A DNA stretch of 38,301 nucleotides from a virus, in IMG/VR virus record IMGVR_UViG_3300042889_000741, positions 1 to 38,301 of that record. One strand, given 5' to 3'. The translations under genes were made by a program, and so were the position numbers. Below are positions 1-38,301 of this stretch, in pieces. Numbering within the stretch: the first letter of the stretch is position 1; every line of letters begins with the position of its first letter. Below the pieces are notes generated by a model. It was not told the origin of the DNA. It saw nothing but the letters and a program-made list of their open reading frames with translations, and did no database searches.

Positions 1-127
1 AAACAGTTGAAGAATGGGGCTTGTCCAGTCTATTTACTTTTGGGGTTTCTCCTTTGTCTATTGTTTGCGCAAATGGAAATAGGTTAATCGCAAGGGGTTT
101 AGATAGAGCCGAGAAAATCAAGTCAAT
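1..127. repeat. Terminal direct repeat, left copy
   Basis: Bases 1-127 are identical to 38175-38301. The repeat lies inside the large terminase gene, and joining the two ends restores one continuous reading frame. This is what a circular assembly graph gives when written as a linear contig. A length of 127 also equals a widely used maximum assembly k-mer, so it need not be a physical phage end. Confidence 0.97.
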
Positions 128-1217
128 CAAAGACCCTACCTTTGTATGGTACGAGGAGGGCAACGACATGAGCGAGGACGATTTCAATACGGTATCAACA
201 ACGGTTAGGAGTTCCAAGTGTACATACTTGCAAGAGATATTTAGTTTTAATCCCGAAAGTGACACGCCCGACTTTGCAGATTTTTGGATTCACAAACGCT
301 TCTTTTCTCATACTCACGAAAAGACATTCAGAAACACTATTACGGTAAACACGCCAGATGGGGACGTTGATTATTCTTACACTTCAATACATTCTACATA
401 CCTAGACAATCCACATTTGCCTAGTTCTATTTCGGCAAGTTACGAGGATTTTAAACGTACTTCGCCTTATTATTACAATGTTTATACATTAGGGCTGTGG
501 GGGAATAGGGAGGTAGGGAATAGGTTTTATAAAACTTTTGATTTAAGCAAAGTTATCCCTGTTGATTATTGTGATTATTTGCCGCTTCATATTTCTTTTG
601 ATGAAAACGTAACGCCTTACCTTACTTTAACCGTTCATCAAGTTGAAACAATTGATGGAGTTATTGAAGTTAGGCAAATAGACGAGATATGTTTGAAGTC
701 GCCACACAACACGCTTAAAATAACTTGCGATACTTTTAACGAGCGATACAAATACCATAAGGAGGGCGTTTTTATTTACGGAGATAGGACAAGCAAGAAA
801 CAAGACACAAAGCTAGAAAAGGGCGAAAACTTCTTTACTCTAGCAGCTAACTACCTGACTAAGTTTAAACCTATTGAAAGGCTGCCTAGTAGGAATCCCG
901 CCGTTAGATCGAGAGGGGAATTTATTAACCAAATATTTGCTGGGAACATAAAAGACGCTAGGATATTAATAGGAGAAAATTGTACAAATGCCATAGCTGA
1001 CTACCTTTATTTGAAAGAAGCGCCCGATGGTTTAAAATTCAAAGAAAAGACTAAGGACAAGATAAGCGGGGTTACTTATGAAAAGTACGCCCACGTTTCC
1101 GACGCGAATGATTACCTTTACATGGAAATATTTAAACCACAATTTGATAGGTTTATGAGTGGTGGAATAATTAAAAAACCTATATTTGGGCAAAGAATAC
1201 AAACAAAAAGATTTTAA
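1..1217 (+). CDS. terL: Terminase large subunit, 3' part (continues from 37946)
   Basis: This is the main part of the packaging motor, which pumps DNA into the prohead and cuts the concatemer. Joined with 37946-38174 across the contig ends, it gives a 481-residue protein, a normal length. In this part the Walker B-like segment TFVWYEEG (about residues 123-130 of the full protein) carries the catalytic acidic pair. The nuclease half shows HISFDENVTP near residue 277 and YGDRTS near 338, typical acidic metal-binding positions of the RNase H-like fold. The reading frame is open from base 3, so a start at the TTG at 21 would only be an artefact of where the contig was opened. The connector gene follows after 2 bp. 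The family is clear; the exact terminase subgroup is not. Confidence 0.95.
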   Translation, partial: TVEEWGLSSLFTFGVSPLSIVCANGNRLIARGLDRAEKIKSIKDPTFVWYEEGNDMSEDDFNTVSTTVRSSKCTYLQEIFSFNPESDTPDFADFWIHKRFFSHTHEKTFRNTITVNTPDGDVDYSYTSIHSTYLDNPHLPSSISASYEDFKRTSPYYYNVYTLGLWGNREVGNRFYKTFDLSKVIPVDYCDYLPLHISFDENVTPYLTLTVHQVETIDGVIEVRQIDEICLKSPHNTLKITCDTFNERYKYHKEGVFIYGDRTSKKQDTKLEKGENFFTLAANYLTKFKPIERLPSRNPAVRSRGEFINQIFAGNIKDARILIGENCTNAIADYLYLKEAPDGLKFKEKTKDKISGVTYEKYAHVSDANDYLYMEIFKPQFDRFMSGGIIKKPIFGQRIQTKRF

Positions 1218-1219
1218 AC

Positions 1220-1639
1220 ATGGCTTTTATAGTTAAAGCAGACCTTTACACCTATATCGACCAAAGTACGATAAACCAATTAACGGATAATACCGATACG
1301 ATTGTTACCGATGTAATTAAGGACGCTGAAAACCGTTTAAAGGAGCGTATTTCAGCAAGGTTTGACATGGTTGTAGAACTAGCTAAAACGGGAACAAATA
1401 GGAATAGAAGCCTATTAAAAGCTTGTATTAATTTAAGCATTTACTACTTATTTCAAAGGCTTTATACCGATGTTATTCCAGAGGGTAGAGTTCAAGGGAT
1501 GCAAGAGGCGGAAAAGTGGATGGAAGATGCAATAAGCGGTAACATTCAAACGACATTAACGCCTGTATCAGTTGAAAACCAAACGGGGTGGGCTATAAAG
1601 TGGGGTTCAGAAACAAAAAAAGGTTCACAAAATTACTAA
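1220..1639 (+). CDS. Head-tail connector, Mu gp36-like (DUF1320)
   Basis: This 139-residue protein has the size and helical pattern of the DUF1320 / Mu gp36 group, small adaptor proteins that bind under the portal in Mu-like heads. It starts with a motif about entering a bundle (ADLYTYIDQSTINQLTD), followed by a basic helix and a conserved-looking segment on helix packing (ACINLSIYYLFQRLYTD). It lies 2 bp after the terminase and 1 bp before the portal, so it belongs to the packaging operon. The family assignment rests on pattern and position rather than a catalytic motif. Confidence 0.7.
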   Translation: MAFIVKADLYTYIDQSTINQLTDNTDTIVTDVIKDAENRLKERISARFDMVVELAKTGTNRNRSLLKACINLSIYYLFQRLYTDVIPEGRVQGMQEAEKWMEDAISGNIQTTLTPVSVENQTGWAIKWGSETKKGSQNY

Positions 1640-1640
1640 G

Positions 1641-2840
1641 ATGGGACTATTCGACATATTTAAGGCTAAAAAAGAGCCAACAACAACGGAGGCAAAGCGA
1701 ATCAAGAAAATGACTGCGGTACAACAAATGTATCGTTTTAATCAAGAGTTGAACAGTTGGAAAAATGGAGTAATAGCCTTTGAAGATGAATACAACAGTA
1801 CTACGGTTGATTTAATTAGAGTTTACAACGATATTGTTATTGATGCACATTTGACCGCTGCAATCGAGAATAGAATAAGCCATGTTTTGTCTAAGGACTT
1901 TAAAATTTGTGATGAATCGGACAATGAAATAGATATTGAAAGTGATATATTTGAGGCGGCTTGGTTTAGGGACTTTATTCGTTACGCTATTGAATCTAAA
2001 TTCTATGGCTATTCCTTAATCCAATTAGGGAACAGAAAAGAAAAGACCTTTGAAGATGTTACGATCATTCCAAGGGAATACGTTTACCCACAAAGGAAAT
2101 CGGTAAGGAAAAGTCCTTACGACACCCAAGCTTTGATTCCATTCAATGAGGGCGAATATGAACCGTGGTTGATTGGAATAGGTAAGCCAGATAGTTTGGG
2201 TTTGTTGATGAAAGCTGCTCCATTGGTTATATTCAAAAAGACTGCATTAGGTTCTTGGACTGAATTTGCCGAACTATTTGGAACCCCATTTAGGATGGGC
2301 AAAACAAATGTAAGAGATGAGGAGCTAAGGGACAATATGTTCCAAATGCTTCAAGACATGGGTAGAAATGCTTTTGGGGTATTTGATACCGATGATGTTT
2401 TGGAGTTTGTAAGGGATAATAAGACCGATTCACACCACGTTTTTAATGAGTTGATAGATAGGGTAAATTCTGAATTAAGTAAGCTTATTTTAGGTTCTAC
2501 CATGATTATGGACGATGGCAGCAGTAGAAGTCAAGCCGAAGTTCATCAATCCAGTTATGATGCTATAATCAAAGACGATTTATATTTCATTGAAAATTTA
2601 GTAAACAATGTATTAATACCACATTTAAACAAGTTCCATAACTTTAATATTAAAGGACACTTTGAGTTTGATAATGCTGAAAATTTAAGTAAATCAGACC
2701 AATTTAAAATTGATTTAGAGTTGTTAAAGCTAGGTTTTGACATTCCTATTGACTACCTAAGTGCTACTTATGGCACACCGATAGACGCTAAACCAACACC
2801 GACAGAGCCTAAAGGCACTGAAAAAAAAAAGTCAATTTAG
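1641..2840 (+). CDS. Portal protein, Mu gp29-like (DUF935)
   Basis: The portal forms the ring through which DNA enters and leaves the head. The 399-residue sequence shows the usual DUF935 course: an N-terminal segment leading to AHLTAAIENRISHVLS, a middle with FYGYSLIQLG and IIPREYVYP, then GTPFRMGKTNVRD, and a C-terminal helix-rich part with LILGSTMIMDDGSSRSQAEVH. It is shorter than Mu gp29 (about 510 residues). The gene ends in a run of ten A followed by TCAATTTAG. Shifting to the -1 frame in this run continues directly into the MuF domain, so a portal-MuF fusion of about 682 residues may be made. See the separate entries for the slippery site and MuF. Confidence 0.85.
   Translation: MGLFDIFKAKKEPTTTEAKRIKKMTAVQQMYRFNQELNSWKNGVIAFEDEYNSTTVDLIRVYNDIVIDAHLTAAIENRISHVLSKDFKICDESDNEIDIESDIFEAAWFRDFIRYAIESKFYGYSLIQLGNRKEKTFEDVTIIPREYVYPQRKSVRKSPYDTQALIPFNEGEYEPWLIGIGKPDSLGLLMKAAPLVIFKKTALGSWTEFAELFGTPFRMGKTNVRDEELRDNMFQMLQDMGRNAFGVFDTDDVLEFVRDNKTDSHHVFNELIDRVNSELSKLILGSTMIMDDGSSRSQAEVHQSSYDAIIKDDLYFIENLVNNVLIPHLNKFHNFNIKGHFEFDNAENLSKSDQFKIDLELLKLGFDIPIDYLSATYGTPIDAKPTPTEPKGTEKKKSI
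2821..2831 (+). promoter_or_regulatory. Poly-A slippery site for -1 frameshift, portal to MuF
   Basis: Ten A followed by G. In the portal frame the codons are GAA AAA AAA AAG, so the site contains the efficient heptamer A AAA AAG. A -1 slip leads into an open frame running to 3688. That frame is closed just upstream by a TGA at 2819-2821 and has no ATG, GTG, TTG or CTG until 3026. Only a weak hairpin (AGCTG, AAAA, CAGTT, about 40 bases downstream) is visible. A missing A in the assembly would look the same. Confidence 0.6.
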
Positions 2841-3688
2841 CAACTACCTACGAGAATTTTATAGCTGAAAACAGTTGTGATATTTGCAACGAAATAGATG
2901 GCGAGGCTCCCGTTCCTATTTGGGATGAGGCTTTTATTGATGAAATCCTAGTAGGATTCTATACTGGTAAATACACAAAGAACAATCTACCTATTCAGCT
3001 ATACGAACAAATAGCCACCAAGATAATGGATTCGGTTTATAGTGGTATTGGTGTCGATACCTTAGCTGAAATTAAAAACCCTACATTTGTTAAGTTAGTC
3101 CAAGATAATGTTTATACTTTTTCGGGGGCTAAGACAAGCGCACAAGCAAAAGAGTTTAGCGAATACCTTTTAGACGAAAATGGTAAGCGTAGGACAAAGA
3201 AACAATACAAAGAAAAGGCTAGTGAGATATTTGGGCAGTACAATAAGAATTGGTTACAAACAGAAATAAACCATGCTTTTGCAAGTGCGCAAAATGGCGA
3301 CAAATGGCAACAATACGAAGATGAAAAGGACGTTTTACCCTATTTGAAGTATAGAACGGCTGGAGATGGACGTGTAAGGGATGAACACAAAGCATTGCAA
3401 GGAGTGGTTAAGCACGTAGACGATAAGTTTTGGGATGTTTACTATCCGCCAAACGGGTGGAATTGTAGATGTTCAGTTCAACAAGTGGAGGAGGGCAAAC
3501 CAACGCCCGATAGTGAAATAAAATTACCGCCTGTTGTTCCCGAAATGAGGGGCAATAGTGGTAAAAAAGGGATTATCTTTAACAATAAGCACCCATATTT
3601 TGAGGCGGCAACTGCAAATGATAAAATGACTAACTTTGGTTTGCCCGATGCGCCAAACGAATTAATTAAACCAAATGGCAGCAAATAA
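2822..3688 (+). CDS. MuF-like minor head protein (probably expressed by frameshift from portal)
   Basis: The protein has a clear MuF (Mu gpF, SPP1 gp7) domain: LKYRTAGDGRVRDEHKAL, then FWDVYYPPNGWNCRCSVQQV, which gives the family's conserved D-x-H and the cysteine pair near the C-terminus. MuF proteins are minor capsid components needed for head assembly. A start at the ATG at 3026 would give 220 residues, but the frame upstream encodes plausible protein, including DEAFIDEILVGFYTGKYTKN, which resembles the normal N-terminus of Bacteroidetes MuF proteins. No NTG start exists between 2822 and 3026. This points to production as a -1 fusion with the portal. The 3' end overlaps the next gene by 14 bp. 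Confidence 0.85.
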   Translation, partial: KKKVNLATTYENFIAENSCDICNEIDGEAPVPIWDEAFIDEILVGFYTGKYTKNNLPIQLYEQIATKIMDSVYSGIGVDTLAEIKNPTFVKLVQDNVYTFSGAKTSAQAKEFSEYLLDENGKRRTKKQYKEKASEIFGQYNKNWLQTEINHAFASAQNGDKWQQYEDEKDVLPYLKYRTAGDGRVRDEHKALQGVVKHVDDKFWDVYYPPNGWNCRCSVQQVEEGKPTPDSEIKLPPVVPEMRGNSGKKGIIFNNKHPYFEAATANDKMTNFGLPDAPNELIKPNGSK

Positions 3689-4118
3689 CCGACTATTTCC
3701 GCAATTAGAAGCTGACCGTAAAAAGTTTGAGGCTGATGTTCGCCAAATATTGATATTAGCTGGTAATTTAGCGGTTACTCACTTTGAAGATAATTTCCAA
3801 AAGCAAGGATTTGTTGATAAAGGGATAGAACCTTGGAAACCTAGAAAAGTAGTCGATTCGGGGCGTGGGATATTGATGGGTAAAGGTGGCGGCGAAAAAT
3901 TAAGCAATAGTATTGCAAGGACTTTGATAGGTCGAACAAGCATAACAATAGGGATAAAGGGGAATCCAAATAAGTACGCTAGTGTTCATAATTTCGGATT
4001 AAGAGCGGGGCGGGGAAATGGCTTTATAATGCCGCAACGTAAATTCATGGGGGAAAGCGAAGTATTGAATAAGAAAATTATTAGACTAATCAATAAACGC
4101 ATTAAAAAAATACTTTAA
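3675..4118 (+). CDS. Phage virion morphogenesis protein (Mu gpG / P2 gpS-like)
   Basis: This 147-residue protein matches the tail-completion or virion-morphogenesis group. It has a basic middle with GILMGKGGGEKLSNSIARTL, then KYASVHNFGLRAG and the C-terminal signature MPQRKFMGES, equivalent to the family's 'IPaRpFLG.s'. Members join heads and tails or aid their assembly. It overlaps the MuF gene by 14 bp, as in Mu, where F and G are adjacent. The assignment is by motif and gene order. Confidence 0.8.
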   Translation: MAANNRLFPQLEADRKKFEADVRQILILAGNLAVTHFEDNFQKQGFVDKGIEPWKPRKVVDSGRGILMGKGGGEKLSNSIARTLIGRTSITIGIKGNPNKYASVHNFGLRAGRGNGFIMPQRKFMGESEVLNKKIIRLINKRIKKIL

Positions 4119-4127
4119 TTTTACGAA

Positions 4128-4679
4128 ATGCAAAGGGATTTAATACAGTTTATTTTAGATAAAATTGCGGCTGAATTGCCACAGTTCAAAACTGTTGACC
4201 TATTCAACGATCAATTCAATAAGCAAGATAATGCCGCTTTAGATTCCTTTAGGTTTCCCGCTTTGTTTGTTTCATTCCCAGAGGGGGCAAATTATGAAAA
4301 CTACACAAGTGGCGTACAACACGGCTTAGATATTAGAGTTCGTTTTTACATAGCGGACGAACTAACAAAATCGCGTTTAAGCATTGGTAAAACAGTACTT
4401 GAAGTTTTGGACTTAAAGCAAGATGTTTTTAAAGTGTTTCACGGTTCGGGGGCTGCTTACATTAAATCCTTTTTAAGGATATACGAAGAAACAGACGAAT
4501 CAAGAAGAAACTACTATGTTTTCATTCAAGACTACAACACGGGAATAATTGATGCAAGTAAATACATCGACCAAGGGGATGAACATACCTTAACATTAGA
4601 CCTTACAAGTCAAGTTATAATTAAGCCTGTAACAGATAACAATATTAGAACAGCAAAAGACGTAAACGATACTTTATAA
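4128..4679 (+). CDS. Putative tail terminator / head-tail joining protein
   Basis: The 183-residue protein follows the gpG-like gene by 9 bp and its stop overlaps the start of the baseplate J gene. It opens with an amphipathic helix (LIQFILDKIAAELPQFKTV) and continues with alternating strands (FRFPALFVSFPEG, LDIRVRFYIADE, YYVFIQDY). That layout is common in tail-terminator or neck proteins that cap the tail tube. I do not recognise a named family, so the role is inferred from size, strand pattern and position between gpG and baseplate genes. An alternative is a baseplate wedge component. Confidence 0.5.
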   Translation: MQRDLIQFILDKIAAELPQFKTVDLFNDQFNKQDNAALDSFRFPALFVSFPEGANYENYTSGVQHGLDIRVRFYIADELTKSRLSIGKTVLEVLDLKQDVFKVFHGSGAAYIKSFLRIYEETDESRRNYYVFIQDYNTGIIDASKYIDQGDEHTLTLDLTSQVIIKPVTDNNIRTAKDVNDTL

Positions 4680-5545
4680 TGGCAAGGACTATACAAGAAA
4701 TACAAGATGAAATAATTTTAGCGGTACAAAACGAGCCTAGTTTAAGCGGTATTACTTCCGCTTCGGCTGTTGCCATTTGGAAGCTATGGACTAGAATTGT
4801 GGCTGCGTCACTTGAAACAGAGGAACAACTAAACGATTTATTCCGCTTAGAGTTGGAACAAATCGCAAGGGATTCCGTCCCCGGTACTGCTGAATGGTTA
4901 CAAAAAAGGGTTTTAGAATTTCAATACGACGCTTTAAGCCCACAAGTAGTACAAGTAATTGATGGGCGTGTTGGTTATCCTGTAATCAATGAATCGTTAA
5001 GAATAATTGCAAGGGCAGCCGTAAAAGAGCAATCTAATGGGCGTGTTTTGGTAAAGGCAGCTAAAGAGGTTGCAAACGTCTTAACGCCTTTAGATGCTTC
5101 GGAAAAAACAAGTTTAGAGGGGTATTTATCCCGAATTGGTTTTGTAGGTATTCCAATCGATGTAACTAGCCAACAGCCAGATAGGTTAAGGGTTGAAAAT
5201 TTAACCGTTTACTACTTTAGAGAATACAATCCAACAACAGTAAAAACGGATGTTATTGCAGCTATTGAAGCGTATTTAGAGAGTATAAGTAGCGAAAACT
5301 TTAACGGTGTTGTAGTACGTTCGGCAATAGTTGACGCTATTCAAGCCGTTACTGGGGTTGCTTTGGTAGGAGATGCGATAGCGGACTTTTATATTCGTGA
5401 TTTTAGTACAATAGCCCCTAGCGGGTTATTGCTTACCAATCAAAGAGAAATTGCAGCGGGTTATGTTATAAGTGAAGATACGGTAACATACACATTAAAC
5501 GATACTATTACAATGGTTGCCGATAATTTAATACCGAACAACTAA
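4679..5545 (+). CDS. Baseplate J-like protein
   Basis: This 288-residue protein fits the baseplate J family (P2 gpJ, Mu gp47), which builds the baseplate wedge of contractile tails. Visible features are the N-terminal helical segment with RTIQEIQDEI and a long helix up to GTAEWLQKRVLEFQY, then the central strand-rich part with LRVENLTVYYFREYNPTTV and VIAAIEAYLESISSENFNG. The C-terminus is mostly beta. Its start overlaps the preceding stop by one base, and its stop overlaps the start of the next gene. It is good evidence that the phage has a contractile tail. Confidence 0.8.
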   Translation: MARTIQEIQDEIILAVQNEPSLSGITSASAVAIWKLWTRIVAASLETEEQLNDLFRLELEQIARDSVPGTAEWLQKRVLEFQYDALSPQVVQVIDGRVGYPVINESLRIIARAAVKEQSNGRVLVKAAKEVANVLTPLDASEKTSLEGYLSRIGFVGIPIDVTSQQPDRLRVENLTVYYFREYNPTTVKTDVIAAIEAYLESISSENFNGVVVRSAIVDAIQAVTGVALVGDAIADFYIRDFSTIAPSGLLLTNQREIAAGYVISEDTVTYTLNDTITMVADNLIPNN

Positions 5546-6042
5546 TGAGTATTTACGACATTAATTATAGGGATTTTGTAGCGGACTATTTGCCCCCTGA
5601 CAAGAGAGAGGAAAGGCAAATAGCATGGCTTACATCGCTTTTAAAGCCTTTAGATACTTTGCATATTGATACTTTTGGAGACTACAAAGAAGATATTATT
5701 TATAGAGCAAAACAGAACGGGCAAAGAATATTAATGGAAAGTATTTTAAATGATACTTTTGGAGTTATTGCAGCTCCTTTTATTTATATTGACAATACGG
5801 GGGACGACATCACATCGCAAATATTTTTTAATCAAAGTGAGGGTTTGCCCCCCGTTTGGTTTTTTCAAGAATCGGAAACAACTCCCGTTTACTTCAACAA
5901 CGAATCAGAATTAACAAACAATAAGCAGTTTAAAGTCTATGTGCCTGTTGCTGTTTACGCGGCGGTGGGCGAAAATGCTATAAAAGCGGAAGTGGACAGA
6001 TTACGACCTTATTCAACTATTTACACAATAATACAATACTAA
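5545..6042 (+). CDS. Putative baseplate/tail protein
   Basis: The 165-residue protein begins one base before the end of the J-like gene, and in P2 and Mu the position after gpJ holds gpI / gp48 (tail formation). The N-terminal half is helical with many charged residues (PPDKREERQIAWLTSLLKPL) and the C-terminal half is strand-rich and ends in LRPYSTIYTIIQY. I see no catalytic motif. The role as a baseplate or fiber-attachment protein is inferred from position only. Confidence 0.5.
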   Translation: MSIYDINYRDFVADYLPPDKREERQIAWLTSLLKPLDTLHIDTFGDYKEDIIYRAKQNGQRILMESILNDTFGVIAAPFIYIDNTGDDITSQIFFNQSEGLPPVWFFQESETTPVYFNNESELTNNKQFKVYVPVAVYAAVGENAIKAEVDRLRPYSTIYTIIQY

Positions 6043-6043
6043 A

Positions 6044-7084
6044 ATGGCTTTAAAAACTAAACAAAAAAGATTCAAAGAGATAAGCGGTAAGATGGACACG
6101 GGCGGGGCTCCAATCCACAACGACGATTTGATAATGTTGCAACAAAATAGCGATGCGGACTTTATAAATTCAGCTGAATACTACCGAAGAAAGTTGCCCG
6201 CTTTAATGTTTTACGATGGAATAGGTAATCCAACAGTTAAAAAGTTTGAAAACGGATTAATCCTTAGCGGGTTAACTTATGACAATACTAATCCATCGGC
6301 TCCCGTATTAAGTGAGGGTTATTTTTTAAGTGGAGGGGAGGTTTGTTATTATGCAGGGGGGTCATTTGTAACGCCTAATCCAAATCCTTTTTTAGTATTT
6401 TTAAGAAAAGGTACAGCTAGTTATACAAGTAGAGTTTTTAACGATGGATTTAATAAGGAAATTACAGTAAATTATTCGGTAGTTGTTGAAACTTCACAAA
6501 TTTCAGGACAAGGAAACATATTTCCGCCAGCGTCAACAATAGTTTCAACTGACGAAGTTGTAGTTATTGAAATGGGAAACGTTTCAGATGCAAGAATAGG
6601 GGAAAGTTATTTTACAAAAGAAGCGGCAATGAATGTGCAAAGCTTAGGCGATAGACTTTCAACTAACAATTTTTTTAACGTTACAGATTTAAGTGTTTCG
6701 GCAACTGTTGGGAGTGGAAATTTTATGAACTTTATGGGTTCAAGAATAGATAAAGACGGTGGTATAGATTTAACGGGGTCATTGACTGTTGTGGGGGCTG
6801 CTGGTTCTGCTTTAGCTGTTTTTAAAATCAATACAGGATCTAATAACTTTCCAGCATTAAGCGGTAACATCCCTTTTCCTATTACTTTAAACGTTGGTAG
6901 TGATTACGAAACTACTTACGCAATTTATAGCCCTTTCAGTCGTTTTGTTACTATTCCAGCTCCGACTATTGGAGCAACACCAGGCACATTTACAACGTCA
7001 ACAAAGTACTTTTTTAGCGCAAGGTTGATGAATGAAGCACCAACAGGATTTGCATTTAATAAAGGATTCTTAGATATTACTTAA
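6044..7084 (+). CDS. Putative tail fiber or tail structural protein
   Basis: The 346-residue protein begins with a polar region (KTKQKRFKEISGKMDTGGAP) and is otherwise rich in Ser, Thr, Gly and Asn with short hydrophobic strands, as in beta-rich receptor-binding or fiber-base proteins. A segment with YFTKEAAMNVQSLGDRLST may be a helix linking a base and a shaft. It closes the first late operon. Its 3' end overlaps by 8 bp with a small gene on the minus strand, and a terminator stands about 46 bases beyond its stop. No family recognised. Confidence 0.5.
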   Translation: MALKTKQKRFKEISGKMDTGGAPIHNDDLIMLQQNSDADFINSAEYYRRKLPALMFYDGIGNPTVKKFENGLILSGLTYDNTNPSAPVLSEGYFLSGGEVCYYAGGSFVTPNPNPFLVFLRKGTASYTSRVFNDGFNKEITVNYSVVVETSQISGQGNIFPPASTIVSTDEVVVIEMGNVSDARIGESYFTKEAAMNVQSLGDRLSTNNFFNVTDLSVSATVGSGNFMNFMGSRIDKDGGIDLTGSLTVVGAAGSALAVFKINTGSNNFPALSGNIPFPITLNVGSDYETTYAIYSPFSRFVTIPAPTIGATPGTFTTSTKYFFSARLMNEAPTGFAFNKGFLDIT

Positions 7085-7223
7085 TATCAGGGTGATTATC
7101 AAAATAGTAATCTAATATTTCACGGATAAGGGAGGCATTATTTGCCTCCTTTTTCTTTTTAAGGCGCTCGAATAACATTCTACGGCGTCCATGAATCCAC
7201 GTTTTAACTTCAATCTTTATCAT
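7077..7223 (-). CDS. Small ribbon-helix-helix-like regulator, minus strand
   Basis: This 48-residue gene reads from the ATG at 7223 down to a TAA at 7079-7077. The protein has a short N-terminal strand (IKIEVKTWI), a basic helix (GRRRMLFERLKKKKE), a turn (ANNAS) and a second helix (SLIREILDYYFDNH). This is the order and size of Arc/MetJ-type ribbon-helix-helix DNA-binding proteins, and 'SLIREIL' fits the usual helix-B start. A match to the Bacteroidetes -7 box (TACTTTTG on the minus strand, 7261-7254) stands upstream. Two direct repeats of TGGTCTAA lie in its leader. It is convergent with the tail gene, overlapping it by 8 bp, and divergent from the protease operon. It is probably an autoregulated late-gene regulator. 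Family and role are inferences from a short sequence. Confidence 0.65.
   Translation of the reverse strand: MIKIEVKTWIHGRRRMLFERLKKKKEANNASLIREILDYYFDNHPDIK
7131..7155 (+). terminator. Rho-independent terminator of the first late operon
   Basis: A perfect 7-bp stem, GGAGGCA (7131-7137) with TGCCTCC (7143-7149), has a 5-base loop and is followed by TTTTTCTTTTT. It ends transcription from the terminase-to-fiber operon. The hairpin lies inside the coding region of the minus-strand regulator, where the same bases encode EANNAS. Confidence 0.8.
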
Positions 7224-7227
7224 AATA

Positions 7228-7246
7228 TTGGTCTAAAATGGTCTAA
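7228..7246 (+). promoter_or_regulatory. Tandem operator candidate, two 10-bp-phased TGGTCTAA repeats
   Basis: TTGGTCTAA (7228-7236) and ATGGTCTAA (7238-7246) are direct repeats exactly 10 bp apart, about one DNA turn. They lie just after the presumed minus-strand start site, where binding could repress the regulator, and about 40-58 bp upstream of the plus-strand -7 box. TTGGTCTAA occurs again before the baseplate operon at 15660. Confidence 0.6.
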
Positions 7247-7253
7247 CTATATG

Positions 7254-7261
7254 CAAAAGTA
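7254..7261 (-). promoter_or_regulatory. Promoter -7 box for the minus-strand regulator
   Basis: Read on the minus strand, 7261-7254 is TACTTTTG, a match to the Bacteroidetes TAnnTTTG element. The regulator's ATG follows about 30 bases downstream. No good -33 box is visible. Confidence 0.5.
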
Positions 7262-7285
7262 CAAAATTTATCGACTAATAAAGGA

Positions 7286-7293
7286 TATTTTTG
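7286..7293 (+). promoter_or_regulatory. Promoter -7 box for protease/capsid operon
   Basis: TATTTTTG matches TAnnTTTG. Only 7 bases separate it from the ATG at 7301, so the transcript would have almost no leader. The -33 position is weak, which suits a promoter that needs an activator. Confidence 0.65.
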
Positions 7294-7300
7294 TTATTGT

Positions 7301-8422
7301 ATGGAAAAATTCGACTTTATTACTAACTATTCCAAATCTAAGAAAACGGCTAAAATGTCGATTCGTAGACCTATTGCTACTAATGTAGTGGATGGGATTA
7401 ACGGCGATATCTTTGCAAAAGAAATGGAGTATTTAGCCGAAATAGGAATTGATAATGTTATTATTGATATTAATAGCGTTGGCGGTTCAATAAAGGAGGG
7501 TTTTAGCATATTTTCAGCTATTAAAGACGCTCCATTTCATACTACTACAAGAGTTGTAGGGATTGCGGCTAGTATGGCGGGGATTATTTCACAAGCGGGG
7601 GACAAACGTATCATTTTGGACTATGGAATATTCCATGCACACGGGCCACAAGTTCCCAAAGGCGCTAAAGTAGATGCTGAATTGTTAAACATCATGCTAG
7701 GTAGCCTTAAAACAATGATTAGCACAAAATCGGGGTTACCAGAGGAAGAAATAAGCGCAATGTTAGGAACTGAAACCGTCTTAACTGCTTTAGAGGCAAA
7801 AGAAAAGGGATTCTTTGACGAAATAGAAGTAAGCAAAGGGGTGAAGCCTGTAATTAATATGAGTAACAACGTTGAAGCCTTATTTGAGGCTGTAAACACA
7901 TTTATAAACAAATCTAACAAAATGGAAAAAATCAGCACATTTTTAGCGCTTGAAAATTCGAGCGAAGAAACTGTTTTGAGCGCCGTTACGGAACTTAAAG
8001 CAAAGGCAGATAAAGTAGAGGGTTTAGAATCCGACATTACTGCAAAACAAACAGAAATCGAAGCTTTAACGGCTAAGGTTGCAGAAGTTGAAACATTAAC
8101 AGCTACTATTTTAGAGTTAAAAACTAAAGCGGCTACAATGTTAGTAGAAAATGCAATCAAAGCGGGTAAAATTTCGGAGGCTTCAAAAGAATCTTGGATT
8201 GAACAAGCTTCAAACGATTTTGAAAAAACAAACGATTTAATCGGTTCTATTTCAAGTGTTGTTGCAGCTAAGAAAATCACTTTTGAAACACCAATTAACG
8301 AAACTCGTAAAGATTGGGACTTTAAAACTTGGGGCGAAAAAGACGCTAAAGGTTTAGAGAAATTAAAAAACGAAAATCCAGAGCAATTTAACAAATTATT
8401 AAACAATTATTTAAACGCATAA
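7301..8422 (+). CDS. ClpP-like prohead protease with fused scaffold domain
   Basis: Residues up to about 190 form a ClpP/SppA-type serine protease. The segment NVIIDINSVGGSIKEGFSI leads to the nucleophile Ser91 in GIAASMAG, followed by the candidate catalytic histidine (His112 or His114) in GIFHAHGP. From about residue 208 (Met at 7922, in NKMEKISTFLALEN) the protein becomes an Ala/Glu/Lys-rich coiled coil that fits an assembly scaffold. The C-terminus, ending in NLLNNYLNA-like residues, would contact the capsid protein. Such fusions are common in phages, and the internal ATG could give scaffold alone. It stands 12 bp before the capsid gene, as expected. Confidence 0.85.
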   Translation: MEKFDFITNYSKSKKTAKMSIRRPIATNVVDGINGDIFAKEMEYLAEIGIDNVIIDINSVGGSIKEGFSIFSAIKDAPFHTTTRVVGIAASMAGIISQAGDKRIILDYGIFHAHGPQVPKGAKVDAELLNIMLGSLKTMISTKSGLPEEEISAMLGTETVLTALEAKEKGFFDEIEVSKGVKPVINMSNNVEALFEAVNTFINKSNKMEKISTFLALENSSEETVLSAVTELKAKADKVEGLESDITAKQTEIEALTAKVAEVETLTATILELKTKAATMLVENAIKAGKISEASKESWIEQASNDFEKTNDLIGSISSVVAAKKITFETPINETRKDWDFKTWGEKDAKGLEKLKNENPEQFNKLLNNYLNA

Positions 8423-8434
8423 AACCTAGAAATC

Positions 8435-9340
8435 ATGGCAGAACAATTAATTAAATTATTTAGCAAGGAATTACAAGAAAACTTGTTTCCAAACAACGAA
8501 TTTTACAAACAATCTAAATTGGATGGTGGTGTAGACGTTAACGCAAAAACTGTTGAAGTTCCACAAGCGGGTTCAACCCCTACGGTAACTAAAAACGTTT
8601 CAGTTTTCCCATTAGTAGCTACTACTAGAACTGACGATGTTAAGTCTTACACAGTAGATTTGTATTCTACCGATCCAATCCACATTCAAGATGTGAACGA
8701 AATGGTAATCAACTATTCTAAGCGTTCAGATGTTATCAAAGACCACGCTAGAACTTTGAATACTAGAATCGCAGACGAAATGGCTTATTCTTGGGCGCCT
8801 ACTGCTGGTGCTAACATTATTGTAACTACTGGTACTGCTGACGCAAGTGCTTTAGCTCCAAGTGCAACAGGAACTAGAAAAGTTATTACTTACGAAGATA
8901 TCGTGAAATTGGCAACAATGTTCGATATTGATGATGTTGATATGGGTGCTAGAAATTTATTAGTAGATACTAGATTGTACGCTCAATTATTAAAAATCAA
9001 CCAATTCGTGAACTTTGATTTCTTTAACAGAAAACCAACAGTTGATGGTCAAATTGGTGAAATCTTAGGGATGAAAGTTTTCAAACGTTCTAAATCAACT
9101 TACTTTGACGTTTCTAACGTTAAAAAAGCTGTTGGTGCTGCGGGTGCTGCAACTGACAACTTAGGTATATTAGCTTGGGCTGACAACGCTGTAAGACGTG
9201 CAGAGGGTAACGTGAAAATGTACGCTGATATGGACAATCCTTTGTATTTAGGTTCTATCTTCAATGCTTCTGTAAGAGCGGGTGCAATGATTGGAAGAAC
9301 AGATTCAAAAGGTGTTTACGCATTAGTTCAAACGGCTTAA
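8435..9340 (+). CDS. Major capsid protein (HK97 fold)
   Basis: The 301-residue protein follows the protease/scaffold gene and is the typical size of a mature-length HK97-fold capsid protein. It begins with a helix (EQLIKLFSKELQENLFPNN) and an E-loop-like region rich in Thr and Val (KTVEVPQAGSTPTVTK). It then has ADEMAYSW for the spine helix, LLVDTRLYAQLL and IGEILGMKVFKRS for the P- and A-domain strands, and a C-terminal segment about GSIFNASVRAGAMIGR. Codons in this gene are notably regular (many GCT, ACT, GGT), as expected for a highly expressed gene. Identification is by position, length and fold pattern. Confidence 0.85.
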   Translation: MAEQLIKLFSKELQENLFPNNEFYKQSKLDGGVDVNAKTVEVPQAGSTPTVTKNVSVFPLVATTRTDDVKSYTVDLYSTDPIHIQDVNEMVINYSKRSDVIKDHARTLNTRIADEMAYSWAPTAGANIIVTTGTADASALAPSATGTRKVITYEDIVKLATMFDIDDVDMGARNLLVDTRLYAQLLKINQFVNFDFFNRKPTVDGQIGEILGMKVFKRSKSTYFDVSNVKKAVGAAGAATDNLGILAWADNAVRRAEGNVKMYADMDNPLYLGSIFNASVRAGAMIGRTDSKGVYALVQTA

Positions 9341-9343
9341 TCC

Positions 9344-9556
9344 ATGAACTACGCAGAAATAGCGAAACAATATCTAGACAGATCGGACGTGGTTTATATC
9401 ACGTCCGACGGTCTAGCGTTTTTCGAGCTTCATTTCGCGACAAGCCATGCACAGAGTAAAGGTTTGGAAGTTCACAAAATAGAAAAGCCAAAAGAAATCG
9501 AAGTTATACCAACGGTTGAAAAACCTATAAAAACTAAAAAAAATGCCAATAAATAA
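9344..9556 (+). CDS. Small conserved protein between capsid and sheath
   Basis: This 70-residue protein starts 3 bp after the capsid stop and overlaps the sheath gene by 14 bp. The N-terminal half looks folded (EIAKQYLDRSDVVYITSDGL, then FFELHFATSHAQSKG). The C-terminal half is a Lys/Pro/Glu tail (EKPIKTKKNANK). The first part encodes a strong RNA hairpin (see 9376). Function unknown; a capsid accessory or connector role is possible from position. Confidence 0.7.
   Translation: MNYAEIAKQYLDRSDVVYITSDGLAFFELHFATSHAQSKGLEVHKIEKPKEIEVIPTVEKPIKTKKNANK
9376..9415 (+). other. Strong RNA hairpin just after the capsid gene
   Basis: TCGGACGTG (9383-9391) pairs perfectly with CACGTCCGA (9400-9408) around an 8-base loop. 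Outside it TAGAC (9376-9380) pairs with GTCTA (9411-9415). It begins about 36 bases after the capsid stop, inside the next gene, and has no T-run, so it is not a plain terminator. It could protect or end capsid mRNA. Confidence 0.6.
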
Positions 9557-10718
9557 ACTAGTATTCAACATTAACACCGCTGGACTCGGTACGCCTTTGG
9601 CTTCCAAAGACCACATTAGCGGGTTGTGTTACTACAACGACACTTTGCCGAGTGGTTTTGGTGTGAATGACAGAATCAAAACTGTTTATTCACTTGCTGA
9701 AGCCGAAGCATTGGGAATCGTAGAGGGTTCAGTTCCTCACGGTGTTGAGTGGTATCACATTAGAGAGTTTTTTCAAAAACAGCCACAAGGCGAACTTTGG
9801 ATTGGTTACTTTGCCGTTCCTGTTGCGACACCTACATTCGTAGATGTTAAAACTATTCAAGATACTGCATTAGGAACAATTCGCCAAATGGGGGTTTACT
9901 TTACCGATGTTGCTTTTGCAACTGCACAAGTAACAGCATTACAAGCGGTAGCAACTACTTTGAAAAGCGAAAATAAACCTTTATCAATCCTTTACGGGGC
10001 AGATGTTTCGGCAATCGCTACTTTAGCTGCATTTCCAACATTAAGAAGCTTAACTGCTCCAAACGTGTCAGTTTGTATCGGTCAAGATGGAAGCGGTAAA
10101 GGAGCTGCATTGTACACTTCTTTAGGTGTTTCAATTACCGATTTAGGAGCGAAATTAGGAGCGGTTTCATTTGCTGCGGTAAATGAATCAATTTCTTATT
10201 ACGAAAAGTTTCCAATGGTAACAGATGGAACTGAATTTGATGTTGCAATGTTCGCAAACGGTTTACAATACAACTTACAGCCAACGGCATCAATTGAAGC
10301 TATCGACGATAAAGGGTATTTGTTTTTGGTGAAAGAGATTGGTTTCTCAAATACTTTTAACAATGACAGTTACACAAGTGTAGCGGTTACAAACGATTTA
10401 GCAACAATCGAAAACAACAGAACAATCGACAAGGCAACTAGAAACCTTAGAACTTTAATTGTTCCAAAATTAGGAAGCCCATTGCGTGTAAATGCAGACG
10501 GTACACTAAGAGAGGACACTATCAAAGTATTTAAGGCTTTAGGAGATACGGCATTGTCAAGTATGGAAGCTTCGGGCGAATTAAGTGCTTATGAAATTAT
10601 CATAAATGCTAATCAAAACGTGGTATCTACTGGACAATTACAAATCACTGTTAAGTTAGTTCCTGTTGGTGTTGCAAGGGAAATAGTTATTAATCTTGGA
10701 TTCGTCCCTAAATTATAA
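9543..10718 (+). CDS. Tail sheath-like protein (DUF2586)
   Basis: The 391-residue protein fits the DUF2586 sheath-like group of Bacteroidetes phages. These proteins form the contractile outer tail layer. It has N-terminal strands (KLVFNINTAGLGTPLAS), a central alternating alpha/beta domain (KPLSILYGADVSAIATLAAF, VSVCIGQDGSGKGAALYTSL) and a C-terminal region with NRTIDKATRNLRTLIVPKL and VSTGQLQITVKLVPVGVA, comparable to the sheath's conserved C-terminal domain. The 'GSGKG' is not in a P-loop context. The tube gene follows after 3 bp, as in other contractile tails. Confidence 0.75.
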   Translation: MPINKLVFNINTAGLGTPLASKDHISGLCYYNDTLPSGFGVNDRIKTVYSLAEAEALGIVEGSVPHGVEWYHIREFFQKQPQGELWIGYFAVPVATPTFVDVKTIQDTALGTIRQMGVYFTDVAFATAQVTALQAVATTLKSENKPLSILYGADVSAIATLAAFPTLRSLTAPNVSVCIGQDGSGKGAALYTSLGVSITDLGAKLGAVSFAAVNESISYYEKFPMVTDGTEFDVAMFANGLQYNLQPTASIEAIDDKGYLFLVKEIGFSNTFNNDSYTSVAVTNDLATIENNRTIDKATRNLRTLIVPKLGSPLRVNADGTLREDTIKVFKALGDTALSSMEASGELSAYEIIINANQNVVSTGQLQITVKLVPVGVAREIVINLGFVPKL

Positions 10719-10721
10719 GAC

Positions 10722-11150
10722 ATGGCAGACTTTACACCATTAGTAAACGGACAAGCGTACGCATACGCAGACATTACCGTTACAATCCTTAATACACCTA
10801 TTGCGGGTATTACGGATATTAAATACAATGATATGCAAGAAATAACTGAAAACTTTGGAAGTGGTAAATTTCCAACGTCAAGGGGTTTCGGAACTATCAA
10901 ATCGGAGGCTACTTTAACGATTGACAGAGCGGAATTAAACGCTTTGTTAAAAGCTGCTCCATCAAATAGACTTCAGAACATTGGAGAATTTGACATTACT
11001 GTATCTTATGTTCCGGCGGGTTCGCCTCCTGTAACTGACATCATTAAAAATTGTCGATTCAAAAATACGCCAAGTGGCGCGAGTGAGGGCGATAGCAATG
11101 TTGTTGCTGAACTTGAACTTGCGGTTTCACATATCCTTTGGGCGCAATAA
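10722..11150 (+). CDS. Tail tube protein
   Basis: This 142-residue beta-rich protein lies directly after the sheath gene. Residues include YADITVTILNTPIAGITDIKY, then GTIKSEATLTIDRAELNALL and a C-terminal VVAELELAVSHILWAQ, consistent with the tube fold of contractile tails (gp19 type). A terminator 24 bp downstream closes the head/sheath/tube operon. Assignment is from length, strand content and order sheath-tube-chaperone-tape measure. Confidence 0.75.
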   Translation: MADFTPLVNGQAYAYADITVTILNTPIAGITDIKYNDMQEITENFGSGKFPTSRGFGTIKSEATLTIDRAELNALLKAAPSNRLQNIGEFDITVSYVPAGSPPVTDIIKNCRFKNTPSGASEGDSNVVAELELAVSHILWAQ

Positions 11151-11165
11151 AATAGGGTTTAAAAT

Positions 11166-11204
11166 GAAAAAAAAGCATCGCTATTCGTAGTGGTGCTTTT
11201 TTTT
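11166..11204. terminator. Bidirectional terminator hairpin
   Basis: GCATCGCTA (11175-11183), loop TTCG and TAGTGGTGC (11188-11196) form a 9-bp stem with two G-U pairs. It is flanked by eight A before and eight T after, which extend the stem to 17 bp. It ends the sheath/tube operon and could work in both directions. Confidence 0.8.
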
Positions 11205-11205
11205 G

Positions 11206-11213
11206 TATATTTG
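11206..11213 (+). promoter_or_regulatory. Promoter -7 box for tail chaperone genes
   Basis: TATATTTG matches TAnnTTTG and stands 22 bases before the ATG at 11236. A -33-like TTCG (11184-11187) lies 18 bp upstream in the terminator loop. Confidence 0.55.
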
Positions 11214-11235
11214 GGGTTCATTTTAAACAAACTTT

Positions 11236-11544
11236 ATGGAAAATTTAGACGTACAAATTGCAGAATTAAAGAAAAAACACGCCCAACTATTTAGATTGGA
11301 CATTCCAACGGAGGGAGGCGACAAGGTTTTAATCCTTAGAAAATTAGATCGTGTTACCTATTCGGCGGGAATGAAAATTATGGAAAAGGACGAACTACAA
11401 GCGGCAGAAGTTTTTTTGCGCTCCTTAACCGTTGGCGGGGACAACGTGGAGGAAATTATCAAAGACTTTGATGCACTTAGAACGGCATCGCAATTGTTAG
11501 TTGATGTAATCGGGGTTAAAAAGGGAAACGTAGCGAGGTTGTAA
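11236..11544 (+). CDS. Tail assembly chaperone, short form
   Basis: The 102-residue protein lies between the tube and tape measure genes, the fixed place of tail assembly chaperones, which hold the tape measure protein while the tube forms. It is acidic and helical (VQIAELKKKHAQLFRL, AAEVFLRSLTVGGDNVEEII). Near its end is the heptamer A AAG GGA (11520-11526), followed by a -1-frame extension. This is the classical gpG/gpGT arrangement of phage lambda, shared by Mu-like phages. Confidence 0.8.
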   Translation: MENLDVQIAELKKKHAQLFRLDIPTEGGDKVLILRKLDRVTYSAGMKIMEKDELQAAEVFLRSLTVGGDNVEEIIKDFDALRTASQLLVDVIGVKKGNVARL

Positions 11545-11789
11545 GCGTTTTAGAATCGATAAACTTAAATGTAGCAAATCAATTAATAGTTGGTAAGCGT
11601 GAAAGTTTCTACGATTCGCAAATAAACGATTACGACATCGAGAGCAACGAAGCTGACCAATGGGACGCATTAATACGATTCCATTTTAAAGTTGATACTA
11701 CGGGAATGCCAGACGATGAATATTTTAAACTTTGCGCCCAATTAAGATGGGTTATTCGTGAAGAAAACAAAAAGTATCAAGCTAAATAA
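11236..11789 (+). CDS. Tail assembly chaperone, long form by -1 frameshift
   Basis: A -1 slip at AAAGGGA (11520-11526; zero-frame codons AAG GGA become AAA GGG) links the first ORF to an open frame ending in TAA at 11787-11789, giving 184 residues. The added part reads GKRSEVVSVLESINLNVANQ and later DALIRFHFKVDTTG and LCAQLRWVIREENKKY, clearly protein-like. The -1 frame is closed by a TAA at 11517-11519 and has no ATG until far downstream, so it is unlikely to be expressed alone. A 5-bp stem (AAACG with CGTTT, 11526-11549) overlaps the end of the site. The ratio of the two forms normally sets tail assembly. Confidence 0.8.
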
Positions 11790-11796
11790 TTAGACT

Positions 11797-11825
11797 AAAG
11801 GGGCTTTTATAGTCCCTTTTTTTTT
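11797..11825 (+). terminator. Terminator after the chaperone genes
   Basis: AAAGGG (11797-11802) pairs with CCCTTT (11814-11819) across an 11-base loop, followed by a T-run to 11825. The last T is also the first base of the next -7 box. Confidence 0.6.
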
Positions 11826-11832
11826 AACTTTG
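11825..11832 (+). promoter_or_regulatory. Promoter -7 box for tape measure operon
   Basis: TAACTTTG matches TAnnTTTG. Five bases (AATCC) separate it from the ATG at 11838, so the transcript is nearly leaderless, as at 15696 and 37584. Confidence 0.6.
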
Positions 11833-11837
11833 AATCC

Positions 11838-13514
11838 ATGAGTGAAAAAACGGTTTACGTCATTGAATTAAACGACAAGCTTTCGCCTGGTCTTAAAAAG
11901 GCGGCGGCAAATGCTTTAGGTTTAGACAATGCAATCGGAAAGGTAAACAATAGCGGAAATCAAGGCTTTTCAAATCTAAAAAGTTCGGTAATGTCATTAT
12001 TACCAGCTTTAGCCGCAGCGGGTGTTGCGATGAAAGCTTTCCAATTTGCAAGTGAATCGGTAACGGAAGCAAGGAACTTTGAAAGCCTTACAAATGCGGT
12101 AACTTTTGCAAGTGGTTCAATGGAGGAGGGCGCAAAGAACATGGATTTTTTACGCCAACGTTCGGAGTTATTAGGTACTAACTTACTTAGTTCCGTGGAG
12201 GGCTTTAAAACTTTGTCCGCTTCAATGATGGGTTCAAGTTTAGAGGGACAAGCAACAAGAGATATTTTTGATGGGGTACAAGTGGCTGTATCAGCTATGG
12301 GGCTAGATGCTGAAAATGCTAAAGGCACTTTCCTTGCTTTAGGTCAAATAATGGGCAAAGGCAAAGTACAAGCGGAGGAGTTAAGAGGGCAAATAGGGGA
12401 AAGGATTCCAGGCGCATTTAATATTGCGGCACGTGCAATGGGCGTAAGTACTCAAAAGCTTAACAAAATGATGGAGCAAGGGCAATTGATGTCCGAGGAC
12501 TTCCTACCTAAGTTCGCCAATGAATTAAAAAAGACATTTGGAGGGGCATTGCCTAAAAGCGTGAATAGTTCGGCTGCGCAATTCAATCGTTTTAAAAATA
12601 CTATGTTGGAGTTGAAAGTGGAGTTAGGAAATAAATTGATTCCTGTTTTAAATGATTTGATGGGTAAGTTTAAGGAGTTTTGGGGTTTCTTAAAAAACAA
12701 TTCAACTGTTATTTATAATTCTATTGTTAAGCCTTTTTTGGATTTAAAAGATTCAATTATGCCTGTTTTGCAACAAATAGGAGATGCGTTTAGTAATATT
12801 TTTAGTGGTGGAAGTGGTGGTGTTTTTAGTTCGGCAATGAGTTTAATTAGGGAATTATTAATAGGAATAAAAGCAATTTTAGAGCCTATTTTTAAACTTA
12901 TTGGAGATGTTACAAGCGCTTTTTCTGATATGTTTAAAGACGTTAGAAAAAACAGTGAATATACATTTAGACAAAAAACAATAGCAGATCTATCCTATTT
13001 TGCAACAGCGGCAACGGAAATAATAGGAGGGGTAATTGATGTTATGCAAGTTGGTTTTAGTAAGGATATTTTGAATCCTAGTAAAATGGCTGCTGCAACA
13101 AATAGAATATTAAACGCTAAATCAACAGCCCAAGCAGCCGAACAAAATACTTTAGCAGAATTAAAAAAATCAGCAAAAGAGCAAAAGTGGGATGAAATGT
13201 TTGCACGTGGTAAATCGGTAAACGATGAAAGGTTAAAAAGCGCTTTAGCTGGACTTGATTCTGTTTTAAACACAGATGCTAATGGAAGCAAAGGAACATT
13301 AGACGCAAACGGTAAACCTACCAAAATGGCAACATCAACAGTTGATGAAATTAAGAGTGGGCGCCCAATGAATATTTACATCGACATCAACAAGCTTGTT
13401 GAATCTTTTAACGTAACGGCAACAAATATAGACGATATGAATAACAAAGTGAAAGACATGGTGGCTCAAGCTTTAATGAGTGCGGTAAACAACGTTAATT
13501 TAATAGCTAAATAG
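11838..13514 (+). CDS. Tape measure protein
   Basis: The tape measure protein sets tail length and passes through the tube during DNA ejection. The 558 residues contain the typical N-terminal tape-measure domain at about residues 65-230, with FESLTNAVTFASGSMEEG, AFLALGQIMGKGKVQAEEL-like GTFLALGQIMGKGKVQ, GQIGERIPGAFNIAARAMGV and LPKFANELKKTFGG. Hydrophobic segments follow (ELLIGIKAILEPIFKLIGDV, YFATAATEIIGGVIDVMQVG). Five hundred and fifty-eight residues predict a short tail. The gene has its own promoter directly behind the chaperone terminator. Confidence 0.9.
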   Translation: MSEKTVYVIELNDKLSPGLKKAAANALGLDNAIGKVNNSGNQGFSNLKSSVMSLLPALAAAGVAMKAFQFASESVTEARNFESLTNAVTFASGSMEEGAKNMDFLRQRSELLGTNLLSSVEGFKTLSASMMGSSLEGQATRDIFDGVQVAVSAMGLDAENAKGTFLALGQIMGKGKVQAEELRGQIGERIPGAFNIAARAMGVSTQKLNKMMEQGQLMSEDFLPKFANELKKTFGGALPKSVNSSAAQFNRFKNTMLELKVELGNKLIPVLNDLMGKFKEFWGFLKNNSTVIYNSIVKPFLDLKDSIMPVLQQIGDAFSNIFSGGSGGVFSSAMSLIRELLIGIKAILEPIFKLIGDVTSAFSDMFKDVRKNSEYTFRQKTIADLSYFATAATEIIGGVIDVMQVGFSKDILNPSKMAAATNRILNAKSTAQAAEQNTLAELKKSAKEQKWDEMFARGKSVNDERLKSALAGLDSVLNTDANGSKGTLDANGKPTKMATSTVDEIKSGRPMNIYIDINKLVESFNVTATNIDDMNNKVKDMVAQALMSAVNNVNLIAK

Positions 13515-13515
13515 T

Positions 13516-14124
13516 ATGCCTAGCAAATACAACGAACAAGGTAATGTAAATCCACAAATAGTATTACAAGGCTTTGGATTATTGGGAGTAAAAGCCGCTA
13601 GTTATTCAATTCAATTAAAAGATGAAAGTGGCGATAGTTCGTTTAAGCCGTCGGCATACTTTGGGCTTCCTGTGTTTGATGCTTTAGCGTTTAAGCCTAG
13701 TAGCTATAAAGACAAGGACAATAATATAATTGAATACGGTAAAATAGTGAGTGATTTTAAGGTAGATTCTGTTTTATTCGATGTTACTCAACAAAAGCAA
13801 ATTATCAAAACAAACATTCAAGGGGTATCTGGTTCAGTAAAAGAGTATATTTCAAAGGGAGATTATCAAGTAACCATTAGAGGGGTTATTTGCGACCAAA
13901 ATAGTAGTAATTATCCAAGTGAGCAAGTTAATCAATTAAGGGAGTTTTTGGAGGTTGAAACGGCGGTTGAAGTAGTTAGTGCTTTTTTGAATGATGTATT
14001 TAATATTTTCAACTTAGTAATTGAATCGTATAACTTTCCACAAACGGAAGGATTCCAAAATATGCAAAGATTCGAGATTCAAGCAATATCAGACGAACCT
14101 TTAACTTTAACGGTTTTATCTTAA
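13516..14124 (+). CDS. Tail/baseplate protein, DUF6046-like
   Basis: The 202-residue protein begins 1 bp after the tape measure stop and ends 1 bp before the hub gene. Its core reads SGSVKEYISKGDYQVTIRGV, then SEQVNQLREFLEVETAVEVV and FQNMQRFEIQAISDEPLTLT, which resembles DUF6046, a family found at this place in Bacteroidetes contractile phages. It probably forms the tube initiator or binds the hub, as LysM-type tail proteins do elsewhere. The family name is from memory of the pattern and the function is inferred. Confidence 0.6.
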   Translation: MPSKYNEQGNVNPQIVLQGFGLLGVKAASYSIQLKDESGDSSFKPSAYFGLPVFDALAFKPSSYKDKDNNIIEYGKIVSDFKVDSVLFDVTQQKQIIKTNIQGVSGSVKEYISKGDYQVTIRGVICDQNSSNYPSEQVNQLREFLEVETAVEVVSAFLNDVFNIFNLVIESYNFPQTEGFQNMQRFEIQAISDEPLTLTVLS

Positions 14125-14125
14125 A

Positions 14126-15157
14126 ATGGATAGACTAGATTCAAAAGCGGTTATTAGTGGACAAATATTTACCTTTTGTACGGAGGTAAAAATTGAATCG
14201 TCATACGATCACGTAACCGATACCGCCGAAATAATTATACCTAAAAAAATACGCTACATAAAAACGGATGGTAGCGAAGCTAATGCAATAACACGAGGGA
14301 CAAATCCATTGTTTAAGATGGGCGACCCTGTTACGCTTTATGTTGGTTACAATACCGATATTAAACAATGCTTTAGTGGTTACATTTCAACAATTAGGCA
14401 AAAATTTCCATTAAGATTGGAGTCTCAAGATGCAATGTATTTGCTTAAAAAAAAATCTTACACTTTTGAAATTAAGGGCAAAAAGTTAAGCGATTTGCTT
14501 AAAATGATAATCCCTAAGACTATTCCTTACGAAGTAACAGCAGACCAAAACTTAGGACAATTTAGGGTAGTAAATTCAAGTGCCGTTGCAATATTTGATG
14601 AACTACGAAAAAACCACGGTATTTATAGTTGGTTTAGGGATGGTAAATTATATAGTGGGTTTGCTACCGTTCAAAAGCTCCAAAAAGTTCACAGGTTTGA
14701 ATTTGAAACGCCGCAATTAATCGATGGGGACAAATTAGATTATCTGGATGCTGAACAAAGACCGATTAAGATTATTTGCAAAAGTATCGACAAAGAAGAT
14801 AACCAACTAGAATTTTCGGCGGGTGCCGCGGATGGTGAAGTTCGTTCATTTTACTTTAGTAACTTAAATAATAAGGATTTAGAAGATACTGCCAACAGGC
14901 TTTTAAAGGAATATAAATATAGTGGCTACGATGGCTACTTTACAATTTTCGCAACGCCTTTAGTTAATCACGGGGACGTTGTCGAATTGATAAACAAGCG
15001 CATTCCAGAGCAGTCAGGCGGTTATTTAGTAACAAAGGTTGTTACTCGCTACGGGTGGGATATTGGGGGCAAACAGGACGTTTATTTAAAGCAAAAGATT
15101 TACGACCTTATACCGGATGCAAATGGTAATTTTATACAAAAAGATATTACACAATGA
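14126..15157 (+). CDS. Baseplate hub protein (gpD / gp27-like)
   Basis: The 343-residue protein has the shape of the late-control gpD / Mu gp44 / T4 gp27 hub: VTLYVGYNTDIKQCFSGYIS, a segment close to LKMIIPKTIPYEVTADQNLG, the domain around FDELRKNHGIYSWFRDGKLY, and VTPLVNHGDVVELI-like TPLVNHGDVVELINKR with GGYLVTKVVTRYG. The hub carries the spike and closes the tube. The spike gene overlaps its end by 4 bp. Assignment by domain pattern and gene order. Confidence 0.8.
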   Translation: MDRLDSKAVISGQIFTFCTEVKIESSYDHVTDTAEIIIPKKIRYIKTDGSEANAITRGTNPLFKMGDPVTLYVGYNTDIKQCFSGYISTIRQKFPLRLESQDAMYLLKKKSYTFEIKGKKLSDLLKMIIPKTIPYEVTADQNLGQFRVVNSSAVAIFDELRKNHGIYSWFRDGKLYSGFATVQKLQKVHRFEFETPQLIDGDKLDYLDAEQRPIKIICKSIDKEDNQLEFSAGAADGEVRSFYFSNLNNKDLEDTANRLLKEYKYSGYDGYFTIFATPLVNHGDVVELINKRIPEQSGGYLVTKVVTRYGWDIGGKQDVYLKQKIYDLIPDANGNFIQKDITQ

Positions 15158-15654
15158 GCGACGCAAATATAGCCGATTTAATAAAAATCCTTGCTGAAAA
15201 AGGGGACGAAACTTATAGTAAGGTTTGCAAAGTTGTTGCCGTAAATGACACTTTTTGCGATGTTGAACCGATAAACGGAGATGCGCCAATTTCGGACGTT
15301 AAGCTAGTTGGTAGTAAAACAGATACGCCTTTTATATTGATTCCGAAAGTTAACAGCTTAGTGGTTGTAACTTATACAAGTAAATCAACTGCATACATTG
15401 CTTTATTGTCGGAAATTGAAAGCGTAAAAATTCGAGGCGACCAATACGGGGGACTAATAAAAGTTAAAGATTTAGTAGATAAATTAAACGCTTTAGAAAA
15501 TCAAGTAAACGACATTTTAAACGCTTTAAAAGGTATTACCGTTCCATTAGCGCCTAGTGGCACTTATCCATTAGCTCCTAGTTTTGCAACTATTTTAAAT
15601 TTGCAAACAACATCAAAATCCGATATTGAAAACGATAAAGTAAAACACGGCTAA
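15154..15654 (+). CDS. Baseplate spike / gpV-like protein
   Basis: The 166-residue protein overlaps the hub gene by 4 bp (ATGA). The N-terminal part is an OB-like module (YSKVCKVVAVNDTFCDVEPI, FILIPKVNSLVVVTYTSKST), as in Mu gp45 and P2 gpV. The C-terminal part has a helix (LVDKLNALENQVNDILNALK) and a Pro/Ser-rich end. It should form the membrane-piercing tip below the hub. It ends the tape measure-hub-spike operon; 54 bases of control region follow. Confidence 0.75.
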   Translation: MSDANIADLIKILAEKGDETYSKVCKVVAVNDTFCDVEPINGDAPISDVKLVGSKTDTPFILIPKVNSLVVVTYTSKSTAYIALLSEIESVKIRGDQYGGLIKVKDLVDKLNALENQVNDILNALKGITVPLAPSGTYPLAPSFATILNLQTTSKSDIENDKVKHG

Positions 15655-15659
15655 GAAAC

Positions 15660-15689
15660 TTGGTCTAATTAGGTTTAATAGGGTTAAAA
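15660..15689 (+). promoter_or_regulatory. Phased 10-bp operator repeats before the baseplate operon
   Basis: TTGGTCTAAT, TAGGTTTAAT and AGGGTTAAAA stand head to tail at exactly 10-bp pitch, with a decaying match to GGTYTAA. The first nine bases equal the site at 7228. The array ends 6 bp before the -7 box at 15696, so a bound protein would lie across the -33 region. Confidence 0.55.
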
Positions 15690-15695
15690 AATATC

Positions 15696-15703
15696 TATTT
15701 TTG
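15696..15703 (+). promoter_or_regulatory. Promoter -7 box for baseplate/fiber operon
   Basis: TATTTTTG matches TAnnTTTG and is followed by only TAACC before the ATG at 15709. The -33 position reads TTTA (15674-15677 region) instead of TTTG. Confidence 0.6.
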
Positions 15704-15708
15704 TAACC

Positions 15709-16008
15709 ATGAGCCGCGACATTCGACTAGAAAATAACGATTTATATATTGATGGGAACATTGGCGACTTCGCTATTGGGGAAAGTGATCCGCAACACGT
15801 TCAAGACATATTGAATAGCTATGCTGGATGGTGGAAGCAATTTCCAACTTTAGGAGTAGGGTTAAAGCGTTTTTTGGGAAAAAGTGGCGGCATTCAATTA
15901 GTAAAGCGTGAAATCGGAGTACATTTAAAAGCGGATGGGTATAGGGTGGATAACATCGTGATAAAAGGCGAAGAAGTTTATTTAACGGGCGAAAGAATAA
16001 AAAAGTAA
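15709..16008 (+). CDS. Baseplate wedge protein, gp25/gpW-like
   Basis: The 99-residue protein fits the gp25 family (T4 gp25, P2 gpW, Mu gp46), the small wedge component that helps to start sheath assembly. Key features are the strand pair DLYIDGNIGDFAIGESD, the family-like helix VQDILNSYAGWWKQFP, the segment TLGVGLKRFLGKSGG and a C-terminal strand VDNIVIKGEEVYLTG. It has a nearly leaderless promoter and overlaps the next gene by one base. Confidence 0.8.
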   Translation: MSRDIRLENNDLYIDGNIGDFAIGESDPQHVQDILNSYAGWWKQFPTLGVGLKRFLGKSGGIQLVKREIGVHLKADGYRVDNIVIKGEEVYLTGERIKK

Positions 16009-16289
16009 TGGCAACGTACAAAACCGAAAGCGGACAAACAATTTGGGATTTAAGTATTTTGCTTTATGGCAACAGTTCAAACGCTGTAAAATTAATGACT
16101 GATAATCCTAGTTTAGCTAGTATTTCGGGATTAATACCGCCGCAAACGTCAATTACTTATACGCCTGTTTTAGGCTTTAATGTTGCAACTTATTTTAGTG
16201 AAATAAACGTGAAACCAAATACAGGGCAAGGCAATCCATTACAAGGAAGTGGCTTTGATAGTGGTTTCCAAATTAACGGTTTTTATTAA
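16008..16289 (+). CDS. LysM-like / tail protein X
   Basis: The 93-residue protein contains one LysM-like module: YKTESGQTIWDLSILLYGNS, then LASISGLIPPQTSITYTPV. Such small proteins (P2 gpX, T4 gp53-like) join tube, hub and wedges. The C-terminus is Gly/Asn-rich (TGQGNPLQGSGFDSGFQING). It overlaps the preceding gene by one base and is followed 5 bp later by a fiber gene. Confidence 0.7.
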   Translation: MATYKTESGQTIWDLSILLYGNSSNAVKLMTDNPSLASISGLIPPQTSITYTPVLGFNVATYFSEINVKPNTGQGNPLQGSGFDSGFQINGFY

Positions 16290-16294
16290 AAATT

Positions 16295-17722
16295 ATGGCA
16301 GTTCAAAAAAATACAAACGATTTATTAAGCCAAGCGGCTTCAACGTTGCCAAACAATACAACGCAGCAGATAAGTCCGCAAGACATTCGAGAAATGGCAG
16401 AAAATACTGCTTTTTCTAGTTACAACAAATTAACCGATTCGCCTTTAGTCGGATTAAAACAATATTCAACATTGATTGCGTATGAAAGTGGTCAAGGTTG
16501 CGTTTATAGCGGCAAAGTTTATATTAGCAATCAAATAACAGTTGTAGGGGCGTTTAATGCCGCTCATTGGGATTTATACGATAATCTAACAACGGCGCAA
16601 AAAGCAAAATTAGACTTTATTAGTATTACTCAAAACGTAGATTTAGACGCTATTGAAATGGCAATAAACAACGTTACAAACCCGTATTTAAACAAGGGTC
16701 TTTGGGATGCAAGTACGGGAGTTTTCCCTGGCGGTGGAACTGCTCAAAACGGATGGACATATATTTGTTCGGTAAGTGGTACTGTTGACGGCATACAATT
16801 TACCGCAAATCAAGATAAAATTACTGCGTTGGTAAATAACGCTAGTACGACTACATATAGCACTAATTGGTTTAAAACCGATGGCAGCGATTTAGTTACC
16901 AGCGTTAATGGCGGAACGGGGGCAATTACAGTTCAACCGACTTTAGTTTCTGGAACAAATATAAAAACGGTTAATTCTCAAACGGTTTTAGGTAGTGGAA
17001 ATTTAGATGTGCGTGGTGATTTTAGGGCAGTTGGTGCTTACAATGCAAAAAATGTAATTCAAAATAAACCAATTTTATTTCCTGCAATAAATTTTGTTGA
17101 TGGAAATGCTGTTCCGCCCGCTGCTTTTACAAATGATATTTATGTGTTAGTTGATTTAGGAAATGGAACAGTAAACGCGGGGTGGGATGGTGCAAATTAC
17201 AATGATTGGGTTATTAATGATGGTGCAGTTTGGCAAGGTCAATCACCTACAAATGGTGCTACTTGTTACGATAAAACAGCATTAGTAAATAAAAGGTTTA
17301 ATGGTGCTACATGGATTGACGCTTCGGGTGGTGTTTCGGATGGTGATAAAGTTGATATTACAGTAAGTTCAAGCGGCACAGTTTGGACAATAGATAATAA
17401 TGCGGTTACTTTTGCGAAAATTCAAAACATAGCAACACAAAAGATATTAGGGAGAGAAACTGCGGGGAGTGGTAATGTTGAGGAATTAAGTATTAGCGGC
17501 GATTTACAGATACTTTTAGGTGTTTTAGGATTAAACACTACCCCGATGTATATCAGCGATGTTACAACGGTTAATTTGCTAGATAATACAGCTAACTGGA
17601 CGGCAGCAAATTATACAGGCGCAGCAATCACAGGAACATTTCAAGGGCAAAAACATGTAAACAGTACATACTTTTTTGAATGTACTCACGATAATATTTG
17701 GATAAGAATTTTAAGAAGTTAA
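16295..17722 (+). CDS. Tail fiber protein
   Basis: The 475-residue protein begins with a helical attachment region (NDLLSQAASTLPNNTTQQIS, PQDIREMAENTAF) that is typical of Bacteroidetes phage fibers. Beta-rich modules follow, with PYLNKGLWDASTGVFPGGG, VNGGTGAITVQPTLVSG and VTSVNGGTG-type repeats seen in many fibers and shafts. The C-terminus (YFFECTHDNIWIRILRS) is a strand-rich tip. It is probably the baseplate-proximal fiber; the propeller gene follows 4 bp later. Confidence 0.7.
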   Translation: MAVQKNTNDLLSQAASTLPNNTTQQISPQDIREMAENTAFSSYNKLTDSPLVGLKQYSTLIAYESGQGCVYSGKVYISNQITVVGAFNAAHWDLYDNLTTAQKAKLDFISITQNVDLDAIEMAINNVTNPYLNKGLWDASTGVFPGGGTAQNGWTYICSVSGTVDGIQFTANQDKITALVNNASTTTYSTNWFKTDGSDLVTSVNGGTGAITVQPTLVSGTNIKTVNSQTVLGSGNLDVRGDFRAVGAYNAKNVIQNKPILFPAINFVDGNAVPPAAFTNDIYVLVDLGNGTVNAGWDGANYNDWVINDGAVWQGQSPTNGATCYDKTALVNKRFNGATWIDASGGVSDGDKVDITVSSSGTVWTIDNNAVTFAKIQNIATQKILGRETAGSGNVEELSISGDLQILLGVLGLNTTPMYISDVTTVNLLDNTANWTAANYTGAAITGTFQGQKHVNSTYFFECTHDNIWIRILRS

Positions 17723-17726
17723 CATT

Positions 17727-18809
17727 ATGGCAATCGTAAAAGAAAAATCAAAAACATTCCCTTTGTGGTTTCAAGATAGCACAAAAAATGCCAACTATGT
17801 TAGCGAATTTAGTAGGTGTTTAAATAATTTACCTATTGGTGTTCAAGCAAATACACTTGAGTTATTTGGAGGTTTAGCTGCGGGCGGTAACAAATGGAGT
17901 AATTTTATTGTTGCGCCTGATGGATATACTATTTATGGCGTCCCTTATGATTCTTTAACTATTTTAAAAATTGACACAAGAGCTAATACTATTTCCGAGT
18001 TTGGGAATTTTGTAGGAGGGACTAAGTGGAGAGGTGCGTGTTTGGCTCAAAATGGAGCTATTTACTTTATTCCTCACACTCACGCAAGCGTTTTAAAGCT
18101 AGACACGTCAAACGATACAACTACTTTATTGGGTTCGCTTGGTGGCGCTTCTGGTAAATGGGGCGAATGTGCGGTAACTGATGGAGGTGTTATTTACTCC
18201 GCTCCAAGAGAGGCAACAACAGTATTAAAAATAGATACAAATACTGATACGGTAACAACATTTGGTTCATTAGGTAGTGGAGATAAGTGGGCTACTACTT
18301 TTTTAGGCTTAAACAATAAAATATACGGTATTCCTTTAGATTCTACGCAATTAATTGAAATAGACCCTATTGGGGACGTTGTGACATTAACAGGTTCTTA
18401 TGCGGGAACAAATAAATGGTTCGGTAGTGCAGTTGGAAAAGACGGTATAACCTACGGAATACCTTATTCATCTTCACTTGTTTTTAAAATAGACACAAGT
18501 TCGGGGTCACCTGTTGTGACTACTTTTGGGAGTGTTGTTGGTGTAGGAAAGTATGTAGGTGGGTTTACAGGCGGTGATGGTAATGTTTACGGCTGTCCAG
18601 TCGGAGTTTCAAATGTTTTTAAATTAACAGTAGATACTCAAGCGACAAGTTCAATAGCTAGTCCAGCAAGTCTTTTTTTAGGTGCTAAATTAGTAAGCAA
18701 CGGAAAAGTTTATTTTGCACCTTTTACAGGAACACAGGTAATGTCGTTATTTGACAATGCTATTACAGTTGATGAAAATTTCGTTTTATCTCGTTTTAAT
18801 AACAAATAA
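17727..18809 (+). CDS. Seven-bladed beta-propeller tail adhesin
   Basis: The 360-residue protein contains about seven repeats of 40-48 residues. Each begins near a KW motif (KWSNF, KWRGA, KWGEC, KWATT, KWFGS, KYVGG, and a degenerate GAKLV) followed by a G.IY..P strand and a 'vlKIDT' strand. This predicts a seven-bladed propeller that binds a host surface glycan or protein. A short N-terminal segment (TFPLWFQDSTKNANYVSEFS) would attach it to the fiber. No catalytic motif is seen, so it is a receptor-binding candidate rather than a depolymerase. Confidence 0.7.
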   Translation: MAIVKEKSKTFPLWFQDSTKNANYVSEFSRCLNNLPIGVQANTLELFGGLAAGGNKWSNFIVAPDGYTIYGVPYDSLTILKIDTRANTISEFGNFVGGTKWRGACLAQNGAIYFIPHTHASVLKLDTSNDTTTLLGSLGGASGKWGECAVTDGGVIYSAPREATTVLKIDTNTDTVTTFGSLGSGDKWATTFLGLNNKIYGIPLDSTQLIEIDPIGDVVTLTGSYAGTNKWFGSAVGKDGITYGIPYSSSLVFKIDTSSGSPVVTTFGSVVGVGKYVGGFTGGDGNVYGCPVGVSNVFKLTVDTQATSSIASPASLFLGAKLVSNGKVYFAPFTGTQVMSLFDNAITVDENFVLSRFNNK

Positions 18810-18814
18810 TAATC

Positions 18815-19030
18815 ATGACAATAGATATAATTTTACTAGACCAAACACAACTTGCTTTTGTTAATAACTTTAACAATGAATCACCTTTAAACATTCAGGC
18901 TATTCCTTGCGATTATGGAACAGGAGAGTGCGTAACTGCTGACGTTTTAACATTAGAAGGATTTGAAGATTTAGCTACTTATTTAAGTGGAGCAACAATA
19001 ACACAAGTAACTATTACAAACCCTTTTTAA
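18815..19030 (+). CDS. Small protein after the adhesin
   Basis: The 71-residue protein lies 5 bp after the propeller gene. It is beta-rich and acidic (IDIILLDQTQLAFVNNFNNE, then TLEGFEDLATYLSGATITQV). No family recognised. It may be a fiber accessory or chaperone, by position only. Confidence 0.6.
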   Translation: MTIDIILLDQTQLAFVNNFNNESPLNIQAIPCDYGTGECVTADVLTLEGFEDLATYLSGATITQVTITNPF

Positions 19031-19031
19031 A

Positions 19032-19154
19032 ATGACTGGCATTGGCGCGTTTGATTGGTGGGAGGACGAGGAATTGGAACAGGATGAAAACCGTGGACAA
19101 ATCAAGCCTAAGCCGAAACAAGAAACAAACGAAGATGGTAATGCAAATCCTTAA
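19032..19154 (+). CDS. Very small acidic protein
   Basis: A 40-residue ORF fills the gap between two genes, 1 bp after the preceding stop and 5 bp before the next start. The N-terminus is GAFDWWEDEELEQDENRG and the rest is Lys/Pro/Gln-rich. The tight spacing supports it as real. Function unknown. Confidence 0.55.
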   Translation: MTGIGAFDWWEDEELEQDENRGQIKPKPKQETNEDGNANP

Positions 19155-19159
19155 ATAAA

Positions 19160-19342
19160 ATGAGCGTACACGGACACACAACAGATGCGGGGCTATTGCT
19201 AACAGGAATGGTAACGGGTTTCTTCGGTTTACAATTAACCGAAATTGACGTATTAATGGGTATAATTTTAAAGGGGGTGTCTATCATTTCATTTACTATT
19301 GTGGCAATTGTTAATCTTAAAAAACTATTTCCGAAGAAATGA
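19160..19342 (+). CDS. Small membrane protein, holin candidate
   Basis: The 60-residue protein has two likely membrane segments (DAGLLLTGMVTGFFGLQLTE and MGIILKGVSIISFTIVAIVN) and a basic C-terminus (LKKLFPKK). It stands at the start of the lysis module, just before another membrane protein and an M15-type peptidase. Size and topology fit a class II holin. It overlaps the next gene by 4 bp. Confidence 0.6.
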   Translation: MSVHGHTTDAGLLLTGMVTGFFGLQLTEIDVLMGIILKGVSIISFTIVAIVNLKKLFPKK

Positions 19343-19569
19343 CCACTTTTGAAAAAATAAAAACAGAAGCGAAAGCCCGTTACATTGTTGGCTTTTTAAT
19401 TGGTACTTTATTAGCGATTGTACTTTTGATGTCTTTCTTTGTAATTGTGCCAAAAGAAAACGAGGTTATTTTTAGCGAAATAAGAACGGCTTTCACAATG
19501 GCTTTTGGTGCATTTATTCAACACATAATGAAAACGCCCGAAAAGGAAAAGAATGGAATCGGTGCATAA
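19339..19569 (+). CDS. Small membrane protein of lysis module
   Basis: The 76-residue protein has one strong membrane segment (YIVGFLIGTLLAIVLLMSFF) and a second moderately hydrophobic helix (IRTAFTMAFGAFIQHIM). It overlaps its neighbours on both sides, which ties it to the lysis genes. It may be a holin or antiholin partner of the preceding protein. No family recognised. Confidence 0.6.
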   Translation: MTTFEKIKTEAKARYIVGFLIGTLLAIVLLMSFFVIVPKENEVIFSEIRTAFTMAFGAFIQHIMKTPEKEKNGIGA

Positions 19570-19630
19570 AACTTACTTACTAATACTAGGCTTATTTATT
19601 TCGATATTGTGGCTTATTTTAACTGATTAA
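19553..19630 (+). CDS. Possible 25-residue membrane peptide
   Basis: This ORF overlaps the end of the preceding gene by 17 bp and ends 1 bp before the peptidase gene. It encodes one hydrophobic helix (YLLILGLFISILWLILTD). The tight fit into the gap and the hydrophobic sequence in a lysis module make it plausible, but it is very short. Confidence 0.4.
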   Translation: MESVHKTYLLILGLFISILWLILTD

Positions 19631-19631
19631 T

Positions 19632-20081
19632 ATGAAAACGATAAAAGACTATTTTGATATTGAAGAGCTAGTTGACAAAACCGTATTTACGAAATTTGGT
19701 CAGTCAGCTTGGAAATTTATGGACAAGGATTTATTAGCCTGTTTATTGTTTGTTCGTGAGGCTTTAGGTAAACCAATGACAATTAACAATTGGCACAAAG
19801 GAGGGCAATTTTCACAACGTGGATTAAGGACCAACATTAGTCCAATGGTTCAAGGCAAAACAGGACTATATTTGTCCGCTCATTTATTCGGTAAGGGCGT
19901 TGATTTTGACGTGCAAGGAATGACGGCTGTTGATGTTCGTTTGTGGATTGTTGCAAACGCGGATAAGTTCCCGTGCAAAATACGATTAGAACGAAACATG
20001 GCAGGCAAACCTATTAACTGGGTACACTTAGATACCTTAGCAGATGAAACACAAGGCAAAGTTTTACAATTTGACGTATGA
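19632..20081 (+). CDS. Endolysin, peptidase M15-like
   Basis: The 149-residue protein fits the M15 zinc peptidases (D-Ala-D-Ala or L-Ala-D-Glu type) used as phage endolysins. SAHLFGKGVDFDV gives the H-x6-D zinc motif and INWVHLDT the second metal/catalytic His. The N-terminal part (YFDIEELVDKTVFTKFGQSA, TINNWHKGGQFSQRG) matches related small phage peptidases. No signal peptide is seen, so export depends on a holin. It cuts peptidoglycan stem peptides at the end of infection and lies within the membrane-protein cluster. Confidence 0.85.
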   Translation: MKTIKDYFDIEELVDKTVFTKFGQSAWKFMDKDLLACLLFVREALGKPMTINNWHKGGQFSQRGLRTNISPMVQGKTGLYLSAHLFGKGVDFDVQGMTAVDVRLWIVANADKFPCKIRLERNMAGKPINWVHLDTLADETQGKVLQFDV

Positions 20082-20647
20082 ATATGACACTAACATACAA
20101 ATCAGCTTTATTTATCCTAGTTTTAGGAATCGCAATCCTTTTGTTTCTGCAATTTAAATCCTGTCAACCAAGGGTATCAGTTCCGAGTTATTCACAAAGC
20201 TATGTTGATTCGTTAAACGATGAAAATAATAGTTTAGTCGATGAAATTTGCGACTTGCACGGTGATATTTCGGCACTTGATTCTGTTTTACTATTTAGAA
20301 AAGACAAGGTAATTAAAGGGCGTGAAACGATTAAGTACTTGGAAAAGACCGTAACCATTACCGATACAATTGTCATTACTTACGTTGACGCTTTGAATAA
20401 TCAAATAAAAGAATTGGATACGATTGTAGATATACAGGACAAAAAGATAGATAAACAAGCGAAAATTATCGATAAACAAGATACAATTATCGTTAATACT
20501 AATAAAATAGTAGCTATTCAAGAAAAGGAACTTGAAGATATTCAAAAAGTGGTTCAAATAAAAGATAAGAAAATTAAAATCCTTAAATTTGAACGATGGC
20601 TTTATCCTATTATTGGAATAGCTGCAACAGTTTTAATACTAAAGTAA
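20078..20647 (+). CDS. Coiled-coil membrane protein, spanin candidate
   Basis: The 189-residue protein has an N-terminal membrane segment (SALFILVLGIAILLFLQFKS), a long coiled-coil-like periplasmic stretch with repeated DKQ/DKKI units (about residues 60-165) and a hydrophobic C-terminus (WLYPIIGIAATVLILK). This gives an inner-membrane anchor with a long rod, as in i-spanins or two-ended unimolecular spanins that fuse inner and outer membranes. It overlaps the endolysin gene by 4 bp. No lipobox is evident. Spanin identity is inferred from topology and place. Confidence 0.6.
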   Translation: MNMTLTYKSALFILVLGIAILLFLQFKSCQPRVSVPSYSQSYVDSLNDENNSLVDEICDLHGDISALDSVLLFRKDKVIKGRETIKYLEKTVTITDTIVITYVDALNNQIKELDTIVDIQDKKIDKQAKIIDKQDTIIVNTNKIVAIQEKELEDIQKVVQIKDKKIKILKFERWLYPIIGIAATVLILK

Positions 20648-21454
20648 ATGGCTTACAAGATATACGGAAAAGGGAATTATTTGTTTATCGATGATACCGA
20701 AACAGGGCTGCGGCATGAACAATTAAAAAAGAATGTTTTCGTACAGAAAGAACAAGCCACTTCATTAACTTATAAAATAGATCCAGTACACAACATTGGA
20801 GGCATTCGTTTAGTTTTAGTAAGTACCGATATTTTAAAGGAAAACGGAACACCGTACACCGATGCTGAATGGGTAACTTTTTACACCGAGAATACAGGAA
20901 ATTTTAACGGGGGGGCGGGAGGCTCCCAGACAGTAGTAGTTGAAAATTACGCAGCCTTGCCGTTGCCTAGTTTAGCCGTTGATGAATTTTACTTTGTTAA
21001 AAATAGTCAGGGTACTAAATGGCTTCCAGGTAGCTTAGGTGGTACTTATTACACAAACGGTCTTTATTATTCAGATGGGGTGGAATGGTTTTACACAAAC
21101 TTACCTTATCAAGCTGACCTACCAACAGTAAACTTAGGGATAAATACAAGCGAGTTTTTAACGCCTTACACGTTCGACAATTCAAACAAAATATTGAATA
21201 GCTTTCAAAAGAATATTGATACAAGCGATAATATTAACGAGGGTGTTGTAAATAAATTTGATTTAAACTTTATATTTACCCAAGCAGTTGCGTCTAACTT
21301 ATGGACAATAAACCATAATCTAGGGAAAAAGCCAAGTGTAACGGTACTTGACAACTTAGGGCGTGAAATAGGCACAGCAATTACTCATATAGACAATAAC
21401 AATTTAACAAGCGAATCAAATTCTGCAATAAGCGGAACAGCACATTTAAACTAA
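20648..21454 (+). CDS. Tail fiber/tip protein
   Basis: The 268-residue protein starts directly after the spanin candidate stop. It has beta-rich modules (TSLTYKIDPVHNIGGIRLVL, VVVENYAALPLPSLAVDEFY) and a C-terminal tip with SNLWTINHNLGKKPSVTVLD, a module common at the ends of phage fibers. It opens a second fiber gene cluster behind the lysis genes. Confidence 0.6.
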   Translation: MAYKIYGKGNYLFIDDTETGLRHEQLKKNVFVQKEQATSLTYKIDPVHNIGGIRLVLVSTDILKENGTPYTDAEWVTFYTENTGNFNGGAGGSQTVVVENYAALPLPSLAVDEFYFVKNSQGTKWLPGSLGGTYYTNGLYYSDGVEWFYTNLPYQADLPTVNLGINTSEFLTPYTFDNSNKILNSFQKNIDTSDNINEGVVNKFDLNFIFTQAVASNLWTINHNLGKKPSVTVLDNLGREIGTAITHIDNNNLTSESNSAISGTAHLN

Positions 21455-21473
21455 ACAATTAAAAACTACAATT

Positions 21474-22247
21474 ATGGCAGTAAGAGATGAATTTAAGCAT
21501 TTTAATTTTAACCAAAACGAGTTAAGAAACTTTACTTGTGAAAAATTGGCGACAGACCCGACACCATTTGAAGGTCAAATTTGGGAAAATACAACCGAAA
21601 AAAGGTTAAAAATTTACTTGAATGGTACGATTCAAACCATTGCTTTATTGACCGATATTACAAGTGCGGTTAAATTTAAAGGTGGTTACGATGCCGGTAC
21701 AAATACACCCGATTTAGATACTACACCTATCGCAACTTTAACGGGTGATTTATACTATGTTACGGCGGCTGGAACTTTCTTTACAACTGCGGTTGAAATT
21801 GGCGATGTATTGATTTCCAATATTGACAATGCAACAACCTTAGCCGATTGGACTATAGTCCAATCAAATTTAGGAGCTGCAAGCGAAACTGTTGCAGGTT
21901 ACATTCAGCTAGCTACACAAGCCGAAACCAACACAGGTACAAACGATACTAAAGCTGTAACACCTTTAAAAGTTAAAACATTTGTTGATGCACAAGGTTT
22001 TACCAAAAAATTCGCAGTAGCTTTAGAAGATGCGCAAGCGAGCGTAGTAAGAACTTTTGCGGGCGGTGAGACTTCGTACGCTGTTACTCATGGATTCACA
22101 AGTACGACACCAGTAGTTAGGGTTTATAGAATTTCAACAGGTGCAGAAGTGGGGGCGGATATAATTGTAACATCCTCTACTGTTGTTACTGTTAAATTTA
22201 ATGGAAATAGTACGGACAATACTTTTAGAGTTGTAATAGTTGCATAA
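21474..22247 (+). CDS. Tail fiber protein with beta tip module
   Basis: The 257-residue protein has the fiber-type segment TPFEGQIWENTTEKRLKIYL, a module with GDLYYVTAAGTFFTTAVEIG, the phage-fiber repeat QLATQAETNTGTNDTKAVTP, and a C-terminal tip with TSYAVTHGFTSTTPVVRVYR. The tip resembles the C-terminus of the preceding protein in design. It is a probable receptor-binding or shaft protein. Confidence 0.65.
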   Translation: MAVRDEFKHFNFNQNELRNFTCEKLATDPTPFEGQIWENTTEKRLKIYLNGTIQTIALLTDITSAVKFKGGYDAGTNTPDLDTTPIATLTGDLYYVTAAGTFFTTAVEIGDVLISNIDNATTLADWTIVQSNLGAASETVAGYIQLATQAETNTGTNDTKAVTPLKVKTFVDAQGFTKKFAVALEDAQASVVRTFAGGETSYAVTHGFTSTTPVVRVYRISTGAEVGADIIVTSSTVVTVKFNGNSTDNTFRVVIVA

Positions 22248-22249
22248 AA

Positions 22250-22774
22250 ATGGAATATGGCAGTAGAATAGTCCCACCAAAATTAACAACGGCAGAGCGC
22301 GATGCTTTGCCTGTGTTAGTTGGTGGAATTATCTATAATACAACTACAAACACAACGCAACAATGGAATGGAACGGCATGGGTTGATTTAAGTAGTTCAG
22401 CTCCTGTTACTATTTACCGTCAATTTTTAAGCGATAATGCAACAAGAACAACAACATCTACTGCTGCGGTTTATCCAAATATTACAAGTGTTACTTTAAC
22501 GGGTTTAACTATTGGAGTTTCTTATTCTTTGAATATTAGTGTGGAGGCTGCAAACGGTAATGCAGGACAAAAAAGTTATTGTAGAGTATTTTTAGGAGCT
22601 ACACAAGTACTAGAGGGTACATCATACGCTAATGTAGTAGGAAAATTTCAAATATCAAGTGGACTAGCTACATTTACGGCAACAGCAACGACGCAAGTAG
22701 TTCAATTAACAGGCGCAGTTTCAGGAAATACAGGAAGTTATAGAAATTTTAGAGTTTTAGCAATTCAATTATAA
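22250..22774 (+). CDS. Tail fiber-associated protein
   Basis: The 174-residue protein begins with the common fiber start PPKLTTAERDALPVLVGGII and YNTTTNTTQQWNGTAWVDLS. The remaining beta-rich domain has a jelly-roll-like alternation (YSLNISVEAANGNAGQKSYC, VVQLTGAVSGNTGSYRNFRV). It is probably a small fiber or decoration protein. It follows the preceding fiber gene by 2 bp. Confidence 0.6.
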   Translation: MEYGSRIVPPKLTTAERDALPVLVGGIIYNTTTNTTQQWNGTAWVDLSSSAPVTIYRQFLSDNATRTTTSTAAVYPNITSVTLTGLTIGVSYSLNISVEAANGNAGQKSYCRVFLGATQVLEGTSYANVVGKFQISSGLATFTATATTQVVQLTGAVSGNTGSYRNFRVLAIQL

Positions 22775-22778
22775 AGGT

Positions 22779-23165
22779 ATGGCACTAATAAATGAAATAA
22801 ATAAAGGCACAGTTGATTCATTAAATGGAATGACAATGTACAGAAAAGTTGATGGCTCAAAAGTTTTTCAAACTGTATTTCAATTTGTTGATGACAATAC
22901 AATGAGCGAAACAGCTCATATTGTTGTTAATTATATCCAATTTTATAGAAATTCAAATGGAGATATTGTTGATTCATTAACAGAATATAAATTTTATATT
23001 GTAGGAAATGAGGCAACTTATCCAATGGCTTCTACTTGGTGGAGTAGACTTGCTCGAACACCTGTTACAGCAACTAATGGGATAATGGATGAGATTGAAT
23101 ATACATTAAATGTTTTACCACAGGACGTTCCTAATGGGTACACGCTTCAAAATCCTAATCCATGA
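22779..23165 (+). CDS. Hypothetical protein in fiber cluster
   Basis: The 128-residue protein lies 4 bp after a fiber gene and overlaps the next gene by 4 bp (ATGA). It is beta-rich, with MTMYRKVDGSKVFQTVFQFV and AHIVVNYIQFYRNSNGDIVD. No family recognised. A fiber tip, chaperone or decoration role is possible. Confidence 0.55.
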   Translation: MALINEINKGTVDSLNGMTMYRKVDGSKVFQTVFQFVDDNTMSETAHIVVNYIQFYRNSNGDIVDSLTEYKFYIVGNEATYPMASTWWSRLARTPVTATNGIMDEIEYTLNVLPQDVPNGYTLQNPNP

Positions 23166-23524
23166 TAGGACTACTACTTTTTATAATCGCTTACGTTGCT
23201 GGAATCATTTTGCTTCCAATAGGTTTTTTATTTGGCGCGTTTACGTTTACCAATGATTACAAGAAAATAGCCATTTCAATAGACCAATTAGGCAACGTTC
23301 TACTAGCGCCAATAATGAACCTAATATTTATAAAAAAGGATGGGTTCAAATTTGGCGAACCTGACATGACAATATCAATGGTGCTAGGGGTGAATAAAAA
23401 TCAAAATACTTTAAAATTTTTGGGTAAATTTGTAGCTGGTTTTTTAAACAAGGTCGACAAAGACCACGTAGAAAAAGCAATTGAAGCAGACTTACACGAA
23501 TTGGATCAAGAAGAAAATAGATAA
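23162..23524 (+). CDS. Membrane-associated protein, last gene of late region
   Basis: The 120-residue protein has an N-terminal membrane segment (LLLFIIAYVAGIILLPIGFL) followed by another hydrophobic stretch (FGAFTFTNDYKK) and a charged C-terminus with VDKDHVEKAIEADLHELDQE. It overlaps the preceding gene by 4 bp and ends just before a strong terminator. It may be an envelope or superinfection protein, or a lysis regulator. Function unknown. Confidence 0.6.
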   Translation: MIGLLLFIIAYVAGIILLPIGFLFGAFTFTNDYKKIAISIDQLGNVLLAPIMNLIFIKKDGFKFGEPDMTISMVLGVNKNQNTLKFLGKFVAGFLNKVDKDHVEKAIEADLHELDQEENR

Positions 23525-23560
23525 TCTTTTCAGTTTTTGTTTGGTGCATACTCTGAAAAC

Positions 23561-23598
23561 AGCCGCCTCCTTTGATTAGGTAGGCGGCTTCTTTTATT
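23561..23598 (+). terminator. Strong terminator closing the late region
   Basis: AGCCGCCT (23561-23568) pairs with AGGCGGCT (23582-23589), extended by an inner CCT/AGG, and is followed by TCTTTTATTT. A weaker hairpin, TTTTCAG (23527-23533) with CTGAAAA (23553-23559), stands just before it. The pair isolates late from early transcription. Confidence 0.85.
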
Positions 23599-23695
23599 TA
23601 GAATTAGTATAAATAACGGGGTAAGTAAAAAATAGTTTATGCTTTGTGGTATGAATTAAGGAATGATTTTGTAAATTCGTGGTATACCAAACAAA
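23597..23695 (+). promoter_or_regulatory. Early promoter module with palindrome TGGTATACCA
   Basis: TAAATTCG (23672-23679) is one base from TAnnTTTG. It is followed at once by the perfect palindrome TGGTATACCA (23680-23689) and ACCAAACAAA (23686-23695). The stretch 23672-23695 is identical to 28113-28136, and similarity without gaps extends back to 23636. A half-site TTTAGAAT (23597-23604) matches the upstream palindromes at 28061 and 34991. No separate gene lies in the whole gap 23525-23706. Confidence 0.6.
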
Positions 23696-23706
23696 AATCT
23701 ACTATC

Positions 23707-23874
23707 ATGAAAACAAAAGAATGCGAAAACTGCGATGGCACAGGTACTATTGAAGTACGTGCCATATGCACAGTATATCCTTACAGCGAATGTTGTGGCG
23801 GGTGTACGGACGATGTTGATTGTCCAGAATGCGACGGATCAGGCGAAATTGAAGATGAAGATGAAGAAGAATAG
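23707..23874 (+). CDS. Small DnaJ-type zinc-finger protein
   Basis: The 55-residue protein has CENCDGTG and CPECDGSG, the two halves of a DnaJ central-domain zinc site, with an additional CCGGC between them and an acidic tail (EIEDEDEEE). The ATG at 23707 is preferred to an upstream in-frame TTG at 23644, because the promoter and palindrome occupy the intervening bases. Such small zinc-finger proteins are common in early regions of phages; a chaperone-like or protein-binding role is plausible but unproved. Confidence 0.7.
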   Translation: MKTKECENCDGTGTIEVRAICTVYPYSECCGGCTDDVDCPECDGSGEIEDEDEEE

Positions 23875-23895
23875 TAACCAAACAAAAACAATTAT

Positions 23896-24066
23896 ATGAC
23901 AAACCAAGACACGCTACTTTTAACGATAGTAATTTTCCTAGGGATTATCGCTTACCTAACAATTAGCGAGGAGTATAAATGGACGTATAACCATGACCGA
24001 ACCTATAGGAAACACAAAAAGAAACGCGGTTTAGTTCAAAAGAAAACGAAAAACGGATGGGAGTAG
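23896..24066 (+). CDS. Small membrane protein
   Basis: The 56-residue ORF has an N-terminal membrane segment (TLLLTIVIFLGIIAYLTISE) and a basic C-terminal half (YRKHKKKRGLVQKKTKNG). It is preceded by the leader motif ACCAAACAAA (23877-23886) and overlaps the next ORF by 10 bp. It may act early at the host inner membrane. Function unknown. Confidence 0.6.
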   Translation: MTNQDTLLLTIVIFLGIIAYLTISEEYKWTYNHDRTYRKHKKKRGLVQKKTKNGWE

Positions 24067-24212
24067 AAATTTACCGCGACTTGCTTTTAGAAGCCAATTA
24101 TTGTCTATTGGTAGCAGTCGTAATGGAAATTGAGGGGGAGGATGTAAGTGAAGAACGTGGAATTGCAGAAATGGAATTATTAATTAACGAAAAATTACTA
24201 TGGACAAATTAA
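24057..24212 (+). CDS. Small acidic protein
   Basis: The 51-residue ORF overlaps its neighbours on both sides (10 bp and 13 bp), as expected in a compact early operon. It is helical and acidic (LLLEANYCLLVAVVMEIEGE, ERGIAEMELLINEK). No family recognised. Confidence 0.55.
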   Translation: MGVEIYRDLLLEANYCLLVAVVMEIEGEDVSEERGIAEMELLINEKLLWTN

Positions 24213-24337
24213 CATTTAATGCTTGGCGCGCTTATATCATGCTTGCGCAAGGACACAAAGAACAATTCTTAGCTTATTGCGATTCGTGCAATTTTAGCGT
24301 AGATGAAATTAATCACATTATAAATCAAACGGTATGA
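24200..24337 (+). CDS. Small protein before the PP-loop gene
   Basis: The 45-residue ORF overlaps the previous ORF by 13 bp and the next gene by 4 bp (ATGA). Its sequence (LTFNAWRAYIMLAQGHKEQF, then YCDSCNFSVDEINHIINQTV) looks like a small helical protein. The ATGA overlap suggests translational coupling to the DUF3440 gene. No family recognised. Confidence 0.55.
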   Translation: MDKLTFNAWRAYIMLAQGHKEQFLAYCDSCNFSVDEINHIINQTV

Positions 24338-25629
24338 AGCAGTATAACAATGAATTGAATGTTTATGAAGCATCAAAAGAACGTATTGACTTCATATTTA
24401 AAAATTTTAAAAGAATATACATAAGTTTTAGTGGAGGAAAAGATAGTGGAGTTATGTTAAACCTTGTTATTTCTTACATGAAAGAACATAACATAAAAGA
24501 AAAAGTGGGTTTAATGATAATGGATAATGAAGCTAATTTTAATCTTTCTTTAGAGTTTATGCATAGAATGGTAAAGGAAAACTTAAACTATTTAGATGTT
24601 TACTGGTGTTGTTTACCTATTTCTTTGCCTTGTACGGTAAGTTCTTATGCTATAAATTGGCAATGTTGGGGGGTAAATGACGAGCAATCGTGGATAAAAC
24701 CAATGTCTAAGGAAAAATATATTGTAAACATCGATAATCATAAATTTGATTTTTTTAGAGAAAATATGAATTATGATGAGTTTTGGGATAAGTTCGGCGA
24801 TTGGTATGCTAATGGAGAATCTTGTGCTTGTTTGATAGGGATAAGAACAGATGAAAGCTTAAACAGGTATAGAGCTATTATGAATCAAGATAAAACAATG
24901 TTAGACAATAAATTTTGGACTAAAAAAAACACAAACTTTGTTTACAATTGTTACCCTATATTCGATTGGAAAACACAGGATATTTGGGTTGCCAATGGTA
25001 AGTTTGAATGGGATTATAATAAGCTATATGATATTTTTTGGAAAGCTGGATTAACAATATCTCAAATGAGAGTAGCTAGTCCTTTCATGAGTGAATCAAA
25101 ATCTAGTTTAAATATGTATAGAGTTATTGATGCTGAAATATGGTCTAGATTATGCGCTAGAGTTTCTGGTGCAAATTTTATAGCCACATATGGAAAACAA
25201 TTAACTTACAGAAGTTTTAAACTTCCAGAAGGACATACTTGGAAAAGCTTTACTAAATTTTTACTAGAAACTTTACCTAAAGAAAGCGGAGAAAATTTTA
25301 AGTCGCGCTTCATTCAAAGTATTAAGTATTGGTGGAGAGTGGGGCGCGGATTGGATGAAAAGGTTATTAGGGATTTAAAGAAAAACAATATTGATTTTGT
25401 TATAGGGGAAAATACTAGGCACGGGAACAAAGATAAAAGGTGTGTTAGAATGATTCCTCCAGACCATTTAGATATGCTTAACTGTCATAATTCAGAGGTT
25501 ACAAGCTGGAAAAGATTTACTTTGACAATCTTAAAAAATGACCATACTTGTAAATACTTAGGGCTTGCCCCAACAAAAGAACAAGCTATTAGACAAAATG
25601 AAATTAAAGAAAAATATAAAAAATTATAA
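24334..25629 (+). CDS. DUF3440 PP-loop (PAPS reductase-like) protein, IbrA-like
   Basis: The 431-residue protein carries the PP-loop SGGKDS at residues 33-38, in YISFSGGKDSGVMLNL, the ATP-pyrophosphatase signature of PAPS reductases, DndC and tRNA-thiolation enzymes. The segment CACLIGIRTDESLNRYRAI and a C-terminal domain with VTSWKRFTLTILKNDHTCKY match the DUF3440 / IbrA pattern. It should bind ATP and activate a substrate by adenylation; the substrate is unknown. It is followed 2 bp later by the cupin and then by the ParB-like gene, recalling the IbrA-IbrB pair of E. coli phage-like elements. Its codons are very AT-rich compared with the late genes, which may reflect horizontal gain. Confidence 0.85.
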   Translation: MKQYNNELNVYEASKERIDFIFKNFKRIYISFSGGKDSGVMLNLVISYMKEHNIKEKVGLMIMDNEANFNLSLEFMHRMVKENLNYLDVYWCCLPISLPCTVSSYAINWQCWGVNDEQSWIKPMSKEKYIVNIDNHKFDFFRENMNYDEFWDKFGDWYANGESCACLIGIRTDESLNRYRAIMNQDKTMLDNKFWTKKNTNFVYNCYPIFDWKTQDIWVANGKFEWDYNKLYDIFWKAGLTISQMRVASPFMSESKSSLNMYRVIDAEIWSRLCARVSGANFIATYGKQLTYRSFKLPEGHTWKSFTKFLLETLPKESGENFKSRFIQSIKYWWRVGRGLDEKVIRDLKKNNIDFVIGENTRHGNKDKRCVRMIPPDHLDMLNCHNSEVTSWKRFTLTILKNDHTCKYLGLAPTKEQAIRQNEIKEKYKKL

Positions 25630-25631
25630 TT

Positions 25632-26009
25632 ATGAAAATTAGAACGATAAAAGAAATAGAATATACAGAAAGAGATGTAACGTTTAAAGAGGGTAGGAGC
25701 TTAAGGTTAATACTTGAATCTGATAACATGGGGTTTTCTTTCCATAAAACAATAATACCAAAAGGACAAAAAGGATTATGGCACTATAAAAACCATTTAG
25801 AATCTTGTTTTTGTGTAAAAGGAAAAGCAATTCTTACAAATCTAGATAATGGAGAAAGTTTTTTAATAGTTCCAGATACAATCTATATTTTAGATAAAAA
25901 TGATAGACATACTTTTGAATCGCTAGAAGATGTTATTTTATTAAGTGTTTTTAATCCTCCAGTTAAGGGAACAGAAACACATTTAAGTGATGGCTCATAT
26001 TCAATTTAG
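25632..26009 (+). CDS. Ectoine-synthase-like cupin (EctC homolog)
   Basis: The 125-residue protein is a single cupin very like ectoine synthase in length and sequence. It contains MGFSFHKTIIPKGQKGLWHY, KNHLESCFCVKG, TIYILDKNDRH and the terminal VFNPPVKGTETHLSDGSY. In the EctC numbering as I remember it, the iron ligands Glu57, Tyr85 and His93 fall on the same residues here, and Arg25, Thr40, Phe107, Glu115 and His117 are kept. Two usual residues differ: Gly21 instead of Trp and Ser105 instead of Cys. No ectA or ectB lies in the window, so it may have another substrate or use a host intermediate. It is embedded between the PP-loop and ParB-like genes. Confidence 0.8.
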   Translation: MKIRTIKEIEYTERDVTFKEGRSLRLILESDNMGFSFHKTIIPKGQKGLWHYKNHLESCFCVKGKAILTNLDNGESFLIVPDTIYILDKNDRHTFESLEDVILLSVFNPPVKGTETHLSDGSYSI

Positions 26010-26030
26010 TAACCAATTAAAAACAATAAT

Positions 26031-26552
26031 ATGAATAATTTTATTTCACCAGTTTACGGAGTTAAAGCAGTTCCTTTTGAAAAGGTTCAAGCAAATGATT
26101 ATAATCCAAATAGTGTTGCTCCTCCAGAAATGGAGTTGTTAGAAACTTCAATTTGGGAAGATGGCTATACTATGCCAATAGTTTGCTTTTATGATGAATC
26201 AATTGATAAATATATTGTTGTCGATGGATTCCATAGGTATAGCACTATGAAGAATAGTAAAAGAATATTTGAACGGGAAAATGGAATGTTACCAGTATCT
26301 GTTATCGACAAAGATATTTCAGATAGAATGGCATCTACTATTCGACATAATAGAGCAAGAGGCTCTCACTCTATTGATTTGATGAGCAACATTGTTTCTG
26401 AGCTGGTTGAAATGGGAAAAGGAGACGCTTGGATTTGTAAGCATGTTGGTATGAGTAAAGATGAATTGTTAAGAATGAAGCAAATAACAGGATTAGCTTC
26501 ATTATTTGCTAATAAAGATTTTTCAGCAAGTTGGGAAGCTCAGTCAGAATAA
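26031..26552 (+). CDS. ParB/Srx-fold protein, IbrB-like
   Basis: The 173-residue protein has the N-terminal ParB/Srx fold: VQANDYNPNSVAPPEMELLE, SIWEDGYTMPIVCFY, and the motif YIVVDGFHRYSTM. Then comes IRHNRARGSHSIDLMSNIVS, a segment resembling IbrB, and a helix-turn-helix-like region (ICKHVGMSKDELLRMKQITG). ParB-fold enzymes bind nucleotides and can act as CTPase, kinase or nuclease. It is preceded by a short A-rich leader after the cupin gene, and its end overlaps the next ORF by 22 bp. It is the likely partner of the IbrA-like protein. Confidence 0.8.
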   Translation: MNNFISPVYGVKAVPFEKVQANDYNPNSVAPPEMELLETSIWEDGYTMPIVCFYDESIDKYIVVDGFHRYSTMKNSKRIFERENGMLPVSVIDKDISDRMASTIRHNRARGSHSIDLMSNIVSELVEMGKGDAWICKHVGMSKDELLRMKQITGLASLFANKDFSASWEAQSE

Positions 26553-26992
26553 AACAAGTTTATGTTCCGTACTGGAAATGGGAGTGTTTCCAGAGCGGGA
26601 TGTGGAATAAGGTAGATAAACAAACTGAGTTAATAATGCTAAAAAAAGCAATCATATTTACTGGTAATTATGTTGATTATGAAAAATCAATGAACGATGT
26701 TGTTTTTAAATGGAAAAACACTATGTTAAATAATTTAAGCAATTTATCGATAAATAGAAAAGCTTTTTTAGGTCATTGTGCGGTTTTTTATAAAATGCAA
26801 ATTCCAGAATACATAGTTAGGGAAGCGTGGAAAATGCTTACAGATGAACAAAGAATTAAAGCAAATATATCTGCAGAAAACACAATAAAAAAATGGGAAT
26901 TATGGTACATGAACGAGTCAAAGAGTATATTGAAACATGGGAAAAAAGATGCTATAAAAACGGGATACCAGACGAAGCTCCCATTCAAATAA
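26531..26992 (+). CDS. Hypothetical protein of the IbrA/EctC/IbrB cassette
   Basis: The 153-residue protein overlaps the ParB-like gene by 22 bp. Near its start is a striking aromatic segment, VYVPYWKWECFQSGMW, followed by helices and a basic C-terminus. The listed start is a TTG at 26531; no ATG exists before the aromatic segment, and an ATA at 26549 overlapping the upstream TAA would also fit. The protein seems to be linked by overlap to both neighbours, so it probably acts with the cassette. No family named. Confidence 0.6.
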   Translation: MGSSVRIKQVYVPYWKWECFQSGMWNKVDKQTELIMLKKAIIFTGNYVDYEKSMNDVVFKWKNTMLNNLSNLSINRKAFLGHCAVFYKMQIPEYIVREAWKMLTDEQRIKANISAENTIKKWELWYMNESKSILKHGKKDAIKTGYQTKLPFK

Positions 26993-27162
26993 GCGACAAA
27001 GTGCCATCTTATAAAATGATTTGTATTGCTCTTTTAAAAAACGATTTGCAATTAACGTCATTAGGTTATAAAGCAAAGCAAAGCAAATTTTATTCGATAT
27101 TAAAAAGAATTGAAATAAGCGCAAGGCACACAGATAAACCAAAACAACTAAAATTATTTTAA
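26893..27162 (+). CDS. Stand-alone homolog of the DUF3440 C-terminal domain
   Basis: The 89-residue protein overlaps the preceding gene by 100 bp. Its sequence KVPSYKMICIALLKNDLQLT followed by SLGY aligns with VTSWKRFTLTILKNDHTCKY followed by LGL at the end of the 431-residue PP-loop protein (shared S-[WY]-K, LKND, LG). It therefore looks like a separate copy of that C-terminal domain. The N-terminal part (VKEYIETWEKRCYKNGIPDE, then AP) resembles IbrA-associated segments. The start could be the ATG at 26893 or at 26902. Function is inferred as an accessory to the PP-loop enzyme. Confidence 0.6.
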   Translation: MGIMVHERVKEYIETWEKRCYKNGIPDEAPIQISDKVPSYKMICIALLKNDLQLTSLGYKAKQSKFYSILKRIEISARHTDKPKQLKLF

Positions 27163-27180
27163 TCAACTAAACCAAACAAC

Positions 27181-27390
27181 ATGAACTTAAAACACTTTAT
27201 TAGAATCTTATGCAAAGACGCAAACTTATCCACCCGTAAAATGAGCGCAAAAATAGGGCTTAACCAACAATCGTTATACAGAAAACAAGTTACGGAAAAT
27301 TTGACGGTCAAAGAATTGAAGCGCTGCCTTGAATGCAATGGGGTTGAACTTGTGATCGTTTACAAGGGCGAAAATTATGTTATTATTTAG
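27181..27390 (+). CDS. Small helix-turn-helix protein
   Basis: The 69-residue protein has a Cro/XRE-like helix-turn-helix (LSTRKMSAKIGLNQQSLYRK) and a short C-terminal strand (VELVIVYKGENYVI), a common layout of small phage DNA-binding proteins. The leader has ACCAAACAAC (27171-27180). It lies before the methyltransferase gene and may bind operators such as TGGTATACCA, but this is a guess. Confidence 0.65.
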   Translation: MNLKHFIRILCKDANLSTRKMSAKIGLNQQSLYRKQVTENLTVKELKRCLECNGVELVIVYKGENYVII

Positions 27391-27392
27391 TT

Positions 27393-28052
27393 ATGAAATA
27401 CAAAATACTAAACTTATACGCTTGCTTAGGTGGCAATCGTTACAAATGGGATGAAGTAGCCGATAATATAGAAGTTACTGCGGTAGAATGGGATGCGGAA
27501 CTAGCAAGGCTATACCAAGAAAGGTTTCCTAAAGATATTGTAATAGTAGCCGACGCGCACCAATACTTACTAGACCATTATAAAGAGTTTGATTTTATTT
27601 GGAGTTCGCCCCCTTGTCCAAGCCATAGTAGGGCAAGATTTGCGAGGAGAAACACAACTACGCCAATTTATCCAGACTTAAAACTTTATGAGGAAATATT
27701 GTTTTTAGAAAATTATTATGAGGGTAAATATTGCGTAGAAAATGTAATTCCTTATTATGAACCTTTAATTCCCGCAATTAAAAAAGGTAGGCATTTATAT
27801 TGGACTAATTTTCCTTTGCCTAATAATATAATGGAAAGAAAGTGTTCTATAATGGAAAGCAAAAATGAAACTAAAAAATGGTGCGAATTTCATAATTATG
27901 ATTTTACTAAATATAAAGGAAAACAGGTTGTTCAAAAAATAGCTCGAAACCTTGTCGATTATGAAGCTGGTAAAACAATTTTACAAACTGCTTTTGGAAT
28001 ACAAGTAAAAGAAAACGCTAAACAAGTATCAATTTTTGATGAATTAGAATAA
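27393..28052 (+). CDS. DNA cytosine-C5 methyltransferase
   Basis: The 219-residue protein has the main motifs of cytosine-C5 methyltransferases: motif I in ILNLYACLGGNRYKW, motif IV WSSPPCPSHS with the catalytic Cys75, and motif VI VENVIPY (Glu116-Asn117-Val118). It transfers methyl groups from S-adenosylmethionine to cytosine. It is shorter than typical (about 300-400 residues), mainly from a short target-recognition region, and may have a simple target. It probably protects phage DNA from host restriction. The gene stands alone, without a restriction nuclease. Confidence 0.85.
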   Translation: MKYKILNLYACLGGNRYKWDEVADNIEVTAVEWDAELARLYQERFPKDIVIVADAHQYLLDHYKEFDFIWSSPPCPSHSRARFARRNTTTPIYPDLKLYEEILFLENYYEGKYCVENVIPYYEPLIPAIKKGRHLYWTNFPLPNNIMERKCSIMESKNETKKWCEFHNYDFTKYKGKQVVQKIARNLVDYEAGKTILQTAFGIQVKENAKQVSIFDELE

Positions 28053-28060
28053 GTTCTTAT

Positions 28061-28136
28061 TTAGAATCATTCTAACTTTATACTTTATAGCATAAATTCA
28101 AGATAGTTTTATTAAATTCGTGGTATACCAAACAAA
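28061..28136 (+). promoter_or_regulatory. Early promoter/operator module before replication genes
   Basis: The palindrome TTAGAA-TCA-TTCTAA (28061-28075) is followed by a -7-like TAAATTCG (28113-28120), the palindrome TGGTATACCA (28121-28130) and ACCAAACAAA (28127-28136). The last 24 bases are identical to 23672-23695. It occupies the 92-bp gap after the methyltransferase gene. Confidence 0.6.
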
Positions 28137-28144
28137 TAACGATT

Positions 28145-28417
28145 ATGAGAAAGCCAACAAAACAACATCACAAAGATTATGCAAACAGTTTAAAAGCCTT
28201 GCAAAAGGTTATTAAACTTTGCCAAAAAAACGGTATTTATTTTTATGCTGCGCACGTTCATTGTACATCGGATTTAGACGCCGAACCATCCATTTTGGTA
28301 GAACCAAACGGGGTTGATTTGAGTACTGTTTTCGATGTGCTTTTTGAACAACAAAACGACACGCTTAACTATGTGTACGTTAATGTTGATGGAATCAAAG
28401 TAAGATTAACAATTTAA
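28145..28417 (+). CDS. Hypothetical early protein
   Basis: The 90-residue protein begins 8 bases after the ACCAAACAAA leader motif. An N-terminal helix (YANSLKALQKVIKLCQKNGI) is followed by strands (YFYAAHVHCTSDLDAEPSIL, TLNYVYVNVDGIKVRL). No family recognised. It opens the replication/recombination operon. Confidence 0.6.
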   Translation: MRKPTKQHHKDYANSLKALQKVIKLCQKNGIYFYAAHVHCTSDLDAEPSILVEPNGVDLSTVFDVLFEQQNDTLNYVYVNVDGIKVRLTI

Positions 28418-28427
28418 AACTAAGGAT

Positions 28428-28904
28428 ATGAAAACACATTTCAAAAAACTAAGAAATCCAAATTTTATAGGCTCATGGGATTTAGCCGATGAAAATGGTA
28501 AGTACGTCGATACAATTGTAACGATTATCGAAGCTAAAAAACAAATGGTTCACGATGGAAATGGTGGTGAAGCTGAATGCGCGGTTGCTCATTTGAAAGA
28601 GTTTAAGCCGCTAATTCTAAACAGCACCAATTCAAAAGCTATTGCAAAGGCTTTAGGTTCTGAATTTATAGAGGACTGGTACGGCAAACGAATTACTTTG
28701 ACCGTTAAAAAAGTAAAAGCATTTGGTGAATTTCACGACGCAATTAGAGTAGCTGTAACCGCGCCAAAATTACCAGAGCTTACGCCAACTCACGAAAAGT
28801 GGGAAAGCGCAAAGGAAGCTTTAAAAAGTGGCAAAACAACAATTCAACAAATACAAACTAAATACTTTATTAGCGATGAAAACATTACCAACATTCAGAA
28901 TTAG
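28428..28904 (+). CDS. Recombination-associated protein next to YqaJ nuclease
   Basis: The 158-residue protein begins with FKKLRNPNFIGSWDLADENG and contains VAHLKEFKPLILNSTNSKAI and DWYGKRITLTVKKVKAFGEF, a pattern often found directly before YqaJ nucleases in Bacteroidetes phages. The strand order suggests an OB-like fold. It overlaps the nuclease gene by 29 bp. It may bind single-stranded DNA or be the annealing partner of the nuclease; this is inferred from place. Confidence 0.6.
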   Translation: MKTHFKKLRNPNFIGSWDLADENGKYVDTIVTIIEAKKQMVHDGNGGEAECAVAHLKEFKPLILNSTNSKAIAKALGSEFIEDWYGKRITLTVKKVKAFGEFHDAIRVAVTAPKLPELTPTHEKWESAKEALKSGKTTIQQIQTKYFISDENITNIQN

Positions 28905-29553
28905 ATGTAGCGCAATTGGTCAAATTATGACCAACGGACGCGCAAAAGACACAATGGGGCAAACTTGCATTACCTATTTGGAAAATTGGGTAAAAGAGCA
29001 AGTGTACGGTAAACGTAAAGAACTATACGGAAATGCCATCATGAAAGGCACATTGCAAGAAGATTCAGCAATCGAACTACTTAGCGAAGTTCATGGATTC
29101 ATGGTTAAAAACGAAAAGTTTTTTGAAAATGAATACATGACGGGAACGCCCGATATTTTAACCGATATTGTCCGCGATGTAAAATGTTCGCAGGACTGCT
29201 TTAGCTTCCCATTGTTTGAATTGGAAATCGATAAAGGGTATTGGTATCAATTACAAGGTTACATGGCTTTAACGGGGCTTAAAAAGGCTTCATTAGATTA
29301 TTGCTTAGTAGATTCGCCTGAGTTTATTATAGATTCCGATGCAAGAAAAGAAGCCTTTAAGCTAGGACTTGATGAAGTTGACGAAGAACTATACAACAAA
29401 ATAAAAGCCCGTCACAGCTACGAAAATACGCCGATTGAATTGCGTATCAAATCATTCGCTTTTGATTATGACGCGGACGCAATCAAAGCAATAGAAGCGC
29501 GTGTAATAGAGTGTAGAAATTATATAGAAACCGTTTTAATACCTAAGTTATGA
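28876..29553 (+). CDS. YqaJ-like exonuclease
   Basis: The 225-residue protein belongs to the YqaJ / lambda-exonuclease-like PD-(D/E)XK family. Key residues appear in the N-terminal RCSAIGQIMT, then GTLQEDSAIELLSE, EYMTGTPDILTD (catalytic Asp) and VRDVKCSQDCF (xxK position), followed by YWYQLQGYMALTG. It resects double-stranded DNA for recombination. The ATG at 28876 is chosen because homologs start near KTLPTFRIRCSAIG; an in-frame upstream start at 28828 would add 16 odd residues inside the previous gene. It overlaps the next gene by 4 bp. Confidence 0.85.
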   Translation: MKTLPTFRIRCSAIGQIMTNGRAKDTMGQTCITYLENWVKEQVYGKRKELYGNAIMKGTLQEDSAIELLSEVHGFMVKNEKFFENEYMTGTPDILTDIVRDVKCSQDCFSFPLFELEIDKGYWYQLQGYMALTGLKKASLDYCLVDSPEFIIDSDARKEAFKLGLDEVDEELYNKIKARHSYENTPIELRIKSFAFDYDADAIKAIEARVIECRNYIETVLIPKL

Positions 29554-29900
29554 ATATCCATCCCTACATTTTTGCGGGTTTAGAATCCTCACAAGTTATA
29601 AAACCAAGTGAGTTTTTAGATAGGGCCATGAAATTAATTTGCCAGCAAAAATCAGTTAGCGAACAGGATGTTATGGGTAAATCCCGTAAACATTCAATTG
29701 TAATGAGCCGCCATCAATTCGCGTACATTGCTAGAACAAAAACAGATTTAAGCCTTAGTTTTATAGGAGCTTTAATAAATCGCGACCATGCAACAATTTT
29801 GCATTCATGCCGAACGTTTCAAAACTTGCTTGACACTGACGTTTACACAAGGCAAAACCATTTTAAAATAATGCAAGATTTAAGATTTAAAATCAAGTAA
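29550..29900 (+). CDS. DnaA domain-IV-like replication protein
   Basis: The 116-residue protein resembles the DNA-binding C-terminal domain of DnaA, without the ATPase. VMGKSRKHSIVMSRHQFAYI and LSFIGALINRDHATILHSCR reproduce the basic loop and the DnaA signature (G.RDHsTVlha). DnaA-IV-like phage proteins probably bind phage origins or recruit host initiation factors. It lies in an ATGA overlap with the nuclease gene and just before the SSB-like gene and an AT-rich gap. Confidence 0.75.
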   Translation: MNIHPYIFAGLESSQVIKPSEFLDRAMKLICQQKSVSEQDVMGKSRKHSIVMSRHQFAYIARTKTDLSLSFIGALINRDHATILHSCRTFQNLLDTDVYTRQNHFKIMQDLRFKIK

Positions 29901-29919
29901 CAACTAAATCCAAATAACC

Positions 29920-30276
29920 ATGAGTGAAATCAAAGGAAAAATCGTAGTAATTAACGATACACAAGTAGTATCGGACAAATTTCAAAAGCGGGAGTTTGTC
30001 GTGGAAACCGCCGAACAGTATCCCCAATTTATCCCAATGCAGTTTACGCAAGATAAGTGCGACGTGCTGGATAAATACAGCGTAGGGCAAACCGTAACCG
30101 CTCACATTAACATTCGCGGTAAGAAGTACACGAACAAAACAACGGGCGCGGACGGGTATTTTTTAAGTTTGGAATGTTGGCGACTTGAAGCGGAACCCGT
30201 ATCGTCAAAACCAACTTCAGCTAAATCAGCACCTACTAAAGCTGGATTGGTTTCGGAAGATGATCTACCATTTTAA
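29920..30276 (+). CDS. SSB-like DUF3127 protein
   Basis: The 118-residue protein has the DUF3127 OB-like core: EIKGKIVVINDTQVVSDKFQ, REFVVETAEQYPQFIPMQFT and VGQTVTAHINIRGKKYTNKT. It ends in a Ser/Pro/Lys linker and the acidic tip EDDLPF, which imitates the C-terminal tip of SSB used to bind replication partners. It should coat single-stranded DNA. A strong terminator follows 22 bp later. Confidence 0.8.
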   Translation: MSEIKGKIVVINDTQVVSDKFQKREFVVETAEQYPQFIPMQFTQDKCDVLDKYSVGQTVTAHINIRGKKYTNKTTGADGYFLSLECWRLEAEPVSSKPTSAKSAPTKAGLVSEDDLPF

Positions 30277-30298
30277 ACAAATTCTATCCAATTAAAAT

Positions 30299-30328
30299 AA
30301 GCCTCGAGTAATTTCGGGGCTTTTTTTT
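30299..30328 (+). terminator. Terminator after SSB-like gene
   Basis: AAGCCTCGA (30299-30307) pairs with TCGGGGCTT (30314-30322) with one G-U pair and is followed by a T-run. Confidence 0.8.
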
Positions 30329-30607
30329 GGGTTTTGGGGTAAAAAATAAAAAACAACTTTCTAGTATTATCAAGGTAAAGGCAAAAAAGGCAAAAAATTT
30401 TAGTAAATTGATTGTTGTATAAAATAAAATTTAAAAAAAAAAAACGCATTTTTTTATTATGTTTTTTTTTAAAAGTAGTTTCACATATTAGAGTATAGAG
30501 ATAGAGGGCTAATTTTTATACTTTTTTACCTTTCCTTAGATATCATTAGGTTTATTACTGGTAAAAGTTGTTTTTAGTGTTTTAAACTTTTGCTTTTTTT
30601 GCCAGTG
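30329..30607. other. AT-rich gene-free stretch, candidate replication origin
   Basis: No ORF is supported here on either strand. An inverted repeat has arms at 30380-30395 (GGCAAAAAAGGCAAAA) and 30588-30603, 15 of 16 bases matching. Short GGTAAA motifs occur at 30338, 30374 and 30560 and reversed at 30522-30530. Long A and T runs lie between. Place among the DnaA-like, SSB-like and primase genes suggests an origin, but no proven initiator box was found. Confidence 0.35.
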
Positions 30608-30638
30608 TTTGTTTGTATGTATATTTTGTTTATATTTG
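30608..30638 (+). promoter_or_regulatory. Consensus Bacteroidetes promoter for primase operon
   Basis: TTTG (30608-30611), exactly 19 bp, then TATATTTG (30631-30638). This is a full match to TTTG-N19-TAnnTTTG. Transcription would begin near 30642. Confidence 0.75.
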
Positions 30639-30648
30639 TCTTAAAATA

Positions 30649-30727
30649 ACGACCGCTTCAATAAGACATTATTTAAAAGCCTTGTTTCGGAATGCCTCTT
30701 GGTCGTGGCTACCTTAACAGGGCTTTT
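30649..30727 (+). ncRNA. Pseudoknotted 5' leader RNA, copy 1
   Basis: Stem A: ACGACC (30649-30654) with GGTCGT (30701-30706). Stem B: AAAAGCCTTG (30675-30684) with CAGGGCTTTT (30718-30727), 10 bp with one G-U. The order A, B, A', B' makes a pseudoknot. Spacers A-B (20) and A'-B' (11) equal those of the element at 35953-36032, although the stem sequences differ. It stands 17 bases before the primase ATG and should regulate its expression. Confidence 0.55.
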
Positions 30728-30748
30728 CAAATTAAATTACGACTATGA
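30692..30748 (+). CDS. Possible 18-residue leader peptide
   Basis: An ATG at 30692 inside the pseudoknot leader opens an 18-codon frame (MPLGRGYLNRAFQIKLRL). Its TGA overlaps the ATG of the primase gene (ATGA). Translation of it would open the pseudoknot and couple to the primase. The second leader has no such ORF, so it may be chance. Confidence 0.3.
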   Translation: MPLGRGYLNRAFQIKLRL

Positions 30749-33090
30749 AAATATCAGTTTACAAAAACCTTTTCGCAACAGCACCTATTAAAGACACTTC
30801 TGTTTTTAAAATCCTTGACTTAATAAAAAATGGTGAGTATAAAAAACAAATTGCTTCAATAAGAATTGAATCAGACAAAGACAAAAGAAAGGCTTTAAAA
30901 GAAAAGTTGCCTTTAGTTACTTTTTGTGGAACGTTCACAACTAGGGCAAACGCAAATTTAAAGGCTCATTCTGGATTGACTTGTTTAGATTTTGATCACG
31001 TAGATAAATTAGATGAATTAATAGAAAAAGTAAATAAAGATGCTTTTACTTTTGTTTCTTTTATATCTCCCAGCGGAAATGGTTTAAAAGTATTAGTTAA
31101 AATTCCGTTTGTTGATAATAACAATGATTATCAAGACTATTATTTAGAGTTAGTAAATCACTATAAAAAGTATTTTACTTTAGATGAAAGCACAAAAGAC
31201 ATATCTAGGTCTTGTTATTTGTCATATGATGAAAACCTTTTTATAAATAATGAAAGCCAAATTTTTACTGATAAATTTCATCGACCATTACCGATTGAAC
31301 AAAAAATAATTAATATTCCTGTTACTGATAAAAACGAGATAGCAGAAAGACTAGAAAAGTGGTTTACTAAACGATGGGTAGCAACAAATAGAAATAGCAA
31401 TCTTCATGCTTATGCAAGGCAAATGAATGCTTTTGGTGTGGATAAGTCAATTTGTGAAAACTATTTATTTCGTTATGATAGCGGTGGTAAAGAAAAGGAA
31501 ATACAAAGCCTTATTGATTCGGCTTATAAATACACAACAGAATTTAATACAAGACAGTTTGAAGATACAAAAAGGATAAACGAAATAAAAAACATTGCAA
31601 TATCTGGAGAGCCTATTGAAAAACTTAAAAACAAAATAAAGGATATTGATTTTGAAAAAGTAAAAGTAGAGTTTGAACTTCATAAACAACAGTTAAAACT
31701 TGATGAATTTTGGTATTATTCAGAAAATGAACAGATAAGATTAGCTACTTACCGATTCATGCAATATTTAGAATACAATAATATCTTTAAGTTTTATCCA
31801 GATGAAAATAGTGGTACTTTCTTATTTGTAAAAAATGATAAAAACTTTATTTCGGTATTTGAAGAACCAAAAATAAAAGATTTTGTTTTATCAGATTTGC
31901 GTAAACGTGGGCATATTGACGCTTTTGAACTGATGGCAAATACTACTTCGTACTTCCTTAGCAATTATCTATCAATGGTAAGTTCAATTGATGTTGTTTT
32001 TAATAGAGATACCGCCGATACTTCATTTGTTTACTATCAAAATGCAGTTGTGAAAACAACAAAAGACGAAATAGTAACACTTCCTTATTCAGATGTAACA
32101 GATTTAATTTGGACAAATCAAGTAATAAAAAGGGATATTGTTTTATCACCAGAAAGTAAGGGAGTATTTAAAACATTCATTTGGAAAGTGTCGGGTGAGA
32201 AACCAGAACGATACTACACGTTAAAATCGGTTATTGGATATTTAATGCACAGCTACCAAAACGAAGCAAAGCCAAAAGCAATTATTTTTAATGATGAAAT
32301 GATTAGTGAAGATATACCAAATGGCGGTTCTGGAAAGGGATTAATTCATAGGGCAATTGGACACATTAAAAATGTAGTAATTGAAGATGGAAAAAAGTTT
32401 GATTCTAAAAGTCAATTTGCTTATCAAAAGGTAAACAAGGACACTCAAATATTTTTAATGGATGACGTACCAAAGCACTTTAACTTTGAAAGCCTTTTTT
32501 CGATTATTACAGAGGGAATGACAGTAGAGAAAAAAGGACAAGATGCTTACCAAATACCATTTAAAGAAAGTCCAAAAATATCAATTACAACAAATTATAC
32601 AATTAATGGTTCTGGTGCTTCACATGAACGTAGAGTTTTTGAAGTTGAAATAGCTAATTATTTTAATGAGAATTGGACTCCTGAAATGGAATTTAAACAT
32701 TTATTTTTTGCTGAATGGGATGCACAAGAGTGGGCAAAATTTGACAATTTTATGATTAGATGCGTACAATTTTTTCTTAAAAACGGATTAGTGCAAAGCG
32801 ACAAAGTAAACCTTAAATACAGGAAGTTTAGAAATGAAATGGGTACAGAATTTATTGAGTTTATGGAGCTTAAAAAGTTTGATGGAAGCCCATTAAACAG
32901 AAAGGATTTCAGAGATGAATTCAATAGACAATATCCAAACGTGGCTAAATTCAACACACCGCAAAAGTTCAATAAAAAAGTTAAAGACTATTGCGATTTT
33001 AATCAAATAGCTTTTGAGGAAAGTAAATACAATGGGGTTTTTGTTTTTTACATTGGTGAAGTAACTGTCGATTCCGAAATGCCTTTTTAA
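30745..33090 (+). CDS. Primase-helicase (VirE-N/BT4734-like plus SF3-like helicase)
   Basis: The 781-residue protein has an N-terminal BT4734-like VirE-N domain (about 40-190) with FCGTFTTRANANLKAHSGLT, CLDFDHVDKLDELIEKVNKD and VSFISPSGNGLKVLVKIPF, a primase-polymerase-like module. A PriCT-like helical part follows (NLHAYARQMNAFGVDKSICE). The C-terminal ATPase has the Walker A-like NGGSGKGLIHRAIG at about 530 and Walker B TQIFLMDDV, then ISITTNYTINGSGASHERR as sensor/arginine finger. It should prime and unwind phage DNA. The long leader, a consensus promoter and a pseudoknot precede it; the SF2 helicase gene starts 1 bp after its stop. Confidence 0.85.
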   Translation: MKISVYKNLFATAPIKDTSVFKILDLIKNGEYKKQIASIRIESDKDKRKALKEKLPLVTFCGTFTTRANANLKAHSGLTCLDFDHVDKLDELIEKVNKDAFTFVSFISPSGNGLKVLVKIPFVDNNNDYQDYYLELVNHYKKYFTLDESTKDISRSCYLSYDENLFINNESQIFTDKFHRPLPIEQKIINIPVTDKNEIAERLEKWFTKRWVATNRNSNLHAYARQMNAFGVDKSICENYLFRYDSGGKEKEIQSLIDSAYKYTTEFNTRQFEDTKRINEIKNIAISGEPIEKLKNKIKDIDFEKVKVEFELHKQQLKLDEFWYYSENEQIRLATYRFMQYLEYNNIFKFYPDENSGTFLFVKNDKNFISVFEEPKIKDFVLSDLRKRGHIDAFELMANTTSYFLSNYLSMVSSIDVVFNRDTADTSFVYYQNAVVKTTKDEIVTLPYSDVTDLIWTNQVIKRDIVLSPESKGVFKTFIWKVSGEKPERYYTLKSVIGYLMHSYQNEAKPKAIIFNDEMISEDIPNGGSGKGLIHRAIGHIKNVVIEDGKKFDSKSQFAYQKVNKDTQIFLMDDVPKHFNFESLFSIITEGMTVEKKGQDAYQIPFKESPKISITTNYTINGSGASHERRVFEVEIANYFNENWTPEMEFKHLFFAEWDAQEWAKFDNFMIRCVQFFLKNGLVQSDKVNLKYRKFRNEMGTEFIEFMELKKFDGSPLNRKDFRDEFNRQYPNVAKFNTPQKFNKKVKDYCDFNQIAFEESKYNGVFVFYIGEVTVDSEMPF

Positions 33091-33091
33091 T

Positions 33092-34693
33092 ATGGATCTA
33101 CGATACTATCAAAAAGAAGTAATAGTAAAAGTATTATTTCACTTAGGAACCAATCAAAGGTGTTGTGTTTCTTTGGCCACAGGCGGTGGAAAGACTGTCG
33201 TATTTTCAGAATTAGTAAATAGACTGAACGGAAACATATTAATTTGCGTACATCGTGAGGAATTAGTTTACCAAACATCCGAAACTTTAAAGGTAGAACA
33301 CGATTTATTACTTCCTAAAACTAAGTCAATTTCAAAGGATGTATGTGTGGCAATGGTGCAAACTTTAAATAATAGAATTAAAAAAGGTGATGTAAATATA
33401 AACCACTTTGATACTATAATTGTGGATGAATGCCATCGAGGGGAATTTATGAAGATACTAGACCAATTTAATGGTAAGGTTATTGGATTTACGGCTACGC
33501 CAAACTATGAGAAAAACAGATACTTTTTTAAGTGCCTAAAGTGTGGAAATGAATATAATGTTTATGGAGAATGTTGCAATAGAAAGCTAAAAAAATATAA
33601 AGAAAATGTTCCTTTGGCCGACTATTACCACACTTTAATTGAGGGTGTTGGTATTTCTGAACTAATAAAAAATGATTTTTTAGTAAAGGACGATAACCAT
33701 ATTTTAGATATTGATACGTCAAGATTGGTTTACGACGAATCAAGGGGCGAATATACAGAGGAAAGTATTGGTTTAGTGTTTGGATCGCCAGAGGCAATAG
33801 AAAATACAATAAAAGTTTACAAGGATTTAGCACTAAATAAAAAAACAATTATTTTTAATCCTAACACTTTAGTCAATAAAATACTTTATGACGCAATGCT
33901 GAAAGATGGGTTGCCTGTTAAAATGTTCGATAGCAATAATAAAGAAGAAAATAGAAAGGATTTAATAGATTGGTTTAAAGAAACACCAAACGCAATTTTA
34001 TTAAACGTTCAAGTATTTACAACGGGATTCGATTGTACCGATGTTGAAGTAATATTTTTAAATAAAAAAACAAAATCAGTAAACCTTTATTTACAAATGG
34101 TTGGCCGCGGTGGCCGAATAACCAATAAGATATTTAAAGATAGTTTTACTGTTATAGACATGGGTAATAACAATGAAGATTTTGGAGCGTGGAGCGATGA
34201 AAGGGAATGGAATGGTATGTTTTACGATAAGGAAACAATAGAAGTAGGAAAGCCAAAACCAGCAGCCGTAAGAGAGTGCCACAGTTGCGAAAGTATTATT
34301 GCGGCCAATTCTTTAATATGTGAAGTTTGTGGAGCTGAAAGAGTTTATTTTAGTACTGCCTTATCTGCAACAGGAACACCAATAAGAAAAGGTGAATATC
34401 TTTTACCTAAACCCGAAAAGATTATTGATTATTGCGAAAAAAACCAATTAGAAACATTAGACGCTAGGAAAATAGTTTACAATTCATTTAACGAATTATT
34501 TGATGGGTATGAAGAAAGTAAATTCTATAAACATAAAGCAAGTGGACATTTATTTAACAGATTAGAGGTTAAATTAAAGCCGTACTATCAAGCAATACAA
34601 AGAAGTAGTTTACAAGGCAACAAAGTAAGAACATTTAACTCATTCATAAATGAAACAATTAAGCACATCGACCGAAGATATTCTGCAGGCTGA
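33092..34693 (+). CDS. SF2 DEAD/DEAH-like helicase with zinc ribbons
   Basis: The 533-residue protein has the standard SF2 motifs: LATGGGKTVVFSELV (Walker A), IIVDECHRGEF (DEAD box variant DECH), VIGFTATPNY (motif III) and LQMVGRGGRITN (motif VI). Two zinc-binding-like patches appear: CLKCGNEYNVYGECC inserted shortly after motif III, and CHSCESIIAANSLICEVCGA near the C-terminus. It is related to UvsW/RecG-like phage helicases that remodel forks. It overlaps the VRR-NUC gene by 44 bp. Confidence 0.85.
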   Translation: MDLRYYQKEVIVKVLFHLGTNQRCCVSLATGGGKTVVFSELVNRLNGNILICVHREELVYQTSETLKVEHDLLLPKTKSISKDVCVAMVQTLNNRIKKGDVNINHFDTIIVDECHRGEFMKILDQFNGKVIGFTATPNYEKNRYFFKCLKCGNEYNVYGECCNRKLKKYKENVPLADYYHTLIEGVGISELIKNDFLVKDDNHILDIDTSRLVYDESRGEYTEESIGLVFGSPEAIENTIKVYKDLALNKKTIIFNPNTLVNKILYDAMLKDGLPVKMFDSNNKEENRKDLIDWFKETPNAILLNVQVFTTGFDCTDVEVIFLNKKTKSVNLYLQMVGRGGRITNKIFKDSFTVIDMGNNNEDFGAWSDEREWNGMFYDKETIEVGKPKPAAVRECHSCESIIAANSLICEVCGAERVYFSTALSATGTPIRKGEYLLPKPEKIIDYCEKNQLETLDARKIVYNSFNELFDGYEESKFYKHKASGHLFNRLEVKLKPYYQAIQRSSLQGNKVRTFNSFINETIKHIDRRYSAG

Positions 34694-35006
34694 ATTATTT
34701 AAGTACTATCACAATAAATATTGTACTAAATTAAGTAATCCGCAACATATTATTTTTGCAGTACCAAACGGCGGCCAAAGGTCTAAAGCGCAAGCAATGT
34801 TATTTAAAGCTACGGGGCTAATTGCGGGAGTTGCTGACTTAATAGTGATTCAACCCAATAGGATAGTATTTATTGAGCTAAAAAAAGAAAAGGGTAAACA
34901 GTCAGACGATCAACAACAATTTGAAAGAAAAGTTAAATCCTTAGGTTTTGAATACTACCTTATCCGCTCCTTAGAACAATTCAAGTCTTATTTAGAACAA
35001 TTCTAA
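34650..35006 (+). CDS. VRR-NUC nuclease
   Basis: The 118-residue protein is a VRR-NUC (PD-(D/E)XK) nuclease, typical for phage Holliday-junction or flap cleavage. Visible motifs are IIFAVPNGGQRSKAQAMLFK, TGLIAGVADLIVIQPNR (catalytic Asp), VFIELKKEKGKQSDDQQQFE (E-x-K and the Q/S segment) and the C-terminal YYLIRSLEQFKSYLEQF. It overlaps the helicase gene by 44 bp, and its last codons contain the palindrome of the next promoter. Confidence 0.85.
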   Translation: MKQLSTSTEDILQAELFKYYHNKYCTKLSNPQHIIFAVPNGGQRSKAQAMLFKATGLIAGVADLIVIQPNRIVFIELKKEKGKQSDDQQQFERKVKSLGFEYYLIRSLEQFKSYLEQF

Positions 35007-35040
35007 ACTTATACTTTTGTATATTTGAATACCAAACAAA
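34991..35040 (+). promoter_or_regulatory. Early promoter/operator module, third copy
   Basis: The perfect palindrome TTTAGAA-CAA-TTCTAAA (34991-35007) overlaps the end of the VRR-NUC gene and the -33 region. TATATTTG (35020-35027) is a full -7 match, followed by ATACCAAACAAA (to 35040). It resembles the modules at 23597 and 28061 but lacks the left half of TGGTATACCA. Confidence 0.6.
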
Positions 35041-35046
35041 ACGATT

Positions 35047-35262
35047 ATGAAAGCCCAAATCTACCAAGCCTTCACGCCTAACTTTGAAGTTTACTTCACG
35101 CACAAAGGCACTAAATTTAACTTCACAGGAACAAATACCAATGAAGATGGGCATACGTTCCACGAGATACTAAACCCAGCAACAGGAGTTTACAAATCCG
35201 TTCCCCATTCCGTTTTAAGTGAGGTGGTGGATTTTGATAGTAAGGCGATATTGATTAAATAA
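35047..35262 (+). CDS. Hypothetical small protein
   Basis: The 71-residue protein starts 6 bases after the leader motif. It has strands (PNFEVYFTHKGTKFNFTGTN) and a helix-poor end (VVDFDSKAILIK). It opens the accessory gene cluster after the replication genes. No family recognised. Confidence 0.6.
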   Translation: MKAQIYQAFTPNFEVYFTHKGTKFNFTGTNTNEDGHTFHEILNPATGVYKSVPHSVLSEVVDFDSKAILIK

Positions 35263-35270
35263 ATAAGATT

Positions 35271-35894
35271 ATGAAAACAAAAGAAGAATTAAAAAACACC
35301 TACATTGCTATCAATGGCAACGAAAAGTTAAGCAAAGCAGTACAGGAGAAATTGTTTGAGATGGGATGTGAGTGGATTCATAGAGGGAAAAAGATATTGA
35401 CAGGAAAAGAGTATTGTTTTACGATAGGTAATTTTAACAGAATGGCAACTATTCGTTCAGAAGATGAAAAAAAAGGCTACACCCAAATCTTCCCCTCAGA
35501 CTTAGGACTTACTGATGATGGGGAGGAGTTAGAAAGAGGTATTACTATAATTAATGTAGATAACCAAACAGACTTCAAAGTAGGTGATATGGTGAGGTGT
35601 GTTCATGATGAAGTTTCTTTAGGTAATTTAATCAACGGTAAGATATATGAAGTGGAAAAAACTTACGGAATTGACATTAAAATAAGAGGTTTTGATTTTT
35701 GGTATGATAAATCAAGATTTGAACTAGTATCCACCATTGAAAAAGAACCTGTTTATGGGGATGAAGGAATTTTTTATCATTTAACACCTTGTTTAAGATA
35801 TAAGAAAAATATTATAGGAGTACCAATGTTACAGCAAATGTGGCAAGGCTCTGATGGCAGCAAAAAATGGAAATGGATTGAAATTATTGACTAA
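35271..35894 (+). CDS. Hypothetical protein
   Basis: The 207-residue protein has an N-terminal helix pattern (KAVQEKLFEMGCEWIHRGKK) and a middle with FKVGDMVRCVHDEVSLGNLI, an SH3-like or KOW-like strand module. Its C-terminus (YKKNIIGVPMLQQMWQGSDG) is unusual. No family recognised. A leader with a pseudoknot follows at 35936. Confidence 0.6.
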   Translation: MKTKEELKNTYIAINGNEKLSKAVQEKLFEMGCEWIHRGKKILTGKEYCFTIGNFNRMATIRSEDEKKGYTQIFPSDLGLTDDGEELERGITIINVDNQTDFKVGDMVRCVHDEVSLGNLINGKIYEVEKTYGIDIKIRGFDFWYDKSRFELVSTIEKEPVYGDEGIFYHLTPCLRYKKNIIGVPMLQQMWQGSDGSKKWKWIEIID

Positions 35895-35935
35895 AAATAA
35901 AATAAACACACTTCGGATTAATGCCAAAAATAGAT

Positions 35936-35943
35936 TATATTTG
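35936..35943 (+). promoter_or_regulatory. Promoter -7 box for HNH gene
   Basis: TATATTTG matches TAnnTTTG, with a TTCG (35912-35915) 20 bp upstream as -33 candidate. The pseudoknot leader begins 9 bases later. Confidence 0.6.
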
Positions 35944-35952
35944 TGTAACGAA

Positions 35953-36032
35953 GCCTCGGAACTTCAAAGAACTTTTACATAAAAACTCTATTAATTAAGG
36001 TCATCCGAGGCACCTTTTTTAGTAGGGTTTTT
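35953..36032 (+). ncRNA. Pseudoknotted 5' leader RNA, copy 2
   Basis: Stem A: GCCTCGGA (35953-35960) with TCCGAGGC (36004-36011), 8 perfect pairs. Stem B: AAAAACTCTA (35981-35990) with TAGGGTTTTT (36023-36032), 10 pairs with one G-U. The spacers A-B (20) and A'-B' (11) and distance to the promoter (9 versus 10) repeat those at 30649-30727. In this copy stem A is followed by ACCTTTTTT, so it could also act as an attenuator. Confidence 0.55.
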
Positions 36033-36046
36033 ACTTTTTTATTAGT

Positions 36047-36538
36047 ATGGAAATTTGGAAAGACATTGAAGGTTATGAAGGGCATTATCAAGTAAGTAGT
36101 TTGGGTCGCTTAAAGTCATTAAAAAAAATTGAAGAAAAGATTTTAAAACCAATTGCATCTAGTGATAATTATTTAAGAATTTGGTTATTTAAAAACGGAA
36201 AACGTGAAACTAAAATGGTTCATCAATTAGTAGCTATTGCCTTTTTAAATCATAAACCTTCTGGAATGGTATTAGTTATTGACCATATAAACGATATTAG
36301 AACAGACAACCGAGTTGATAATTTACAAATTGTGCCAAACAGATTTAATGTATGTAAGACACAGGGTAAATATTCTAGTAAATATAAAGGAGTTTATTGG
36401 GTTGAAAAAGTTAAAAAATGGAGGTCAACAATAGTAATTGATAAAAAGGTAAAGCAGTTAGGGTATTTTATAAACGAAGAAGAAGCGTCAAAAGCATATC
36501 AAAAAGCAGTGCAAGAATTACCACCGACCCCGCATTAG
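36047..36538 (+). CDS. NUMOD4-HNH homing endonuclease with AP2-like end
   Basis: The 163-residue protein starts with NUMOD4 (MEIWKDIEGYEGHYQVSSLG, RLKSLKK), continues with an HNH core (MVHQLVAIAFLNHKPSGM, VIDHINDIRTDNRVDNLQIV) and ends in an AP2-like module (KYKGVYWVEKVKKWRSTIVI). Such genes cut phage DNA at defined sites and spread as mobile elements. The C-terminal part after EEEASKAYQKAVQE runs out of frame into the remnant of another gene (see 36514). A pseudoknot leader precedes it. Confidence 0.85.
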   Translation: MEIWKDIEGYEGHYQVSSLGRLKSLKKIEEKILKPIASSDNYLRIWLFKNGKRETKMVHQLVAIAFLNHKPSGMVLVIDHINDIRTDNRVDNLQIVPNRFNVCKTQGKYSSKYKGVYWVEKVKKWRSTIVIDKKVKQLGYFINEEEASKAYQKAVQELPPTPH

Positions 36539-36615
36539 ATAAAACCACCATCAAACTCACGCTTCAAGAAATAGCTGAAAAATACGGAGTGGATGAAGTA
36601 ATTATTAACGAGTAA
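36514..36615 (+). pseudogene. C-terminal gene remnant after HNH gene
   Basis: In the -1 frame relative to the HNH ORF, the codons read ITTDPALDKTTIKLTLQEIA and EKYGVDEVIINE before a TAA at 36613-36615. Ends like LTLQEIAEKYGV are common at the C-termini of Bacteroidetes phage early proteins. No start codon is available, so this looks like the stranded 3' end of a gene disrupted by the HNH gene or by a 1-bp shift. Confidence 0.5.
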
Positions 36616-36685
36616 ATATTTTGACTATCAGTTTTTAACGTCAAAATGCTTTGACAATCAAATTAACGGAATTATTAACGAGTAA
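36600..36685 (+). repeat. Direct repeats flanking a 54-bp segment
   Basis: AATTATTAACGAGTAA occurs at 36600-36615 and 36670-36685. Between them are TTTGACTATCA (36620-36630) and TTTGACAATCA (36650-36660), and an inverted repeat ATTTTGAC (36618-36625) / GTCAAAAT (36640-36647). It could be a tandem duplication of the remnant gene's end or a protein-binding site. Confidence 0.5.
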
Positions 36686-36696
36686 CAACTACGATT

Positions 36697-36957
36697 ATGG
36701 AAAATTTACAAGAACAATTTGAAATTGCTGCTAATGAATGGTATGAAGCTATAATTAAACGAACAGGATTAAATTTAAAACCAAATAAAAGAAGTTTAAA
36801 TGGCTTTGTTAAAGGTGCAGAGTTTGGATATAATATTGCTACCCAACTAGCAGCAGAAGATAAAAAGGAGCTGTTGGAGGCTTTGAAATTATGTTACTGT
36901 AATGAATTAGATAAGCTTAGTATAATGGCAGTAATCAAAAAACACGAAACACTTTAA
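36697..36957 (+). CDS. Hypothetical small protein
   Basis: The 86-residue protein is helical (QEQFEIAANEWYEAIIKRTG, KRSLNGFVKGAEFGYNIATQ). No family recognised. Its leader GAGTAACAACTACGATT resembles other early leaders. Confidence 0.6.
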   Translation: MENLQEQFEIAANEWYEAIIKRTGLNLKPNKRSLNGFVKGAEFGYNIATQLAAEDKKELLEALKLCYCNELDKLSIMAVIKKHETL

Positions 36958-36969
36958 AACCCTACTAAA

Positions 36970-37317
36970 ATGACAGAACTAGAAAAACAAGCGGAGGAAG
37001 CGTTTAAAGATATAGACCGCCCAACAAGAAGTGGAAAAGATATGTATTCTTACAAGATTGGATATGTTGAAGGATTTAAAGACGCTAATCAGTGGGTAGA
37101 TTGTAAAGAGAGGCTGCCTGAAATGCCTAACAATAAAGAAAGTGTGGACTATTTGGTTATTGTTGAATACTTTACAAGAATTGAACAAATGGTTGCGGAA
37201 TGGTGGTTTGATGGCGTTGACACATGGTCATTTACAACAAATATAAACGGCAGTGTTAATTATAAAATAACACATTGGCTTCCCCTTCCATCAACTGACA
37301 GTATTAACTTAAAATAA
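36970..37317 (+). CDS. DUF551-containing protein
   Basis: The 115-residue protein has DUF551 features: NQWVDCKERLPEMPNNKESV, then VDYLVIVEYFTR and the terminal ITHWLPLPSTD (the family's 'ItHWmPLPepP'). DUF551 proteins are common early phage proteins of unknown function. The N-terminal part (LEKQAEEAFKDIDRPTRSGK) is a separate helical segment. Confidence 0.75.
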   Translation: MTELEKQAEEAFKDIDRPTRSGKDMYSYKIGYVEGFKDANQWVDCKERLPEMPNNKESVDYLVIVEYFTRIEQMVAEWWFDGVDTWSFTTNINGSVNYKITHWLPLPSTDSINLK

Positions 37318-37322
37318 ACAAT

Positions 37323-37514
37323 ATGAAAGCAGAAATTAAAGACAAAGACAAAAACATTGTCAGAGCATTAGGAATGTTAGGTTTTAGTATGACATCAAAA
37401 AACCTTGAGTTAATTTTAAATGTAGTTGATTTTGTAAAACAAAAAGGAAGTGCGACAAGTATTCAAGACCTTACACAGCTACAACAATGTGTGGAAAGTT
37501 TGTATAGAGAATAA
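37323..37514 (+). CDS. Hypothetical small protein
   Basis: The 63-residue protein is helical (NIVRALGMLGFSMTSKNLEL, ILNVVDFVKQKG). It follows the DUF551 gene by 5 bp. No family recognised. Confidence 0.55.
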   Translation: MKAEIKDKDKNIVRALGMLGFSMTSKNLELILNVVDFVKQKGSATSIQDLTQLQQCVESLYRE

Positions 37515-37531
37515 CCTTTAAAATAAACAAT

Positions 37532-37609
37532 ATGAAAACAACAGCAAGTAATGGAACCATTTTGATTAATTGTAAATATTTTGTATTTTTGGGGTATGGC
37601 ATACGATAG
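37532..37609 (+). CDS. Possible 25-residue ORF before the terminase genes
   Basis: An ATG at 37532 follows the same leader (TAAAATAAACAATATG) as the gene at 37323. It encodes 25 residues (TILINCKYFVFLGYGIR at the end) and runs over the promoter and the terminase start. It may be a truncated gene copy whose end was replaced by the promoter. Confidence 0.3.
   Translation: MKTTASNGTILINCKYFVFLGYGIR
37561..37591 (+). promoter_or_regulatory. Consensus promoter for packaging operon
   Basis: TTTG (37561-37564), exactly 19 bp, then TATTTTTG (37584-37591). The ATG at 37596 lies only 4 bases beyond the -7 box, so the terminase transcript is leaderless or nearly so. Confidence 0.75.
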
Positions 37610-37949
37610 AAAGAAGATTTACGAACAAGCAAAGGAAGTAATTGTAAAACATAAGCTTCATTTTGTTGAGGAAGCAGTAGCTTGGTTACCTATTTCTAAG
37701 CCTACTTTTTACGAATTTTTTCCAATTGAGTCTAACGAATTTAACGAGTTAAAGGGATTGATAGACCAAAACAAGGTTATTATCAAGTCAGAAATTAGAG
37801 CAAAGCTACAAAGAGGGGATAAAGCCGCCGAGTTGTTAGCCTTATACAGATTGGTTTGCACACCAGAGGAAAGACAAAACCTTAATCAATCTTACATAGA
37901 CCACACCACAGGAGGCAAAAGCATAACAGTAAATATCGGTAACGATTGA
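37596..37949 (+). CDS. terS: Terminase small subunit
   Basis: The 117-residue protein binds the packaging start on phage DNA and delivers it to TerL. It has an N-terminal helix-turn-helix (YEQAKEVIVKHKLHFVEEAV, then AWLPISKPTFYEFFP) and a coiled-coil-like oligomerization part (NELKGLIDQNKVIIKSEIRA, then KLQRGDKAAELLALYRLVC), as in other Bacteroidetes small terminases. The ATG at 37596 fits the promoter; an in-frame TTG at 37581 lies in the -7 region. It overlaps TerL by 4 bp. Confidence 0.85.
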   Translation: MAYDRKKIYEQAKEVIVKHKLHFVEEAVAWLPISKPTFYEFFPIESNEFNELKGLIDQNKVIIKSEIRAKLQRGDKAAELLALYRLVCTPEERQNLNQSYIDHTTGGKSITVNIGND

Positions 37950-38301
37950 TAGTCAATTTACCTAAATTTAGTAAGGTTGTAAATACACCATTTGCAGACC
38001 TTTTTGATAATCAAGATAGATACATTCTACTTTGGGGTGGTAGGGGTAGTGGTAAAACCCATGCTGCTTGTTGTAAGATAGTTTACATGATGCTTACAGA
38101 GCCTTACTTTAAAGGTATTCTAGTTAGAAAAGTTTACGATACTATCAAAGAATCGCAATTCGATTCCATAAAGCAAACAGTTGAAGAATGGGGCTTGTCC
38201 AGTCTATTTACTTTTGGGGTTTCTCCTTTGTCTATTGTTTGCGCAAATGGAAATAGGTTAATCGCAAGGGGTTTAGATAGAGCCGAGAAAATCAAGTCAA
38301 T
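37946..38301 (+). CDS. terL: Terminase large subunit, 5' part (continues at 1-1217)
   Basis: This is the N-terminal ATPase part of TerL. Walker A is GGRGSGKT at residues 31-38, inside LLWGGRGSGKTHA. The frame opens at 37943 after a TAA, and the only NTG before the Walker A is the TTG at 37946, which overlaps the TerS stop (TTGA). Using this start joins into 481 residues. The last 127 bases repeat the start of the window, so they encode the same residues as bases 1-127. Confidence 0.9.
   Translation, partial: MIVNLPKFSKVVNTPFADLFDNQDRYILLWGGRGSGKTHAACCKIVYMMLTEPYFKGILVRKVYDTIKESQFDSIKQTVEEWGLSSLFTFGVSPLSIVCANGNRLIARGLDRAEKIKS
38175..38301. repeat. Terminal direct repeat, right copy
   Basis: Identical to bases 1-127. 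The unique circle is 38,174 bp. See the left copy. Confidence 0.97.

Follow-up and report, generated by a model that had tools for sequence, protein, structure and literature searches.

Most of the known small ribbon-helix-helix (RHH) proteins of phages are repressors. The Arc and Mnt proteins of phage P22 and the members of the Pfam family RHH_9 (PF19839) are about 50 aa long, with a basic N-terminal segment and two helical segments, and Arc-type operators are built of half-sites about 11 bp apart. In phage Mu, virion-gene promoters are controlled by Mor and C, which are larger helix-turn-helix (HTH) proteins. For phages of Bacteroidetes, all Winoviridae have been described as possessing Mu-like structural proteins, in a report whose main text does not contain the words repressor, regulator or promoter (PMC8776804), and the Pippivirus isolates were described as lytic (PMC7077304). 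The promoter consensus reported for Bacteroidetes is TAnnTTTG/TTTG for the −7 and −33 elements (PMC7366714, PMC2483708), with no recognisable −33 element in F. johnsoniae (PMC7366714). The literature on late promoters of Bacteroidetes phages, judged by titles and the openings of abstracts, contained no account of late-gene timing, and no literature on ribbon-helix-helix proteins in Bacteroidetes phages was found.

We analysed the virus record IMGVR_UViG_3300042889_000741 over its 38,301 nt (positions 1–38,301, hereafter the window), which contains a hidden 48-aa ORF encoding a predicted RHH-like DNA-binding protein. Like Arc, Mnt and RHH_9, this protein has about 50 aa, a basic N-terminal segment and two predicted helical segments and, as for Arc, its candidate operator comprises two half-sites about one helical turn apart. 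Unlike these systems, the gene is located antisense inside the virion gene cluster, its sites occupy activator-like positions at the promoters of head and baseplate genes, and the operator sequence diversifies between phages. The likeness to Mor and C would lie in the control, proposed here, of virion-gene promoters in a phage whose head proteins are Mu-like. The Mor site, reported to be centred at −43.5 (PMC4390567), is also near the position of the second site described below. Mor and C differ from the regulator family in their size and HTH fold, no sequence relation to them was found (the Mor/C family was absent among the Pfam, NCBIfam and PHROG matches of the regulator family), and the host RNA polymerase would here be of the Bacteroidetes type, as judged from the relatives and the −7 boxes.

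The sheath protein of the window matched those of the Flavobacterium phages lotta8-1, pippi8-1 and FPSV-S1 (about 42%) and of the Winogradskyella phage Peternella_1 (28.5%); lotta8-1, FPSV-S1 and Peternella_1 are Winoviridae according to their records. In lotta8-1, gp33, a 60-aa minus-strand gene annotated as hypothetical, lies beside the protease gene (L071:6377–6559), and FPSV-S1 has an unannotated 64-aa minus-strand ORF in the same place (L072:6343–6537). TAAAGAC repeats 11 bp apart start at −64/−53 (lotta8-1) and −65/−54 (FPSV-S1) from the protease start. The place, the orientation and the adjoining tandem repeat are thus as in the window, whereas the protein did not match the profile of the window's family and the repeat sequence is different; this small gene may take the functional place of the window's regulator. 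Peternella_1 carries an annotated DNA-binding regulator at the same place, with weak HTH matches, for which a terminase small subunit is also possible. Elsewhere in the window, a PAPS-reductase/DUF3440 gene (24334–25629) had no match in five long relatives, one of which (G004) is a partial record.

The minus-strand gene and its product

The ORF is read from ATG to TAA from position 7223 to 7077 on the minus strand. Its stop overlaps by 8 nt the end of a convergent virion gene (6044–7084, plus strand), a putative tail gene that is the final gene of the upstream operon and matched neither Pfam nor PHROG. On its other side, the head maturation protease gene (Clp-type; 7301–8422, plus strand), identified by matches to CLP_protease in Pfam and to the PHROG head maturation protease, is the first gene downstream of a candidate promoter, P1; the same operon includes the major capsid protein gene (8435–9340, plus strand; profile matches).

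A search of IMG/VR with the window protein returned 15 loci with 77–85% identity. With alignments as queries, this number rose to 19 and then to 23, with identity down to 53%; the gene start is truncated by the contig end in one of these 23 loci (L030). Altogether, 33 homologous IMG/VR loci were found for the small gene, several of them near-duplicates and all complete except one. The protease search returned 10 loci, the eight closest with 50–59% identity and the other two with 31%. In the nearest relatives, the regulator is thus 77–85% identical compared to 50–59% for the adjacent protease, and its protein is better conserved than both the flanking tail protein and the protease. A search with the capsid alignment gave 31 loci, and the small gene was present in 10 of 12 loci inspected (ten new contigs from this search, and L016 and L017 from the protease search); the contigs of the two others, L047 and L058, begin within or at the protease start and do not reach the place of the gene. 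The family was absent from the two loci with 31% protease identity (L024 and L025) and from the named phages (L071–L073). No bacterial homologues were found in searches of genome contigs, the window protein matched none of the phage records, and the member from L045 showed only chance-level matches to phages and plasmids (E 2 or worse; E 9).

The frame was open in the homologous loci, without stops. Relative to the window, dN ranged from 0.08 to 0.41 and dS from 0.64 to saturation, with 11.5–26 synonymous differences over about 26 sites. Among all pairs of the 19 unique sequences, differences were most numerous at the third codon position (3640), followed by the first (1781) and the second (1162). 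These results indicate purifying selection and lead us to conclude from sequence comparison that the 48-codon minus-strand ORF is a real gene, as the first-pass annotation had proposed. The same annotation regarded it as the only convincing minus-strand gene of the phage. Among the minus-strand ORFs of the window, 86 are 40 aa or longer, and 29 of these had tblastn matches in five relative genomes; when the coordinates of these 29 were compared, it was the only ORF found outside the conserved plus-strand genes and open in all five relatives. It is also small enough to be easily missed by gene callers, as had been suggested. A 261-aa open frame antisense to the protease gene (7621–8406, minus strand) was rejected as a gene, and appears to be a shadow of the plus-strand gene since stops interrupt it in all five relatives.

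A plus-strand terminator had been noted inside the ORF, and a candidate intrinsic terminator of the upstream virion operon was indeed located there (7128–7162, plus strand), formed by a hairpin at 7128–7152 and a U-run. The hairpin folds 5.2 sd better than shuffled sequences (z −5.2). For 13 lineages, the plus-strand fold of a 17-codon stretch was compared with that of 300 synonymous recodings of the same peptide. None of the 300 recodings folded equally well for the window, and the hairpin was better than at least 97% of the recodings in eight lineages (window, L001, L005, L007, L008, L012, L013 and L055), but not beyond them in the five others (L028, L031, L045, L051 and L016). We conclude that the hairpin is maintained for its own sake in most lineages, though not in all. 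It would end the upstream virion operon before read-through into the regulator gene and P1.

The order of structural elements proposed in the first-pass annotation, that of an RHH protein, was supported in one member of the family near the RHH_9 cut-off; matches of the other members were weak or absent, and the AlphaFold monomers did not contain the strand. The protein of L045 aligned end to end with RHH_9 (residues 6–46 on profile positions 6–46; E 7.3e-5), with a score of 23.0 bits that misses the curated cut-off of 23.4. The six other members in this comparison did not match RHH_9. In a separate profile comparison, an RHH match was obtained in only 2 of 15 members (E 0.049 or worse), and the window protein matched no model of Pfam, PHROG or NCBIfam. 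The AlphaFold monomer of the window protein is a single helix (residues 2–43; pLDDT 87.5, pTM 0.44), and that of a relative, obtained from a deeper alignment with another first sequence, has two helices (2–23 and 30–43) and an N-terminal pLDDT below 50; strand pairing between two chains is beyond what such monomer models can show. A sequence search of solved structures gave unrelated weak matches only and no RHH protein, and fold searches with the low-confidence model returned nothing. Near the protein's own gene there are repeated half-sites spaced by about one helical turn, an arrangement typical of RHH proteins though not unique to this family. The regulator probably has an RHH fold.

Operators and candidate promoter boxes at the head and baseplate genes

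The leader of the ORF had been described as containing two direct repeats exactly 10 bp apart, which also lie upstream of the protease/capsid promoter. The repeats are TGGTCTAA at 7229–7236 and 7239–7246, and the paired site, O1 (7228–7246), reads TTAGACCA-TT-TTAGACCA on the minus strand. In the window, TGGTCTAA occurs three times compared to 0.95 expected, and 8 of 100 shuffles reach this number, so that the 8-mer is not rare by number alone and its significance rests on the relatives. We extracted 25 rows upstream of the gene and counted 22; L017, L029 and L034 were excluded as near-duplicates, L034 being also devoid of the protease. Paired half-sites 10 bp apart were found at the same location across these rows. 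The first half resembled the sequence after it at 5.91 of 8 positions for a lag of 10, at 3.14 for a lag of 11 and at no more than 2.2 for any other lag between 5 and 15. The sequence itself differs between phages (12 distinct 18-mers in the 22 rows), both halves usually changing together. The window has TTAGACCA/TTAGACCA, the largest group has TTGGACCA/AAGGACCA and L031 has TTGTCCCA/TTGGGACA; TTGGCCCA/ATGGCCCA and, in reverse, TTGGGCCA/ATGGGCCA are among the other versions. The two halves of one genome resembled each other more than did halves re-paired between genomes (p 0.011). From this conserved architecture, we conclude that the paired operator O1 is real. Over the same 22 rows, O1 lies 53–56 nt from the protease start codon (sd 1.1) and 5–15 nt from the regulator's own start (sd 2.6). 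The spacing is thus kept more tightly to the protease than to the regulator, and we conclude that O1 is anchored on the protease promoter.

The minus-strand TACTTTTG box attributed to the regulator gene is present (7254–7261, minus strand) as a candidate −7 box, but this position is held in a minority of relatives: a box was found there only in the window, L013, L008 and L012 (TG for TA), with weaker resemblances in L031, L053 and L055. A second Bacteroidetes-type −7 box, TATTTTTG, is located at 7286–7293 on the plus strand and is the candidate −7 box of P1. A −7-like element occupies this fixed place before the protease gene in 9 of 15 lineages and is 1 nt off in L031. Inspection by eye of P1 showed no TTTG −33 box. 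Just 5–7 nt separate the ends of three late −7 boxes of the window (TANNTTTG; 7286–7301, 11825–11838 and 15696–15709) from a start codon, which suggests that late mRNAs have no leader or almost none; the box at 11825 has a terminator immediately 5′ of it.

The third TGGTCTAA of the window, at 15661, lies ahead of another TATTTTTG (15696–15703, plus strand), the candidate −7 box of a promoter P2, and of a baseplate-wedge-like gene (15709–16008, plus strand; phrog_120, E 0.00026). This second site, O2 (15660–15678), consists of TTGGTCTAA followed at 10 bp by TAGGTTTAA, a degenerate version of the second half. An alignment search with the baseplate gene gave 32 loci, and the upstream sequence was inspected in 26 of them, that is, in all except L091, L093, L096, L098, L099 and L100. 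An O2 half-site was seen by eye in 14 of these 26 loci; the 12 others had no intergenic gap or no site. For scoring, the 14 loci and the window were reduced to 11 non-redundant rows by dropping the near-duplicates L078, L079, L082 and L085. The best half-site starts 47–53 nt before the position taken as the baseplate gene start in all 11 rows, and in nine of them it beats 95% of the 60-nt windows from its own record (p < 0.05), L074 (p 0.098) and L083 (p 0.13) falling short. Compared to the half-site of O1 in the same genome, that of O2 is identical at 8 of 8 positions in three of five records and at 7 of 8 in the two others. A permutation test of this cognate pairing was not significant (10/120; five records), partly because two of the five records share one operator. 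O2 is weaker than O1 and usually comprises one half-site only. Where no gap separates the baseplate gene from its neighbour (G005/G007 type), O2 is missing, and the second target is thus not universal.

Most long records contain a single strong operator, and the operator is rare elsewhere in the genome. A genome-wide regulon was thus rejected, as only O2 and two copies in the record of L012 stand out. These copies, with a single mismatch each, are 32 bp apart (L069:2844 and 2876; region 2844–2893) and lie directly ahead of a nuclease-like gene that starts the terminase operon, in this record only. A candidate third operator before the tape-measure gene (TTAGACTAA, window position 11790) was also rejected, because the preceding reading frame ends at this site, with a terminator after it, and because GGACTAA is kept in the relatives whatever their own operator type. 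Direct repeats of the GTTACAGA type were observed upstream of terminase operons, in the long intergenic stretch that follows the primase gene (G001, G005 and G006), and are possibly an origin or sites of another regulator.

Covariation of regulator residues and operator type

RHH proteins touch DNA through their N-terminal segment. Residues of this predicted strand region vary together with the operator: KTW is found with TTAGACCA, KAW with TTGGACC and KIFLKVG with TTGTCCCAA. The corresponding segments are IKIEVKAW with TTGGACC, IKIEVKTW or IKLELKTW with TTAGACC, IKIFLKVG with TTGTCCC, and IKKEFKVW with TTGGSCCAA. Most of this covariation follows the family tree and thus does not constitute independent evidence. 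The exception is the window, which shares the T residue (KTW) and the operator TTAGACCA with the L012/L016 group. A tree of five virion proteins rejects the window and this group as one clade (p-AU 0.012), in a test where the group was chosen by the trait, after a first tree, and where the window is a long branch. Convergence, or exchange of a regulator-operator cassette, may account for the shared residue and operator. The dS between the window and L012 (0.64) is the lowest of the set, which favours cassette exchange.

Proposed regulation of the late promoters

The data make it likely that the small protein binds these operators and thereby regulates the late promoters of the head and baseplate genes. 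Its fold, DNA binding, autorepression and sign at the late promoters are inferred here from sequence and site position. The regulator would most likely be an RHH dimer, with two adjacent dimers on half-sites one helical turn apart. O1 lies where transcription of the regulator gene would start, so that the bound protein would cover the start of its own minus-strand transcript and limit its own synthesis. The head protease/capsid transcript is expected to start about 60 nt downstream of the same bound protein, and the baseplate transcript about 40 nt downstream of protein bound at O2. Measured from the first base of the −7 box, the centre of O1 lies about 49 nt upstream at P1 and that of O2 about 27 nt upstream at P2, two helical turns closer. 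In E. coli, activators act from class I and class II positions. At the late promoters, we give activation a somewhat better than even chance over repression, because O1 and O2 lie upstream of, and not over, the late −7 boxes, because of the missing TTTG −33 box at P1, and because the constant spacing of O1 is to the protease gene and not to the regulator gene. The protein would thus activate two late promoters while repressing itself.

Alternatively, the protein could be a pure repressor that represses its own gene and silences the head and baseplate promoters until titration or dilution relieves them, thereby timing late expression in the manner of Arc or Mnt. This is possible, though rather unlikely: it would agree with the usual function of small RHH phage proteins, with the overlap between O1 and the probable start site of the regulator transcript, and with the extension of O2 to the −33 region of P2, but the P1 −7 box is left uncovered, about 39 nt downstream of the end of O1, and the rigid spacing between O1 and P1 (sd 1.1 nt) would be unnecessary for an upstream roadblock. 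It is improbable that the protein regulates only itself, O2 and the rigid spacing being by-products of a compact divergent promoter. The single strong operator of most long records and the usual single half-site of O2 speak for such a restricted function; the position of O2 is nevertheless conserved in 11 of 11 loci, the record of L012 has two more near-copies ahead of its terminase operon, and O1 is fixed relative to the protease and not to its own gene.

We consider it very unlikely that the ORF encodes a conserved small protein of another fold or function, such as DNA packaging or host takeover, with the repeats serving another DNA-binding protein. AlphaFold and the fold searches did not confirm the fold, and the RHH_9 match, below the cut-off, comes from a single member, but the strand residues and the operator type change together across lineages, and KTW and TTAGACCA are common to the window and the L012/L016 group despite the rejected clade, an observation that cassette exchange could also explain. 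Finally, next to no weight can be given to a chance antisense frame in which the conserved DNA would be merely the terminator and the promoter region. A conserved terminator does sit in this region, but the homologous loci are free of stops, dN is far below dS, differences are in excess at third positions, and the conservation of the protein exceeds that of the flanking tail protein and protease.

Returning to the activator with autorepression, we tentatively propose, as a reading that falls well short of an even chance, that in Mu-headed Bacteroidetes phages the late promoters are activated by a family of 46–52-aa proteins that are encoded antisense to virion genes and act from a fixed distance upstream. 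This distance would differ by about two helical turns between the head and the baseplate promoters, and the operator codes would be private to each lineage. In isolated relatives, the same slot would be filled by a protein outside the family with a different tandem site, making the late switch an exchangeable cassette, and the coding sequence would double as the terminator of the operon behind it. Late-gene timing in Bacteroidetes phages is little described, and our analysis names one candidate 48-aa regulator and two promoters for it. The naturally altered pairs of residues and operators would also provide a ready data set for the DNA recognition code of a minimal protein.

Follow-up and report, generated by a model that had tools for sequence, protein, structure and literature searches.

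Hundreds of phages and plasmids encode IbrA/IbrB-type proteins, which for two decades have gone under the vague label of "co-activator." IbrAB pairs without an EctC are widely annotated in phages, and for the chromosomal IbrAB of E. coli (YbdN/YbdM) knowledge is limited to its control by a LysR factor (PMC9068703), which gives no hint of a role in modification. Loci of the CmoA-CmoX-CmoY-ParBc kind, which combine a ParB-domain protein with an AMP-forming ligase, hypermodify phage cytosine (PMC12783734), and DpdA/DpdB provide a precedent for a ParB-like protein in DNA modification (PMC12839542).

The stretch of DNA analyzed here (38.3 kb, hereafter "the window") is the record of a contractile-tailed phage. 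It carries a cassette of five genes, all on the + strand, in the order IbrA, EctC-like cupin, IbrB, ORF4, and ORF5:

24334..25629, +, IbrA-like PP-loop enzyme with a PAPS-reductase/FAD-synthase-type ATP-pyrophosphatase domain and DUF3440 (PF01507 and PF11922, phrog_2302)
25632..26009, +, EctC-like cupin with a cyclase-type active site, Trp21 lost (PF06339, NF009806, PDB EctC)
26031..26552, +, IbrB-like protein of the ParB/Srx fold, carrying DGFHR and RHNRARG motifs and, at its C-terminus, a helix-turn-helix-like region (phrog_2159)
26531..26992, +, ORF4, a small all-alpha protein of a new family, with a TTG start, overlapping the end of IbrB (conserved part 26549-26899)
26893..27162, +, ORF5, a stand-alone protein homologous to the DUF3440 C-terminal part (PF11922, over cutoff)

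The original prediction had placed this cassette at 24334-27162, and all of its coordinates proved right; the two ORFs at the end (26531-26992 and 26893-27162) are real genes, and all five genes are under purifying selection when set against their relatives (dN about 0.11–0.47, dS about 1.0 or more). The likening of the DUF3440 PP-loop and ParB/Srx proteins to IbrA and IbrB is borne out by their family matches (PF01507, PF11922, phrog_2302, and phrog_2159).

IbrA combines the PP-loop SGGKDS, a PAPS_reduct domain (46.6 bits), and DUF3440 (194.5 bits; cutoff 25), and it matches phrog_2302 at 1e-105. The PP-loop (S-G/A-G-K-D-S) and a GxRxxES..R motif are kept across 208 IbrA homologues, a comparison in which many positions are specific to the EctC-bearing clade. 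As the catalytic ECGxH of CysH occurs in 0 of these 208, IbrA does not qualify as a PAPS reductase. The nearest folds to its AF2 model (pLDDT 86) are PAPS reductase, FAD synthase, CysD, and the tRNA thiolases. Sequence searches of the PDB with IbrA and with IbrB returned nothing significant. IbrB itself matches phrog_2159 at 1e-79, with a Pfam ParB_N match under its cutoff, and is 46–78% identical to the 11 others compared. Its DGxHR, RHNRARG, and helix-turn-helix (HTH)-like region are conserved, and both the ParB N-domain motifs and the HTH-like tail were recovered.

Profile searches gave no family match for ORF4, and a fold search found no PDB relative and one related protein only, in the viral library; its AF2 model has a pLDDT of 92.6, and the gene accompanies IbrA at 180 of 208 distinct loci, with or without EctC. 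ORF5 matches PF11922 at 29 bits (cutoff 25) over positions 132-177. It is conserved beside ORF4, and one ORF5-IbrA fusion is known (L038).

The cupin matches Ectoine_synth (PF06339) over its full length at 144.1 bits (cutoff 27), NF009806 at 148.1 bits (cutoff 128), and the EctC structure PDB 5bxx at 2e-24. Its predicted iron ligands, Glu57, Tyr85 (Tyr84/85), and His93 (His92/93), are all present, and across the cassette cupins the Glu and Tyr are found in 106/106 and the His in 105/106. The claim that most substrate residues are kept stands for Ser23, Arg25, Thr40, Tyr52, and Phe107, the first four of which are essentially invariant across cassette cupins, as the iron ligands are; it had, however, overlooked position 21, where Trp is replaced by Gly. 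Trp21 is the flipping "piston" residue of EctC. It is invariant in ect-cluster enzymes and required for activity, with W21A leaving 9.7% (PMC6344544). Solitary EctC proteins keep it in about 71 of 74 cases, and 100 of the 101 alignable cassette copies have no Trp there. The metal site is intact and Trp21 is lost, and because of this loss we file the cupin as EctC-like and not as an ectoine synthase; strict ectoine synthase activity is unlikely, judging by this residue.

The possibility that the cupin is seldom adjacent to DUF3440/ParB genes elsewhere fails decisively, as 104 of 105 distinct EctC homologues of cassette type in viral and phage records adjoin IbrA and/or IbrB. Among best EctC matches in genomes the figure is 2 of 79. 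All cassettes are co-directional (106/106), with a median IbrA-EctC gap of 17 bp and about a dozen gene orders, and EctC and IbrB are fused in frame in 17 distinct cassettes. The cassette is common to many unrelated bacteriophages and its linkage is conserved; a chance neighborhood is ruled out by the linkage, the fusions, and the many gene orders. The IbrA tree places one EctC gain (108/109 tips, support 0.95), which implies a single recruitment of EctC, by one IbrA lineage. On plasmids, 0/762 records cover 80% of the EctC-ParB protein of Mycobacterium phage Gaia, so that no linkage was seen there; solitary EctC and IbrB-like proteins both occur.

As predicted, ectA and ectB are absent: neither was seen in any cassette neighborhood examined. 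Contamination from a bacterial ect operon was rejected for the cassette. One record labelled Bacteriophage sp. (MT835761.1) does have ectB and a true EctC; it is probably bacterial and served as a control only. Beyond the cassette, the neighbors mostly serve general replication and recombination, and none was recognized as a source of a diaminobutyrate(-like) group. No ParA-like family was recognized among recurrent neighbors, and no clear repeat array near the cassette within the window.

Some cassettes carry occasional partners. Only two EctD-type hydroxylases were found in 2.9 million viral contigs, and both lie inside the cassette (L017 and L018), between IbrA and EctC. The EctD signature F-x-W-H-S-D-F-E-T-W-H-x-E-D-G-M/L-P is matched at all but one position in L018 and all but two in L017; the best family is TIGR02408, with scores of 284.5 and 172.8 bits where the cutoff is 336.5. 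Such a gene is rare, being present in 2 of about 106 cassettes. An SNF2-type helicase stands in for ORF4 (ORF4 only in 178 loci, SNF2 only in 17, both in 2), and a GIY-YIG family, as judged from sequence patterns, is confined to this cassette (4/4 viral contigs and Gaia gp105). In one member of the EctC clade (L346), a peroxiredoxin sits at the place of EctC.

As a separate observation, in an M. abscessus prophage a PAPS reductase gene lies three genes away from one annotated "cysteine dioxygenase" (PMC8092301).

Modification of a nucleotide, DNA, or RNA, one of the roles first suggested, appears to be the best-supported reading. Within it we propose, tentatively and at somewhat short of an even chance, a five-gene phage-specific biosynthetic cassette in which EctC closes an ectoine-like ring, in some cases hydroxylated by EctD, on a nucleic-acid substrate prepared by IbrA and IbrB, most likely phage DNA. 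The ancestral core would consist of a PP-loop ATP-pyrophosphatase (IbrA), a ParB-fold NTPase that ends in an HTH-like tail (IbrB), and either ORF4 or an SNF2-type helicase, and it would place or activate a group on the nucleic acid. One lineage would then have taken up, once, an EctC-type iron cupin that may turn this group (an N-acyl-2,4-diaminobutyrate-type unit, with loss of water) into a six-membered cyclic amidine resembling ectoine. The ring would be hydroxylated by an EctD-type dioxygenase in at least two phages, and ORF5 would serve as an accessory DUF3440 tail. The likely use would be the shielding of phage DNA against host nucleases; the reaction on the actual substrate, the choice of DNA as target, and the protection are all inferred. 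The fuller version is less likely than not in such detail: a base would receive a diaminobutyrate-type group from IbrA/IbrB, a re-purposed ectoine synthase would cyclize that group to an ectoine-like tetrahydropyrimidine, and in some phages an ectoine hydroxylase would add an OH.

The ParB-like and HTH-like character of IbrB, the replacement of ORF4 by SNF2, and the cassette-confined GIY-YIG family all point to a nucleic-acid link. On the other side, many phages have SNF2 helicases, so that the choice between ORF4 and SNF2 may track lineage, the GIY-YIG proteins may simply be homing endonucleases, and the peroxiredoxin in place of EctC is unexplained by pure cyclase logic. The rarity of EctD, the failure to recognize a supplier of the diaminobutyrate-like group, and the lack of any hint of modification from the E. 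coli pair also count against the proposal.

The target could conceivably be RNA. The modified nucleoside acp3U (3-amino-3-carboxypropyl-uridine), made by the host TapT, already contains an N-acyl-diaminobutyrate unit. If its alpha-amine closed on a ring carbonyl, a chemistry suggested by established structures, exactly an ectoine-type six-membered ring would arise on host or phage tRNA. The IbrA model resembles not only PAPS reductase but also lysidine synthetase and the tRNA thiolases NcsA/TtuA, and EctC retains Thr40 and Arg25, which hold the alpha-amine and the carboxylate. However, no RNA-binding domain was found, the ParB-like, SNF2, and GIY-YIG partners act on DNA, and the cassette is without an acp transferase; we consider tRNA remodeling unlikely.

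Annotations describe IbrAB as co-activating the expression of prophage genes (a usage also in PMC4490671 and PMC8813620), and in a regulatory module of this kind, with IbrA/IbrB co-activating transcription as their E. coli naming implies, to which the HTH-like tail of IbrB would be suited, the cupin would be a non-catalytic ligand sensor. Such a sensor need not keep a whole catalytic core or gain an EctD, whereas the iron ligands and core residues are essentially invariant in >100 diverged cupins and a next-step dioxygenase is present in two cassettes, and we find this quite improbable.

There is little likelihood that these are auxiliary metabolic genes that turn a host precursor into a free solute (ectoine, hydroxyectoine, or a related compound), with IbrA/IbrB only in control. 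The full-length EctC match over a curated cutoff and the EctD adjoining EctC in two phages would fit, but the lack of ectA/ectB near the cassette, the loss of Trp21, the fusion of EctC to a ParB-like protein, linkage to IbrA/IbrB instead of solute genes, and hosts that include Mycobacterium and probable Bacteroidota all speak against it. Equally improbable is Dnd/Ssp-type sulfur transfer (DNA or RNA thiolation) with IbrA acting like DndC, for which weak DndC matches (23–29 bits), the PAPS-reductase fold, and a ParB-like partner, as with DndB, can be cited, but which leaves EctC and EctD without a role and is at odds with CxxC in just 8/208 IbrA, ECGxH in none, and a cassette and recurrent neighbor families in which cysteine desulfurase, DndD, and DndE were not seen, so that IbrA does not qualify as DndC/SspD.

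The EctC lineage points to the chemistry of at least one step, an iron-dependent cyclization, sometimes followed by hydroxylation. If ring closure on nucleic acid is correct, it would represent a new class of base hypermodification and the first biochemical function for the IbrA/IbrB family, and would account for EctC proteins that exist without any ectoine pathway. The question of what this family does becomes open to mass spectrometry on the cultured phages Gaia, Nebkiss, and XCL1123.

The suggestion that this is not a described system holds for the searchable literature, where searches on IbrA/IbrB, DUF3440, and ectoine synthase with phage found no paper describing the cassette; it does not hold for domain names, as "ectoine synthase/ParB multidomain protein" is already the GenBank name of Gaia gp104 and of two XCL1123 proteins, with a PAPS reductase alongside. 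The loci of Mycobacterium phage Gaia (gp103-gp107, with EctC and IbrB as one protein) and Pseudoalteromonas phage XCL1123 are the same cassette in cultured phages, annotated by domain only. Known IbrA/IbrB pairs (phages, plasmids, E. coli YbdN/YbdM) have the same two core proteins, adjacent and co-directional (IbrB 46–78%, IbrA roughly 32–78% identical to those of the window), but lack EctC and usually ORF5. EctC, including the solitary EctC of Rhizobium, Ruegeria, and others, is of the same length and fold family as the cassette cupin and shares its iron ligands and most of its contacts to substrate; the cupin differs in its lost Trp21, its cassette-specific Trp50/His51, the absence of ectA/ectB, and its fusion to or position beside IbrB. 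The Dpd system for 7-deazaguanine DNA modification (DpdA, ParB-like DpdB, SNF2-type DpdE) likewise combines a ParB-like NTPase, a base-modifying enzyme, and an SNF2 helicase, whereas the cassette has no TGT/preQ0 enzymes and its modifying enzyme is a PP-loop ATPase. CmoA-CmoX-CmoY-ParBc likewise pairs a ParB-domain protein with an enzyme that uses ATP and forms AMP in a phage locus, and the scheme proposed here would share its base handle that receives an amino acid at a later step; no CmoA or CmoY homologue was recognized in the cassette, which adds a cyclase and sometimes a hydroxylase.

The original prediction placed five reading frames of one cassette at 24334-27162 in the window, and all five are present there:

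24334..25629, plus strand: IbrA, a PP-loop and DUF3440 enzyme
25632..26009, plus strand: EctC-like cupin
26031..26552, plus strand: IbrB, a ParB-like protein
26531..26992, plus strand: ORF4, an all-alpha protein
26893..27162, plus strand: ORF5, a stand-alone homologue of the DUF3440 tail

The DUF3440 PP-loop protein, the EctC-like cupin, and the ParB protein named in that prediction were each recognised by profile searches, the cupin as a relative of EctC over its full length. These searches also matched ORF5 to the end of DUF3440 and gave no family match for ORF4; the cupin has no family in PHROGs v4. All five genes are under purifying selection when compared with five relatives. The window is a single IMG/VR virus record of 38,301 bases, and outside the cassette it encodes a phage terminase, portal, tail sheath, tape measure, and baseplate hub. 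The terminase is nearest to those of Flavobacterium phages (38%), and gene starts lack Shine-Dalgarno sequences, which would fit a Bacteroidota host. Just downstream of the cassette, 27393-28052 codes for a C5-cytosine-methyltransferase-like protein of 219 aa that has an SPPCPSHS motif and apparently no target-recognition domain; proteins related to it occur close to six IbrA loci, of which four have EctC and two lack it.

Relatives of the cupin were present at 54 loci in an initial scan of viral contigs, nearly all with IbrA and IbrB adjacent and usually with ORF4 and ORF5 next; the viral profile scan for such relatives returned 229 matches, of which 80 were kept. Counted as distinct sequences, 101 of the 105 viral or phage EctC of cassette type stand with both IbrA and IbrB. 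Three more adjoin IbrB and ORF4 on contigs that stop before the expected IbrA, and the last (L022) could not be assigned because its contig stops just past EctC. L058 (MT835761.1), a contig with ectB and a true ectC, was left out of this count; its record is named Bacteriophage sp. and resembles bacterial sequence. For genomes, where the best 80 of 265 matches cover the nearest relatives only, just two of 79 distinct EctC (L059 and L060) lie inside a cassette, and in 70 of the 79 no sought partner is close by. This contrast is far beyond chance, with a p-value that, the sequences being related, should be read as indicative. The anticipated co-occurrence of the three genes is borne out, and the conservation of the cassette is established.

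The genes are co-directional in all 106 distinct cassettes and occur in about a dozen orders, with a gap between IbrA and EctC of ≤60 bp in 92/103. EctC and IbrB share a single reading frame in 17 of the 106, and ORF5 and IbrA are fused into one frame at L038. Reshuffling without separation, together with these fusions, indicates that the parts work together.

On the IbrA tree, 108 of 208 distinct proteins have EctC and fall together in a single clade of 109 tips (support 0.95; two changes by parsimony), and 75 of the 208 have IbrB and ORF4 without EctC. Given this single clade, the history is most simply read as an older IbrA-IbrB core that gained EctC once and then kept it. The sole exception in the clade, L346, has a 1-Cys peroxiredoxin (3868-4617) between IbrA and IbrB in place of EctC. 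More than 50 IbrA positions are almost fixed within the clade and rare elsewhere, a pattern that fits co-adaptation, although shared descent would also predict it.

In known EctC, iron is held by Glu57, Tyr84, and His92, the substrate by Trp21, Arg25, Asn38, Thr40, Tyr52, and Glu57, and the product is contacted by Ser23 and Phe106; Trp21 flips as the ring closes, and 90% of activity is gone without it (PMC6344544). The original prediction had noted the iron ligands and most substrate residues in the window cupin; across the cassette clade the iron, substrate, and product residues are essentially invariant, except that position 38 varies (His, Thr, or others) and Trp21 is absent from 100 of 101 alignable sequences. 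Trp50 and His51 have been gained. By contrast, about 71 of 74 solitary EctC from chromosomes have the Trp, either in place or shifted. These proteins (Rhizobium, Ruegeria, and others; many of L061-L137) show two N-terminal types, "GxxW" and "WGxG," with the Trp offset by three residues relative to Ser23. Retention of the active site in the cassette is established; a kept catalytic centre with a lost Trp21 lid would suggest the same type of reaction on a different and perhaps larger substrate.

In two phages (L017:4066-4998 and L018:4030-5004), IbrA and EctC are separated by an EctD-type dioxygenase, matching solved EctD, an ectoine hydroxylase, at 8e-44 and 3e-73, respectively. When the viral collection was scanned with a degenerate form of the EctD signature, only these two came up, a pattern-limited result that more distant ones could escape. 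In the known pathway the product of EctC is the substrate of EctD, and here EctD adjoins EctC without ectA or ectB, which argues that the cassette EctC still forms an ectoine-like ring. L017 also has about 200 additional residues between EctC and IbrB, in a single frame.

Loci without ORF4 often have an SNF2-type helicase and a small partner instead, both with EctC (L007, L009, L011-L013, and L016) and without it (Streptococcus, Lactobacillus, and Fusobacterium phages); ORF4 and SNF2 occur together at only 2 of 208 IbrA loci. Near its IbrA/IbrB/SNF2 set, Fusobacterium phage phiFN37 (L210:8751-9272) also has a second ParB-like protein and a queuine tRNA-ribosyltransferase gene. A small GIY-YIG protein is found in five cassettes (L057:6890-7264, gp105 of Mycobacterium phage Gaia; L036:4666-4983; L038:4509-4844; L167; and L195), and the viral contigs found by a sequence-pattern search for its relatives were all cassettes (4/4). 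It could be either a nuclease telling modified DNA apart or a homing element. A homing-type NUMOD3/GIY-YIG endonuclease inserted between EctC and IbrB at L026:4510-5262 differs from this small family.

Enzymes of the PP-loop superfamily adenylate a carbonyl or carboxylate, which a nucleophile then attacks. The predicted structure of IbrA falls among PAPS reductase, FAD synthase, CysD, tRNA thiolases, and TilS; the CysH cysteine motif is absent from IbrA, and CxxC mostly so. IbrB combines an HTH-like tail with the ParB fold, proteins of which bind various NTPs (PMC12704722). Beyond gene anatomy, our assignment of a product is a proposal: IbrB and ORF4 (or SNF2) would load the complex on DNA, IbrA would join or activate a diaminobutyrate-type group, EctC would close that group into a ring, and EctD may hydroxylate it. 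The main rival has tRNA as the target, as the geometry of acp3U in tRNA is already right for ectoine-type ring closure. We favour DNA over RNA because SNF2 helicases and GIY-YIG proteins are DNA-acting families; their association with the cassette could possibly reflect lineage effects or homing.

The claim that this is not a described system stands in part: no paper found describes the cassette, but GenBank protein names in Gaia and in Pseudoalteromonas phage XCL1123 indicate that others had already noticed its domains. The cassette is real, widespread, and undescribed. What is known here of the chromosomal IbrA/IbrB pair, YbdN/YbdM of E. coli, is limited to its control by CitR (PMC9068703). 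The closest precedents are CmoA-CmoX-CmoY-ParBc and Dpd, and our verdict is that the cassette is an IbrAB system to which enzymes of the ectoine pathway have been added.
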